The position numbers and the translations under genes are program-made. Positions 1-64,000 of a DNA stretch of 64,000 nucleotides are shown one piece after another. Origin of the DNA: Phlyctochytrium arcticum (Eukaryota; Chytridiomycota; Chytridiomycetes; Chytridiales; Chytridiaceae); the NCBI GenBank assembly GCA_025602905.1, contig JAHLKI010000008.1:496001-560000 (forward strand). The letters are read 5' to 3'. The notes beneath the pieces were generated by a model. The model was given only the letters and a program-made list of their open reading frames with translations. It searched no databases and was not told where the DNA came from. How positions within the stretch are numbered: the first letter of the stretch is position 1; each line of letters opens with the position of its first letter.

Positions 1-1433
1 GCGCTATTCGCAGCGCCTCCGAGTTTGGCATCGGTCTGCCCGCTCCCAACGTCAACTACGACTCCAACCTCTCCAATGGCTACCGGCTGCTCCAATTTGG
101 CGAGAACGAACCCCCGCGATGGGTTCCTAAAACAGACATTGCCGAGATGACCATTGAGACCAATGGGTTCATGGATGTCACAGCCCTGTGGGAAAGCAAC
201 TATGCTTCGGACTTTGCCCAATCCTATGGACCAGTTGTTACAGGAGCAAAGGAACGATTTTTGAGCGTATTCAACAAATCCGCCGTCGATACTGTACTAA
301 CTTATCTTTCTTTTAGGGCTACTCGTTTGCCGCCGGAGGACCACAAAGTCCATCAGTAAGCACAATCACGGCCTCTGCTCAACTGGCCCCCCCACCCATC
401 ACACAACAAAGCATTGTGAAGGAATTGGCCGGCAAGATTGACATCGATAGAGTAAAACCTCCATGAAGACGTTCCTTGCCCTCGGCTCTCGCCAAAGCAC
501 CAGCCCCAACGGTGTCAAAACTGCTCAATTCCTGCTGGACACTGCGTCAAAGATTGCCAAGGCCGCCGGCGGCAAGGCCGAAAAGTTACCCCACACATTC
601 TCTGAACAATTCTCCGTCATTGCAACCCTCCCCGGGAAAACGGCAGACAAAGTCATTCTGGGCGCTCATCAAGATTCCATTTCTCTGGAGAAGGATGCTG
701 CTAATGCACCGGGTGCCGATGATGACGCCTCGGGATCCATGACCATCATGGAAATCGCCCGGGTCGTCGCCGGGTCGAGTCTCAAGCTCGACAAAACTGT
801 CGAGTTTCACTGGTATGCCGGGGAGGAGAAGGGTCTACTGGGCTCCCAAGCGATTGCCCAAGCATACAAGGCCAAGGCTGCCTCAGTCACTGCCATGCTT
901 CAGTACGATCTGGTTGGATACGCTAAAGACCCCAAGGCCCGCAAGATGGGGATCATGACCGACTTTACCGATCCGGAACTTACCACCTTTTTCCCAAATC
1001 TGGCAACTACCTATAACCCCACAGTTCCTATGGTCACCTCAAAGTGTGGCTACGGATGTTCCGACCATGCCTCGTGGACCCGCGCTGGTTTTAAGGCAAT
1101 CATGCCATCTGAGGGCATTGCCAAAGAAATCACCCCATTCATCCACACCGCAAAAGACACTTTTGAGACGCTCAACTTTGATCACATTCGAGACTTTATC
1201 CAGCTGGAGTGGCCTTTACTGTTGAACTTGCTGCTTCCGGAAACAGTTCTACTCCTGCTCCTACTACTCCTGGAGGCGGTGGTAGTGCTCCAACGGGTAT
1301 TGCTCCAACTCGGCCCACCGTTCCAGCACCCACATCTAAGCGAGGACCTGCAGTGCTGACCCCCCGGCCAACGGCCCCGAAACAGACTCCTTCCTCTCAG
1401 CAACCTGCAAGCCTACCTTACCTTCTACGCTAG
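1..1433 (+). pseudogene. M28 zinc aminopeptidase pseudogene (copy A, 5' end outside window)
   Basis: This reads as a secreted M28 aminopeptidase very close to the intact copy at 6516-8115. Seen: the coding sequence is open from base 1 (residues of the pro-region), the zinc/catalytic signatures HQDS, GADDDASG, EEKGLLGS, YDLVGYA and DHASW are all present, and a Pro/Thr-rich tail follows. It is broken in at least three ways. The intron donor that is GT in the intact copy is GA here (near 250). One base is missing near 452, so the frame runs into TGA. Another base is missing near 1205 (CAGCTGGAG against CAGCTCGGAG), which shifts the tail. The acceptor TTTTAG at 311-316 survives. The 3' flank (about 1480-1540) still resembles the flank of relic B. 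I infer a recently inactivated tandem paralogue. Its first exon starts before the window. Confidence 0.9.
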
Positions 1434-3247
1434 CGCCAGGAAATGAGTACGTCGGCACGCAGGGTTGATTTAGTGACAGTATAGAATCTAGGCCAAGAAC
1501 TACCTGGTCGTCGTGGCTGCGCCACTTAGCCCCCAAGGGGGAGATACTGCTCTGGACTGACAGGAAAGCACCGGGAGGTTACTTCGCCATGGTTGGTTTT
1601 AGATCCAGAAAGTTATTGGGGATATTATACGTATCAGTCTCCAGGGTCAAAATTATTAGACAAGTACCATGAGAGAACTTGGAAAAGATGTTAGATGCGA
1701 CCTGCACAGGATGATTGAGACTAGTACAGTAGATGCAAATTCTACCGCACGCTGCTACAGAAGCGCTACGATCAAAAGGGTTTAACCAAAGAGATCAGCC
1801 TCTGAATCAAGCTACAGATATTGTTCCCAAAACTGCAAATAATCGCGATCAATAATGCCTAAAAGCAAGACATGAGCGACAAGATCATACATACAGTAGT
1901 TAGCCCATGATTTACGTTGATGACGGTATCGCGAACTTCCATTAGGTGATACACGAATCAAACCTATCCCGAGCAACTGTTTGGGTATAGATGCAGGGGG
2001 CAACGAGTGTATGACACCCAAGCATGCAGATTTCAAGTTTTGCAACTATACAGGTCGATAGCCCTGGCGGCCTGGCCAGCATGTTTGCTCAATGGATCTT
2101 GGCACAACTGAATTAGATGTCATCTAAATAACGGTGAGGTTTTGGTGAGGGGGGAGGATCTTTATGAAACATAAATATACAAGATTCAAGTATGTTACAT
2201 TCTGAATTCCATAGGCAGTCCACCCCGAACATGTAAGAACTTTGTGCTTTGCGGCATAGTAGTACACGAATGAGAACCGAACCATACTCCGACGTGATGG
2301 CAAGCATATATATATGTACAAGGTATCCGCGACGCCCGGCACCATTTGGGTTTCTTGGAATAAGAAAGAACGGTCGAGGTTCCTGCATAGTGTGGTGACG
2401 ATTAGATCTCAACTCAAACTCACGCGAAGGGAGTCCTGAATACTCCACACGTCCTTCTCACCAACTTATTCAGCATCCAGACGATCGCATAGCTCTCTTG
2501 GGAGCGTTGTCACTCTCAGAGCCAGCGCCGTAGATCATCAATTCATGGTATTTAACTTCGGTCCACCAAGTCTCAAAAATAGTGGGCTTCCTGAACATAA
2601 GAATTGATGGGCGGGGGCTAAAAAATACAGGAATATGAAGAAATCTGCCAGCGCATCGTCTCTCGGGCAAAATGTTTTGCACCCAAATTCCATGCCACTG
2701 TGGGAGTTTCCTGTATAAAAGCGCGTCGACGCGTCGGCCATCCATCCTCCACAATCTACTTACGCGACATCTTTGGCACAAGCCAGTTTGCTTGAGACGG
2801 GCAGGATGGGGCAATAGCTGACAATCCGTAACGGCATTCGGAGATCGGAAAAGTGGGGTGTAGGTTGCATCATTTGAGCATAGAGACTAGCCTTGTCTGT
2901 AGCCACGTTGAGACATGATGGGACTCACAATCTGTGAGACTATTTGGGATCGGAGACAGAGGGTGTAGATTGCACTACCTATTTGGGCATGCTAAGATCA
3001 CATGTTCTTCAGCTGGCAACAGCCGCAACTGGCTCGGTAGTAGCTATTCACTACCAGAAGATAACCAACCGCAGTGCCCGCCACTGCTTTGGTCACGTAC
3101 TAACGTGTTTTGATTCCTTACCGAGGACAGTGGGAGTGAGTGTCCAGGATTATACTTTCAAGCCAAGTACGCCCGCATTCCTGGGTTCGTTCGAAACTGC
3201 TTACCTCCGCTCACTTGGAGCGCCCAATCTCCGCCAATTTGGTTTTC
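1434..3247. other. Intergenic stretch without a supportable gene
   Basis: No long open frame with family features is visible. The only structure seen is an imperfect direct repeat: about 2848-2890 and about 2947-2997 both carry a GATCGGA...GGGTGTAG.TTGCA...TTTG.GCAT pattern about 100 bp apart. The short open frames here look random. The stretch lies between M28 pseudogene A and relic B and is probably decayed duplicated DNA. Confidence 0.5.
2848..2997 (+). repeat. Imperfect direct repeat, about 100-bp spacing
   Basis: Two diverged copies (about 2848-2890 and 2947-2997) share GATCGGA, GGGTGTAG, TTGCA and TTTG-GCAT blocks in the same order. This was seen by eye. It is consistent with an old local tandem duplication in the M28 cluster. 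Confidence 0.45.
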
Positions 3248-3570
3248 TTTTCCACGGAGGTTTGAAATGTGTAGACACCATAGTTTTAGCTAGTTTAGAG
3301 ATAGTTCTCGTATATTAAAAAAATTAAGCAAAAGCCCTTGGGCAGTGAGTATATGGTTTACTGTTATTCTGATATTTCTGGAAGCACTCGAGTTATGCTC
3401 ATCTCCGACCAGAGTCACCAGACGCAGCAGAGAATGGTACGGGATCATACCCAAAAAGCTCGACTTTCTGGCTATGCAAAAAAAAACAGGGGACATCAAA
3501 GACTTGTACTCAGAAGTAAAGGCAGGGTACTGCAAAAAACTTTACTGTAACACCGGTACCGGACGGGTAT
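3248..3570 (+). repeat. Duplicated M28 3'-flank, copy 1
   Basis: This block (TTTCCACGGAGGTTTGAAAT, later GATATTTCTGGAAGCACTCG, later CAGAAGTAAAGGCAGGGTAC) matches 4270-4540 in the same order (TTTCCCGCGAAGGTTTGGAA, GATATCTCTGGAAGTATTCG, CGGAAGTAAAGCCATGATAT). The M28 3' relic at 3623-4194 sits between the two copies, so a unit made of an M28 3' end plus its flank was duplicated in tandem and then diverged. Confidence 0.7.
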
Positions 3571-3622
3571 TTTTTTTGACGAACCAGGGAGAAAGAGCTA
3601 TCAGAGATTTCGGGAGACTAAG

Positions 3623-4194
3623 CCGATCCCGAACTTACCACCTTTTTCCAAAACCTGGCAACCACCTATAACCCCACAGATCCTGTGGTTGTATCAGAAT
3701 GCGGCTACGGATGTTCCGACCATGCCTCTTGGAATCGCGCTGGTTACAAGGCAATCATGCCGGCTGAGGGCGATTTTAAAGACGTCACCCCATTCATCCA
3801 CACTGCGCAAGACACTTTTGAGACTCTCAACTTTGATCACATTCGAGACTTTATCCAGCTCGGAGTGGCCTTTACTGTTGAACTTGCTGCTTCCGGAAAC
3901 AGTTCTACTCCTGCTCCCACTACTCCTGGAGGCGGTGGTAGTGCTCCAACGGGTACCGCTCCAGCACCTCGGCCCACCGTTCCAGCACCCACACCTCACC
4001 GAGGACCTACGGCACCGGCCCCGACCCCGAAACAGAGTTCTCCCTTTCAGCGGAAAACGGCCCCGAAACAGAAAACCCCCCTTCAGACCCCACCACCAAA
4101 TCAAAAGCATCCCCTCCGGCCTATCCTACCTGCTATGCCAGCGCCAGCAAAAAAGTGCGCCGGTACGGGGGGGTTGATGCTTGTGACAGTATGA
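3623..4194 (+). pseudogene. M28 aminopeptidase 3' relic (copy B)
   Basis: Homology to the intact M28 gene starts abruptly at CCGATCCCGAACTTACC (about 3623) and runs in frame to TGA at 4192-4194. It covers only the last third of the peptidase, including the final zinc-ligand motif CSDHASW, the IQLGVAFTVELA segment, and a Pro-rich tail that has diverged from the other copies. The upstream HQDS, DDDASG and EEKG zinc/catalytic motifs are missing and no start or signal peptide precedes it. I interpret it as a 5'-truncated pseudogene left by unequal crossing-over. The identical-looking flanks on both sides (3248-3570 and 4270-4540) support this. Confidence 0.85.
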
Positions 4195-4269
4195 ATCTGT
4201 GCCAAGAACTTTGGAAGTTTCGCTGCTGGTTGTCGCAGCTGCGCCACACTCTCACAGTATAACGCGTAC

Positions 4270-4540
4270 AGTAGATGTTTCCCGCGAAGGTTTGGAATGT
4301 GCAGACACTATAGTATACTGTAGAGATAGATCACTTATATAAATAACAGCATGTAAATGCCGTCAGAATGCCGTTAGACAAGGAATATAAGCTTTACTGT
4401 CGTTGTGATATCTCTGGAAGTATTCGAGTTATCGCAACTCCGAAACTCGAGGTTCTGGGATAACGGGAGGACACCAAGACTCTCCTCGGAAGTAAAGCCA
4501 TGATATTGCAAAAAGCAAAGATCACACTGGTATCAGACAG
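4270..4540 (+). repeat. Duplicated M28 3'-flank, copy 2
   Basis: Partner of the repeat at 3248-3570, in the same orientation and immediately downstream of M28 relic B. The rest of the gap up to 4829 shows no gene. Confidence 0.7.
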
Positions 4541-4829
4541 GCAGTGTCATGAATCAGAATGGGACGATATGGATATACCGGGCGGCCTAGTTAAAAGCCA
4601 GCTACCGGTGATATTCGAAAGTGAAGTCGAAGGAGCTTCGTATTATTTCATCGAGATAACATTTATTGCGCCCAGCATAATGGCTGTATGTAGTTTCATT
4701 TCATTAAATTTACACATCGCCGAAGATTCTCATAATAATGCGTTAGCGAAATCTGGCTCACATTGAGTTTGATAGTTTGCCTGACTGCCATTGCCCACAA
4801 GCGCGGAATCAAGAGACAAGGGTATATGG

Positions 4830-6097
4830 TCACAATTTCGAGAAGGGACGGACAGGCCTTTGTAAGCCAACGACTTGGCCACCGACCTCCAGGAGCTGCA
4901 CTGCTTCGTCCATAATGTGCTCAATCACCTTTTTAGTTGGCCACAAGGTCTGGACTAATCCGATGCCCTGTCCAGCCCCAAGCTGCACTACATCAAAGTC
5001 ACCTTTTCGCATTCCCTCATTGTAATCTTGCTGCCATTCTGCCACTGTTCGCTGCCCGCTATCCAGACTCTCCGTGACAGAGTTGCTTAATACGCGGAAG
5101 TCGTACTGTTCTGGCCAATCCGAGGTGCCTCGAAGCGTATCAAAGGCTGTAGAACGGGTTGTGCTAATTCCGCCATCGTGAGTGGCTAGTAGCTTCTTCT
5201 TGGCAGAAAGTGGTAGAGGGCTTTCTGTTGTCACGCATAGACGCGTGCCAATGACAGCGCCGGAAGCGCCCAGCATGAGCGAAGCTGAAATGGCCAATGA
5301 GCCAACACAACATCTCGGGTCGACCTGCAAAAGACTCAATCTACGTACCTGCCACTTGGCGCCCATCAGATACACCTCCTACCAGGCGAAGCAGTGACAT
5401 CAGCATTTTCTAAATGCAGAGTGGAAGGAGGAAGGAGGGGCACGCACCTGCAGCCAAGACTGGGACTTGACCACCCACGGCATCTACGATCTCGGGAACA
5501 AGGACAAACGTCCCTGCACCGCGCTTAGCCCCATGCCCCCCGGCTTCAAATCCCTGAGCCACGACAACATCCACTCCATAAACCTCGACGGCGGTTCGCG
5601 CTTCCTGTACCGTAGACACTTGAACAAAGATGAGGGTATCGGGCGAAATGCGGCGGGTAAGCTCAATTAGAGGTGCGCAATCTCCGAACTGATGCGTGAA
5701 ATATATCCGCTTAGTATGGGACCGCGCCAAAAAAATAAACAGGTGCAATGAGAAAAACACTTGCCGAAAACCACACACATCTGGGCTGCCACGCCAGTGC
5801 CTTTTCGACCACGTCCAAGCGCTCCCGGACCCACCAGGTGATGAAGCCAACGCCCACCCGCTGCATGCCCTCCTCCCCCACCAGCTTTCGGATCTCTTGC
5901 ATTTGGGTATCGATACCAGAGGCGTCCTTCAAATATCCTGAACCTAGGAAGGCCAAGCAGCCAGCATTGGCAGCTGCCGCAACCAGCGCGGGCAAAGACA
6001 CGCCGGCCATGGGGGGCAGAACAACCGGGTGTACGAGCGCGGGCAACATTGCATTCAGGTCTGTTTTCAGCATAGGACGCATCTGTCTGCTTGTCAT
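4830..6097 (-). CDS. Nitronate monooxygenase (2-nitropropane dioxygenase family)
   Basis: An FMN-dependent enzyme family that oxidatively denitrifies alkyl nitronates; probably cytosolic or peroxisomal. Four exons are inferred: 6097-5765, 5688-5448, 5378-5349 (only 30 nt) and 5284-4830, giving about 352 aa, the normal length for the fungal family. Seen: an N-terminal PVVLPPMAGVSLPALVAAAA segment, then the WFSFGDC junction, VVAQGFEAGGHGA (the family's flavin-site histidine region), VLAAGGVSDGRQVA and LGASGAVIGTRL (phosphate-binding turn). The first intron fits the family only if it uses a GC donor (TCG|GCAAGT ... CAG). A GT donor 6 nt further on would add two residues. The gene is divergent from the intact M28 gene and shares a 418-bp upstream region with it. 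There are no frameshifts. Family assignment is strong; the substrate is not known. Confidence 0.9.
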
Positions 6098-6515
6098 CTT
6101 GTGATTTGTTTCGTGTCAGATCCTCTGTCTGTGCGGTGGCGAGTTTGTGCTGCTTGTGCTGGGGTTGCCAAGCGCTGAACGCCACATGGGCCGCCCAAGA
6201 TGGCCGCAAACGTGGCTTGCGGCGAGCCGTTTGCTGCAAACTCCGATCAGCGAAACCAGCGAAACCAGCGACAACGGCGGCCTGAAACACGGCCAAAGCC
6301 AACTGCCAGCTGGCGCTTAAAACTCTAATAAACAAATTTTGATTGGGGTCCCGCATCCTGCAGCATAAACCTTGTCACCGTACTCTGACTGACTTTGGAG
6401 CCAGAGTACATAAGTTGGATCCTTACTCTGCAAGGTCCCTTTGTCGACAGTTGTCTCAACTTCCTTTTGGGTCACTTTTCGACACCTACTTTTACTCTGT
6501 GCCAAAGATCCCAGC
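6098..6515. promoter_or_regulatory. Shared divergent upstream region (NMO / M28)
   Basis: The 418 bp between the two divergent ATGs must hold both promoters. An A/T-rich patch (about 6320-6345) and a TACATAAG element near 6407 on the M28 side are the only TATA-like stretches seen. No known factor site is claimed. Confidence 0.35.
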
Positions 6516-8115
6516 ATGAAGCTGACCTCTTCCGCGATATCCTGCCTCATTGTAGGAGCGCTCTCCTTGGTGAATGCGGCTCCTCGCACTGTTCGCAGGG
6601 CCTCCGAGTTTGGCATCGATCTGCCCGCTCCCGACGTCAACTACGACACCAACCTTTCCAATGGCTACCGGCTGCTCCAATTTGGCGAGAATGAACCCCC
6701 GCGATGGGTTCTTGAAACCGAGATTGCTGAGATGACCATTGAGACCAATGGGTTCATGGATGTCACGGCCCTGTGGGAAAGCAACTATGCTTCGGACTTT
6801 GCCCAGTCCTATGGACCGGTTGTTACCGGAGCAAAGGTATGACTTTTCTTGAGCATAATCGGCAAATCCCCCGGCGAAACAGTCCTGATCTATCTGCTTT
6901 TAGGGCTACTCGTTTACCGCTGGAGGACCACAAACTCCCCCAGCAAGTAACTTCGCCGCTCCAGCTCAACTGGCTCCCCCACCCATCACTCAACAAAGTA
7001 TTGTGAAGGAATTGGCCGGCAAGATTGACATCGATGGAGTCAAAACTACCATGAAGACATTCCTCGCCATGGGAGCTCGGCAAAGCACCAGCCCCAACGG
7101 TGTCAAAACTGCACAATTCCTGCTGGACACTGCATCAAAGATTGCCGAAGCCGCAGGCGGCAAGGCCGAAAAGTTTCCCCACAAATTCTCTGAGCAGTTT
7201 TCCGTTATTGCTACCCTTCCTGGGAAAACGGCAGACAAAGTCATTCTGGGCGCCCATCAAGATTCAATCGCCAAGGATAGTAATGCCCCAGGTGCCGATG
7301 ATGACGCTTCAGGATCCATGACCATCATGGAAATCGCTCGAGTCGTTGCCGGGTCGGGTCTCAAGCTTGACAAGACTGTTGAGTTTCACTGGTACGCCGG
7401 GGAGGAGAAGGGTCTACTGGGCTCCCAAGAGATTGCCCAAGCATACAAGGCCAAGGCTGCCTCAGTCACTGCCATGCTTCAGTACGATCTGGTTGGATAC
7501 GCTAAAGACCCCAAGGCCCGCAAGATGGGGATCATGACCGACTTTACCGATCCCGAGCTTACCACCTTTTTCCAAAATCTGGCAACCACCTATAACCCCA
7601 CAGTTCCTATGGTCACCTCAAAATGCGGCTACGGATGTTCCGACCATGCCTCGTGGAATCGCGCTGGTTTCAAGGCAATCATGCCAACTGAGGGCATTTT
7701 CGAAGAAGTTACCCCATTCATCCACACTGCGCAAGACACTTTTGAGACGCTCAACTTTGATCACATTCGGGACTTTATCCAGCTCGGAGTGGCCTTTACT
7801 GTTGAACTTGCTGCTTCTGGAAACAATTCTACTCCTGCTCCTACTACTCCTGGAGGCGGCGGCAATGCCCCAACGGGTACCGCTCCGGCACCTGCTCCCA
7901 CCGCTACAGCACCCACACCTCAACAGCCTCAACAGCCACCTGCGGTACCAGCCCCCCAGCCAACGGTCCCGACCCCAAAAGAGGATCCCCTTCCTCAGCG
8001 GACACCGGTACCGGTCCCAAAACAAGATCCTCCCCCTCAGCAGCCTGCTAATCCTCCGGCCACCCCACCTGCTGCGCCAGCGCCAGGCAAGAAATGTGCC
8101 GTGGTACGGGGTTGA
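6516..8115 (+). CDS. Secreted M28-family zinc aminopeptidase (intact copy C)
   Basis: A metallopeptidase that removes N-terminal residues from peptides outside the cell, using two zinc ions. Two exons (6516-6836 and 6904-8115, 67-nt intron GTATGA...TTTTAG) give about 510 aa. The start at 6516 is chosen because it begins a clear signal peptide (MKLTSSAISCLIVGALSLVN, cleavage after about 21). Seen in order: a pro-region, zinc ligands in GAHQDS and GADDDASG, the catalytic/zinc Glu pair in AGEEKGLLGS, Asp in YDLVGYA, His in CSDHASW, then a roughly 100-residue Pro/Thr/Gln-rich tail ending in a lone Cys. The tail is unusual for M28 enzymes and could be an O-glycosylated linker or wall-anchoring segment. 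It is the only intact member of the local cluster. Confidence 0.93.
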
Positions 8116-8498
8116 TTTCGGACAGTTTAGATCCTGACACTTCTGCAGCCAGTATAGTTTTTCATTCGCACATAGTCCTTTTTGATCTGTTATTTTTTTT
8201 TTGGCAGCCAGTTGCTTCAGCATCTTTTTAAATAGTCAACTTCTCTAGCTAGCTTAGACAAAGCGTACATATTCTGTTACATTTCCCTCACATCGCGACA
8301 TACCTTGAAGGCTCCTTTGCAACAACAGACGAGCTTCTCAGTCACCGAAAACCTGACTTTATACGTCAAAATCATTACATTTTGTTCTTGCCAGCTGCGT
8401 AATGATGAAAGGCTCACAATTTAAAAGAAAAGTTTCAGCGAGTACTACTATAGATCTGAGGACAGCAAGCAGAGCATAGTTCACATATTAACAATTAT
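8116..8498. other. Convergent 3' intergenic region
   Basis: A 383-bp A/T-rich gap between the 3' ends of the M28 gene and the BRSK-type kinase gene. Poly-T and AATAAA-like A/T stretches are compatible with two 3' UTRs. No gene is seen. Confidence 0.5.
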
Positions 8499-11703
<3,205 letters not shown>

Positions 11704-12461
11704 TTTGATGATCACAGATTATACGGTAGTGCTATCAATGCAGTGAGCCCAGCCCAAAGTCAGCAATCGGTAATGACAAAATGACAATCTGGGTTTTCTG
11801 CCAACTGTGAATTCGCTAATTGCAAGCCACAGGGATCCTCATTTCATTACTCCTCCATGCCAAAAATAGGACGACTCGCTGAGTGGCAGCCCATCGAGGG
11901 CCTGCTGTATTTTACGGTCTGGCTCAGACTAGGCGTAAAGTGAACGACAACGACCTGACCATAAGTGTCAGAACTTATGTAACCGAAAGATTGGCTACTG
12001 TACATCAGAGTGTCACTACAGTGTACTTGGGGGATGCATGCACATAGTTGATATAAATTGCTGCAAAACAAATGTAAACTCTTTGATTTCGGAAATAAAT
12101 GGGTCAATTCCGGAGATTGGCAGCTGGAGTTTGGGTGATTGCATGAAAAATGAAAAAGAAGTGCGGGAATCATTTGATGCCTCACTCCCGAAGGAGTACC
12201 ATTGCAGTACCTGCGGGAAAATTCGGTAAAGACGACACAAATTCTCAACCTACAGCGACATTTGCTTGTCCCTTTGGAGGATTTCAGAACTTCAGATCTA
12301 TGCCAAAGCTAAAGAATCAGCTCAAATTTTAGGAGTTGAAGTTAGACTGAAGGTAAGATTCGGAGCGCGAGACGCGTCGATTATGCTGACGCGAAGCGCG
12401 TTATGTAGCTCCAACGCCAGATCTCATTAGCGAAACTAACGCATAAATATTTCAACTTGCG
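11704..12461. promoter_or_regulatory. Divergent intergenic region (BRSK-type kinase / CFAP251)
   Basis: 758 bp with no supportable gene between two divergent starts. Near 12368-12402 it has a CG-rich patch with ACGCGTC and GACGCGAAGCGCG, the only GC-rich motif cluster in an otherwise A/T-rich region. It is a plausible regulatory site for CFAP251 about 70-90 bp upstream of its predicted ATG. ACGCGT is the core of fungal cell-cycle (MCB) boxes, but no function is claimed here. Confidence 0.35.
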
Positions 12462-15400
12462 ATGTTGGTGAGTAATTTTGCTTCCACTGTTATGTCGCAT
12501 ACTGACGATAAGAACAAAAAACCTTAGCAGCTAAATTGGATCTTCGGCTTTAATTGCGACATCCCCGGAGGAGTAATTTCACTCAGTGACTCCTCACGGA
12601 AGGCGGTGTTTTATGCATCAACCAATGCTGGCGTGATTTATGATTATGAAAGTCATAAGCAGCAGCTATTACAAGGACATGTACGATCAAGATTGCTGCA
12701 CATGTTTCTGTCAAAGAAACTTATACTTATGTCAAGTGTAATCAAGTTGAAGCCTTGTCAGTCTCACCCGACAAGCGCTTCCTTGTTACAGCTGATCAGG
12801 GAAAGGACTCAATCATCATCATATGGGACAGTCAAACCGGAGCCAAGTTTGGAAAGGATGCTTCGCCTTCTACGGAATCGACGCCTGTCAGCAGCATGGC
12901 TGGATCCGTAGTTCTTCCCATCAAAACTATATACGAACCGCATAACGGCAGTGGAATCCGCGCGGTTCAATTTACATCCGATTGTCGGCATCTAATAACG
13001 TTGGGCTGTGGTACTACTGCGTCTGAAGATTACATTTTGTTTCAATGCTAAGTGATGCCATTATTCAGATTCACCGCAAACTCTGGCGATATGGGATTGG
13101 ACTACCGAACAGGAGCTGCCTGTAGCAACAATAGTTTTAGAGGGCGAACTTCAGGTATGTCTCTTCTTTGGACCGTGGACAAATGCCTATTCTCACCGGT
13201 CGCCAGACAAGCCTCCAATGCAACCCAGAAAACCCCACAGAGTTCGTTTCAACTGGAAATGCCGCTGTGTACTTTTACGTATGGTCCCCGACCGATAAGA
13301 AAATCTATCAGCATGAACCGATTTTGAGTAGCAAGTACTGAAAGATCCTATGAAAGTCAATTATCAACGTTGTTCTAACTAAGAAAAGAGATTTCAAGCA
13401 CTCGCCATCCTCGTTTCGCTCCTCCGCCTTTCTTCCTACCACCTCCCCCGATGCGATTGGGCAAGCAATCAGCTGCACAGGGGATGGTGATATCATTGTC
13501 TGGACTGACCGGAGTCTAAATAACTTAAGCATCCAAATGGAAAGAGGAAAGAAGGCAGCAATGAAAGTTATGAGGCATGCTCGATCTGACCTGAGCAACA
13601 TTCTCGATCGGCACTGACAGCCGCGCGTAGATTGCACAATGGCCCCATCAATGCCTTGACTATCATTCAGGACAAGTGGTTGGTCACTGGAGGCGAAGAC
13701 GGCTTCGTGCGAGTTTTCGATTTGCAGGTTGGTAAAAAGTGACAATTCGCACTGCGCAAGTTCTCACATTTATTCCGCAATATAGTTTCGTCTCGTGGTT
13801 TGGTACGAACGGCTTCGAGCCGGGGCAATATTGTCCGTAGTGGCAGCTCCCACAGCTATGCAAAGTTCAGCCGCTATCGGTATTAAATTCTGAGTCGCCT
13901 CACCTTTGGGCATACCTCATACTGCCTCATAGGAGATATACCGGATCTCATAGTGGCCACCAAGCATTGCCAGATATACAGAATTCCTGGGTCTGATCCC
14001 AGTCTCACTGGAGGCCAGGTTTACGAGCTACCATCGGTAGGATCCCCCTCACGGTGTGTTGAATACTTCAGGGCCTGACAGATGTGTAGCAAGCGCAACA
14101 AATACTGGCTGGTCACTACGGATCCGTTCGGGGATTGGCTGTGCATCCTCGCGACACACAATTTGCGATTGGCGGAGTCAATGGTGCGGTTCGAGCATTT
14201 GTGCCATTTGAGCGATCCATGAACATTAAGGGTGCCAAATAGGTTGGATATACGTGTGGGACTATTTGACACGGAAGCAACTAGGCACCAGGCGGTTCGA
14301 AGAAAAACAAGAAGATACCAATATCCTCAGTAAAAAAAGCGAGGCCATAAATGCTGGTTTGGAGATTTTGCAAATAAGCACTCTGCATTATTCTCCGGAT
14401 GGTGCAACGCTAGGTAACAACAGGCGAGGCCATTTGACGGACTTACTGAGCTGACAATCCTTACTCCAGTGGCCGGATTTACAAATGGCACAGTCCGGTT
14501 GCTAAAGCCCTCCACTATGGAAGACCTACCTCAAACTGGACTAGCAAACCGAAGAATAGGGAACCCCGGTTATTCGGCGTCAAAGCAAGCCATCACTCAT
14601 GTGGCGTTCTCCGAAGACTCGAAATGGATTGCTATCGCCGATGAGGGATTTGCTGTTGGTCTGTTCTCCAAAGACGCACAAGAACATTGGACTTTTGTTG
14701 GACGCTGCCGCGGACATTCCAAAGCCATCGTCGGTGAGGTTCATCATGACACCGGTGACTGGTCCTTAAATCTAATCTTCCTGCTCAGGGCTGTTCTTCT
14801 TTCCCGCTCTCGGAGATCTTAAATTCCCACGGCTTGTTTCAGTTTCGGAAGATCAACATATGGCAGAGTATGATCTAGAGGGTGCTAGTATCCGGAGTGG
14901 AATTCCTATCAAAGTCACACGTCGCATTGAGCAGACTTTCATTCCTCGTTCGGCCATCCGATATCCTTCACCTCCAGCCCGGGGTCCAAATGATCAGCCT
15001 CAGCCCTTCTTTCTGACGATTAACTCGGGAGGCAAATTTCGACTATACAATGGCGATTCTGGAATGTGTCGACAGACCATAATTGCCCCCACATACGGTG
15101 GTGACATCAAAAAACTGGCGATTGTGGAAGCAAAAGAAATGGTCGAAAATACCGAAGAGCTGACGCGTTATATTGCATACGTCGCCCACGAGAAGGTAAC
15201 GCGGCCGTCTTCTCTCATTTGCAGCGCTCTAAACGCGCATATCAGGTTCTTGGACTAGTTAAACTGCCCTTGGACGGTAATCCTCACAAATCAATGGGAG
15301 TAATTGCGCACCCTGGACCAGTACGTCAATCAGAACTTCCTCCTTTCTATTTGAAGAGCTGACCTTGCTGCAGATATCCCACGTAATTCCTACTTCATCC

Positions 15401-16293
15401 GGCTCTCATCTGTTTTCCCTTGGCAAGAACGACGGAAACCTAAAATTGTGGTCAATGTCCCCAAACGTTCTGAGGGCTCAAATCGCTCTCGGCGGTGAGG
15501 GGTTGGCACCGTTCCTCGACTTATTCTCTGGTGACGTTGGAGAACGAGATGCTTTTGTCAGGGAAATGGAAGATTACTTCTACTACGCCCAGCTTCGCAG
15601 GTTGGTGGACTTGTGCAGATTGACCCGTACTTTATTATTGACAAAAAAAACAGTCAAGGGGAAGATGCTATGCGTAACCGACAAATTTCTACGACTGTGG
15701 ATCTAAATGAAGTTCCAAGCATCATGCAAGCAATGGGATACTATTTGTCGTTTCAAGAGACGGAAGATATGCTGAATGAAATTCGTTATCTTGGATGGTT
15801 GGATGGGTTTCCGTCCAATCTCCGCGACAGCGTCAATTTCGAGGAGTTAATCAAACGTTCGTGACTTTCTTGATTTTTTTTGTGTCTTCACCCTCTCAAA
15901 CTCTACGCAGTATATATCAATCATCGACCCCTCAAAGAAGCAACAGTACAGGACTTTGAGAAATGCTTAGCCCACGCAAAACGACTGGAACCTGGGTGCA
16001 GCATGCAAAGCTCAGACCAGCCTTTCCAATTGCCAAAAGACATGGACATCAAGAAAGAGGGCCTCATGGCATTGCTACAGCAATACGGTACGCCACAACC
16101 CCCTCTGCTACGAACTTCTCTGACTCCTTTTGTTGTAGGGGAAACCTTTTCCGCTGAAAACTTTGACGAAGCATTCATGAACCTCCTCCGCGACGAATCT
16201 GCCTATGAAGGGGAATTTCCGTCCAAGCTCACCAGCAATGAATTTGTTGACTCGATACTGGGTTTGCGTCCACTTGATCCGAATGCGGCATAA
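12462..16293 (+). CDS. CFAP251: CFAP251 / WDR66 homologue (radial-spoke calmodulin- and spoke-associated complex)
   Basis: A WD-repeat axonemal protein at the base of radial spokes, needed for flagellar beating. Eighteen exons fit with consistent phases: 12462-12467, 12528-12680, 12737-13010, 13069-13154, 13207-13334, 13389-13574, 13631-13727, 13786-13879, 13933-14036, 14090-14183, 14243-14413, 14470-14733, 14789-15195, 15246-15320, 15374-15600, 15654-15856, 15911-16087, 16139-16293 (966 aa). Seen: LNWIFGFN start of the propeller, GH...LVTADQGKDSIIIIWD, FAIGGVNGWIYVWDYL, VAGFTNGTVRLL, LDGNPHK, then the diagnostic EDYFYYAQLRSQGEDAMR and the EF-hand-like tail. The domain order and many segments match animal WDR66. 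The 6-nt first exon (Met-Leu) is a guess, and the Glu-rich N-terminus of animal proteins is absent. Exon 6 seems to end at a GC donor. This gene shows that the organism has, or recently had, motile flagella. Confidence 0.9.
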
Positions 16294-16309
16294 AGCACTG
16301 GGATCTCCC

Positions 16310-16807
16310 TCAATCTGGCGTTGTGCCAGCCTCATCGCGTTTCTTCCAATCTCCGGAGGGTATGAGGGTAAAATACTCCGTCAATGATTGGTTCCAACGA
16401 TAATACTCTACATCGGTTGTTTGTAAGTTGTGGTCTTCTCCATTCTCTCCGTTTTCCTCCGGCAAAATAGACACTTGCGCCTTCTTTCGGATATAAGAGC
16501 TCCGTGGATTGTCATCGCCGACAAAATTTTCCAACATGTCCAGTTTCATCAACGTAGTTCCTCGCGTTTCTGGGTGCAAATAAAGGATCTCTCCATATAC
16601 ACAGTCTTCTTCATTCGATGAAGGCACCACACATGGATACCAGTCGTTGAGAGAGTACATCTTGTGTCCGGATAGTTTCGCGGGCAATATCTTCTCCGCT
16701 AAAGACCCGAGATTGAAGAGCTTGAAGTTGGAATGTCCGCGGAGAAGAGTTCCATACACGAATATAGGAGCCGCTTCAGTGCCATTAACTAGAGATTCTA
16801 CCGCCAT
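16310..16807 (-). CDS. Gamma-glutamylcyclotransferase-like (GGCT/AIG2 fold) protein
   Basis: A small single-exon protein (165 aa) of the gamma-glutamylcyclotransferase-like superfamily, which releases 5-oxoproline from gamma-glutamyl compounds in glutathione turnover or from gamma-glutamylamines. Seen: the substrate-loop signature FVYGTLLRGHSN at residues 16-27, a YGEILYLHPET segment, and LDMLENFVG, whose Glu is at the position of the family's catalytic acid. It overlaps nothing: its 3' end is 16 bp from the CFAP251 stop (tail-to-tail) and its ATG is 124 bp from the divergent BUB2 start. The paralogue type (GGCT, GGACT or AIG2-like) cannot be told from sequence alone. Confidence 0.85.
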   Translation of the reverse strand: MAVESLVNGTEAAPIFVYGTLLRGHSNFKLFNLGSLAEKILPAKLSGHKMYSLNDWYPCVVPSSNEEDCVYGEILYLHPETRGTTLMKLDMLENFVGDDNPRSSYIRKKAQVSILPEENGENGEDHNLQTTDVEYYRWNQSLTEYFTLIPSGDWKKRDEAGTTPD

Positions 16808-16930
16808 TAAGTTGGGTCTCTAGCAAATGTCGAAGCTTCAGCGAGTTGAAAAATCATCCAAATTGAATGGTCACCAAATTGGTCAGCAACACACGTCCGT
16901 TCGCGTTGGTGCCGATCTAACACTGGAAAG

Positions 16931-18567
16931 ATGCTAACTACTATGCATTCCACAACATATTCACCCCGGGGAACTACCAAAGGCCCAAAAACATCAGAGA
17001 GACCGTCTTCGGCCCAGAATGACACGTCTGGAGATTCTAGAGGCAGTCGGTCAACATCTCAATCAACATCAATAGCAAGAACCTCAACTTCCCGCATCAG
17101 TCCATCGACCCCACGGCCATCCGACCTCCCACCCCGAAAAAATGCATGGAATTCCTCAACGTCTTTACATTCGAAGCGCTCTGCCAAGCCATCGGGTACT
17201 GCGAGTAGCAACGACAGTCTCTCGGGTCGGAAGCCTCCATCGGGTCGATCTCCCGTGAAGAAATCAACCAGCGGCATATTTAGTACAACTACGGCATCCC
17301 CGTCTTCAAAGTCATCAACTTCTCACTACACTAAGCAGCAATATGAGAAGATTCTAGGTGGACAGTACAAGACTGACAGTGCCATGCGTAATGCTTTGCA
17401 CAGCTTGCGAACTCTAGTCCTTAAGAAAGGAATACAAGAGGATTACGAGGTACGGTATGGCAAACCTACAAGCAGACGATTGGAGACCAGAGCTAAGACT
17501 TGAGTGACATTGCAGGACAACTCCGCTAGACCCCGCGGTCGGACAATATGCAGTTTGCGAGGGCGAATTTGGAAAGTTTTGTTGGGGATCTACCGGGTCT
17601 CCTCTTCAGAATATTTGGGCTTGATAGATCGGGGACCTTCTGATGTGTACGAGAAGATTCGTAATGACACTTTTCGAACCCTGGCAACGGACAAGAAATT
17701 TTTGGCCATTGTTGATGAGGAAATGTTGTCGCGATTGTTGAACGCGTTCGTGTGGAAGATGAAAGGTTGTTCATTGCTTGTACAGCGCTTGCTGGGTCAT
17801 GAATGTTTGATACTAATAAATGATTGCATAGATTTACCAAGGTCACGGCTACTCAACTACTGTTTCACATACGTGCAAGGGATGAATGTGATGGTTGCGC
17901 CGTTTTTATATGTTATGCCCGAATTGGACGCGTTCTACACATTTTCCGCGTTCTTGCAATCAAGTTGTCCGCTTTATGTGCAGCCAGCTCTGGAAGGTGT
18001 TCATTGCGGCCTCAAAGTAAGTTGTTTACTGTATTCAGTGTTCCGCCGCCCCTAGCTAATGGCACATTCAGTTAGTTGACCGGTGCTTGCGACTGTGCGA
18101 TCCGAGTTTGCACAGGTACCTCTTGTCAAAAAAGCTGAACGCGACTCTCTACGCATTTCCAGGTATTTAATTTTTTGATGTCTTCGATGCAACACCGTAC
18201 TAAGAGAGAATGTAATTTAGCTGTCATGACATTTTCTGCCTGCACGCCCCCCCTTGAAGAAGTCATACAGTTATGGGATTTCTTTGTAGCGTATGGATTT
18301 CATCTCAATGTGCTATGCGTTACTGGTCAGATTATATTGATGAGGGATCAGCTCCTCTCCCATGAATCACCGATGCGACTTCTTAGAAAATTCCCACCAT
18401 TGGATGCCAAGAAACTCATCAAAATCGCGAGAAGCTTGGTCTTTAAGCTACCCGAAGACATCTACGATCTCCTTGCCCGACATCCATTTGACGCCGGTGT
18501 TTACGATATAATAATGGGACTGGACGACCAACGAATCAACTCTCAGGAAATATGGATGGGAGATTAG
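16931..18567 (+). CDS. BUB2: BUB2/Cdc16-type TBC Rab-like GAP (mitotic exit / septation control)
   Basis: GTPase-activating protein which, with its Bfa1/Byr4 partner, restrains the Tem1/Spg1 GTPase until the spindle is positioned. Five exons (16931-17449, 17516-17765, 17832-18016, 18072-18162, 18221-18567) give 463 aa. Seen: TBC motifs LRGRIWKVLLG, IRNDTFR (arginine finger IxxDxxR) and YVQGMN (glutamine finger), followed by MPELDAFYTFSAF, CPLYVQPALEGVHCGLKLVD, VMTFSACTPPLEEV and QLWDFFVAYGFHLNVLCV, all characteristic of the Bub2 subfamily. The first ~140 residues are a Ser/Thr/Pro/Arg-rich disordered extension absent from the 306-aa budding yeast protein and full of SP/TP sites. The third exon junction is chosen by phase; reading through without an intron is also open. 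Confidence 0.9.
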
Positions 18568-18747
18568 CCGGAGGGCTATTGTTTTCTGAAGATTGCGACC
18601 TTGTAATGCTTCAAATGCCGCAAATCGTCTTTTGTCTCAATGTAGCCTTATGTAAATTAAACACCGCTGCTCCCGGTACCATCACTATGCCAAAGAATTA
18701 TTCTTCCCAAAAAATCGACTCTTAGTTTTGGTGATAAATACACAGAT

Positions 18748-20054
18748 TTATAGAAGTACAACTGATGAGCTGCTGCGTGACTTGGGTGTACCAGCTGCGC
18801 TATCTGCTGAACTATGTGACGCTCGTTGACTAGACAAGTTTTCGGGAAATTTGGACATGATACGGTCCAGCTCATCAAACTTTTCGTCTTTGCGCTGAGA
18901 CGATGACACGGCGTCTTGATTTCCCAATCGCCTACTATCCATCCTTTCCATCTTTGCGCCCAAACCTTGAATGAAAAGATCCCGTTCTTTGGTGCTTGAC
19001 ATTTCGTAGCGCTGTTGTGCATATTGGGTATTCTCTGTTGTTGACGCAGACCGCTGCAAATCCGCTTGCAGTTTTGATATATCATTCTGAAACATCTGAT
19101 CTCGAGTGATAAAATCCTGGAAAGAGGACTCTGGTCAAATCTAGCCAATATAGGTATAAATTTTGAGCACCCTACCTGATTCTTGTAACGACTTTTTTCT
19201 TGTCTATCCAGAAGTCCCCCCAGCCTTCCCAACTCCATCCGAGCCATTTGATCTGCGGACAGGGAAACCCGCTGATTGCTAAAACTTCTATCCCCCGCGA
19301 TTGCAATCTGATCAACAAGCTTCTGCAGTGCAGTGAAGCGCTGCTGAGCAGTAGCCACGGCTCTTTGATTCTGGTACGTTTCTTTACCCCGATTCAGGCG
19401 ATCAATCAGGGCCAGAAGTGCTGCAGCGGACATGGATTTCTCTTGGCGAGAGTTCAATGAAACTGCCTGGTCGTTTAATCGGGGGGCCATTTGTAGAACA
19501 CGGTCGATCGCCGACATGACGCTCCCCAATTCATCAACTGAGATACTAGCTTTTGCCTTCTCGCCGTCTCCGACCATCTTGGGAGCAGCCTTGGCGTTCA
19601 AAGCTTCCTCATAGGTTGGGGGCTCTGTTTTACCGCGCTGCCGTGGGGCACACACATTATCTATCAAGTCCATCAGGCGATCTATTTCTGCCCACAGAAG
19701 CCTTTGCTCAGGTGTAAGGATGTTCACATCAAAGTGACAGACGTTCTCGACAAGCAACAAGAGGCGCTCAAGCTCATTCCAAATGGCTTGCTGCTCAAAT
19801 AGCGAATCTACTGGCACCAGACTCGGGAGGGTAACGGAGGGGCTGTCGGGCCGGCTTTGGGAGGTTGGCGGAGTTCCTGGAGGCAGCGGCTGGCGGGGAG
19901 GTGAAGGAGCTTCTCGCAGCATGTCCTCAATGGAATGGTCCGACGTTCGCGCCCCTTGCAAGGTGGACGCCGCGGACGCTTCAAAGGGATGCGACCGCTG
20001 GGAAGTGTGATTCTGGACAGTATTTGTACTGGGCTGCTGCTGGAGTGCTTCCAT
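18748..20054 (-). CDS. Uncharacterised fungal coiled-coil protein with a PPxY motif
   Basis: Not recognised with confidence. Two exons (20054-19176, 19116-18748; 59-nt intron GTAGGG...CCAG) give 415 aa from MEALQQQ. An in-frame ATG at 20105 would add 17 residues, but these are hydrophobic and lie in the A/T-rich upstream region. Seen: a Ser/Pro-rich N-terminus, two related Leu-rich stretches (IWNELERLLLLVENV and LLWAEIDRLMDLIDNV) separated by ILTPEQR, which look like two helical hairpins, then EPPTYEEAL (a PPxY motif of the type bound by WW domains of NEDD4/Rsp5 ligases), and a long Gln/Arg/Leu helical C-terminus. It vaguely recalls fungal DUF2408/UPF0662 proteins. It is tail-to-tail with BUB2 (180-bp gap). 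Confidence 0.7.
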
Positions 20055-20952
20055 CTTGACTGGGATAACAAGTAGGAGGAATTTTTTGAATCCCTGTGCG
20101 GGCACTTTATGCTTGCGCAGATTCCAACCTTACCAATGCGCTAAAAATAATATTTGGCTGGTCGGCTTTTCACGCGTTCGGCGGTTGGGTTGTTGCAATC
20201 GCCATGAAAGCTATTATTTGCAGAGTACCGTAGTGTTGATATGATATCGATAGAATCCTTTCCTGGGATAGAAAGCATCCAGATCATCTCAGGCCCTGCA
20301 TGAATCGGGCCACGGCAAACATGCTGAGCAGAATGTGCCGTATCCACACTCACCACTCTTCGGCTGTATCCAGTTTTACAATAACGGATGTGTTCGTCAA
20401 GCATGCCCCCAGCAGCTCCAGCGTGTTCCCATGTACATTCCGTCTTCGGTCGATTGGGAAATTTACCATGTTATCGTTTTCCGAGGAACTCAATCGCAAA
20501 CCCTGCTGCGAAGTTTGTCGACGAAAGCTGCATATACACGCACGGTTATTTGTGCACAATGTATAGGAGAATTCCATTTCGCAGGACTTAATGTCAGTAG
20601 GGTTTAGGTTCTGGGAAGCATGTCGTAGAACCCTCAAAACATGGAAGCACGCGAGAACGAAAGTGCCACACCTCCCGAAATGGCGACTGACGGATGTTGG
20701 AATGCCCAATCCAAATAGAGCGGGCGGTCTTTAAGATTTTTAGAAGGATCTGAGACGAAGATGCTTGAGATGGGTGCTTGAAAATGCTCGCGGGACTCAT
20801 TCGGCGAATCGGCATAATCAAGCCAAATATGGCTCAATGAAACAATTTAAGGGCAATAATGCCGCACCGCGGTGAGGCCGCGACAGCGTAATATAGTCTT
20901 CTCGATGCTGGTTTCGCAGCTCGGCATACGTTTACCAGCAACCCAATGGCCA
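20055..20952. other. Intergenic region
   Basis: About 0.9 kb between the divergent starts of the PPxY protein and the ATRIP-like gene. Overlapping short open frames on both strands between 20300 and 20840 have no recognisable features and no consistent codon pattern. Nothing is called. Confidence 0.45.
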
Positions 20953-23375
20953 ATGGAGGGGGTCAACGACGATGAATTTGACGACGAACTAGATTATGAT
21001 CTTGCGCTGGATAATTTGCTCACTACCGTGGAAGCAGAGTTTAATTCTCAATCAGTACTGGGAGAGGTTAGAGATAGCTCGATTTCCTGAGTCTACATGA
21101 TAGGGGTGCTCACATCGTCTTCTCCGTTATACGACTGGACAGACTGGGAGTCAGTTTGGTAAAATGAAGGAAGCTGACACCATTTGTCCTCTACGCTGAC
21201 ACTTTGAATCGCAATAGACCTTCAAAGCGAAGCTGTAGGCAACATTCTGAGTGAGAAAGGCAGTACTCATACTAGAGCACAGAATGCCTTTATTCCGCAC
21301 GAGCTCGAGTCATTGCGTAGAGAGAAACTGATCCGTGATGGCGAGATCAGCATCATCAGGAGTGGCCTCTCCAAAGTAGGTATTCCGGAAAGAATGAGCA
21401 AAAGAACTCGGAACTCAAACATCGGATTTTTTCAGGCCGAAAGTGAAGTCCAAGCGCTGAAAGCACAGTTGGCGCAACGGGAGGCTCTTCACGCCCAGGA
21501 ACGACAAGCTTTGCATGCCGACTACGACAAGCAGCTTCGAAATGCACGAACAGAACTCTTATTCCTGGTATTGTGCTCCGCTCAAGTTGCACTAACATGC
21601 CTCGTACCCCTCACACCGGGATCCGCAGCAAAATGAAAGTCAGCAGCACGTAGATTCAAGTTATTCGAAAAGTGGTGACGCACTTCTAGAAAGAAAATCT
21701 AGCCCATCAAGCTACGGAAAAGGTGAACAAAGTGTGCTGAAACGTGCACCACCTGCGCAGGTGGTTCAATCCTATGAAAGTGGAAACCATTCGTGCCAAA
21801 CGGTTTGTGCAAATTTATGCTGCGCATGTCGAGGAAGCTTGCTGAACTTGCGCAGCTTTTTATGCAATCTCTTGTATTATATGAGCCATTCAGCGCCTGG
21901 ACGGATCAGACAGGTCAATTAATGCACATCAACGATTTCGACTTTGCACTTACCGGGTAGTTTCAGATGTCGCCAGTAGTGGTTCTGCAAGCGAAGTATT
22001 GCCAATCATCAATAACTTGGCAACGCTATTGCCGAAAGAGCTAAATCGGAAAACCGCACTCCTCGCAATGGGTGTCGATGAAGATTCAGAGAGCTTGTTG
22101 CCGGACTTGTCTGTTTTCCTGGACGACGCACTCCAGCGACTCACGGTATAACGCAATCTCGTCATTGTGTTGTACAGATCGACCTTATCATTAAATCTAT
22201 GGAATAGCCGAAGGAAGTTGTGCTGGCAATTAGGTTGTTGCGAGCGGTTGTGACATCCAGTCCACAAGCTCGTCACAGTTTCTGCTTGAAGTCTTGTGAA
22301 GGTACACACTAGTAGATACCTATATTACACAGCCGGCTTGTTGACATATAGCTTTTGTAGGATATATCACCCTTGTTCTGCAAAATCTGAAAACGATCGT
22401 GGATGAAATAGCTTCCTATCCCCATGGTGCTTCGAGACTACCCTGGGTTGAAGGCGACATCCCAACTCTGAGCGACGCAACCTTTGAGATTATATCTTCC
22501 ATAACGTTTGGGTCACACGATTCTTTAAACCAGTAAGAAAGAAAGTTTGGAAATGAGATACATATATGTGACATTTCTTCTAGGATTAGCCAATTGATCT
22601 CACAGCCGGCATTGCTTTATCTTCTGAATGAACACACAATTACCGTACAGACGCAAGTCATCCAAGTTTGTGCGGTTCTTCTTGAAGGTATACCCCGGGT
22701 GCGATCTCTGCTTGGCGTGGTCGAGAAGTTGCGACTCACCGCCAGTGCACAGATACTCGATTTAGGACCATGTTCCTCGATGAAAGTCTCAAACAGAAGG
22801 GTCGAAGGACAATTCTGGAAAGGCTTTGCGATGCGTTGTTGGACAATTCAGATCTTGTACTGGCGCGAGATCTTCACAGGGCCATTGTTCGAGTGCTAAG
22901 TAATTTGTGCTTTTGGGACGAGAAAGGAATGGACCTTCTACTACAGTCCCAGGTATGGTTCTCAACCGTTATCAAAATCATGCCCTCAAAACATTAATCT
23001 CTCACATTTTGCAGAATTTTCGCAAGCTGATGTTGTACTTGAATCGGCATTGTGAACAGAAGGAAGAGTGGTGTGTTCCAGTACGAATGTTAATCATTCC
23101 GCAACTCAAATCATTCCGAAATTAAGCAGGCAGTGGCACCTACTGGCTGAATTACTTCAGCTTATACATATCCTTGTAAGCCATGCAGCCCAGCCCGATC
23201 AATCCAACAAGATCCCAGAATATTGCCGGCATCTACTGATAACCTGCCTTACTGAATTATCAAGTTGCGGAAACAGGAAAATTCAAGGTCTTTTGTTTAT
23301 ACTGAGCAAAACGAAGTCGTAGCTAACTCAGAAACAGATTCTGCCACTGCTATCTTGCAATCTGTTTGTCCCTGA
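20953..23375 (+). CDS. ATRIP/Rad26/Ddc2-like checkpoint protein (tentative)
   Basis: ATRIP-type proteins bring the ATR kinase to RPA-coated single-stranded DNA. The start is placed at the ATG of MEGVNDDEF (20953). Seen: a very acidic N-terminus (NDDEFDDELDYDLALDNLL, like the RPA-binding acidic motif), then several exons leading to a coiled coil (SEVQALKAQLAQREALHAQE, ~21450-21560), then a long helical region spread over exons at about 21830-21960, 21960-22150, 22210-22300, 22360-22530, 22590-22960, 23015-23090, 23130-23290 and a short last exon ending TGA at 23373-23375. An extra exon at about 21095-21155 keeps phase. Order and size fit ATRIP. There is no diagnostic catalytic motif in this family, so the call rests on architecture only. 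Exon ends were not all fixed. Confidence 0.5.
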
Positions 23376-24839
23376 GATCCGAATCGGGATCATTCTTCCA
23401 TGAAGCAAAATGGACGGAGGTCATGGCTGTTGTGATGGTGGCGATAGTCATGCGCAATCGTGGAGTACTTTCCGCCCGTCGTGCGCAGTCGTGAGGTACC
23501 GATCGCCCATCGACCTTAAAAAAAGCTCCTTCGCACTCGGGTTTGGACACCCAAATATCTCACAAGTCTTTCATGCTCGTGTTATTTTGGGTAATTAACC
23601 GGTTGCACCAGGATATACATGGTGCGTGCATGGAGCTGTAGGTCATCTTTACATGAGGCAATCGCGTGGGAAAATATTTGGCCACGCTGCCCGTGGTCTG
23701 ATATTGTACACAAAAGGAGCGTCTGCAGCAACCTGAATAGTTCCACCACGTTAGTTACATCCTGGTAAATAGTCAACCCCCGCCACCTCCTACTGCCTAA
23801 GTAGAAGCCACTTCTTTAACGAAGGCCACTATCACCATCTGTACTACTCTGGGCGTGCATTGTGTTGTGTCTGCAAAACAACATGATTTCTGGCGACATG
23901 GTTTGTCGTTCAACTGGATGTATAGTTTACAAGCTGGTCAACCGGCGCTTCGCTTGCCCTTTTGGAAAAAAAGTTCTTGCACAATGATATATTCGCGAAG
24001 TTGCTTTCGCCCCCAACATAGTGCGGCAATTGTTTAACATAGTGCGGCAATTGTTGGCTTGCGTCAGGCCTGGGCGGCCCATAGACTGTCATAGCCAGGA
24101 ATTTAAGCCTCATATCGGCTCTGCGATATACTCGTGCTTGTTGAGACCTGTGTTGAGACAATGATCAATGGCGACTATACACCTTCTGGGTAGGGCGCAA
24201 CAATGTCGTGGCTCCAAATTTTCTGGGTATATCAGTGTACAGGCCAGATCGTGGACGGTGGCAATGTAAACCAGACTGATGCCGGAAGACTTTAACAAAA
24301 GAGATCTCATGACAGGTGTGGCGCTTGGAGGGAGGGCCAGACGGCAATGTTAAGGATGGCCTTGTGTCCTTGTTGGTGGGAGTAGAATCGTTGTCGCGTG
24401 TGGTGGCATCGATAGGAAATGTTAGACGGGTTATACAAAAGCCATCGCATGCTAGAAGATGGCCCGCCAGCGGCCCGTTTATAGGCATGGCGGGGGGCGG
24501 CACTTGTATCGACGATCGGTGGTGAGAGGGGAAGATGTGTAATAGATCGTAGGGGTTTATATTCGGGATTTCGCTGCGAGGACCTTGGGGAACATTCTGC
24601 CGGACGCGCTTAGGTTCTCTGGGATGCACTGTCTTCATTGTGATTTATTTAGTACTCTCGGACTCTTGACAGTAATCAACAGCCGCCGGCTGAATGCATC
24701 CTCCATCCATATAACGATCTAGAGGCTGCTACCATAGGGCCTCTCGAAAAAGCCCATGGCCCCCTATCAAGTCTATTATGACACTTTCGCGCTATCTGAT
24801 GGCGGTATTCGGGCGACGTATTTTTTAGAATATTTACAG
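23376..24839. other. Intergenic region, possible small ORF on minus strand
   Basis: No firm gene. The longest candidate is a minus-strand open frame at 24165-24638 (157 aa, starting MKTVHPREPKRVRQ), Pro/Arg/His-rich and of unknown kind. It ends with a run of basic and polar residues and no domain. A 14-bp direct repeat (CATAGTGCGGCAAT, at 24017-24030 and 24038-24051) was noticed. I leave the ORF uncalled. Confidence 0.4.
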
Positions 24840-27800
24840 TTACAGTTTGCGGGCGGCCAGGCGGCTGCTCTTGCGCGTGGCAGAGCCGACGGCCGTCGGT
24901 TGCGCCTTTGTCCTCGGCTGTGTTTTTGCCGCCAGACGCCGGCTCTTGCGAACCGGCGTCTGGTTTTCTACATTGGCCTTTTGCAAGGGGGAGGAATTAT
25001 GCAGCGGAGGAGCTACGAGTCTAGGGGTGCCCACAGGCGACTTAGTTGTCACCAGGAACTCCGGGTTGTGGTGGGGTGTTCGGGGACGCGGTGAAGAGTT
25101 GTGGTTTCCGAGCGGTTCCCGCAAATTTGTAGGCGTAGAGATCACTTGCCCTTGAACTGGGGAGACAGTGGTGCTTTTACTTGGCGTATGGTCGATCGGA
25201 CCTTTCTCCACAATGTTCGCTGAGTGAGGCACATCCTCGTACGAGCCCTCAATTTCCCTAAGAAATGTCAGATGCAACAGCGACGGTATGTGGGCCCTGA
25301 CTTACCTCTGGGTTAATTCATCATCCTGGCTCTCATTGGCAATTGGGCTGGTGTGCAGGTCACTGCGGGAGGGACTGTGATGGCTAATGTACGAATTGCT
25401 GACAGGGGATGGCACTGATGGTACGATTGTACTCATCGACATCGGTTCGAGTTTATCGACAGTCTGCACACTGCTGATTTGGTTGATAAGATACCGGAGT
25501 GAGTCAGATGTATCGTCTGGGTTCGCTGTCCGCAAGGGTATTGACGTGGTGAGGACTGCATCTGCGCTCACATCCATGGCTCCCAATGCTAAAACAATCT
25601 GATTGAGTTCGGCACTGATAAAGCTGGTAAAAAAAAGGCGTACCGTTGAACATATCCGACAACTCAAGTCGATGCAGAAGAGTCTTCAGGTTCGCAATCA
25701 ATGATGACGGTAAAGGGGAAAGGTCTGAGACCTTCTGGCTGACTGACGAGAGAAGTTTCGTTGCTTGATCAAGATTGCTGCGACGGATGAAATGAAATAG
25801 AAGAATGTAGCGGAAGGGGCCTTCCGGGTGGCGCCGAACGAATTCAACGAAATTTTCTTGCTCAATTCGCTTAAGAGGTAAATTATAAAACTCCTCAAGG
25901 AATTTCGGTGTAGGGGTTTTGGCTAAAAATATGTGAGGTTACAAGCATCAAAGCCAAAGTACGGAGCAAGATACCTTTTTGTTGACAGAAGTCCATGAAA
26001 AAGTTCCATAAACGCGTAGAGTTTGAGCTTTCCAATTTTTGATGCTAACAGCAAAAGCGCAGGCGAATTAGCTCAAAAGAACTCCGAGTGTACACGAGAT
26101 GATAATACCAGGTACGTCAGCCCATCCATGAGCTGGATACTGGACTGTAATTCGAGCTCGAGTAATTCCGTCTCCACACTTGTTTCCACACCTGACCTCA
26201 TCTCGCGGGTGGCTCTCCAAAGCGTCATCGCTAATGGGGCACGCTGGACGGCAAGAAGTGATTTGATGACGTCCTGTGTCGCATCACTCTGTACCGTTGG
26301 GTCTCCCAGATGGCCTACTGCCTCCTACAAAATTAGCCGTTAAGAAAGAGGCTTTTCATGAGAAAGTGGCGAGCGTTACTTCGTAGCGACCGTGATCAAA
26401 TTCCCATTCTCCAGCTACTTCCATGGCGTGGCTCCTGGCAACATGATTTTTATCGATATATTGACGTTCGACATCAGTCTGCCAATCTTTGAACAGATAT
26501 AGTAACTGCGATGATCATAGACTGAGTTTCGGTCGCGTACAGTGCTACATGGACATTTCCTCTTACCAGTGATTGTTTACTACGAGGAGATAGGGCAGAG
26601 CTTTGCACTTTTGCTAGCAATTCCTTTGCGGCCGCGATATCGTGGGGTGGATACGCGCGAGGGGCTTCCACATCCAATTCCAATAGCATCCGATCAATAA
26701 AAAAACAGTCCGCATGCCGTTCCCGCATCGCGGAGATATCTTCTCGCACAGGAGGCGAATAAGGGAAGTGATCGCTAGTCAAAGCAGGAAACAACTCGGA
26801 ACAGCCATCCTTTGTACTTGTTCAGCTGACGGTATTGAATCTGAAATGCATACTACAGAACTTACCGGAGGCGATGCCGAATGAAGGGCGACTGGTTGAC
26901 ACTTGTTTGTAAAAGGAGATAAAGTCCCCTCAGTCGTCGTCAACACTATATGTGATGATTCGAAGGCCCAAATATCCTAACGATTACGAATATGAGCAAC
27001 ATATGCATCACTTCATTTGCATGGGATTTCTTACCAAGGGTAGTTCCTCAACGTCCAGGGAAAGATAATTTTTCTCAAGGAGATGTGGCGTATTGCTCGT
27101 CAAATTACTCCAGACTTGAACTTCATCGGTGTGAGCATCGCCAGTTCCGAACGTTCGGAGCAGCGAGTAAAGTTCGTGTTCATTATCGACTAAGAAAGCG
27201 GGCTAAGTTTTGAACATTCCATTTACGAACAAACTCAAACGACGTACCCCGTTTGGCCCGGATAGCCAGCAACATGGATGATGTGCCGCGCGCAGTAACA
27301 TGGAACTCTGAGATAACATGGTTGAAACAAAACTCTTCGTCCATATTGAGTAAAGTGATGGAGGGTCGTGGAAGCGCGCTTGAAAATCTTGTGAGTTGGC
27401 TGAATTGGCACTTGCAACTCCCAACTTACGTTGTTTCGACTTGTGGCGGAATTTCGGATTGTCCAGCAAATAAAACCGTGTGCTTGCGAAAGCTTCGTTC
27501 CGGACCATCGACGATAAGGTGAGTGACAGGTACTGTAGATTCAATTGTTGTAGTCGAATGTTGACAAAAAGGCAAGCATTCAAGAAGCCTTTACCATGCT
27601 TGCCTTCCAGGCGAAAGTTTGATATTTGCTTCAAAGAATGTGCGTCCGTACTATCGTCGGTTGTCCAGGTTTCAACCCAACCCCTCTCCCGTCCCACGAT
27701 AATGATTGGGAATCGTCCATTGGGAGGTAGGTATGTTGTTAAGGATGTCAACTTAGCGGGCCTGTTAGAGGGCAAACGCGGCTAAACCTGAATCAAAATC

Positions 27801-28517
27801 ACTTACAGTTCCATATTCTTGTGGTGCCTTTCCCTTTTCCAATGTGCACTACGCGCGCACAGGTGTTAGTTACAGTCGACAGACTTTCCATCCTTGCATA
27901 CCTTCCATTGACGCATGTTCGACGGGTACTTCGGTGGTTGCAGAAAGAACTGATAGATGTTATCACGAGTCCCCACAATAAGATACTGCTCGTGGTCGTT
28001 TTGATCTGACTGCTTTGATGTTAGTGACTGACGGATAAAGGAAAAAATAACTATAGCTACAAGAACAGCTTTGGTGACCGAAAGCGCCACCACCCTATGT
28101 TTCCCCATTTCTGCTAACAGGCTTAGGCGGACCCTACTGTTGTGAGGCCTGAAAAGCCAGACACGCGAGTGTTTTTGCAGGGAATCGTAAGTACATATGA
28201 TAAGTGCCAGCACCCCGTTTTCTAAGCGAGCAGAGGTAACTGCTGTAATTTGAATCTGCAAACGTACATCTAGCCAGAAGATTTACAATAGGAGAAGCAT
28301 GGGTACCAACCTGGCTGGGACCAGTATCCTTCAGAAGTTTCAACCGCGTTGCTTCAAGCTTTCCCGCCGGCGATCTCTCCGTCCCGTGAGTGGAATGAAA
28401 TTCAACGCGAGCATGATTGAAACGGTAGAACCACGTATCAAGAGTGTCGGTACATTGGCCTTCCGCAAAGGCAAAGTTTCCAGAAGTGAAGGTATCGGCC
28501 ATCTTTTCCATCGGCAT
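24840..28517 (-). CDS. ELYS-like nuclear pore assembly protein
   Basis: ELYS proteins dock the Nup107/Y-complex onto chromatin after mitosis and seed pore assembly. The gene is multi-exon, starting at MPMEKMADTFTSGNF (28517; MEKMADTF at 28511 is an alternative) and ending TAA at 24840. Seen: a beta-rich N-terminal part spread over many exons (28.5-27.2 kb; a propeller is expected in the family), then the helical ELYS-like domain (FIDRMLLELDVEAPRAYPPH at ~26.7-26.6 kb; EVAGEWEFDHGRYEEAV at ~26.4 kb, matching the family's 'GxWxLDHGxYExAL' pattern), LEEFYNLPLKRIEQENFVEF (~25.9 kb) and FRYILLFHFIRRSNLDQATK. A disordered tail with two basic repeats, RKSRRLAAK and RKSSRLAARK, is probably the chromatin-binding part. 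It is head-to-head with the VPS5/SNX1-like gene (216-bp gap). Exon limits are not all resolved. Confidence 0.68.
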
Positions 28518-28733
28518 CGGAGTCTGATCGGATTTCGGCGTCGTGGGAATGGCATCAAGGTCGACCCAATTTCATGGCACTCAGATGGCACTACAAGCTG
28601 GTCACGTGAGGCCAAATGAGATTGATGACCATGAAGGATGACCGTCTTCCGATTCTTCCCAGCAATCTTCCGACGACTTTCAATAGCAAACCAAGACACC
28701 AAACTCTGCCCACAACGCAGGGCTGGAAAAATA

Positions 28734-30938
28734 ATGGAAGAAGACGATCCGTTCACGCACTCGCTAGTATGGGCCGACACACCTGGCTCAAGTAGTCTCC
28801 CAAAGCTCCCAGATTCACCAGCGGAAACTGAGGCGTGGGCAGCAAACAACGAACTTGGGGCTACGCCTTCTTATGTTACAGTGCCGGAAGCTGCTTTGAA
28901 AAGTATTCCTGTAGTGACAACCTTCACTCTCCCCGAGACGTACGATTTGTTCCCATCTCATCAAAACGCGTCTTTATTTGATCGAGCATCGACGACACCC
29001 TTCCCTCCTTCTGTGCGATCCCGTTCTGACTCGTATTCAGAAGAAATACCAATTCAGCAAGAAGCAGCTCCATCTACACAATCCCGCCAAGCGTTGAATT
29101 TTGCCACGACATCCGCCGATCCACTGCAACAAACCGATGAAAATCCCAATTTGCCCACTACGGGATCACATTCCGCTGAAAAGCGTCGACCACTTGCTGT
29201 GACCAATTCTGTATGTGCTTTGAAAGATATTCTGAAGCCGAGTTGGATCTCACTGAGCTCATGAGCAGAGACGCCCTAGTAGAGCCCAGTACGTGTTCAA
29301 TTGTAGTGTCAGTGATCCCCATAAGATCAATCAAATGGGTTCTTACATTGCGTATCAAGTGAAAACACAGGTATTGCCATGACGCAAAAAATAATCATGT
29401 CAAGTCTTGAATGACGATTAGACCGATTGTCCGGACTACAGTGCTGGTGAAATTGTTGTCAGCCGGCGTTTCAGCGATTTCTTATGGTTATACAACCGCC
29501 TCGTTGAGAATTTCTTTGGTGTCATCATTCCACCTAGTAAGCCAAGCCTTCAGTTTCGAGACAAATAGATAAGTTTTGTTAACTATTCCACAGTCCCAGG
29601 CAAACAAGCTAGAGGTGTGCTCGATCGGGGGCTTTCTCGATGAAGTCATCAAACTTACCGCCATAGCCATTTAGGTCGCTTTGAGGACGACTTTGTACAA
29701 AATCGTCGCGCAGGACTGGATACCTTTATTCGGAAGGTGGCGGTACACCCAATTTTGCAAACTAGCGAAGACTTAAGGGCATTTTTAGCCTCAACGTCCT
29801 TCAATACTGATGTGGGTGGCCGCACTTGTAGTTCATATCTGTCAGAACAAATGATCTTACGGAATGGTACAGAAAAAGAAATCGGACGTCAAGCCATTTG
29901 GCCACCTCTCTGAAGCTGTGGGGAGCGTTGACCGCATCCCGGCAAAGGCTGAGGTAGTGAATCTGACTGGACCAAGCTGGCGAACCCATATCTTACACTG
30001 CAGGCTAGGATCTAGTTGCTATTCAGGCCAAATACGCCGCCTGTGCCAGCAATATTCGAGCTATTTCACAATCCGTACAGCATTGGCAGTCATCTCACCA
30101 AGGTTTCAAGGGGCTACCTTATTCGCAAAATTGACAAGATACTGAATGCTGTTTAGACCATGCATGTGCCACCTGCGAGCTTGGTGATGGAATACAGTCG
30201 TTAAATCACATCCGGATCAATGGATCAATGAGTGCGCGCTTCGCCACTTTTATTGACGTGCATAACAGTGTAAAAGATTACCAGACAGAGCAGGTAAATC
30301 TTTTCTCTTCCTCAATACCGTGGTTACGTGATATTGACCGCCCGACAGCACAAGGCCATCAGCCATCTCTGCTTACAGATGGATTTTCTTACGCGCTTGC
30401 TGACTTCGATAGAAGTAGGTTTTTGCCCCATATCCACTCTACCAGATGTTGAGGTAACGCCCTTCAGGTTGCATTTGATGGATACAACAAGGGGCTGTCA
30501 AATTGTCAAAACGCTGACAACTCTCTGCACAAAAAGAGGGAAAATCTTGAGAAGCTAAAGAACGCCAAGAGCACCAGATCAGATAAAATAGCTTCTGCCA
30601 CGATAGAAGTTGAGGAAGTAAGCGCTGATTCTTAAACCATACGCCCCCGTCGCTAAATACAGATATATTTCACCAGGCCAAAAACAACGTGCTTGTCGTT
30701 CGGGGCACCTTTGAATCTTTGACAGAGTTGCTTCGAAGTGAAATAGCTCGTTGCGAGCGAGAAATAGGAGAGGATATTCTGTTCGCATACAAACGATTTC
30801 TACTGGAATATGTGGATCTTCATGAAAAGGTAATAAAGTATACCATGGCGACCTCAAGGCCCATGTCTGACCAATGAATAGATCATCGCCCAATGGCAAA
30901 TCTACCAAACGCAACCGCCACTAGAGCAACCGAGCTGA
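28734..30938 (+). CDS. VPS5: VPS5/SNX1-type sorting nexin (PX-BAR, retromer)
   Basis: The membrane-bending subunit of the retromer that recycles cargo from endosomes to the Golgi. The start is at MEEDDPFTHSLVW (28734); an in-frame ATG at 28638 adds 32 residues. Seen: an acidic/Ser-rich N-terminus, then a PX domain (SDPHKINQMGSYIAYQVKTQ; VVSRRFSDFLWLYNRLVENF; VIIPPIPGKQARGRFEDDF; VHPILQTSEDLRAFL) over exons at about 29308-29370, 29409-29533, a short exon ending near 29615 and 29684-29815. A C-terminal coiled-coil BAR region follows (LHKKRENLEKLKNAKSTRSD; IARCEREIGEDILFAYKRFL; ending IIAQWQIYQ...), with TGA at 30936-30938. The join between the N-terminal exon and the PX domain (29205-29311) and the first part of the BAR region (29.82-30.23 kb) do not splice cleanly by eye. 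Confidence 0.8.
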
Positions 30939-31032
30939 TACTCAAGTGTATTTTAAATGTAGATTGTGATGGGATAGATGATCGACAAAACGGGCCACTC
31001 GGATACAAAGGATGCTAGTCATGTCCTAAATG

Positions 31033-32860
31033 CTAGTACTGTACACCCTGGAAATGGCCATCAAAAACTTGAGCGAGAAAAAGTTTTAACAAATGCATAC
31101 CTTGGCGTCTAATTCTTTTCGAACAAGTTCAAATACTTTAAGCATTTTGCGGCGGGCTCCGAGTGCTGAGACTCCTTTTCCAATAAGTGCCTCTTCGCTC
31201 AACTTGATCATGTCCGACCAGTGCATATGTTCAAAGGTCGAGGTATACTTGTGTAGGCGCAGACTGCGAAGCCAGCTTGGTATGTCTGTTGAAAGCATTA
31301 AAGATTCAAGTTTGCAAACAGGTCGAGGCTTGAAACTCGACTTACCGTTCAAAGCCTCCAAGTCAACCGATTCTGGAATCTTTCCCTTCTCTTTGTGTGG
31401 TCCTTGTCTTGGTCGATCTGAAAGTCCCTCCGAGTAAGCGTCATCCCGCAGTCCGTCATGACTGATGCTGTCACTGTAATCAGAGTGGGCATATTGCGAT
31501 GAGTTTGATCGGATGTCAACATAACCCCATCCCGGCGACGGATGTCCGGCCTGCGGATTGACGCCACCAGATGCTGAAGGGCTAACGATAAGGGGAGAGA
31601 CGGGTCTAGGGGAAATAGGACGTCCGTAGGGAGATCGAGGGGGTTGTAAACTCATTCCTCCCATGGATTGGCTGAGTTCATCAGAGGGCAAGCCTATGGC
31701 AGGAGGATATCCACTACTATTATACGTTGCGCTTTGTGGTCGCTCTATGGCGGGTTTAGCTAGTGGGCCGGGATTGAGCGACCAGTCAGCCGAGGAAATT
31801 GCATCGTCAACGGGTGTGATGGGTCTCAAGAGAGGCGACATTTGTGCGCCGCTGCGGTTGGCAGGTCCTTGCTGTCCGCTGGGTGGACGCAAACTTTGAT
31901 AAGTATGCTGTTTCTGGTAATATTCCTCCGCCGCACCATGCGGACCGCCCTCTCTCCGTTGCAAGTCTCCCAATAATTGGGCATATTGCTCGTCCGCATT
32001 CGGTGCGCTGTGACGATCATAAAGACGCCTGGTTGCCCTTGAACCACCCGCTAATGGCATTACGGACAAATATCTTTCCTCCTCCGGACTCAACTCCGCA
32101 CTCAAGGGAACACCCCTACTAACAGCAGACGATGCACTTGGAGCAGGTGAAGGGGCTCTCGGGGGTAAGGGTGCTGTTACACTACTATTTAGTCTAAGGT
32201 TCTATCAATTCTAATGTTGGGGCGCGTACCTTGTGGCGCCAAACGCATCGCTTCGGCGGTTGCAGGGCTTTTAACTGCCGCGGCCTCAGGCGGGGTCTTG
32301 CCGTTGGAGGGGTCTTTCTGAGCCATTTGCTGCAGTACCGTAATAAAGAAACGGATCTGCACTTGCGTCGCATGTTGTAGTAGGCTGTATAGGGCTGTGG
32401 TGCGCTCTGGGTCGGATAGCACATTGAACCATTGCTCGATATGTTTAAGTTCTTCCCGGAAGTTATCATCCAACTACATTGAGACATGGCCGAGTGAGTT
32501 TTGCATACACTAGAGAGCTTTTTTTATATATGAGAACACAAACCTTTGCGCGTGCCATTTGCTCTAATGTACGCTCATAATAGCTCAAGTCTTCGAACCA
32601 TCGGTCAATTGCTAATAGACAAGAACAATCAACGGCCGGGCTAGGAAACAAAATCGAGCAATCATGTCAATACCTTCTGCCTCGGGTGATTTATAGTGTG
32701 AATTGAGAACTTCTGAGCTGGGCCGTTGGGCGCTATGCTTTTGCAAAGACCCAATTGTGGCGGAAACTGGCCGGGCCATCCCAGGATGAAAGTCTGACAT
32801 GGGTCGCTCCGACATACTTGCGCGGGTTGCGGAGTGAACGAGCGACGGAACACCAGACAT
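31033..32860 (-). CDS. VTS1: VTS1/Smaug-type SAM-domain RNA-binding protein
   Basis: A post-transcriptional regulator that binds stem-loop (Smaug recognition) elements through its SAM domain and recruits deadenylases. The start is at [14 protein letters not shown] (ATG 32858-32860). Exons then carry [40 protein letters not shown] followed by [20 protein letters not shown] (the conserved N-terminal helical module of Vts1), a long Pro/Ser-rich linker, and the SAM domain at about 31290-31090 ([40 protein letters not shown]), with the basic RNA-contact helix intact. The large exon reads through to TAA at 31086, but a GTATGC donor after DAK and an acceptor at about 31045 would give the ending GVQY with TAG at 31033. 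Both ends are plausible. Confidence 0.88.
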
Positions 32861-33120
32861 GGCCACTGAATGACTGGCGGTTCTTTTGCGGCTGACAATG
32901 TGTTATGATTTTCCCGACCGGCGACCGCTCTTTTGTTTCGGAAATTGAACAACACCAGCAACACCCTCGGCCAGTCGCGTGTCACGTGGCTTGCAAAAGT
33001 CATAGTCTTTTCCCTATGTTTTTTTCGGTGAGGTTTTGTGAAGCAATCTTGTTATACTTCTACTTCTACAGACCAACGCCGTGATCTACTCGCTACTTCT
33101 GTACTAACTCTAAAATCCGC

Positions 33121-35033
33121 TCAAGCTTTTCCGCGGGGCAAATCTTTCCGCTGGCCGAATCCGCGTACACTAAACGGGTGAGCCTCCGTGTTGAAAACAT
33201 ATCCCTCCAGTGGGACAACATCATCGTCGGTAAACAGTAGGTATGCGTATTTCAGAGTCTCTGCGAGCCAAAAACTGTGCTGAATATCTGTAGGTTGAGG
33301 ATTCTGTTGATTGTTTACATCGCCCAGGCTGGAAAATCCGGCTTCTTGCCGGGCATATTGGTTGAGTGCTTGGATCATCTTCCAACCCTTCTCTCGCCAC
33401 TCGGGATTGTGCGTCAAGCGCCACATGTAAAAGACGGACTCCAGTGCCTCCGGACTGTTCAAGACATCGAAAGATTAGTACAGGTATTGATACGAGTAGA
33501 TCGCTCGGGCACCGTAGAATACGTACCGAAGTTGGTAAGTCGCGCGAGCGGCCTTCAAAGTTTTGCCGTTGGTCAACTCTGGCCCGACCCCTGTGGCAGT
33601 GTTTCTGTAACTTTGCCAGCATGCCTCTGTCACAGCCCTTCCGATGTCAAACTGAGAGGAGATTGTTTCCTCTCGAGCAGCGGCTCCAAGCGCGAACATC
33701 CCGCCCGCAAAGCATGTCTGAAAGTGTGGTTAGTCCGACAATCAGCTGGGTGCATATGCGTCTAGTGTACCAAATGCTGAAAGTCTGGGTTCGACTTGAA
33801 CGATCCATCTGACTGGCTTCTAGCGTCTGGAATGTATTTCGCTTCTCCGTTTGCCGCGCTGCGCACCAAATTCTTAGCGATTCCCTATTTTCGCAAGTGG
33901 ACTCGCTTTAGATAAAATGAACGACGCTGTAATCATGTCGCAAGTTCGTATACCTCTGCGGCTTCGTGGTACCAGTCTCCGTACTTGCTTTCCCCAGTTG
34001 CCAACCAAATCTTCAAGAGGTATTCGTAGAACGAATCCGCATATGCTCCGACTCCATATTGCAAATCGACTTTCCCTAAAGAAATTCAATTCGACATTCT
34101 GCTCGAGTACACAGAAGCGACGACGAACCAATAAATTTAGCCGGAGAGTCAATTGGCCAGTGTAGTGGGTACAATCCTTTGACCGGGCGCTCAGTGCTAT
34201 GGAGAATATCAAAGACTTTGAGAGCCTTTTCCGCGTAAGTTCTATTTCCGGTAATATCGCTGAGGTATTGCATCTCCAGCTGGACAGATCCCATCTCTGC
34301 GATGTTGTTTTCACGCCCGATAGTGGATGCGGTTGTGTCGGCTCTAACCGTCCAAAGTGTTCAGTTGAGGAGTGCGGAGTGTTCGAAATACCACTTACCC
34401 ATTGGCGAGATTGATTTTAGCAAACGGAAGCCCGGTGGAAGTTTCAAATGCACCAAGAAGTCTATCCGCCAAATCGGTCGCTTTTTCAAGCATTCTCTGA
34501 TCCGGATCAAACTCGTACGCAGCGAGCATGCCGCCCAAAGCTCTGATGGTCGTCTCGAAGACACTCACAGTAATCGGTACATTGGCATCAAACACATTCA
34601 ACACCATCTCCTTGGCTTCTTTGTATTCCTTTTCGAGACCCATAATGTGCAACGTGTCGAGCGAGTCGGTCGGCGTGAATAGCAGTGTGTGCTCGCCGTA
34701 CCAGTTTGAGCCGTTCTTGGATACTGGTTGAAGCTCATCCGTTTCTGCCGCGTACTTTATGTAACTGCTCCATGAGTGGGACATCATCTGGTTGATGGGA
34801 TAAATACGCCTATCGGCTGTTTTACGAAAATTTAAGACATGTACCTCTCGAACGTAATCCATTTTTTCTGTATCTGCAGATCCTCTGCCATCTTTCGTGT
34901 AAAGCGGAAGGGGATAACTTGTTGCTTGAATCAAGGTTGGCTGGGCACGTTCTACCATAGGTGCAGCACATGCATGCGCTATGAGATTGGTGACCAGAAC
35001 GGCGGTCGTCAGAGATAGAGGTCGAATTTGCAT
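33121..35033 (-). CDS. GH47 class I alpha-1,2-mannosidase (secretory pathway)
   Basis: Trims alpha-1,2-linked mannose from N-glycans in the ER or Golgi, or outside the cell. The start at 35033 begins a signal peptide (MQIRPLSLTTAVLVTNLIAH...). Seen: MMSHSWSSYIKYAAETDELQ, NWYGEHTLLFTPTDSLDTLH, VFETTIRALGGMLAAYEFDP, AEMGSVQLEMQYLSDITGNR, FGKVDLQYGVGAYADSFYEY, TCFAGGMFALGAAA, PEALESVFYMWRLT, and the C-terminal FNTEAHPF, whose Thr-Glu is the calcium/catalytic pocket signature. At least five introns interrupt it (for example ~34785-34845, ~34343-34397, ~33475-33525). About 500 aa, the normal family length. The cleavable signal rather than a long membrane anchor resembles secreted fungal mannosidases. 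Confidence 0.9.
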
Positions 35034-35929
35034 ATCGTCGAATGAGGTGATTTGTATTACTGGTTGAGTTTAGGCGCCGAACATCCCAGGCCGGTCCTTT
35101 TAAGGTTCCCATATATTCGTGCAATCTCACACACAAACAGGATGACAAATGAGTGTGACCTTTCGTACTCTGCTCATACCTCATATTGTGCGACTGTGAT
35201 GCCAGCAGCGATGCCAGTTATGCCCCATCGGTGCCTGGAGTCCCTGGACTCATCATGCAAGCAGCTGCTTGGGCTTGGGCAGCTTTGGGGAGCCGCGGTA
35301 TGGCAGCGAAACGCAACAAACGGAGTTGCGATAAACCACGATTTCTGATTTTTTTTTGGAAAATGACCAGCTCAGACTCAATGATAGGATTTAACCTGGC
35401 TCTTGGAAATAAAGTCTCAGAGAGACAGCGAGTAAAGTTGTGGAAGCTCAAAATGCGAAAATAGCTGATGTCGCCGATGTCGCGGGGGTGGTCATTGACG
35501 GGGCCTTTATACGTGTGAGAAATTGGGTCGGATTGCGCAGTGAAAATTATTTCACGGTTGTTCGATCAAATCAATTGTGACAGCAGTGCAACCAGAGTGC
35601 AACACTGCAGCTAAAGAAGCTGAATATCTGGCTGAATATGACCTTTGTGACCAACTACTTTCGTATGTAAAACAAGGACGAAAGCGTGAGAGTCAAATGC
35701 CGCGCGCATGCATCCTGCTGTCTGCCACGTTCACCTCCAATCTTGGACACCGCGCGCATGCTATATTGCAAAAAGTGATGGAAACAGTGTTGCGGTATAT
35801 TTACGAATACTGAGGTGAGTGGTTTGTACATATGTAAAGGGTGTGGAATACATGGGGATAAATGGTAAGTCTAAATACATCAAAGTAATCTAAAATCTAA
35901 GTACAAAAAAAAATGATCAATGGAAACGC
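35034..35929. other. Intergenic region
   Basis: About 0.9 kb between the GH47 start and the ABCG stop. Overlapping small open frames at 35050-35460 lack features. The CGCGCATGC block occurs twice (35701-35709 and 35752-35760) within the small ORF at 35577-35813. No gene is called. Confidence 0.45.
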
Positions 35930-38900
35930 CTATTTCTGCTTTTGCCGGTTCGCCAGCTTGAGTCCCACAATAGCCAAGAAAGCCCATCCCAAGCCAATAA
36001 ACACAACATTGAGTAGACTGCTGCCCCAAGCGTTGCGATCATACGTATGATTAAGCGGTTGCGTTTTGAGTTCGTCCCAGGGTCGCGCTTCTGTTTCTTT
36101 GATGTAGTAGGCTTCAATGCCCCACCGGGGTGCGGATAGCGACCATAACCACCGAATGAGCGCGTAAAAGTATTCGCCTTCGACTGTGCGTAGGCTGGGG
36201 TTGACTCCGCCGAAGAAGAGACTCCACAGCAGAACAAATCCGGTTGTGGCGAGAGCTACGGAGGAGGGTTTGAGTACGGCTGCTAGAAAGTAGCCCATTG
36301 AGAACGAAGCAAAGTAAAGAACGAGGATCAAGGCTGAGAGTTCGTAAAGTTGTTCGCGGAACGGGAGAAAGATGGCTAACGCCAATGTAAACATGACTGT
36401 TGCTAGAATCATGCGAGGAAAGTCGGCAATCCACTTGGCAAGGAAATAGGGAAGGGCAGACATGCCGCTGCTTGAATCGCGCCAAAAGACGACGCGTTCC
36501 CGACCACCGCCGCCAAAGGTTGCTGACCCTACTGTGACACCAGCAAAGAGAACTCCGAGTGTAATGAATGCTCCAGCTGTTGGGAGCGCATCCGTGGCCA
36601 GTGAACACCCAGCGCCCCGACCTAGCGCACCACCTGCCATCAGACATACTTCCCGCGGAAACAGGCCAAGGTAGTCCGTAGACTGATTTGCGACTGAAAT
36701 AAAGAGTCCGCAGAGAAGGTGCACAATCTGGTCAAACCAAAACTGGCTACGGCTCCGATATAATTGAGAACAGGCGCGGAGGTATAAGAGGCGGAACGTG
36801 ACGAAACCGTTGGGAGTGTCCCGTACCGGATCGTGGCGCCGAAACATACCAACAATCATGTCTGCCATTTCTTTCCCGACGTCTCCGATGTAATCAAAAA
36901 CGTTCAAAAACCAGCACTTGATGGGTAGACCAAACGAACTTAGACGGGAAGGCTTGGCCGCGCCGATCATGGTTCTCCGCCGCATGGTGGTTCTTCTGTC
37001 TTTGACTGTCATGCCACGAAGCGTAGCTATAGGATCCCGACCGGCTGTATAGTCTTCCCAGCACCGGAAAAGCATGGTTGGACGGAATCGGGAACTGTGT
37101 CGGCAAGGCACACGACCCGTGGCCACGTCCATGAAAAAGTCGGATGCACTGTCGCCTTTTGGCATCAAAAAACCAATTCGGTCGAAATACTTGACTGCTT
37201 CATTGCGTGGACCAAAGTAAATTGTGCGACCACCTTTGCCAAGAAGTAGCAAATCATCAAACTGGTCAAACGCTGCAGGAGAGGGCGAATGTACAACGGC
37301 TGCGATAGTCATGCACTGTTCGCGTGCAATCGTGTGCAAGAGGCTGCACACCTCAAAGGACGTGGCAGAGTCGAGTCCGCTGGTAGGTTCATCCAAGAAA
37401 AGTACAGACGGAGCGGCCACAAGCTCCATGCCAATATTTACACGCTTGCGCTGTCCGCCGGAAATGCCTCGTTCTTCTTCACTGCCAATCGCATTATCCA
37501 TGATGTGGTCTAATCCCAAGAATGATATTGTCTCCAGAACCAATTCCTTCTTGCGCTTCTCAGTCCAGTCTGTTGGCAGCCGCATGAGTGCAGAGTGCAT
37601 AAGAATGTCGCGGACGGTTAATTCACGCAACATGACATCTTCTTGCGGAACAAATCCAATCAGTTTGCGATACTTTGATAACTCCTCCGCGTGCCCGTTT
37701 ATTCGAACCGATCCAGCTGTGCGCCGCGCTTTGTTGGTCAAGAGTGAGATGAACGTGGTCTTGCCTGCCCCACTAGGACCCATTACCGCGCACAACCGAC
37801 CACTCTTGAGGCTACCAGTCACGCCGTACATGATCTCTACTCCGTTTGCCAAGGTCAAACAAAGATTCTCGAATTCAATGTCAAAAGTGCGTTGTACGTC
37901 CGATCTTGCGGGGGGTGCACTAGCGTTTCCGACAAAATCGGGTACGTTGGCTGGATCGTGTTCATCGTCTTCGGCGTCCATGTCATCATCGTGGCCCAAG
38001 ACGAGCAGAGTATCATTCATATAAGGGACTTTTGATCCTCCCTCCAAATGATGCGTGCTCTTTTTCTCATCACGGCCTTCGGCACTGGCGGCGAGGCGAT
38101 TGCGGTACTTTAGATTGCGTTTTGCGACGGAGCGTTTGCGGCAACTGAATAAAATGCTGCCCAAGAGAATAATGACGATGATAATGCCCAGGACGACAAA
38201 GCGTTGAACGGATCCAGAGCCTTCAGGACACCAAGCAAGGCCCATACAACTAACTGGAGCAATGGAGCCAACGGGACACCAGCTACCTGATGGACATGCG
38301 AAGATTTGCGCTGGTGTTGGGCAGTAGAATCCGGCGCAGCAGTAGTTAGGCTGGTATGTGCTTTCGGGGCAAAAGAATCCGGCAGTACACAAGGCTGCAG
38401 TGCTCCGGTTGGCTCCACTGGTGATGGAGGGTGCCAGACAAAAATTTCTAAGGAAAATCATTAGGACAGACATATATAAACAAACAAGGCACCCCCAAAT
38501 TTACCCTGCTGGACAGGTCCAGTTTGCTTTTAGAAAACTACAGTTGCGATCGTTGACCATCAGTGCTACGGTGGGTTTTACGCTGCGTTCCAAAACGCCC
38601 ATAGCCAAGGCCAAAGAATGCGACTTTTCATCCACAGTCATAGAGTTTATAAACTCTGCCAGGGTGGTCTCATTCGACGCAATGCGGTTGATTTGCTCGT
38701 TGAGAGAGTTTGGATCATCTGCGGCTTGTAACTTGGCGCCCTGGATGACTGCCGGCGTGCGCTGCCGGTCAAAGTCAATCCTGCCAAAGCCAGCGTCGTA
38801 TGGCCGGTACGGGAGACGACGGTCACTGCTCTTCGGAGCGCGCGGCGGCGGATTAGACGGGTGCGCATGGCGATAGTGGGCGAGACTCGCGTGGACTTTA

Positions 38901-38986
38901 CTAGTACTCGCGTTGGCCAGAACCAATAGTAGGCAAGCGGCCAGCGCGATAAAATAGGCGGCCAGACTGGGACGTGTTTTCAACAT
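35930..38986 (-). CDS. ABCG-family transporter with Cys-rich extracellular domain (Adp1/ABCG24-28 type)
   Basis: An ATP-driven exporter half-transporter. Two exons (38986-38505 and 38447-35930, 57-nt intron) give 999 aa. The start is taken at MLKTRPSLAAYF because it begins a signal/anchor helix; an upstream in-frame ATG at 39160 would bury it. Seen in order: signal segment, a roughly 170-residue luminal region, a Cys-rich block (GFFCPESTYQPNYCCAGFYC...GSWCPVG), a single TM helix (VVLGIIIVIILLGSILFSC), an acidic linker, then the nucleotide-binding domain with Walker A GPSGAGKTT, signature ISGGQRKR, Walker B VLFLDEPTSGLDS and the H-loop region AAVVHSP, and a C-terminal membrane domain of about six helices. 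This order is the Adp1/plant ABCG24-28 type. The substrate is unknown. Confidence 0.92.
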
Positions 38987-40530
38987 TCTTGGTTTGGCGT
39001 CTGCGTCGCGCCGTCTCTTGCTAACGAGCAGAAAGGAGTGTTGCTTTTTCGGCCCAGACAAAAAAATAGACAACCACCACCGTGAACGGCAACGTGGGGG
39101 GATGACTGAGATATTATCCGTGCTGTCCTGTCCAAAAGAAGTGTTCCTGAGTTTTTCCAATAGCGTTGATCTAATCCCGTTGTGTGGTGCGGAGTTTGAG
39201 GCCGTGGAGGTCGAGGATATCGTAAAGCTGACTTGACCACTTGGTGCGGATTCCTTTTCGAAAGACTCTTTGGGATCAGGGACGCTTGATGCGGGGGGTA
39301 GTAAGTGGGGTGGGGCCCGTGGGGGTGTATACTACTGAGCGAGAGATCTCGAGGCGGAGAGTGGCAGATTGCGGGGGAGCAGCTCTAATAAAAAAGATCC
39401 TTTGAACCCCGCTCCAAGTCCTGGCTCCCGTCCTGGATCTAGCTCCTCCAGCCGCTATTTGCAATTGTTGTCGGACAGCAATGCCTCCTTCAGCCTCGTC
39501 GTCCTTGGGACCTTGGCCGAGCTGTGCGGAAATCTGCTCAACGTTGATGAAGTGCTCAGCCACGCCAACAAACTGTGAACTAAAAACATTTTTGTCGGGT
39601 TTCGCATATACAGGATGTTGTTCAATCGGCTTTCTGGCATAAGGCAAACAAAGGGCTGGAATGCCGATGAGGGGCCCTCTTGTGGTGCTCTGAGAGAGAT
39701 GCTTTTCTAATGCACGCATTTTGTTGCAAACTACCTACGATACCAACTTTTTGGAACCGAGGCAGGAGTCGAATGGACGGGGTTCTTCAGACATGTTCGT
39801 GCTGATGGATCATGGAACGTAGTACTTATATGTCTTCCAAACGCAAAGAGGCGAAAGAAGAGCGAGAGTATGGAAATGATGGGACTGTTTCAAGCGACAA
39901 AATGGTTCCTCCCTCCTTCGCTTTCTCAATATTTAATTTTTTTCTTACACCGATCAGAAACCATTCTAAAGTATTGTATGACACTCTGGTAAATCTGCTG
40001 CATGGGGTCTACAACAACCTGTAGGTTTAGTGCTGGTTGAATTCTTTTTCTAAGGGGGTGGTCTGTTTCATATATGTGCGTAAGTTCGAGAACAAAAAAC
40101 ATTTGTCACCGCGATAGGAGGACGAACCCGAAGAGAGTTTATAGAAAGGACCGTTTGACAAGCGTGAGAAGGCAAAGTTGGCATAGTCAGGGAAAAAAAC
40201 GGAAAAGAAAGATGGCGTGGTTCATCGAGCATGGCTGGCCGGATTTAGTCTCTATCCATCGGCGTTTCCGTTCTTCACATCCCATCCGGCCTGATTAGAT
40301 GGCACATCAATCGCTACGATGGGAACCCCGTGTTTGGCTAATTGGAAATGCGATGCAAATGGTGTAAGAGGGTGTCAAAAGGGTCTTGATTTGTATTATG
40401 AGGTAAAAGTCATTTTAAAAGCCATGAAACCTGTCAATGGCAAAAAGCGAGAAAGGGGGAAAACAAAAACTATGCAGTGAGCCGAAGGGAGGGAGAGTTG
40501 GCAGCAGGATAGACAAAAGTAAAAAACAAT
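38987..40530. other. Intergenic region between ABCG and permease genes
   Basis: About 1.5 kb. A minus-strand open frame at 39276-39719 (147 aa) has no domain and no convincing codon pattern. 39800-40500 is purine-rich and is likely the 3' flank of the minus-strand permease gene. No gene is called. Confidence 0.45.
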
Positions 40531-42246
40531 CTACAGGGTTTCAGAGGACGACTGGTACTTGTCGGCCATCTGCCGTTGATGGTTTCGAAGATGGGAGTGA
40601 CGGTATCCGTAGACAACGTAGACGATGGTACCAAGGGCCATCCAGATAAAGACTCGGGCAATGGAGGCGGGGGTGATTTGGGTCAGGAGGAAGATGACAC
40701 AGGCGGCGGCGAGAGTGGGAATGACAAAGCCGCCGATGCGGCCGCCGGGGACAGAGAAGCCACGGGGGCGGTCGGGGTCGGTGATCTTGAGGATGATGGT
40801 GGAGAGGGAAACAAAGAGGAAGGCGAGGAGGGTGCCGACGGAAGTCAAATTTCCGAGAATGTCGACGGGGAGGATACCCGCAAAGAGGGCGCAGATGACG
40901 CCGGTGGTGATGGTGGTGATGTAGGGGGTGTGGAAGCGGGGGTGGAGACGGGAAAAGGTTTTGGGGAGGAGACCGTCCTTGGCCATGGCGTGGAAGATAC
41001 GGGGTTGACCAAGCAACATGGTGAGAATGACGGATGTGAGACCAGCTACTGCGCCGATGGAGACAATGATGGTGAACCAGCGGAGATTGACGCCCTGGTT
41101 AGCGGCAGCCCAGAGGATGTTGGATGCGACGGGTGCTTTGGATTCAATGTCGTGGAAGGGGCGGAGACCGACCATGACGGCCGAGACGGCAATGTAGAGG
41201 ATGGTGCAGACCGAGAGGGAGCCAATGATGCCGACAGGTAGGTCCTTTTGAGGGTTCTTTGCTTCCTGGGCGGTGGTGGAAACGGCATCGAAACCAATGT
41301 AGGCGAAAAAGACGGTAACGGCACCGGCAAAGACACCTTCGACACCGTACTTTTTGGGGCCTTCGTTGGGGGGAATGAAGGGAGAGTAGTTGGCGGGTTG
41401 GATGAATTTGATGCCGGCAAAGATGAACATGAGGGTAATGACGACTTTGACGACGACGAAAAAGTTGTTGACGCGGGTAGATTCCTTGACTCCTACGACC
41501 AAGATGGCGGTGACAGCGAGGACAATGGCAATGGCGGGGAGGTTGATGATGGGTTCACACCATTCGGTGCCGCCGGGGCCACAGGGGACGGCGTTGCGGA
41601 CAAAGGCAGCGGAAGTGACTTTTTGGCCGCGGTGCTCGTGGCCGACTTCGACCCACTTGAAGGGGGCATTGACGATGCGGGGGTTGGTGGTGTCGTGGTT
41701 GCCAGTAATGTCATCGATGAGTTGGACGAGGTACGAGGACCAGCCGACGGCGACGGTAGCAGCTCCAACCATGTACTCGAGCATAAGATCCCAGCCGACA
41801 ATCCAGGCGAGGAACTCTCCCATGGCGACGTAGGTAAAGGAGTAAGCGGAACCGGAAGCAGGGATCATGGAGGCGAGTTCAGCGTAGCACATGGAGGCCA
41901 AACCACAGACGAAACCGGCAATGAGAAAGGAGATGACGAGGGCAGGACCGGCGTGGTCGCGGGCAGCAGTTCCGGTGAGGACAAAGATACCGGCTCCGAT
42001 GATGGCACCGATTCCGAGAAACATGAGATCCAGTCCAGAGAGGGTTCGCTTGAATTCGACCTGGGCGATTTCGTCCTCCATCATGGCGACAGATTTGGTG
42101 CCAAAGATGCGGCGACCAAAGGCATTGCCCATGACTGCGCGATGCACAGGGCCGAATGGATGTGGCCGTGTCCTGTACTGTGGATGTGTCGGAGTCGTCG
42201 TCGTCGTAGTCACTGGACTCGAATCATATTTGGTTTTTCCGTCCAT
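40531..42246 (-). CDS. APC-superfamily amino-acid permease (CAT/YfnA type), copy 1
   Basis: A plasma-membrane amino-acid transporter of the cationic-amino-acid-transporter/YfnA branch of the APC superfamily. A single exon of 571 aa; about 12 TM helices. Seen: LMFLGIGAIIGAGIFVLTG (TM1 with the family's GAIIGAGIF substrate motif), GFVCGLASMCYAELASMIPA, YTFVYVAMGE-like TM3, FFAYIGFDAVSTTAQEAKNP (TM6/7 signature) and LTSVILTMLLGQPRIFHAMA. The Thr/Pro-rich N-terminus before GPVHRAVMGN is poorly conserved between the two copies, so the first ATG (42246) is likely but not proven. It has no introns, unlike nearly all neighbours, and is strongly GC-rich at third positions; long antisense frames (40576-41241, 41248-42306) result from this. 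The nearly identical inverted paralogue is at 60853-62562. Confidence 0.93.
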   Translation of the reverse strand: MDGKTKYDSSPVTTTTTTPTHPQYRTRPHPFGPVHRAVMGNAFGRRIFGTKSVAMMEDEIAQVEFKRTLSGLDLMFLGIGAIIGAGIFVLTGTAARDHAGPALVISFLIAGFVCGLASMCYAELASMIPASGSAYSFTYVAMGEFLAWIVGWDLMLEYMVGAATVAVGWSSYLVQLIDDITGNHDTTNPRIVNAPFKWVEVGHEHRGQKVTSAAFVRNAVPCGPGGTEWCEPIINLPAIAIVLAVTAILVVGVKESTRVNNFFVVVKVVITLMFIFAGIKFIQPANYSPFIPPNEGPKKYGVEGVFAGAVTVFFAYIGFDAVSTTAQEAKNPQKDLPVGIIGSLSVCTILYIAVSAVMVGLRPFHDIESKAPVASNILWAAANQGVNLRWFTIIVSIGAVAGLTSVILTMLLGQPRIFHAMAKDGLLPKTFSRLHPRFHTPYITTITTGVICALFAGILPVDILGNLTSVGTLLAFLFVSLSTIILKITDPDRPRGFSVPGGRIGGFVIPTLAAACVIFLLTQITPASIARVFIWMALGTIVYVVYGYRHSHLRNHQRQMADKYQSSSETL

Positions 42247-43714
42247 CTTGCTTGTCCTTTTGCTACTGGCCGTGATGTGTGTGATGAGGCTTTTTTCCCA
42301 GTGTAGTGTTTAAAGGCGGCAAGTATTAGATCCTGCAAGTTTTTCAAAGGGTGAGTATACATTCTATGGGTAGAAAATCGAACGAACGAACCTTGCGTCG
42401 AGAAATGGAAATATCGAAGGAGAAGTGTTCCAAAGGTCCGCCGTCTTAAGTAGGGCAGCAGCGGGAGACACATTCGATTCGCGCGTCCTACATTCCACGC
42501 GTGTGTTACCGATCATTCGAATGGCGGAAAAGAAACAGGCTCCGAACAGCTCAAAAATAGTGAGAAATTTTTGCTGTTTCGTCGCATGGCATTCTTCCCT
42601 ATTTACTCTTTTCCATGCATCGTCCACAGTACTAGATCTAGATACTCTTCCTTCGTCAAACATATTACTTGTAATTGCATCTATTCCTTGAACTTGATCC
42701 TTGAACTTATTCTGGGTGGTCAATTTCAATACCAAGATCAGGTGAATGAGCCTCTCTTACAAGCACTGCATATAAAAGGTGGCTCTTGGCCCTGCCCGAA
42801 GCAACAAAAACATCTGGCCCTAGATCTACTTTAGCAGAGTGGCCCCAGCAGTGGCCCCGGCAGCTGATTTTGTTGCTGATCAAGGCTGGGTGGGGATCGT
42901 TGGCTGGGATCTGGGCTGCTGGGCTGGGGCCAAGTCATCATTAAAAGGTCAACGAGACAAGGAGCTGCTGAAACTGCATGCAAAATTTATCGCTAGACCC
43001 ATTTAATTTGGTTTCAATTCCACGGCGATGAAACACATACTGGTTTATCATGGTCAGGAACAACATTTACTCGAGTAACCTTTTTGAGTTTTGGTGGATG
43101 AGTGTGTGGGGGCCAGATGGGGGGCAGACAGTGATTGATCTTTTGAAAAAGACGCAAAAGGCTGGCGACCCCAAAAGATAATCGGGCACCGCCGCGCCGT
43201 TGGTTGTCCATTGTCCAAGCAGGAAAAGGGAAAATCCCGTCTGTCACAGATCACACTCTCTTCGTTCCCGCCTTCTTTCTCTACTCCTTGTCCTTCTTGT
43301 CTTTCGCTGATGAGAGTTATTATTTACTCAAAGTCCCTCTCGCGAGACTCGTAGTAGAACAATGGGATGATACGTACCAGTTAACAACCCCACATCACAG
43401 GCCCAAAACAAAAAACAGCAAGCGCAGGTGGCTGGGACCGTTGTTTGGCCCCCACCGCGTCGCCGGCCAAAGATCATTGATTCTTTTTGTCTCCCAAGTC
43501 GTATCTCGCTGGGCGGCTGCGCCGTGGTTCAGAATGCGTTCTCGGCAGCTTCTCGCCTATGTTTTCCCAAACTTTGGAAAGATTATGCTTATGGACATGA
43601 TTGCTTTGACAGGATATTTATGAAAGGTTCAAAGGAGTGCACAGAGAAAACAGTGCTCATTGCCGACATGGAATGGACACTACTGTATTTGTGATTCAAG
43701 TTTCGCTGTTTTTA
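42247..43714. other. Intergenic region upstream of permease copy 1
   Basis: About 1.5 kb with no gene seen. It contains a G-rich block (about 42838-42945) with repeated TGGCCCC/GGCTGGG motifs, and probably the permease promoter. Short open frames at 43204-43694 are not supported. Confidence 0.45.
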
Positions 43715-44253
43715 TTATTGATGAATTTGGGGGAATAGATATGGAGCATTCTCTCGCATGAGGACAGCAGGTTGACGACGAAAGGAGCCATTCAATGGCT
43801 TGTTGGCAAATGTACTCTTTCGCTGCTGCACATGTGCGTCTAGATCGGGTGGGTCAGCCAAAGCTTTGGCACGGACGGGATGCATGCCGGTAGTCCTGCA
43901 GCATGACATGGCCAAAGTGTTGCGGGGACCCTCCAGAAAGGAGGGATTAGCCGTGGGATTAGTATCGGTAGATGTGACATTATCTTAGTTGAGGGGTATA
44001 ACACGGTGTCCGAGAGGCCGACTCATGATGGCAGAAGGACACCTGCGGTGTTAGATGCAGATCTACTCGAGTAAAGAGGCCATTGGCGAGGGTGGACTGC
44101 GGGGTTGAGATGGGCGCCGGAAATGCCGCCTGTAATAATGTAGATGCCAAAGAGGACGCCGAAGAACCTCCCAGAGAACCTCCGCCCAGGATGACCGTGT
44201 GGCGCGGTCCATGTCACGACGGATCTGCCTGGGAACTTTTTGGCCGTTGGCAA
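43715..44253 (-). pseudogene. Aquaglyceroporin (MIP family) relic
   Basis: Minus-strand residues FFGVLFGIYIITGGISGAHLNPAV (about 44180-44105) are the first NPA-box region of an aquaglyceroporin. Directly after NPAV the frame breaks: one extra C near 44103 turns what would read TLANGLFTR into HPRQWPLYS. The membrane helices before and the second NPA half are missing. The downstream open frame (43982-43715) may be the old C-terminal tail. The match to the NPA box is seen; the loss of function is inferred from the frameshift and missing helices. Confidence 0.65.
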
Positions 44254-44287
44254 TCTGTCAAAAGTTTTCGAGAATGGTTGACTCTAT

Positions 44288-45400
44288 GACGGCCGGCTCG
44301 AGACTACCGATTGAGCTTCTGGAAAAGATTGCGGGCGAGGCCTACCAGGACGCAGCTCCGTGAGATGTTGAATTGTGGTCGGATCAAGGCCTCACCAACA
44401 AGAACACTCTGCTTTCTCTGTGCCCCGTATCTCGGGCTTAGAATCAAGTTGGCCAACCACTTTTGTACCGCTCGATTTTATTTCTCAATTACCGTCGTAC
44501 TACCGACAATCTTCTGCAGCTGTCACAAGCGCTCGAAAGTAGACCACAGCTGGCAAGTTCAGTTCGGGAGCTAACCTCCTAACGTACGGGACCTTGTACA
44601 ATGATCCAGATCATATGGCAGGCATACCCAGGCTATCAAGTACATGTCCAAATTTGTAAGTTTGGCCGGTCCTTCTTTTGATACCTTGAGTTGACCCAAT
44701 CTTTAAAACAGTACGAGGCTCAATCTGGCACAATGTTGGCAACTGAAAGACCATTGTTTGCTGGCAATCGTAGAAAGTTGTAAATCGTTAGAAGAGCTGA
44801 ATATACGCGGTTGCGGGTATATCAGCAAAACAGGGCTTCGGCAAGGTCTCGCCCTTCCTAAAAACTTGCGAAAGCTCAATATGATACTGCTGAAGCCGAG
44901 GGTTTTGACGATGATTGTTATCGAGACATTGCCACATCGCTTTCCCTATTGGAAGCTTTAAATTTGTCGTACACATCTGTCACGCAGACCACAGCATCCT
45001 CTGTCTTGAAGCTTGCCACCAACTTGACGTCCCTCGACCTGTCAGGTTGCTGGCAAATTCAAGATTCAGAGATGGCAGCTATTATGAAGGAAAAGCCATC
45101 GTATGTCCAAATTACCTCTACACCAAATCGACGAGTCGAAATGATGACACGGGTATAATGGCAGCGATGACATAGACAAGCTGGCCCTTCTTCTGGCTCA
45201 TACTTCAGCTATATGCGATCAATTTGAAAAGGTTTTTTGAGGCGGGTTACGACAGATGATTATGTTGACCTGCCATGCAGATTTTCTCCGAGAGCCACTA
45301 AAGACCCTCGTCGTTCTTAGCAAGACGAGTGTGCTGCTTCAGGAACACATGCTTGAGGTCAATTTGGATGCAGCCTAATGTCTGGTCGCGTCGCATGTCA
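44288..45400 (+). pseudogene. F-box / leucine-rich-repeat protein pseudogene
   Basis: It starts with MTAGSRLPIELLEKIAGEAY (F-box-like) at 44288 but is frameshifted within 30 codons. Further downstream, in alternating frames, come LSLCPVSR, LLAIVESCKSLEELNIRGCG and LPKNLRKLN (44758-44890), and then a clear LRR array, SLLEALNLSYTSVTQT and LKLATNLTSLDLSGCWQIQD (44935-45085). Several stops and frame changes separate these blocks. The family (AMN1/FBXL-type LRR) is clear from the repeats, and the gene is dead. It is divergent from the aquaglyceroporin relic. Confidence 0.7.
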
Positions 45401-45699
45401 AAATTGAATCTATTTGTTGCGAACTTGGGCAGATATGTGCGAAGTTAAAGTTACCGAAGATATAATACAATATAGGATAGGCAATGAGGTTTGTCCAAGG
45501 ATAACACCCATACACGCGTTGTAATCATTCAACAAATCATATCGGGTGTACTAGAAAGGGAGGTGCTTCCTGAGGTTCGGGCCTTTTCCTTGGTGGATAT
45601 TCTGATGTTCCACTGGATAGTCTTTCGATTTGCGAATCACCTCAACTGCGCGATTTACTTATCCGTTTCATATTCTTCACATTTTGTACGGTAACTACC

Positions 45700-46560
45700 C
45701 AGGCCGCTTCACTCACAACCAGCAGGAACGTAGAAATTCGATTTTGAACCAGAGCTCTCCCCCGCACACGCAGCAAGGGGCACTTCATGAATACATTCAC
45801 TGCCTTGGTTTGATCGGTAAACTTTCATCGTTTCGCCAGTTTCGCTTTCGACTCGGGCAGGGGTATGATGTTGTAGACGTCGATCAGGGCACGCCTCAAG
45901 AAGAGACAACATTTTCGGTATGGTTCATCAACGAAAAGAATGTTTGACGTCTCGGTTTGAATGGTGTGAATACTTAGAGGTCCATATATGTCTACGTGGA
46001 CGCGTGTTACGCATCCCAAGACGCTATGTCGAAAGGATCAATTCTCCAATTTCCCGTAGAGACAAAGTTTGCAGATTTTTGGCGCGGTTCGATGCAAAAC
46101 ACGTTGATTGACACAAACTTCAACATTAGGAATTTCTCGGACGCTATCGGAATTGAGATGTCACATTCAACTCTGCTAGACGTCAAGCTACTGGAACGCG
46201 AGGTGCCAGCTTTACTGCAATGTCCTTTAAGAAACGGGGTTGACAGACTCCAAGGCTTTTTACAAATTTGTTGCCGGATAGGGCATTGCGCGTCAAATCA
46301 CTCCATTAGTAAAGGGATTGAGCATAAAATTGCTTCCGTGGTGGTGAAATGCCGATCGTCCTCAGCTTGAGTAGAAGCACGTCCTGACAGAAGCTTGAAT
46401 CCTGGCCTTGGAACTGGGTAATGTGAACCCGGCGTTGCATCGTGTGTTCTAGACTGCTGATGAGGATGTGGTATGACGCGCCGTATGTCGTCTTGAAATT
46501 AGGGAAGCGTGGGAAACGGCGTCGCGACACTTCCTCCAGCTAAGCCAGGTGTTTCAGTTC
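45700..46560 (-). mobile_element. Decayed Ty1/copia-like retroelement relic
   Basis: On the minus strand, a frame near 46019-45825 reads VHVDIYGPLS followed by NILFVDEPYRKCCLFL, matching the start of a copia integrase core (HxDxxGP ... DDxSR pattern). Upstream, frames interrupted by stops contain CFASNRAKNLQ (GAG-pre-integrase-like Cys region) and further broken segments to ~46560. It is clearly different from, and far older than, the intact element at 48189-53306. Limits are approximate; no LTR pair was matched. Confidence 0.5.
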
Positions 46561-47456
46561 CTTCCGATTGAAAATTCTCCAATCACCTTTTCCAATTGAT
46601 GCGGATGCTTTCGGTATTGGAAGGAAGATCGAACAGAACGTGGGAAAATCATTGCCTCTGAATGGGGAATGTCATTCGCGCGCGGGCTTCAGAATAAGTT
46701 TACATAGCATTGGTCACATTTCTGGTCGTTGCTTGCTTCTAGCTTCACAGCGGGACACTTTCGACTACCCCCGGCCGTCTGATCCGAGGAGGTACTATCA
46801 TAAATCGGAGGTGGTTGTTGGTGGTCTCATGACGTTCGTCTCAGTATTTCATGTGATGGTATTGATATACCTGCATCATTGGGTTCTATCCTACTTCATT
46901 CTTTGCGAATGGCATCTCTCCCCAATGGTGAGCGTTACAAAATCAGTCTAGCTGTACCACCACGTTCACCATCATCACACAAGCCGATGTGACGCATTTA
47001 ACCAAAAGTCAGGACCAAAGCTCCTTCTCTGCGTGGTAACGTTTGTAACGATCAATGCGGCAGATCCATTGGTATTATCGAGAAGTAACACCATGAGCAG
47101 ACATCATCATCGCAGGGATCAGCATCGTTTTTCTGGTACGTGAAGAGCTCATTTCTCGAGATTGTTGGTGAGTATTGTAGGGTGGATGACAACGGATGTA
47201 AAGAAGAGAAGTGAGGAGAGGTTTGGGTTTTGGAGCCCAATGTAACTTTGTATGCGTGAAAATATGCCTTTGGCGACCATCATATTACATCGGCCAGGGG
47301 AATCAACTTGTAAAGCATAATTTCCGATGTGAGCGTTCATTCCGAGGCTTTGGCTTTATACGTTTGCCCTGCGATCCACACCCGGTCCTCTAGATTCCAG
47401 AAGGCGTAAAACCTGCGCCTTACCTCCTTGCCCGTGTGTTACGGAAGGATGGCCTT
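46561..47456. other. Region without a recognised gene
   Basis: This probably continues the decayed retroelement on the minus strand. No frame longer than 127 codons and no motif was recognised. Confidence 0.4.
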
Positions 47457-47975
47457 CTGTAGCAACGAGGGCTTAGTCTTAGGGAAAAGACTATGCGCAC
47501 GGGGTCAATAAGACCGGAAAGGGATAGATGAGACGCGAAGGAGTCGGAGTTTTCAAGGAGGCAATAGGAAGGGAACACTGCGAGGACTTTTGGAGTCGAG
47601 AGTCAGATCAAGTCAAGGGGAAGATAAGATTGTATTAGAGGATGATGTATAGGATGGAAGCAGCTTGGTTGAACAAAAGGGGGCGACCAAAGCTGTCCTT
47701 TTATAGGAGAAAGCGAGCACACTGATCTGAACTACATACTCTATCTGATGTATCACGAACTACACTAAGACGGGAGCCGAGCGGACCGGGCGGCGAAGGA
47801 GATCGGGGCGTGAAGAGGTGATGCGGTGGATCAGGAGAAGTTGGAGAAGGTTGCGGTGAACCAGGGTGCTGGGGGAGCTTGCGGAGGAAGAATGAAGTTG
47901 CGGTGATAACCGGGGCGATGTGTGCGGTGTGAGCTGAGATGTGTTGTTGGGGTGGCAACCTTGTTGGCAGGACAA
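47457..47975 (-). promoter_or_regulatory. LTR-like block with a minus-strand TATA box
   Basis: On the minus strand a TATAAAAGG box lies at 47705-47697. A C/T-rich leader follows it and a block of Pro/Ser-coding low-complexity sequence precedes it. The block opens TGTCCTGCC and could end GCTACA, i.e. TG...CA, upstream of the decayed minus-strand copia relic. I suggest a solo or 5' LTR of that relic. No second copy is present in the window to prove it. Confidence 0.3.
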
Positions 47976-48068
47976 CTGGGTTAATTAGCGCGATGTCGGT
48001 AACACGTGTCCGAATGTCCAGTTTCTGGTCAAATTCCTGGCTTATATTTCACTCCCGGACAAAGAAAC

Positions 48069-48096
48069 AATTAATTCCGCGTCAGCGGAATTAATT
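48069..48096. repeat. Perfect 12-bp inverted repeat (hairpin)
   Basis: AATTAATTCCGC at 48069-48080, loop GTCA, and GCGGAATTAATT at 48085-48096 form a perfect 12-bp stem. Confidence 0.85.
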
Positions 48097-48111
48097 AATT
48101 CGAACAGGATA

Positions 48112-48151
48112 TATTGGCGCGAGCGTCAATCTGAGCGTCAATGCGCCAATA
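48112..48151. repeat. 9-bp inverted repeat enclosing a direct repeat
   Basis: TATTGGCGC (48112-48120) and GCGCCAATA (48143-48151) are perfect inverted copies. The 22-nt loop holds GAGCGTCAAT twice (48121-48130 and 48133-48142). Confidence 0.85.
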
Positions 48152-48183
48152 AATATGCATGAGTGTATCAAGTCAAGAAATCT

Positions 48184-48188
48184 ATAAT
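48184..48188. repeat. Target-site duplication (left), ATAAT
   Basis: ATAAT directly before the left LTR is repeated at 53307-53311 directly after the right LTR: a 5-bp duplication typical of copia integrases. Confidence 0.9.
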
Positions 48189-48363
48189 TGTTGTAAAGTG
48201 AACTCAATGTATACTATCAAAGACTGGAGAGTTGGTGCGGGGTGAGCCAACGACCACATTATATACAAGGCATTACACATCATGGAAGCTACGCGTCGGA
48301 GTTATAGAAGACCTTGCTGAGGTAACAGACGCGTGCTGACAACTGGAAAGCTGAGTCACAACA
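48189..48363 (-). repeat. 3' LTR of the copia element
   Basis: 175 bp, identical to 53132-53306, with a minus-strand TATATAATG stretch at 48265-48257 that could serve as a TATA box. Confidence 0.95.
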
Positions 48364-48372
48364 CTCCCCCTC
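48364..48372 (-). other. Polypurine tract
   Basis: Minus-strand GAGGGGGAG abuts the 3' LTR directly, as expected for the plus-strand primer site of an LTR element. Confidence 0.85.
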
Positions 48373-48450
48373 AAAGGCTGAACTGTAGTTCAGTAGTTGC
48401 AAGACTCAGATGAGTTGTTGTAGTATGCCGTGTACTCCCCCTGAACCGAA

Positions 48451-51400
48451 TCAGGCTGTGTTGTCTAGAGTCCGGTGACTGCGCAGTCCGAGTTTGGGGA
48501 GGAGGTGCCAATGGGTGGTAGGGCCGAGTGCCTTGGTCAGTATATCGGCTACATTGTCGACTGATGCGATCTTGGTGACTTCAATGTCCACGTGGTTGAT
48601 TTCGTGTGCGTAGAAATATTTTGGGTCTATGTGGCGGGTTCGCGAGCAGTTTGTGTATCCTTTTTCGATTTGGCTAATGCAAGCGGCGTTGTCCCCGTAT
48701 AAGATAGTTGGTTCATCGAATATTGTGGTAATGCGAGCAGTCTTAGTGGTAATGAATTTCAGAGCTCGACGAAGGGCGACGGCCTCTCTGGCTGCTTCGT
48801 ACATCGCGATCAGTTCCGAGTGATTTGTCGATGTCGTTACCATGGTTTGCTTGCTTGATTTCCAGCTGATTGCGGTTCCCCCGAACAGGTATACATATCC
48901 GGTCTGAGACTTGCCGGTGTGGGGATCCGATTGGTACCCGGCGTCGGTGTAGCCGGTCAGCATCTGGTTTGATTTGCGTGGGAAAAATAAGCCAAAATCG
49001 GTTGTTCCTTTCAGATATTTCATGATGCGCTTGACGCCGACCCAATGTCGTTCAGTAGGGTCTTTTGTGTATCGAGCCAAGAGGTTTACCGCGAAAGCAA
49101 TATCAGGTCGAGTTTGGTTTGCTAGATACATCAGGGCTCCGACTGCTGAGGAGTATGGGACTGCAGCGTTTAACGGTGCTTCTGTTGCTTCTCTTGGACG
49201 GAAGATGTCTTTGTCGTGGGTTAAGCTGCGTACTTCCATTGGTGTATTTGATGGATTTGCCGCGTCCATTGAAAAACGTTTCAAAAGCTGTGTGATATAA
49301 CCCGTTTGGTGTAAGAAAATGCCAGGGCCTTCGGGGCTGGTTGAGATATGTTCGATCTGTAAGCCTAAACAGTAAGTGGTCTGACCGAGATCTTTCATTT
49401 CAAACTCATTTGCAAGGCTTCTACGTGTGTCAGAGATAGCACTTTCTGTGCCGATGATATTTAGATCATCTACGTAAACTGCAACTACGGCGACTTCGGG
49501 TCCCGCTCTCTTTATGAATATGCAGGGGCAGCGGGCCTCCGTCTCGAAACCTTTGTCGAGTAGAAAACGGTTCAATCTTTGGTACCACAGCATGCCGGAC
49601 TGTTTGAAGCCATACAGGGCTTGGTTCACCCTAACGGAGGGATTTTCGAATTGTGCCATTTGTTGTGCAGTGTCCGTTCCATACAGATTTTCTGGGACTC
49701 GCATGTAAAGTTCCTTGTCCATTTTTCCATATAGGAATGCGGTGACTACATCCATCAGGTGCATCATCAATTTCTCACTAGCAGCAAATCCGAGAAGGAA
49801 ACGGAAGAATACTGCGTCGAGAACTGGAGCATATGTTTCCGTAAAATCAATGCCGTAGCGTTGAGCGTATCCTTTGGCTACGACTCTTGCTTTGTGTCGT
49901 ACAACTTCACCGTCTGCATTGCGTTTGAGGTGTAATACTACTCGACATCCTACTGGGTCGAATCCGTCGGGGGTTTCCTGAATAGGACCGAGGACGTTTC
50001 TTTTCAAAATTGAATCGTATTCGGCGCGTATAGCGTCGTGCCATTTGGGCCAGTCCGATCGTGTACGTGCTTCTTTAATCGATTGTGGGTCTGTGTCCAA
50101 GTCTTTGTCAAAAATAAGGGCGGTACTGGAGTTGATAGCTGCCGCGATGTGATTAACCATTGTTTCGGTAATTTCCACTCTCGGATCGTCCGTGATGCGG
50201 TTTTCTGGTGGTGTAAACGTTTTACGGGGATATTTGTTTTTCGAGCCAATTGGTCGTCCACGTTTTCTGCGTGGTTCGGTGATGACTGCCGGAGGTAGTT
50301 CTGTGGAGATGCGGTCCGGAGCGTTTATGGCAGCCGATGTTAAAGATTCTGGGTGACGGATGACTGTCGCGCTGTTGTTGAATGTGTCTGGAGCGTTATT
50401 CACGATTCTTTGCAGGTTGATAATCTCCGCAATTGTCTTTTCGGTCATTGAAGAAATAGAATATTCCGTAGGTCTTGTAGGGGATGAGGAGAACAGGACC
50501 TCTCGTTCTTTGCGTTGATCCTCCGTGAGGTACTCCTTGTTTCCTACGGTGGGAAATTGTGTTTCGTCAAAGATACAATCGGCAAAACGGGCGTGGAAAA
50601 CCGAGCCGGATGTAGGTTCCAGATATCGTATTTTACAAGTGCTGTCATAACCGATGTAAATTCCAAGTGTACGTTGCGCTCCCATCTTGTTTCTTTTGGG
50701 TGGTGGGATTGGGACGTAAACCGCGCTTCCAAAAACACGAAGATGGTCGACGCTTGGTGGGTGTCCATTGAGCAGCTGGTGGGGACTTTCCTTCATATAA
50801 GAGGAGGGCCGGTAATTTAGGACGTTGACCGCATGTAAAACGGCATGACCCCATGCGGATGCTGGTAGTCTTGATCCCAGAAGCATTGCCCGAGCCGTAG
50901 TGGACACTCTTTTAATCAGTGCTTCAGCACTTCCGTTCTGTTGATGTACATATTCTGTGCAGGTCTCTAGTTCCGTGCCGCATGAAGCCAAGTATGCTTT
51001 CATCAGTGGTGATGTAAGTTCTCCCGCATTGTCGACCCGGATCTTTTTGATTTTGTACTCTGGGTAAAAATTTCGGAGTTTGATGAAATGGCGTAGGGCA
51101 TTGGGGAAGGCGTCGTCCTTGTTTTCTAGTAGGGCGACATATGCCAATCGGGATGAGGAATCTCCAATAACCATAAAGTACTCAAATTGGCCCGACGGAG
51201 GATATACTGGGCCATGGATATCAATATTCAATCGACTTAGGAATGGAGGGGCCTCAGTGGGTTCCTTAAAGCTGGCGGGTGCAGATGAGAATTTGGCCAG
51301 TGCGCATGGTCGACATGGTGAGTTTAATGATAAACCTTTGTTGAATTGTCGCCTGGAGAGGTTCATATTTCGTACTATGTTCAGGATACGGCCGAACATG

Positions 51401-53049
51401 GTCTTTCCCGGATGTCCGAAGCGAGCATGCCAGAGGTTATACATTGCGGATTGGTTGTCGATCGTAAGGTCTTTGGACGGTGATGAAACATTCTCATTTT
51501 GAGTTTGCGCGTAATAGATGTGAGATTGTTTATTGACAGCATTTACAGTTGTAGTGTATAGGCCGTTCTCGAGACCTTTCAATGTTTCTACAATTTCCCC
51601 TTTCCGCAATAGATGCATGTACATCTTCCCCCCGTCATCCTTGGTTTGAATAGATAACTTGTTCTGGTGTAAGACCTTGAAACTAACCAGTAATCTGGGA
51701 GATTGAGGGGCATAGAGAGCGTCGTTGATTTCCAAGATTGTTCCGTTAGGTAGTTGAAGTCTGGCGTGTCCTGATCCTTCGGCCAGAGAAGATCCCGAGA
51801 TGGTCTTTAGGGTAATTTCTTTGTCGTTGTTGAGGGTGATAAGCATTTCCCGGTGAGGGATGATGCAGTGGGTTGTCCCGCTGTCGATGAGCGCCTGGTT
51901 GCCGGTGTACTCGTCGTCTGTGTGGGTGGAGTTAATTTCCGCATGAATTTTGGAGCGGGTAGGAATGTTATCGTTTGAGGCGTCCATGAAATTGCTGTAG
52001 ACAAGTTCGGGCACCGGCATGGGAGCGGGGGTGGTTATTTCGACCGAATGGGCTTCCTTGATTTCTGGTTTACCGTATTGTTTGTATAGTTGTCGAAGAT
52101 GCGGAGCGGTTCGGCATTCCTTCCCGCGGTGTCCCTGTATCCCGCATTCAAAACAAGTAACTTGGGGGCGATTCTGTCCGCGACCGCGGCCGCGACCACG
52201 ACCACGACCACGACCACGTCCTCGCCAGTGTCCTTGGCCGTGACCGCCTGTGGGGTCGAAACGTTGCGTATAGTGCGACTCGCCATAAACCGGCTGATGA
52301 CCGTGGTCATTGTTGGGGTATTGGTAGAATTGTCCGTTCGAGTGGGGTGTCATGTTTGTGTCGTAACGGTCAATATAGTGTGATTCCACTTCAGCGGGAC
52401 TTGCGCCGAGCGAAGGCATCGCAGTTCCCGGGGGGCGTACGTCGGCGTTGGTGATTAGAATGTTTTCTCGCTCTTCGGTTGTTTGCATGGTCGCGAGTAA
52501 GGCAGAATATGTCGGGAATTTCAAATTTTGGTACAGGGAGGATAATACCACCAAATGTTTGGGAAAAGTGGAGAGTGTCTTTTGGATTAGGTTGGCATCG
52601 GTTATCATCTCCATCTTTCCGCAGAGGCGAAGGCGGTTGACGATGCCCATAAGGGCACAGTTGTATGCGTGGACGGATTTGAAGTCTTGAAAACGCAGGT
52701 TGTTGAAATCGTGCATAGCACGCGGTTCCAGGATAATCTTTTGGTTGAAGAATCTCGCTGATAATTGTTGCCAGAGTTCAGTCGGATCCTTGGTTGCACT
52801 GTATTGTTCTTGTAGATCGGGACTGAGGTGTCGTTTGATAAACAAAAGACCTTGAGCGCGCTCTCTCAATTTGGTGATGCGGCTTTCGGTGTCTTCTTCA
52901 GATGTTGTGACGGTATCGGGATCGATAATGGGTACTAAAGCGTGCTCCAAGCCGATCGCAAATAAATGATCTTGAGTGTTTTGGGACCATGCGATGTAGT
53001 TGCGACCGTCCGCGAATAACTGTTCGAATTTTGTAGCCTGGATGGTCAT
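48451..53049 (-). CDS. Copia gag-pol polyprotein
   Basis: A 1532-aa single frame. Seen in order: gag (UBN2-like, residues ~1-220), an RG dipeptide run (~270-290), zinc knuckle CFECGIQGHRGKEC (~300), aspartic protease core DSGTTHCIIP (~388), GAG-pre-integrase (LWHARFGHPG, then CRPCALAKF), integrase core starting DIHGPV (~608) with a second Asp in VDNAGE and the family's downstream Glu region, reverse transcriptase with the YVDD box (~1190), and RNase H (TGYTDAGYQSD, ~1368; SWKSSKQ). The order protease-integrase-RT-RNase H defines Ty1/copia. Gag and pol are in one frame without a frameshift signal, so the Gag:Pol ratio must be set another way (splicing, readthrough or degradation). All catalytic motifs are intact, so the element may be active. 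Confidence 0.97.
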   Translation of the reverse strand: MTIQATKFEQLFADGRNYIAWSQNTQDHLFAIGLEHALVPIIDPDTVTTSEEDTESRITKLRERAQGLLFIKRHLSPDLQEQYSATKDPTELWQQLSARFFNQKIILEPRAMHDFNNLRFQDFKSVHAYNCALMGIVNRLRLCGKMEMITDANLIQKTLSTFPKHLVVLSSLYQNLKFPTYSALLATMQTTEERENILITNADVRPPGTAMPSLGASPAEVESHYIDRYDTNMTPHSNGQFYQYPNNDHGHQPVYGESHYTQRFDPTGGHGQGHWRGRGRGRGRGRGRGRGQNRPQVTCFECGIQGHRGKECRTAPHLRQLYKQYGKPEIKEAHSVEITTPAPMPVPELVYSNFMDASNDNIPTRSKIHAEINSTHTDDEYTGNQALIDSGTTHCIIPHREMLITLNNDKEITLKTISGSSLAEGSGHARLQLPNGTILEINDALYAPQSPRLLVSFKVLHQNKLSIQTKDDGGKMYMHLLRKGEIVETLKGLENGLYTTTVNAVNKQSHIYYAQTQNENVSSPSKDLTIDNQSAMYNLWHARFGHPGKTMFGRILNIVRNMNLSRRQFNKGLSLNSPCRPCALAKFSSAPASFKEPTEAPPFLSRLNIDIHGPVYPPSGQFEYFMVIGDSSSRLAYVALLENKDDAFPNALRHFIKLRNFYPEYKIKKIRVDNAGELTSPLMKAYLASCGTELETCTEYVHQQNGSAEALIKRVSTTARAMLLGSRLPASAWGHAVLHAVNVLNYRPSSYMKESPHQLLNGHPPSVDHLRVFGSAVYVPIPPPKRNKMGAQRTLGIYIGYDSTCKIRYLEPTSGSVFHARFADCIFDETQFPTVGNKEYLTEDQRKEREVLFSSSPTRPTEYSISSMTEKTIAEIINLQRIVNNAPDTFNNSATVIRHPESLTSAAINAPDRISTELPPAVITEPRRKRGRPIGSKNKYPRKTFTPPENRITDDPRVEITETMVNHIAAAINSSTALIFDKDLDTDPQSIKEARTRSDWPKWHDAIRAEYDSILKRNVLGPIQETPDGFDPVGCRVVLHLKRNADGEVVRHKARVVAKGYAQRYGIDFTETYAPVLDAVFFRFLLGFAASEKLMMHLMDVVTAFLYGKMDKELYMRVPENLYGTDTAQQMAQFENPSVRVNQALYGFKQSGMLWYQRLNRFLLDKGFETEARCPCIFIKRAGPEVAVVAVYVDDLNIIGTESAISDTRRSLANEFEMKDLGQTTYCLGLQIEHISTSPEGPGIFLHQTGYITQLLKRFSMDAANPSNTPMEVRSLTHDKDIFRPREATEAPLNAAVPYSSAVGALMYLANQTRPDIAFAVNLLARYTKDPTERHWVGVKRIMKYLKGTTDFGLFFPRKSNQMLTGYTDAGYQSDPHTGKSQTGYVYLFGGTAISWKSSKQTMVTTSTNHSELIAMYEAAREAVALRRALKFITTKTARITTIFDEPTILYGDNAACISQIEKGYTNCSRTRHIDPKYFYAHEINHVDIEVTKIASVDNVADILTKALGPTTHWHLLPKLGLRSHRTLDNTA

Positions 53050-53111
53050 GGCTGATGCTCATTTTTTTGATTTTTTTTTTTTTTTTTTGAAATGGTAGTT
53101 CGAGTTGGTTA

Positions 53112-53131
53112 GAGCTTGGTGTCTGATAACG
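53112..53131 (-). other. Probable primer-binding site
   Basis: Directly inside the 5' LTR the minus strand reads CGTTATCAGACACC. TATCAGA resembles the TGGTATCAGAG primer site complementary to initiator methionine tRNA in many copia elements. Partial match only. Confidence 0.45.
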
Positions 53132-53306
53132 TGTTGTAAAGTGAACTCAATGTATACTATCAAAGACTGGAGAGTTGGTGCGGGGTGAGCCAACGACCAC
53201 ATTATATACAAGGCATTACACATCATGGAAGCTACGCGTCGGAGTTATAGAAGACCTTGCTGAGGTAACAGACGCGTGCTGACAACTGGAAAGCTGAGTC
53301 ACAACA
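53132..53306 (-). repeat. 5' LTR of the copia element
   Basis: 175 bp, TGTTG...CAACA, identical to 48189-48363. Confidence 0.95.
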
Positions 53307-53311
53307 ATAAT
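53307..53311. repeat. Target-site duplication (right), ATAAT
   Basis: Partner of 48184-48188. Confidence 0.9.
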
Positions 53312-53403
53312 GTAATAAATGATATTTGAAGGAAAAAATGCGTCTTTATATGACGACTTGATGGTTGCTAATAGTAATGTATAAATCCGTTATCCACGAG
53401 TCG

Positions 53404-56400
53404 TCATCCTTCACACTTTTCCACTTTCCACCGCCCAGGACATGTTGTGGACTGGCAGCTACGACAGTTGCGGATCTTTGATTTCGTCAATCGCCCCGAA
53501 GCACCCACAGTAACAGTGTCCGGTCCAACCCCTGTACACAAAGCACGATTGCCACTACCTGGACATATTCCGTTGCAGATACGACATAATCTCCTCTGCC
53601 TTTTTGCTCGGGGCTTTGATGACTCGTCCATTGTCGCATCCAAGGGGGCATTGGTCGGTAAGATGGGAGGAATAGCATTGATAGGTCTGGGCGTCTGAGT
53701 AGCGGGCGTTATTTGCGGAGCGATCATCAAATGGAGACTATCCGTCGATTGTGGAGCGGAGATTGCTTGGGAAGAGGTGATAGCAGTTGGAGCTGTTGAT
53801 TGAGTGTCGGGAAGGTCGGGAGTTGGTTCGGGGTCGGGAGTTGGATCGGGATCAGGAGTTGGTTCGGGATCGTGAGTTGGTTCGGGGTCGGGCATTGGTT
53901 CGGGGTCGGGCATTAGTTGGGGAGCGGGGATTGGTAGGGGGAGACGCGTCGGATCTGCGGGAATGTTAATGAACGGTAGGTCAGAAACGTTTGCGGTGGG
54001 TAAGTTGCGGATGGTTCGGTTGGGGTCTCGCAAAAGCCGATCCACTTCTTCCCGCTGCTCCGCGCTGGACAATGCAGTGGCCGCTTCAATCCGGTACTGC
54101 ACCCAGTTTTTGAAGTGGGCTTCCAAATACACACCGATCTTATAAAAGATTGTTACTCCATTTGCCTCTCGGTTCCATTGGGTGCTCATTTTCGTCCACT
54201 GAGCGGTCGAGAATCCAGTTTTAGCCAACGCACGTCGGGAGAGAATTTCTGCCCACTCCCGTTCCTTGAGGAATTCAAAGAACTGCCTCTTTTCCTCTCT
54301 AGTGCTAATGGGAATAATTGCGAAACGAGAGTTTTGCAGGCGGGCCACTTCAGATCGACGGAAAGAGTTTGACTCTGGCTCACGGAAAGGTTCTATCTGG
54401 TGAACTTCAGCCATCTCTGTTCCTAGCGGACAAATGAGGAAGGTTTCTTGACTTGGCTTGTAGTAGTTTGGATTACACCAATTGTCAAGAAGTGGTGGCA
54501 AGGGCGATTTCAGAACATGTTCCAACTCCAGGTAAAGAGAATGTATCGAATCAATCAGCCACAGGTCGTAGTGCCACTTCCATGGCTTGCCCGATCTGTT
54601 CAAAGTTCCCACCTGAAAGCGTCGCGTTTAGTGTGGTAAAGAGATTGGTAGAGGTGGACCCCCCAATGAGAGACTTGCATTCTGATTGTGTCTACAAACG
54701 TATTCTGCCATTAGGCTATGCGTAAATGGCACACTTGCCCGATATGCGGAGAACCGTGCAATCATTTTCTGATGAACCCCGCCTTCCAAAAGGTTCGTCC
54801 CTCGGATGCACCTATACTTTGTCAGACGAAACTTGTCAATTTTCATTTTGTAATATAGTGGTACGTCAACGGGGTCGGAGACATGACCAAGGAAGATTTC
54901 ACGGATGACAAGCTTCGCCTTCTTCCATGCCTCCATGTTGAACAATGGCTTTTTCAGCTTTTCGCAGAGAATGGGACCGTAGGCCAAGAAAACCTTCCTA
55001 ACTAGTGGGAGTAGTACTTCCGGCTTTGGAATGTACCGCCGGACGCGTTTCCAGACCCAGGCAGGTTTTTGGATCAGAACCTGTTCCCACGTTTGATTCC
55101 GTGGTTCGAGATAAACTCTTATCATATGACGCTTGTCATCTTCGTCAACCACAAACATTGCATCCCTCAAAGCTCGAACGAATCTCGTTAAAATTCCGTG
55201 CCGTCTGGGAATGACTATCCTTTTCATCAAATGGAAGAGATCCATGAGCACTCTTGTTGGGAGTGTGGATTGTTCAGAAGCAGTCTCCATCCCGCTCAGC
55301 ATCTGGGTGGCAGCTTCTAGAATAGTTGCGTCAAGAACGGCGTCTTCCAACGGATTGCCTTCATCGTGGTGCTCATCTGTTTCCGACTGCTCGTCCCCCA
55401 TAAGTTGGTCGGACAACTTCGTCATCTCCGAAACATTTTCCGCTGACGCATCTTCAAGGCTATCTTCAACGAAAGAAGACGGCTGGCTGTCGGCATTCAC
55501 GGTTATGGTAGCGCTCGGGTCCGGTATGTTTGTTGGAGGGACGATCTCAATGGGGCGGGACGCAGCGACTCGTAGTTGTGTAGTCGGTACAACAATACGT
55601 GATGGCAGGTCAAGGTCACCATAGGCAATTTCTAAAAGGACGAGACGTACTTCAATGTCGCGCGCTAACATTAATTGCAGACGGCTCATGCTTACCTTTA
55701 CTTTGGGGTATGAAGGCAGCTGGAACGAAAATTTGATGGATCTCGACAGCCTGGCGGGTCTTGGTTAGGTTTACTCCATGTAATCTTGTGACATCGGCAG
55801 GTCCCACGATTCCAGTTGCGATGACCATCTTCTTGTTGTCCTTGGCCACAATATCAACAGCTAGGCCCGGACGAAGCTGCTGCGCATTTAAGTTGGGCAA
55901 ATTCACCACGTTGGTATAGATCATTAGACTGGCATACGCGTCATTCGCGGCGTACGTTAGTTGCTGTTCGGACAGTTGCTCATTGTCCCAATCCTCACTT
56001 ATTCGAATGGAATCTGGCTTGGGGAGTCTTTGACGCAGAACCGTTGCGCAAAGTACGTCTAGGCCGACCCTTCCATCCGAAACTACATTCAAACGTTTAC
56101 AAAAGGCACCAAGTTCCAACGTTCCACGGTTTACAGGCAAGCCATAGTCCCTTTCCAGTTTTGCCAAGTCAGTACCGAGATTTTTGCCTACTTTGATGAC
56201 ACGCGCTTCCGCAATCAATCGCTTCATGCTTGAGGGGATCGTTCCGATACGAGAGAGGTGAACAATCAAGACAACTTCACTGGTCGCAATTTGTATGGTG
56301 GCGACTTTACCCTGTACACCTGTACGGGGATCATATGACCACTCGCAGTCGAATCCAACCGCGATCGTCTCTGCACCTGTTCCTGCACCTGTTTCTGCAC

Positions 56401-58590
56401 CTGTCTCGTCCCCTGTCTCTTCACCTGTCTCTTCACCTGTCTCTTCACCTGTCTCTTCACCTGTCTCTTCACCTGTCTCTTCACCTGTCTCTTCACCTGT
56501 CTCTTCACCTGTCTCTTCACCTGTCTCTTCACCTGTCTCTTCACCTGTCTCTTCACCTGTCTCTTCACCTGTCTCTTCACCTGTCTCTTCACCCCCGGCG
56601 TTCAGGTTTCGCAAGACCCATACATTGAGCATAAAATCGCAGGCAGTCGAGGTAGTGATCAGAAATTGCTCCACGTTTGGAGGACGTGAAAACTCAGGAA
56701 GATTGGCAAATTCATCGATAATAGTCGCCCTGACATCTTGAGTTAAGGATGGAATGGCCTTTTCGAAATACCCTCGTTCTCCTATTGATCAATCCAGCGA
56801 TTAGAAAATGCATGATGGGCAGAAAGAGAAGCACAAAGAACTTTACCCGGCACGTCGTCAACAAATAAGAGTTGTGGTTGCTTATGACCGAACTGCTTCA
56901 ACGAATTCAACATCCCTTTGATCGGCTGATCTATTTCCCTCAGGCTTTTCGTGAATGTGAGCGTGTGCCCGCGGATCTCTCCAAATTGATTACCAAAAGA
57001 GTGGACGGCCGTATACACAGGGCACCCGTCAACGCGTGCAACACGTTTCGGAAGTTTGTGACTGAAATCGCTGGAAAGAATGTCCGCTGGGAGCATAGCA
57101 ATCTGTTGATCACGTCGTTTCTGGAACCGCCTTTGCGCCGTATTGTAGACAGCTAACAGGTAGTTCGAAAGAGGAAGCTTCTCTTCATACTCTTTAACAA
57201 ACTCCGGGAAAGGGGGGAAGATTGTCTGAGCGTCAAAGGGCGGCGGGTAGGTAACTCGATGACGAACTTCTTCCAAATAGGCCAACCGTCGAATATCGTA
57301 CTGCTTAGTATGGAGTTCTCGGAGGAGGTTGGCTGTAGGCGACGGCCCTGTTCTGTGGTGGAAAAGGGGCCGCATCTGATTCATCAACAGCGACGAGATA
57401 CCCATTCGTTGGGTGAGGACGGCTGGAAAGGACATGCGCGAGCTTTCGGGCAATTGGTCAAGAATGAATGGAGCATGCCCGACGAAACTTTTCCCACATC
57501 CAGACTTTTTCCCGCGCTTGTCGCAGCGGTAGCGTCGCGAAAGCAGGTACCACGTTCGATCTAGATCCACTACTCTCCGAAAGTCGTCATTCCATCCCTT
57601 CGTAGTCAGTTCGTGGCCGCAATGACATCTTAAGTTGGCGTACAGGTGCGGCACATGTATGTAGACATCTGGATAAGCCAGCTCCATAGGGTCCAAATGA
57701 TGCTGGCCCCGGAAGATGTTTTGAACTGCTGGACGGCGGATCCAACAATCGCGTTGCGTGATGAAGTCAGGATAGGATCCTCCGTTTTTGTTCAGCTTCT
57801 CCATTTCGTCATTCAAGTTCTTTTTCACAGACGTGAGAAAAGCCAAATGGCAATTCTCACGCTTATCTGGCACTGTAGTCTCATCATCCCCCAGTTCTTC
57901 TTCTTGTATCTCCGGCTCTTCAGGGCTATCTACTAGATGGATGGGAAGGCGTTAAGCACTGCCTGGTACAATCCATCAGTTTGAGAGCTCACCTATCATA
58001 TCCGGCTGAATCGTCCGCGCACCCCCGTCCAACATTTCCCCCACAACATCAGTAGTCAATTCTGCAGGCTTGATAGTCTCCGCAGAGCTTTCCGTAGCCG
58101 GTTGCATTTGTTCTGGGTCTTGTGGTTGTTCATCAGTCGACTGCGTGAAGGGCTGAGCTGCGGGTTCTTGCTCGGCGCTGCGGGAGGGGCTACTTGGCGA
58201 TGCAGGCTCTATGAATGGAAAGGAAACATGAGAACCCGTGCATTGGCTTGAGACAGTCTGGATGATGTCTTTTTCCAATATTGTACCATTGCTATTATGA
58301 GCTCCTTGATTAGTATCATCAGCTCCTTCTTGTACAGCAGGCTTAGCAGCCGCGTTCCCACGCGCTGTAAAGATCGGAAATAATGATGTATTCGCACTTT
58401 TGGAGACGGACATGCTCCCCCCTTGCATTTCATTGTTTAGATTACTAGCACTGGCATGAAGAATAGCGTTCGTTTCAGGCTCGGATGTTTGGGCACGTCT
58501 ACCCCCTCGGTTTCTGATTGTCCAAGGTCTTCCTGCGCGATGATTGGACTTGTTCTTGGAGCCCTTGGGACGGCCTCGTTTGGCAGTCAT
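53404..58590 (-). CDS. Large DDE transposase-like protein with nested DEDD 3'-5' exonuclease
   Basis: Five exons fit with perfect phases: 58590-57993, 57929-56847, 56781-55696, 55631-54679, 54612-53404, giving 1642 aa. Seen: AT-hook KRGRPKGSKNK (residues 4-14); disordered acidic region; Cys/His region (RDCWIRRP, LRCHCGHELTTKGW, RRVVDLDRTWYLLSRRYRC, GCGKSF, ~258-348), resembling the DUF6729 type; a transposase-like front half with ILSSDFSHK (Asp ~487), VDGCPVYTAV and LLFVDDVPG (Asp ~557); a (TGEE)~16 spacer; a complete DEDD exonuclease (FDCEW ~705, VGKNLGTDL ~763, YAANDAY ~840); a back half with LMDLFHLMKRI (~1053), RGTNLLEGGVHQ (Glu ~1205) and VGTLNRSGKPWKWHYDLWLI; a PDPEPT repeat; and a C-terminal Cys cluster (CRICNGICPG, CRSCQSTTCPG). 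The DDE reading is inference from spacing and partial recall of related fungal/animal ORFs. The exonuclease is certain. The fourth intron needs a GC donor (AAT|GCAAGT). The frame is intact. Confidence 0.82.
53814..53930 (-). repeat. 18-bp-type tandem repeat encoding PDPEPT/PDPEPM
   Basis: Units of GGTTCGGGGTCGGG(A/C)(A/G)TT with small changes. The repeat lies in exon 5 of the transposase-like gene and makes an acidic Pro-rich linker between the catalytic part and the C-terminal Cys cluster. Confidence 0.85.
56403..56592 (-). repeat. 12-bp minisatellite encoding (TGEE)n
   Basis: About 16 units of TCTTCACCTGTC (plus strand). The central ~10 units are identical as read, with variants (TGDE, TGAE, TGAG) at the exonuclease-side edge. 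As 12 is a multiple of 3, the coding frame tolerates changes in copy number. The unit has no stop on either strand in the overlapping frames, which creates long false ORFs. Confidence 0.95.
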
Positions 58591-58780
58591 GATTATAGCT
58601 ACGCGGACAAGATTTGGACACTAGGTTATGCAATCAGATATAGGCTATGAACTCAGGAAGGAGAAGGTGTTCAGTTCAGTACATAGCAGTACAGCCTGAT
58701 TTATTTTTATTTTTTATTTGTATTTGGGCACTGTTTGTTCAGCTGTTTGTTTGTCCGAAAAGTCCGAAACCTGACTCAGA

Positions 58781-58868
58781 CCTATCAATTAGACTTAAGG
58801 CCTGCTGCGCAAAACCTATCAATTAGACTTAAGGAAAAATGAGTCAGACCTAACAATTAGACTTAAGC
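58781..58868. repeat. Three phased 20-bp motifs at exact 34-bp spacing
   Basis: CCTATCAATTAGACTTAAGG at 58781-58800 and 58815-58834, and CCTAACAATTAGACTTAAGC at 58849-58868. The 14-bp spacers are unrelated in sequence, so the motif and its spacing are what is conserved. It lies 190 bp upstream of the ATG of the transposase-like gene. TGACTCAGA and TGAGTCAGA precede the first and third copies. They could be binding sites for the encoded protein (subterminal repeats) or a promoter element. Confidence 0.85.
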
Positions 58869-60852
58869 TGGTCCGCCACTCGCGCAATTGCCAAATTCCT
58901 GTCATCGCTCCACACCTTCTCCCAACTCTGCCGGTATATTTCAGTGTCGGATGATCTTTCACACCATATGCTGGCATCAAGTTGATACATATATCGTTAC
59001 TTGCCATAACATGTACTCGAGATAGTGTATTAACATAGTACAACGGATGCTGTGGAGGATGGACTTACGAATATGTCAAGCGAAGAAGCGAACTTGATCT
59101 GAATTGATTGATGTTGATACAGTACGGGTGCGCAAAGTAACTCGTGAGATCCGCACCGGTTTTCGAGATCAAAGTCGTTTCCGACATACTTGTTCCAACA
59201 TGATCCGAAATGTCACTCTTTCATCGTAAGAGACGGGCAGGAGACGGGGCTGCAGGGGCCATTGTCAGTCCATGCATAAAACTAGTAGAAGTACGCAGGT
59301 AACTTATACCAGAGATGAGTTGCACTTTTCATGATCAAAATATGTGCAAACAATCATGTCAAGTTGACATGCCTATGAGTGTATCAATAACGGTATGATA
59401 TAAATCACTCGATCGAGCAGCTGAATTTTCACGACCTCTCACGGAAATTGGCTGAATGGACGGGTGGATCTGAGCGCCCATACATGTACACAGCCCATGA
59501 AACCCAAATCCTCCTGAGTGTGCCTGGAAATTGGCAACTCAACAAGTTCGAGCCCCAGATCACAAGATGTGCCCTGGTAAATCGCATGATGATTCGCATC
59601 CAAGATCATAACATGGTCAAAGTTGACAGGAATGTCTTTTCCTTTGCCAGCAGCAAATACACTCGTATCGAACCTATATCCCTCGCACGAAGTATCACTC
59701 ATGTATCAAGGTTTTATAACTTTGGCTCAGACATTTCGTGTTACGGCCCAAATTATCAGAACAACATGAACCCTAGCTTGGAGCCACAAATATAAAGCTC
59801 GAGAAGTTGGAACTTGGAACAAATCAATTGGAAACTTGGAAGCCGAAGGTGGAAGAAAGAATGTGTCGCCGGAGTCGCTGCAATCCTTCTTTTTCCGAGC
59901 TTCCAAGATTCCAAGACTTACCGCGTCGGAGTTTTCGAACTGCTGCGCGAAGCATCAAGTCAATCCGACTCAATCGAGAACGCCCCCAAAGTCCAATCAC
60001 GGCGAATTTAAACTTTCCGTCCACCCTCCGCCCGCTCCGCCCTTGCTTCGTGACCGAAATCGAGGTTGCGTTTGTGGCAGCAGCGCTGGCGATTTTTTCG
60101 TGGGCTGTCGAGTCTACAAGCAAGTGCTGGAGCTGGACGGTGCGGCAGCGTTTGCCGAGAGCCAAAAGTAGCACACCGTTGCACTCTCTGATTCGTTTGA
60201 CATGCAGCTTTCCTCGCCAGAATCAGTGGTGATTTTGGCGAGTGAATTTTGGTTGAGCGTAGATTTACAACCTTGACGCGTTGCTCCGGAACAAGATGTG
60301 ATTGTGCGGCTACGGGCCCACTCTCTGAGCTTGCGATTGCGGATTATCAAACCCCGGGAAGTGATTATCATGAGTGCATGCCCAGCTGGGTCGATAAACC
60401 ACTGTTGGGCGGAAGTGGACAACGCGAAGGAGAAGAGTGGATTGGATGCGCCCCTGCGGAAAAGGTCCGCTGCCCTCATCCAGCCCTGATCATCCACACC
60501 TTGGCCGACAAAGTGTCAGGCCGGACGGCGGTTCTCGTACCTCCTACCAGTCGTCGTACATTGGCATGGCACTCCGATTTTGACCACCTCTCAGGTACCA
60601 CAGCTGCAATCAATCCTTAATTCTCTGTGCGTAGGTACAATGGCTTGGTATAAAGGCATGCCAACGATGCCTCTCCCTCATCGCATTGCTGCTGGCTGCC
60701 CGACCTCTGTCAAGTTCCTTAGCCAAGATCTCGAGCATATCAAAACCTCATAGTACCCCCCAATCGACGCGTGAGAAACACCGCCCAACGGAAACACCTA
60801 TCGGCTTACCCGTATCCTGCAAGTGCAACTTCCAAGTATTAGACGATCAGAA
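58869..60852. other. Intergenic region upstream of permease copy 2
   Basis: About 2 kb without a supportable gene. A near-perfect palindrome, CATGTCAA-G-TTGACATG, lies at 59355-59371. ORFs at 59448-59795 and 59807-60232 have no features. The last ~250 bp should hold the permease promoter. Confidence 0.45.
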
Positions 60853-62562
60853 ATGGGAATTTTGGGAGGAACAAAGCATGTCACTACCCCGGCCGTGGTG
60901 ACCCATTCGACCCACCACCACCAGACAAGGTCGCATCCATTCGGCCCTGTACATCGCGCAGTCATGGGCAACAAGTTTGGCCGCCGCATCTTTGGCACCA
61001 AATCCGTCGCCATGATGGAGGCCGAGATTGCCCAGGTCGGATTCAAGCGAACTCTGTCCGGCGTCGATCTCATGTTTCTTGGAATTGGTGCCATCATTGG
61101 AGCCGGTATCTTTGTACTTACTGGAACTGCTGCCAGAAACCACGCTGGTCCTGCCCTGGTCATCTCCTTCCTCATTGCCGGCTTCGTCTGTGGTCTTGCC
61201 TCTATGTGCTACGCTGAACTCGCCTCCATGATCCCAGCTTCCGGTTCCGCTTACTCCTTCACCTACGTCGCCATGGGAGAGTTCCTCGCCTGGATTGTCG
61301 GCTGGGATCTTATGCTCGAGTACATGGTTGGAGCTGCTACCGTCGCGGTCGGCTGGTCATCGTACGTTGTCCAACTCATTGATGACATTACCGGCAATCA
61401 CGACACCACCAACCCCCATATCGTCAATGCGCCCTTCCGATGGGTTGAAGTCGGTCAGGAACACCGTGGTCAAACAGTGACATCCGCCGCCTTTGTCCGT
61501 AACGCCGTTCCTTGTGGTCCCGGCGGCACCGATTGGTGTGAGCCCATCATCAACCTTCCCGCCATCGCCATTGTCATTGCTGTTACCGCCATCCTTGTCT
61601 TTGGTATCAAAGAGTCCAGTCGCATCAACAACTTTTTTGTCGTCGTCAAGGTTGTCATTACCCTCATGTTCATCTTTGCTGGAATCAAATTCATCAATCC
61701 CGCCAACTACACTCCCTTCATCCCCCCACAGAAGGCCGCTAAGCAGTACGGTGTCGAAGGTATCTTTGCTGGTGCCGTCACCGTCTTCTTTGCCTACATT
61801 GGTTTCGATGCCGTCTCCACTACCGCACAGGAAGCCAAGAACCCGCAAAAGGATCTGCCATTTGGAATTATTGGCTCTCTCTCTGTCTGCACCATCCTCT
61901 ACATTGCCGTCTCGGCCGTCATGGTTGGTTTGCGTCCTTACTACGACATTTCCGAAAAGGCACCGGTCGCATCCAACCTGCTGTGGGCTGCTGCTAACCA
62001 GGGGACAAACCTGCGCTGGTTCACCATCATTATCTCCATTGGCGCCGTAGCTGGTCTCACGTCCGTCATTCTCACCATGTTACTTGGTCAACCGCGTATC
62101 TTCCACGCCATGGCCAAGGATGGTCTCCTCCCCAAAACCTTTTCCCGCCTCCATCCCCGCTTCCAAACCCCCTACATTACCACCATCACCACTGGGACCA
62201 TCTGCGCCCTCTTTGCCGGTATCCTCCCTGTTGACATTCTCGGCAACCTGACCTCTGTCGGCACCCTGATTGCCTTCCTATTCGTCTCCCTCTCTACGAT
62301 CGTCCTCAAGATCACTGACCCGACCCGTCCTCGTGGCTTTTCCGTCCCCGGAGGACGCATTGGCGGATTCGTTATTCCAAGCTTGTCAGCTGCCTCTGTT
62401 ATTTTCCTCCTGACCCAAATTACACCGGCGTCGATCGCCCGAGTCTTTATCTGGATGGCCATCGGTGCTGTCGTCTACGCCGTCTACGGATACCGAAAGT
62501 CTCATTTGGGGAAACACAACGCTGGTCTACGTGCACATGGACACTCTGCATCGACCTTTTAG
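60853..62562 (+). CDS. APC-superfamily amino-acid permease (CAT/YfnA type), copy 2
   Basis: A single exon, 569 aa, from MGILGGTKHVTT. From GPVHRAVMGN onward it is nearly identical to copy 1 (40531-42246) with mostly conservative changes (for example VVV/VIV, PPNEGPKK against PPQKAAKQ in a loop). The N-terminal ~35 residues and the last ~15 differ freely. All TM signatures of copy 1 are present (GAIIGAGIFVLTG, FFAYIGFDAVSTTAQEAKNP). It is the second arm of an inverted gene pair around the mobile-DNA island. Likely a plasma-membrane amino-acid importer; the substrate is not known. Confidence 0.93.
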   Translation: MGILGGTKHVTTPAVVTHSTHHHQTRSHPFGPVHRAVMGNKFGRRIFGTKSVAMMEAEIAQVGFKRTLSGVDLMFLGIGAIIGAGIFVLTGTAARNHAGPALVISFLIAGFVCGLASMCYAELASMIPASGSAYSFTYVAMGEFLAWIVGWDLMLEYMVGAATVAVGWSSYVVQLIDDITGNHDTTNPHIVNAPFRWVEVGQEHRGQTVTSAAFVRNAVPCGPGGTDWCEPIINLPAIAIVIAVTAILVFGIKESSRINNFFVVVKVVITLMFIFAGIKFINPANYTPFIPPQKAAKQYGVEGIFAGAVTVFFAYIGFDAVSTTAQEAKNPQKDLPFGIIGSLSVCTILYIAVSAVMVGLRPYYDISEKAPVASNLLWAAANQGTNLRWFTIIISIGAVAGLTSVILTMLLGQPRIFHAMAKDGLLPKTFSRLHPRFQTPYITTITTGTICALFAGILPVDILGNLTSVGTLIAFLFVSLSTIVLKITDPTRPRGFSVPGGRIGGFVIPSLSAASVIFLLTQITPASIARVFIWMAIGAVVYAVYGYRKSHLGKHNAGLRAHGHSASTF

Positions 62563-62780
62563 AATAGAAGCTATTTCTTTCTTCTGCTGCATACCAATTG
62601 TGCTGATGTAAATCTTCTCAATACATTCCAAGTTCTCTGGTTCTTTAGTATCTGTACTTTTATCACACAAAGATATGTAAATAAGAGGTTGAACATACAG
62701 ATACGCGTAAAAACCGGCTTGTGATGAAAGATACAACCCACTCCCAAAAACATTTACACACGCCTGCCTTGCCAGTGAGA

Positions 62781-64000
62781 TTAAACAAGGTGTGAAAGCG
62801 ATTTCCACAAAACCCCCAGTTTCTCGTCTTGATCAAAGATAATCCAGACACCCTTCAGCCTTTCCCTCCGCCGATTTCTGTTTGTTGATGGCTTATGCCG
62901 ATTAGGTCCGAAGAATGCGGTCCGCTGTTGTTCCCTTGGCCGTATGAGCAGCATTCGATCAGTATGTTCATATAGGAAAACGAGCATGGGCGATACGGGG
63001 GATGGGTGAATCACTAGGGACGTGAAATTGTTGCTGACCAGTGATGTCGGAGTGCTGACAAGGGGACGAACCAGGATGTACCTTGGTAGTGGTAGTAATG
63101 CATAGAATAGAAGGTTGTCGACAGTTTCGACGAGAAGGGTGTACGAGGAGAGAACATGAATTGAAAGTATTCCGTTGCAAAAGGGTCGACAGATCTCATC
63201 GTCACGCAGAGCTGGCATGTCACCCACCTTGGCCAACCGTGCTCCCGTACGCAAGTCGAAAATTTCGACATACAGCCCGTCTATATTACCCACAGAACAA
63301 GCACAAAATCTTTCCGATAGTGCCAGTCTGTTGACGGTGAGCCCATCCTCCCAGCTTCTCTCCCACAGAATTTGTGGTTCGTGCTTCACAACTCGCACCC
63401 GCACCTGATTGCCGATATAACACGCCAGGAAGCTACCGTGCGTCTTTGCATGCTTACAGTATGTCTCCACACCACTGATGTCGTGAATACATGCAAATCG
63501 ACTGCATCTCGCAAATTCCTCTTCTTCCTTTCGCCAAACTGAGAGCGCCCAACTATCCGTGCCTTCGTCGAAAGCATCCCACTCCCGTACTGCAATGGCC
63601 TCGACCGGCATTGTATCACTTTCGAGGGCAACTGGGCAGCTCGGTTGAAGTAACCCCGTTATCCTGGAGAGTCCTCCGCCCCCATCTTTCCAAGGACTAG
63701 ATGGTTCAGTGATATCCACGGTGGTCAACGCCCCATTATCGCAGCCGATTAGGGTAGAGGGACGAGAGAAGTGCACGGTGAACAGTTCCGGTTGTACGTA
63801 CTTTGGGCAGACCGCCATGATGTAACGTCGGGATAGAAGGGCTTCCGGGGGCATATTCTTTGCCTTTAAAACTCTCAGCTCCTCAACTGCTGATTGGTCC
63901 CCAAGTGCCCTGGCGAGACCACGAGTCCAAATATCCCACTCGCAATAAACATGCTTCCAATCAATGCCATCGTCCAAAGACATTAACCCCACAACCCGCT
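62781..64000 (-). CDS. F-box-like / beta-propeller protein (partial; 5' end beyond window)
   Basis: An open frame of at least 403 codons, still open at the window edge, ends at 62781. The visible start (SLDDGIDWKHVYCEWDIWTR) resembles the segment that follows an F-box (DW-K--Y-E), so the true F-box and start probably lie upstream of 64000. The rest (LIGCDNGALTTVDI, WALSVWRKEEEEF, RFACIHDISGV, CSVGNIDGLYVEIFDLRTGA, LLVETVDNLLFYALL) reads like degenerate WD/beta-propeller blades. No intron is seen in this part. It may be a ubiquitin-ligase substrate adaptor; the target is unknown. It is tail-to-tail with permease copy 2. Confidence 0.65.
   Translation of the reverse strand, partial: RVVGLMSLDDGIDWKHVYCEWDIWTRGLARALGDQSAVEELRVLKAKNMPPEALLSRRYIMAVCPKYVQPELFTVHFSRPSTLIGCDNGALTTVDITEPSSPWKDGGGGLSRITGLLQPSCPVALESDTMPVEAIAVREWDAFDEGTDSWALSVWRKEEEEFARCSRFACIHDISGVETYCKHAKTHGSFLACYIGNQVRVRVVKHEPQILWERSWEDGLTVNRLALSERFCACSVGNIDGLYVEIFDLRTGARLAKVGDMPALRDDEICRPFCNGILSIHVLSSYTLLVETVDNLLFYALLPLPRYILVRPLVSTPTSLVSNNFTSLVIHPSPVSPMLVFLYEHTDRMLLIRPREQQRTAFFGPNRHKPSTNRNRRRERLKGVWIIFDQDEKLGVLWKSLSHLV

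Follow-up and report, generated by a model that had tools for sequence, protein, structure and literature searches.

A probable exonuclease-bearing Dada-type DNA transposon in the chytrid Phlyctochytrium arcticum

The window, i.e. the whole 64,000-nucleotide stretch of P. arcticum DNA that was analysed, contains a predicted gene of five exons on the minus strand, from 58590 to 53404. Exon 1 (57993-58590) carries the start codon, a low-complexity region and the motif RGRPKG, which we take to be AT-hook-like. Exon 2 (56847-57932) encodes a CCCC domain and the first two Asp residues (D1 and D2) of a putative DDE core, as indicated by a Pfam match and motifs. Exon 3 (55702-56781) encodes a post-D2 stretch, an EETG repeat, a DEDDy 3'-5' exonuclease and a further segment, exon 4 (54700-55649, with its true end probably at 54679) a linker, a DxxH motif and the predicted catalytic Glu, and exon 5 (53404-54612) a C-terminal region with two Cys clusters, followed by the stop codon. 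The exons join in phase into an open frame of 1,640 aa, which also stays open with three alternative splice sites. In a diatom relative, the stretch RHRHNHN...CDTWLVDLYQNL corresponds to CRHNQN...YDLWLIDSIHS in a GC-AG reading of intron 4 (GCAAGT...TTTCAG). Because of this correspondence, intron 4 is better taken as GC-AG, which would place the end of exon 4 at 54679 and give a protein of 1,647 aa. The unbroken five-exon frame of about 1642 aa proposed by the first-pass annotation was confirmed as an in-phase join, with a predicted product of about 1,640 to 1,647 aa; its splicing needs amendment at intron 4, and the unit itself is larger than the gene, being a transposon at 48039-58892.

The order of features in the predicted protein is AT-hook, Cys domain, D, D, DEDDy exonuclease, DxxH, E and Cys cluster. 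Exon 2 matches Pfam PF20499 (DUF6729, E 8.6e-18), and the N-terminal Cys residues at 302, 304, 336 and 345 (C-x1-C-x31-C-x8-C) lie ahead of the first D. D1 is D488 (DFSHK, 57067-57069) and D2 is D558 (FVDD, 56857-56859). Exon 3 matches the 3'-5' exonuclease family PF01612 (E 1e-17, Pfam match 55910-56362) as well as the exonucleases of WRN (E 1.2e-16) and EXD2 (E 1.4e-15), and the exonuclease residues D706, E708, D766, Y838 and D842 are all present. The DxxH motif is D1058-x-x-H1061 (DLFH), and the Glu is E1210 (RGTNLLEG, 54784-54786). The C-terminal clusters lie where Dada transposases have a CCHC zinc finger, but consist of Cys without His; relative L019 has CPACGHIKFAFPEFHQGQHHRC. The motifs quoted by the first-pass annotation were thus found in the protein. 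Its reading of a DDE-type transposase in which a DEDD exonuclease follows the second Asp and precedes the Glu was borne out, the same order being kept in relatives. Judging from these motifs and their order, the two DDE halves may pack as one fold.

With the window protein as query, an initial protein search returned no relatives. Ten database relatives were found by alignment-based protein search, the relative search having scored the 8,000 candidates that share most words. Six of them (P0002, P0003 and P0005-P0008) run from D1 into the exonuclease, four (P0006-P0009) from the exonuclease to DxxH, and one, the diatom P0007, from D1 through E. Coverage of the others is partial: P0001 ends after D2, P0009 starts after D1, and P0004 and P0010 end before D1. 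Single intron-free ORFs cover D1, D2 and the exonuclease in L019, and the exonuclease and DxxH in L052; intron 2 apparently has the same position in L023. At the motif level, the DDE and DxxH pattern is retained in the relatives wherever it is covered. The DEDDy residues are complete, where covered, in P0002, P0005-P0009, L019, L023 and L052, one motif-pattern scan having missed some DEDDy motifs that are visible in the sequences. No relative was found in viral contigs, and an exonuclease tree did not tell one capture from several.

Profile support for the DDE domain was weak. The best Pfam DDE matches, MULE (E 0.005) and ZSWIM1-3 RNaseH-like (E 0.017), were both below the cut-off, and unrelated families appeared in the same match lists at E 0.067-0.27. 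The relatives showing this weak MULE/ZSWIM similarity were P0008 and those from Mucor and the diatom. The MULE model PF10551 reached at best 17.7 bits against a cut-off of 27.6, in one relative only; over D1-D2 of the Mucor relative its E value was 0.005 for the excised piece and 0.14 for the whole protein. The profile search of the DDE parts suggested in the first-pass annotation hence gave sub-cut-off matches in relatives, while the window's own DDE piece matched neither the MULE nor the ZSWIM1-3 RNaseH-like Pfam model. When the two DDE halves were joined without the exonuclease, Pfam scores fell instead of rising, and a single MULE copy, compared by profile, gave no match either. A sequence search of solved structures yielded no credible match (first half, E 0.59 and 0.66; second half, none).

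Copy alignment, ends and target duplication define a whole element at 48039-58892 on the minus strand, of 10,854 bp including a nested Copia retrotransposon and about 5.7 kb without it. Identical target site duplications of exactly 8 bp (AAATTCCT) abut both ends, at 48031-48038 and 58893-58900. The left terminal inverted repeat (48039-48062, GGCTTATATTTCACTCCCGGACAA) begins where similarity to copies C44, C29 and C11 begins; the right one (58869-58892, reading inward GGCAATTGCGCGAGTGGCGGACCA, an exact pattern match) lies where similarity to C44 and C11 stops. Compared inward, the two 24-bp ends agree at 12 of 24 positions in the window copy, at 14 of 24 in each of C44, C29, C11 and C31, and at 16 of 24 in C27; the shuffles doing as well, out of 20,000, numbered 54 for the window, 2 for each of the four, and 3 for C27. 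Three 34-bp subterminal direct repeats with the core ACCTATCAATTAGACTTAAG (58766-58867, plus strand) are possible transposase binding sites. The Copia LTR retrotransposon (48189-53306, minus strand; RVT_2, E 3.4e-52) sits between the transposase stop codon and the left end of the element, outside the transposase gene. Its 175-bp LTRs are 100% identical, it is flanked by a 5-bp duplication (ATAAT) and it is missing from C44, C29 and C11; it is a young insertion.

The search of the same genome for further copies and paired ends, as proposed in the first-pass annotation, was successful: the genome holds four near-identical copies along with decayed copies and internally deleted derivatives, and with them inverted ends and target duplications. 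In a test for selection, the window copy differed from C44, C29 and C11 at 15, 27 and 17 coding positions, respectively, with few differences per domain. On C27 lies a deletion derivative of 1,789 bp, the ends of which match; it is flanked by an 8-bp duplication of its own (TTTTTTTC). Among six insertions, 8-bp duplications abut both ends at two, a 6-bp duplication occurs at one (an ambiguous site), displaced 9-mers at two, and none at one. Extra bases occur at the right end only, at two of the six (15 nt in C44 and 6 nt in C31; 0 in the window and C27). Two further left ends were followed over ~3 kb, in which no second occurrence of the flanking 7- or 8-mer was found. An Rfam scan of the window, L014-L016 and L040-L042 gave no match at the gathering score, and a tRNA search found none in the same sequences nor at five of the six rejoined sites. 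A truncated-RNA scan of 4 of the 12 flanks gave a single sub-threshold match (E 0.59); these RNA-gene scans covered sites other than C31.

Taken together, these features make it very likely that the locus is an autonomous DNA transposon of the cut-and-paste class, recently active and belonging to the Dada type that bears an exonuclease. Its one gene would encode a transposase of ~1,647 aa, with a DDE core interrupted between the second Asp and DxxH by a complete DEDDy exonuclease. The AT-hook and the CCCC zinc-like domain may serve DNA binding, and the transposase would bind to the subterminal repeats as well as to the GGC...GGACCA ends. Excision of the element, and its joining to a target cut with an 8-bp stagger, would be carried out by the DDE site; the exonuclease would trim the 3' ends that cleavage exposes. 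For Dada, Kojima and Jurka (2013, PMC3706591) put forward a role of the exonuclease in processing 3' ends after cleavage, and it probably acts on 3' ends during transposition here, too. A further, tentative suggestion, which we think has a minor chance of being right, is that the exonuclease branch differs from targeted Dada in having inverted ends and untargeted 8-bp insertion, with slack at the right end trimmed by the exonuclease so that 0 to ~15 extra bases are left and the left end stays exact.

The exonuclease could instead be a structural insertion or a DNA-binding platform, a reading that concerns the trimming role and not the transposon. Hermes, also a DDE transposase, has a large all-alpha insertion (PMC3985635), which speaks for it; the DEDDy residues, however, are complete in the window copy and in the covered relatives, and we consider this reading unlikely. 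It is rather improbable that the element represents a separate superfamily, related to Dada and MULE yet distinct and likewise carrying an exonuclease. According to PMC3706591, Dada families with defined ends have no terminal inverted repeats, make 6-7-bp duplications and sit in snRNA or tRNA genes, whereas the window family has 24-bp imperfect inverted repeats and, at two of six insertions, 8-bp duplications abutting both ends, and no RNA gene was found at its scanned flanks. These departures and the weak MULE/ZSWIM similarity of relatives would fit such a superfamily. Against it, the exonuclease position, the DxxH motif and the place of a C-terminal Cys cluster agree with the published Dada description, as does the N-terminal Cys spacing of the Mucor relative (C-x4-C-x33-C-x2-C, compared with C-x4-C-x34-C-x2-C in Dada-U6_DR), and the names of the fungal Dada-1_LB and Dada-2_LB carry no RNA target (PMC3706591). 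That two or more genes were merged by in silico mis-splicing is very improbable: the four introns were deduced from sequence, but intron-free ORFs in L019 and L052 span both exonuclease junctions, P0006, P0007 and P0008 are single predicted proteins, and intron 2 apparently recurs at its place in L023. The domesticated host nuclease raised by the first-pass annotation, a gene that has lost mobility, would explain the intact 1,640-aa frame with every catalytic motif, and is nevertheless hardly credible because the sequence is present in four near-identical dispersed copies, besides decayed ones and deletion derivatives, and has inverted ends as well as target duplications.

A WRN-like exonuclease set in the catalytic domain of a transposase is an unusual enzyme, to which the 2013 report (PMC3706591) gives a short passage. 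Since the copies form a recent family, full length and with ends, target duplications and deletion derivatives, they offer a practical substrate for testing the role of the exonuclease. If Dada membership is true, Pfam DUF6729 would be tied to Dada-type transposases, and eukaryotic DUF6729 proteins now called 'hypothetical' or '3'-5' exonuclease' could be annotated as mobile elements.

Among known systems, KDZ transposons were the initial candidate; the literature pointed to Kolobok and Dada instead. MULE/MuDR elements (PF10551) share the C/DxxH motif and the weak D1-D2 profile similarity of the Mucor relative; they differ in that the Pfam model is without an exonuclease and the window sequence does not match it. 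KolobokD (DEDDh/TREX-like) and KolobokE (lambda-exonuclease-like) are also DDE transposons with C/DxxH and an exonuclease (Kojima and Bao 2022, PMC9587614), but their exonucleases belong to other families and are described there as accessory proteins, and the Kolobok duplication is the 4-bp TTAA, unlike AAATTCCT and TTTTTTTC. The Dada elements of fish, Daphnia and Perkinsus (Dada-U6, -U1 and -tRNA) share the superfamily motifs with the window element, and their duplications are sometimes missing or replaced, as here; they target snRNA, tRNA or 5S genes, and the descriptions in PMC3706591 and PMC8869645 report no exonuclease for them. No database match bears the name Dada, and the assignment comes from motifs and the published description: the protein has DxxH between the second D and E and an N-terminal CCCC before the first D, together with the mark of a Dada subset, a DEDDy exonuclease lying after the second D and ahead of DxxH. 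The first-pass annotation knew of no described mechanism for this layout, but the same arrangement was reported by Kojima and Jurka (2013, PMC3706591) in Dada-1_LB and Dada-2_LB of Laccaria bicolor and Dada-1_ES of Ectocarpus siliculosus, for which that description names no target. These elements have in common with ours the DDE core with DxxH, the position of the exonuclease, the N-terminal CCCC, putative zinc-finger-like clusters at the C-terminus and introns. Because the layout was already known from Dada of L. bicolor, likewise a fungus, and of the brown alga E. siliculosus, the P. arcticum element is not a new kind of transposon; it is a good new example of a known one.

The transposase gene of the Dada-type element lies on the minus strand in five exons (58590-57993, 57932-56847, 56781-55702, 55649-54700 and 54612-53404), which splice with consistent phases into a frame of 1,640 aa without internal stop. 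The frame also stays open with three alternative splice sites. The first-pass annotation had proposed an unbroken five-exon protein of ~1642 aa with an exonuclease nested between the second Asp and the Glu of an apparent DDE core, and both proposals held. Exon 2 matches DUF6729 (Pfam, E 8.6e-18) and exon 3 matches the DNA_pol_A_exo1 3'-5' exonuclease (E 1e-17); no Pfam match was found in exon 4. By motif, the order is D488 (DFSHK), D558 (FVDD), the exonuclease residues D706, E708, D766, Y838 and D842, then D1058-x-x-H1061 (DxxH) and the catalytic Glu E1210. The PDB sequences nearest to the exonuclease domain are WRN (E 1.2e-16) and EXD2 (E 1.4e-15). Intron 4 is probably of the GC-AG type, since with a GCAAGT donor the translation across the junction (MAEYVCRHNQNVGTLNRSGKPWKWHYDLWLIDSI) agrees with the diatom relative (RHRHNHN...CDTWLVDLYQNL). 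The linker directly ahead of the exonuclease carries a 12-bp minisatellite (56422-56589, 14 perfect units coding EETG), at which the sister-copy alignments fragment.

The nesting of the exonuclease is independent of the inferred introns, because it is crossed by intron-free ORFs in two diverged copies of the same genome, one with D-D-exonuclease in order (L019, 4206-5354) and one with exonuclease-DxxH (L052, 1519-2889). Ten relatives were found among the protein-search matches listed. The Thalassiosira exigua diatom protein P0007 (1,585 aa) has the full order through E and the C-terminal Cys cluster. Exonuclease and DxxH are also present in the Mucor saturninus protein P0006 and in P0008 and P0009, all three of which stop or lose similarity ahead of E. 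P0002, P0003 and P0005 span D-D-exonuclease, P0003 reaching just the exonuclease start; P0001 stops after D2, and P0004 and P0010 span the N-terminal part only. Judged from these sequences, the D-D-exonuclease-DxxH-E layout is conserved.

A DDE domain is suggested by the motif order, the D-D distance of 70 residues, DxxH, E and weak profile matches. The MULE profile matched a Mucor piece at E 0.005 and the whole Mucor protein at E 0.14, and the ZSWIM1-3 RNaseH-like profile matched the diatom protein at E 0.017 and a joined piece of P0008 at E 0.16, all under the cut-off. The piece of the window protein matched neither of these Pfam profiles. Several results speak against a DDE domain: no profile reached its own cut-off with the DDE pieces of this protein and its relatives, unrelated families scored E 0.067 to 0.27 alongside these hits, the two halves joined without the exonuclease scored lower than the first halves alone, and hhalign against a single MULE copy was no better than against the reversed sequence. 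From the motifs and their order, we infer that both halves would pack as one fold.

The genome (31.5 Mb, 91 contigs) was searched for copies. It contains 13 DUF6729 matches, four of which lie in near-identical 389-aa open exons, in the window and on contigs C44, C29 and C11. Similarity among these copies spans 48039-58892 except 48189-53306, which is missing in all three sisters. This segment is a young Copia LTR retrotransposon insertion, with identical 175-bp LTRs, an ATAAT duplication and an open gag-pol frame of 1,535 aa. The Copia polyprotein has RKRGRPIGSKNK, similar to the AT-hook of the transposase (RGRPKGSKNK). Gaps aside, C44, C29 and C11 differ from the window copy by 15, 27 and 17 coding changes, and the C11 copy has two stops. 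Three more close copies (C3, C80, C55) are decayed; those on C3 and C80 may be a single copy assembled twice, because their compared bodies are identical. More distant relatives show, stretch by stretch, 35-57% identity to the window protein (C3:1338362 and C61, whose figures also equal each other) or 26-31% (C2:1222987 and C3:1269820). Two deletion derivatives, one of 1,789 bp on C27 and one at about 672 kb on C2, retain just both protein ends. The genome is also rich in Mutator-like elements, with at least 151 MULE (PF10551) matches.

Both ends of the element carry 24-bp imperfect repeats that start with GGC and finish with GGACCA or a close variant of it (on the left, GGACAA in the window and AGACCA in C31). 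Left and right ends match at 12 of 24 positions in the window, 14 in each of C44, C29, C11 and C31, and 16 in C27; of 20,000 shuffles, 54, 2 each and 3, respectively, matched equally well. Three 34-bp subterminal repeats were also found. Six insertions had both ends defined. An 8-bp duplication adjoins both ends in two of them (window AAATTCCT, C27 TTTTTTTC). Nine-bp repeats adjoin the left ends of C44 (TGTATTACT) and C31 (GAATTTGCG), but lie 15 and 6 bases off the right ends. At C29, where the site is repetitive, either 6 bp (AAATTC) adjoin the ends or an 8-mer lies farther out. When the two 25-base flanks were compared, direct matches of at least 8 were seen in 5/6 true pairs, in none of 30 mismatched ones and in 0.5% of 3,000 random ones. 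No direct repeat was found between the C11 flanks, where the right-flank 8-mer is the reverse complement of the left-flank 8-mer; this weighs little and is possibly chance, because 1/30 mismatched and 0.8% of random pairs show the same. Single ends were found by pattern at C5:937653 and C29:220818 (right) and C1:906211, C5:652882 and C1:704908 (left); the flanking 7- or 8-mers of C5:652882 and C1:906211 did not recur within the ~3 kb examined. As single-stranded DNA, the C29 left end (L015, 6659-6851) forms a stable predicted hairpin (AATTAATTCCGC...GCGGAATTAATT, z-score -3.1), whose second arm is missing from C44. The gene belongs to a mobile element: near-identical copies, defined ends and target duplications argue against a domesticated host nuclease, its alternative.

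Small-RNA targeting was not seen, because neither Rfam (gathering score) and tRNA scans of the window and the extracted loci L014-L016 and L040-L042, nor tRNA scans of rejoined empty sites (5/6 insertions), gave a match, and truncated-RNA scans of 4/12 flanks (the two window flanks plus one from C29 and one from C11) yielded a single sub-threshold match (SECIS_3, E 0.59); unrecognised RNAs are possible. The window also holds two genes that we take to be amino-acid-permease-like, at 40531-42309 (minus) and 60775-62562 (plus), a closely similar pair in opposite orientation.

With an open gene model, motifs, ends, duplications and recent copies observed, a mechanism can be outlined. The AT-hook and Cys domains would bind the ends and the three subterminal repeats, the DDE site would cut and join with an 8-bp stagger, and the exonuclease would trim 3' ends. 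Imprecise right-end processing would fit the extra bases seen on one side only at C44 and C31, two cases and so few; secondary events at those sites are a possible source as well.

DUF6729 was not mentioned by name in the literature searched. A limited search on Dada showed no title on the ends of the exonuclease branch, and the ends are therefore not claimed as unpublished. The layout, for which the first-pass annotation knew of no described mechanism, was already published in 2013 for exonuclease-bearing Dada (Kojima & Jurka 2013, PMC3706591). According to that paper, Dada transposases are DDE proteins that have DxxH, a CCCC finger at the N-terminal side and a CCHC finger at the C-terminal side; their genes have introns in all except Perkinsus elements, and the elements insert into snRNA or tRNA genes. 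The D-D distance of Dada-U6_DR is 68 residues versus 70 here. Dada duplications are 6-7 bp, whereas those of the window and C27 insertions are 8 bp, and the families examined there were without terminal inverted repeats, in contrast to the 24-bp imperfect repeats found here (PMC3706591). According to a 2022 fish paper, Dada transposition may sometimes leave no duplications (PMC8869645). Kolobok lineages have different exonucleases, as accessory proteins (PMC9587614).
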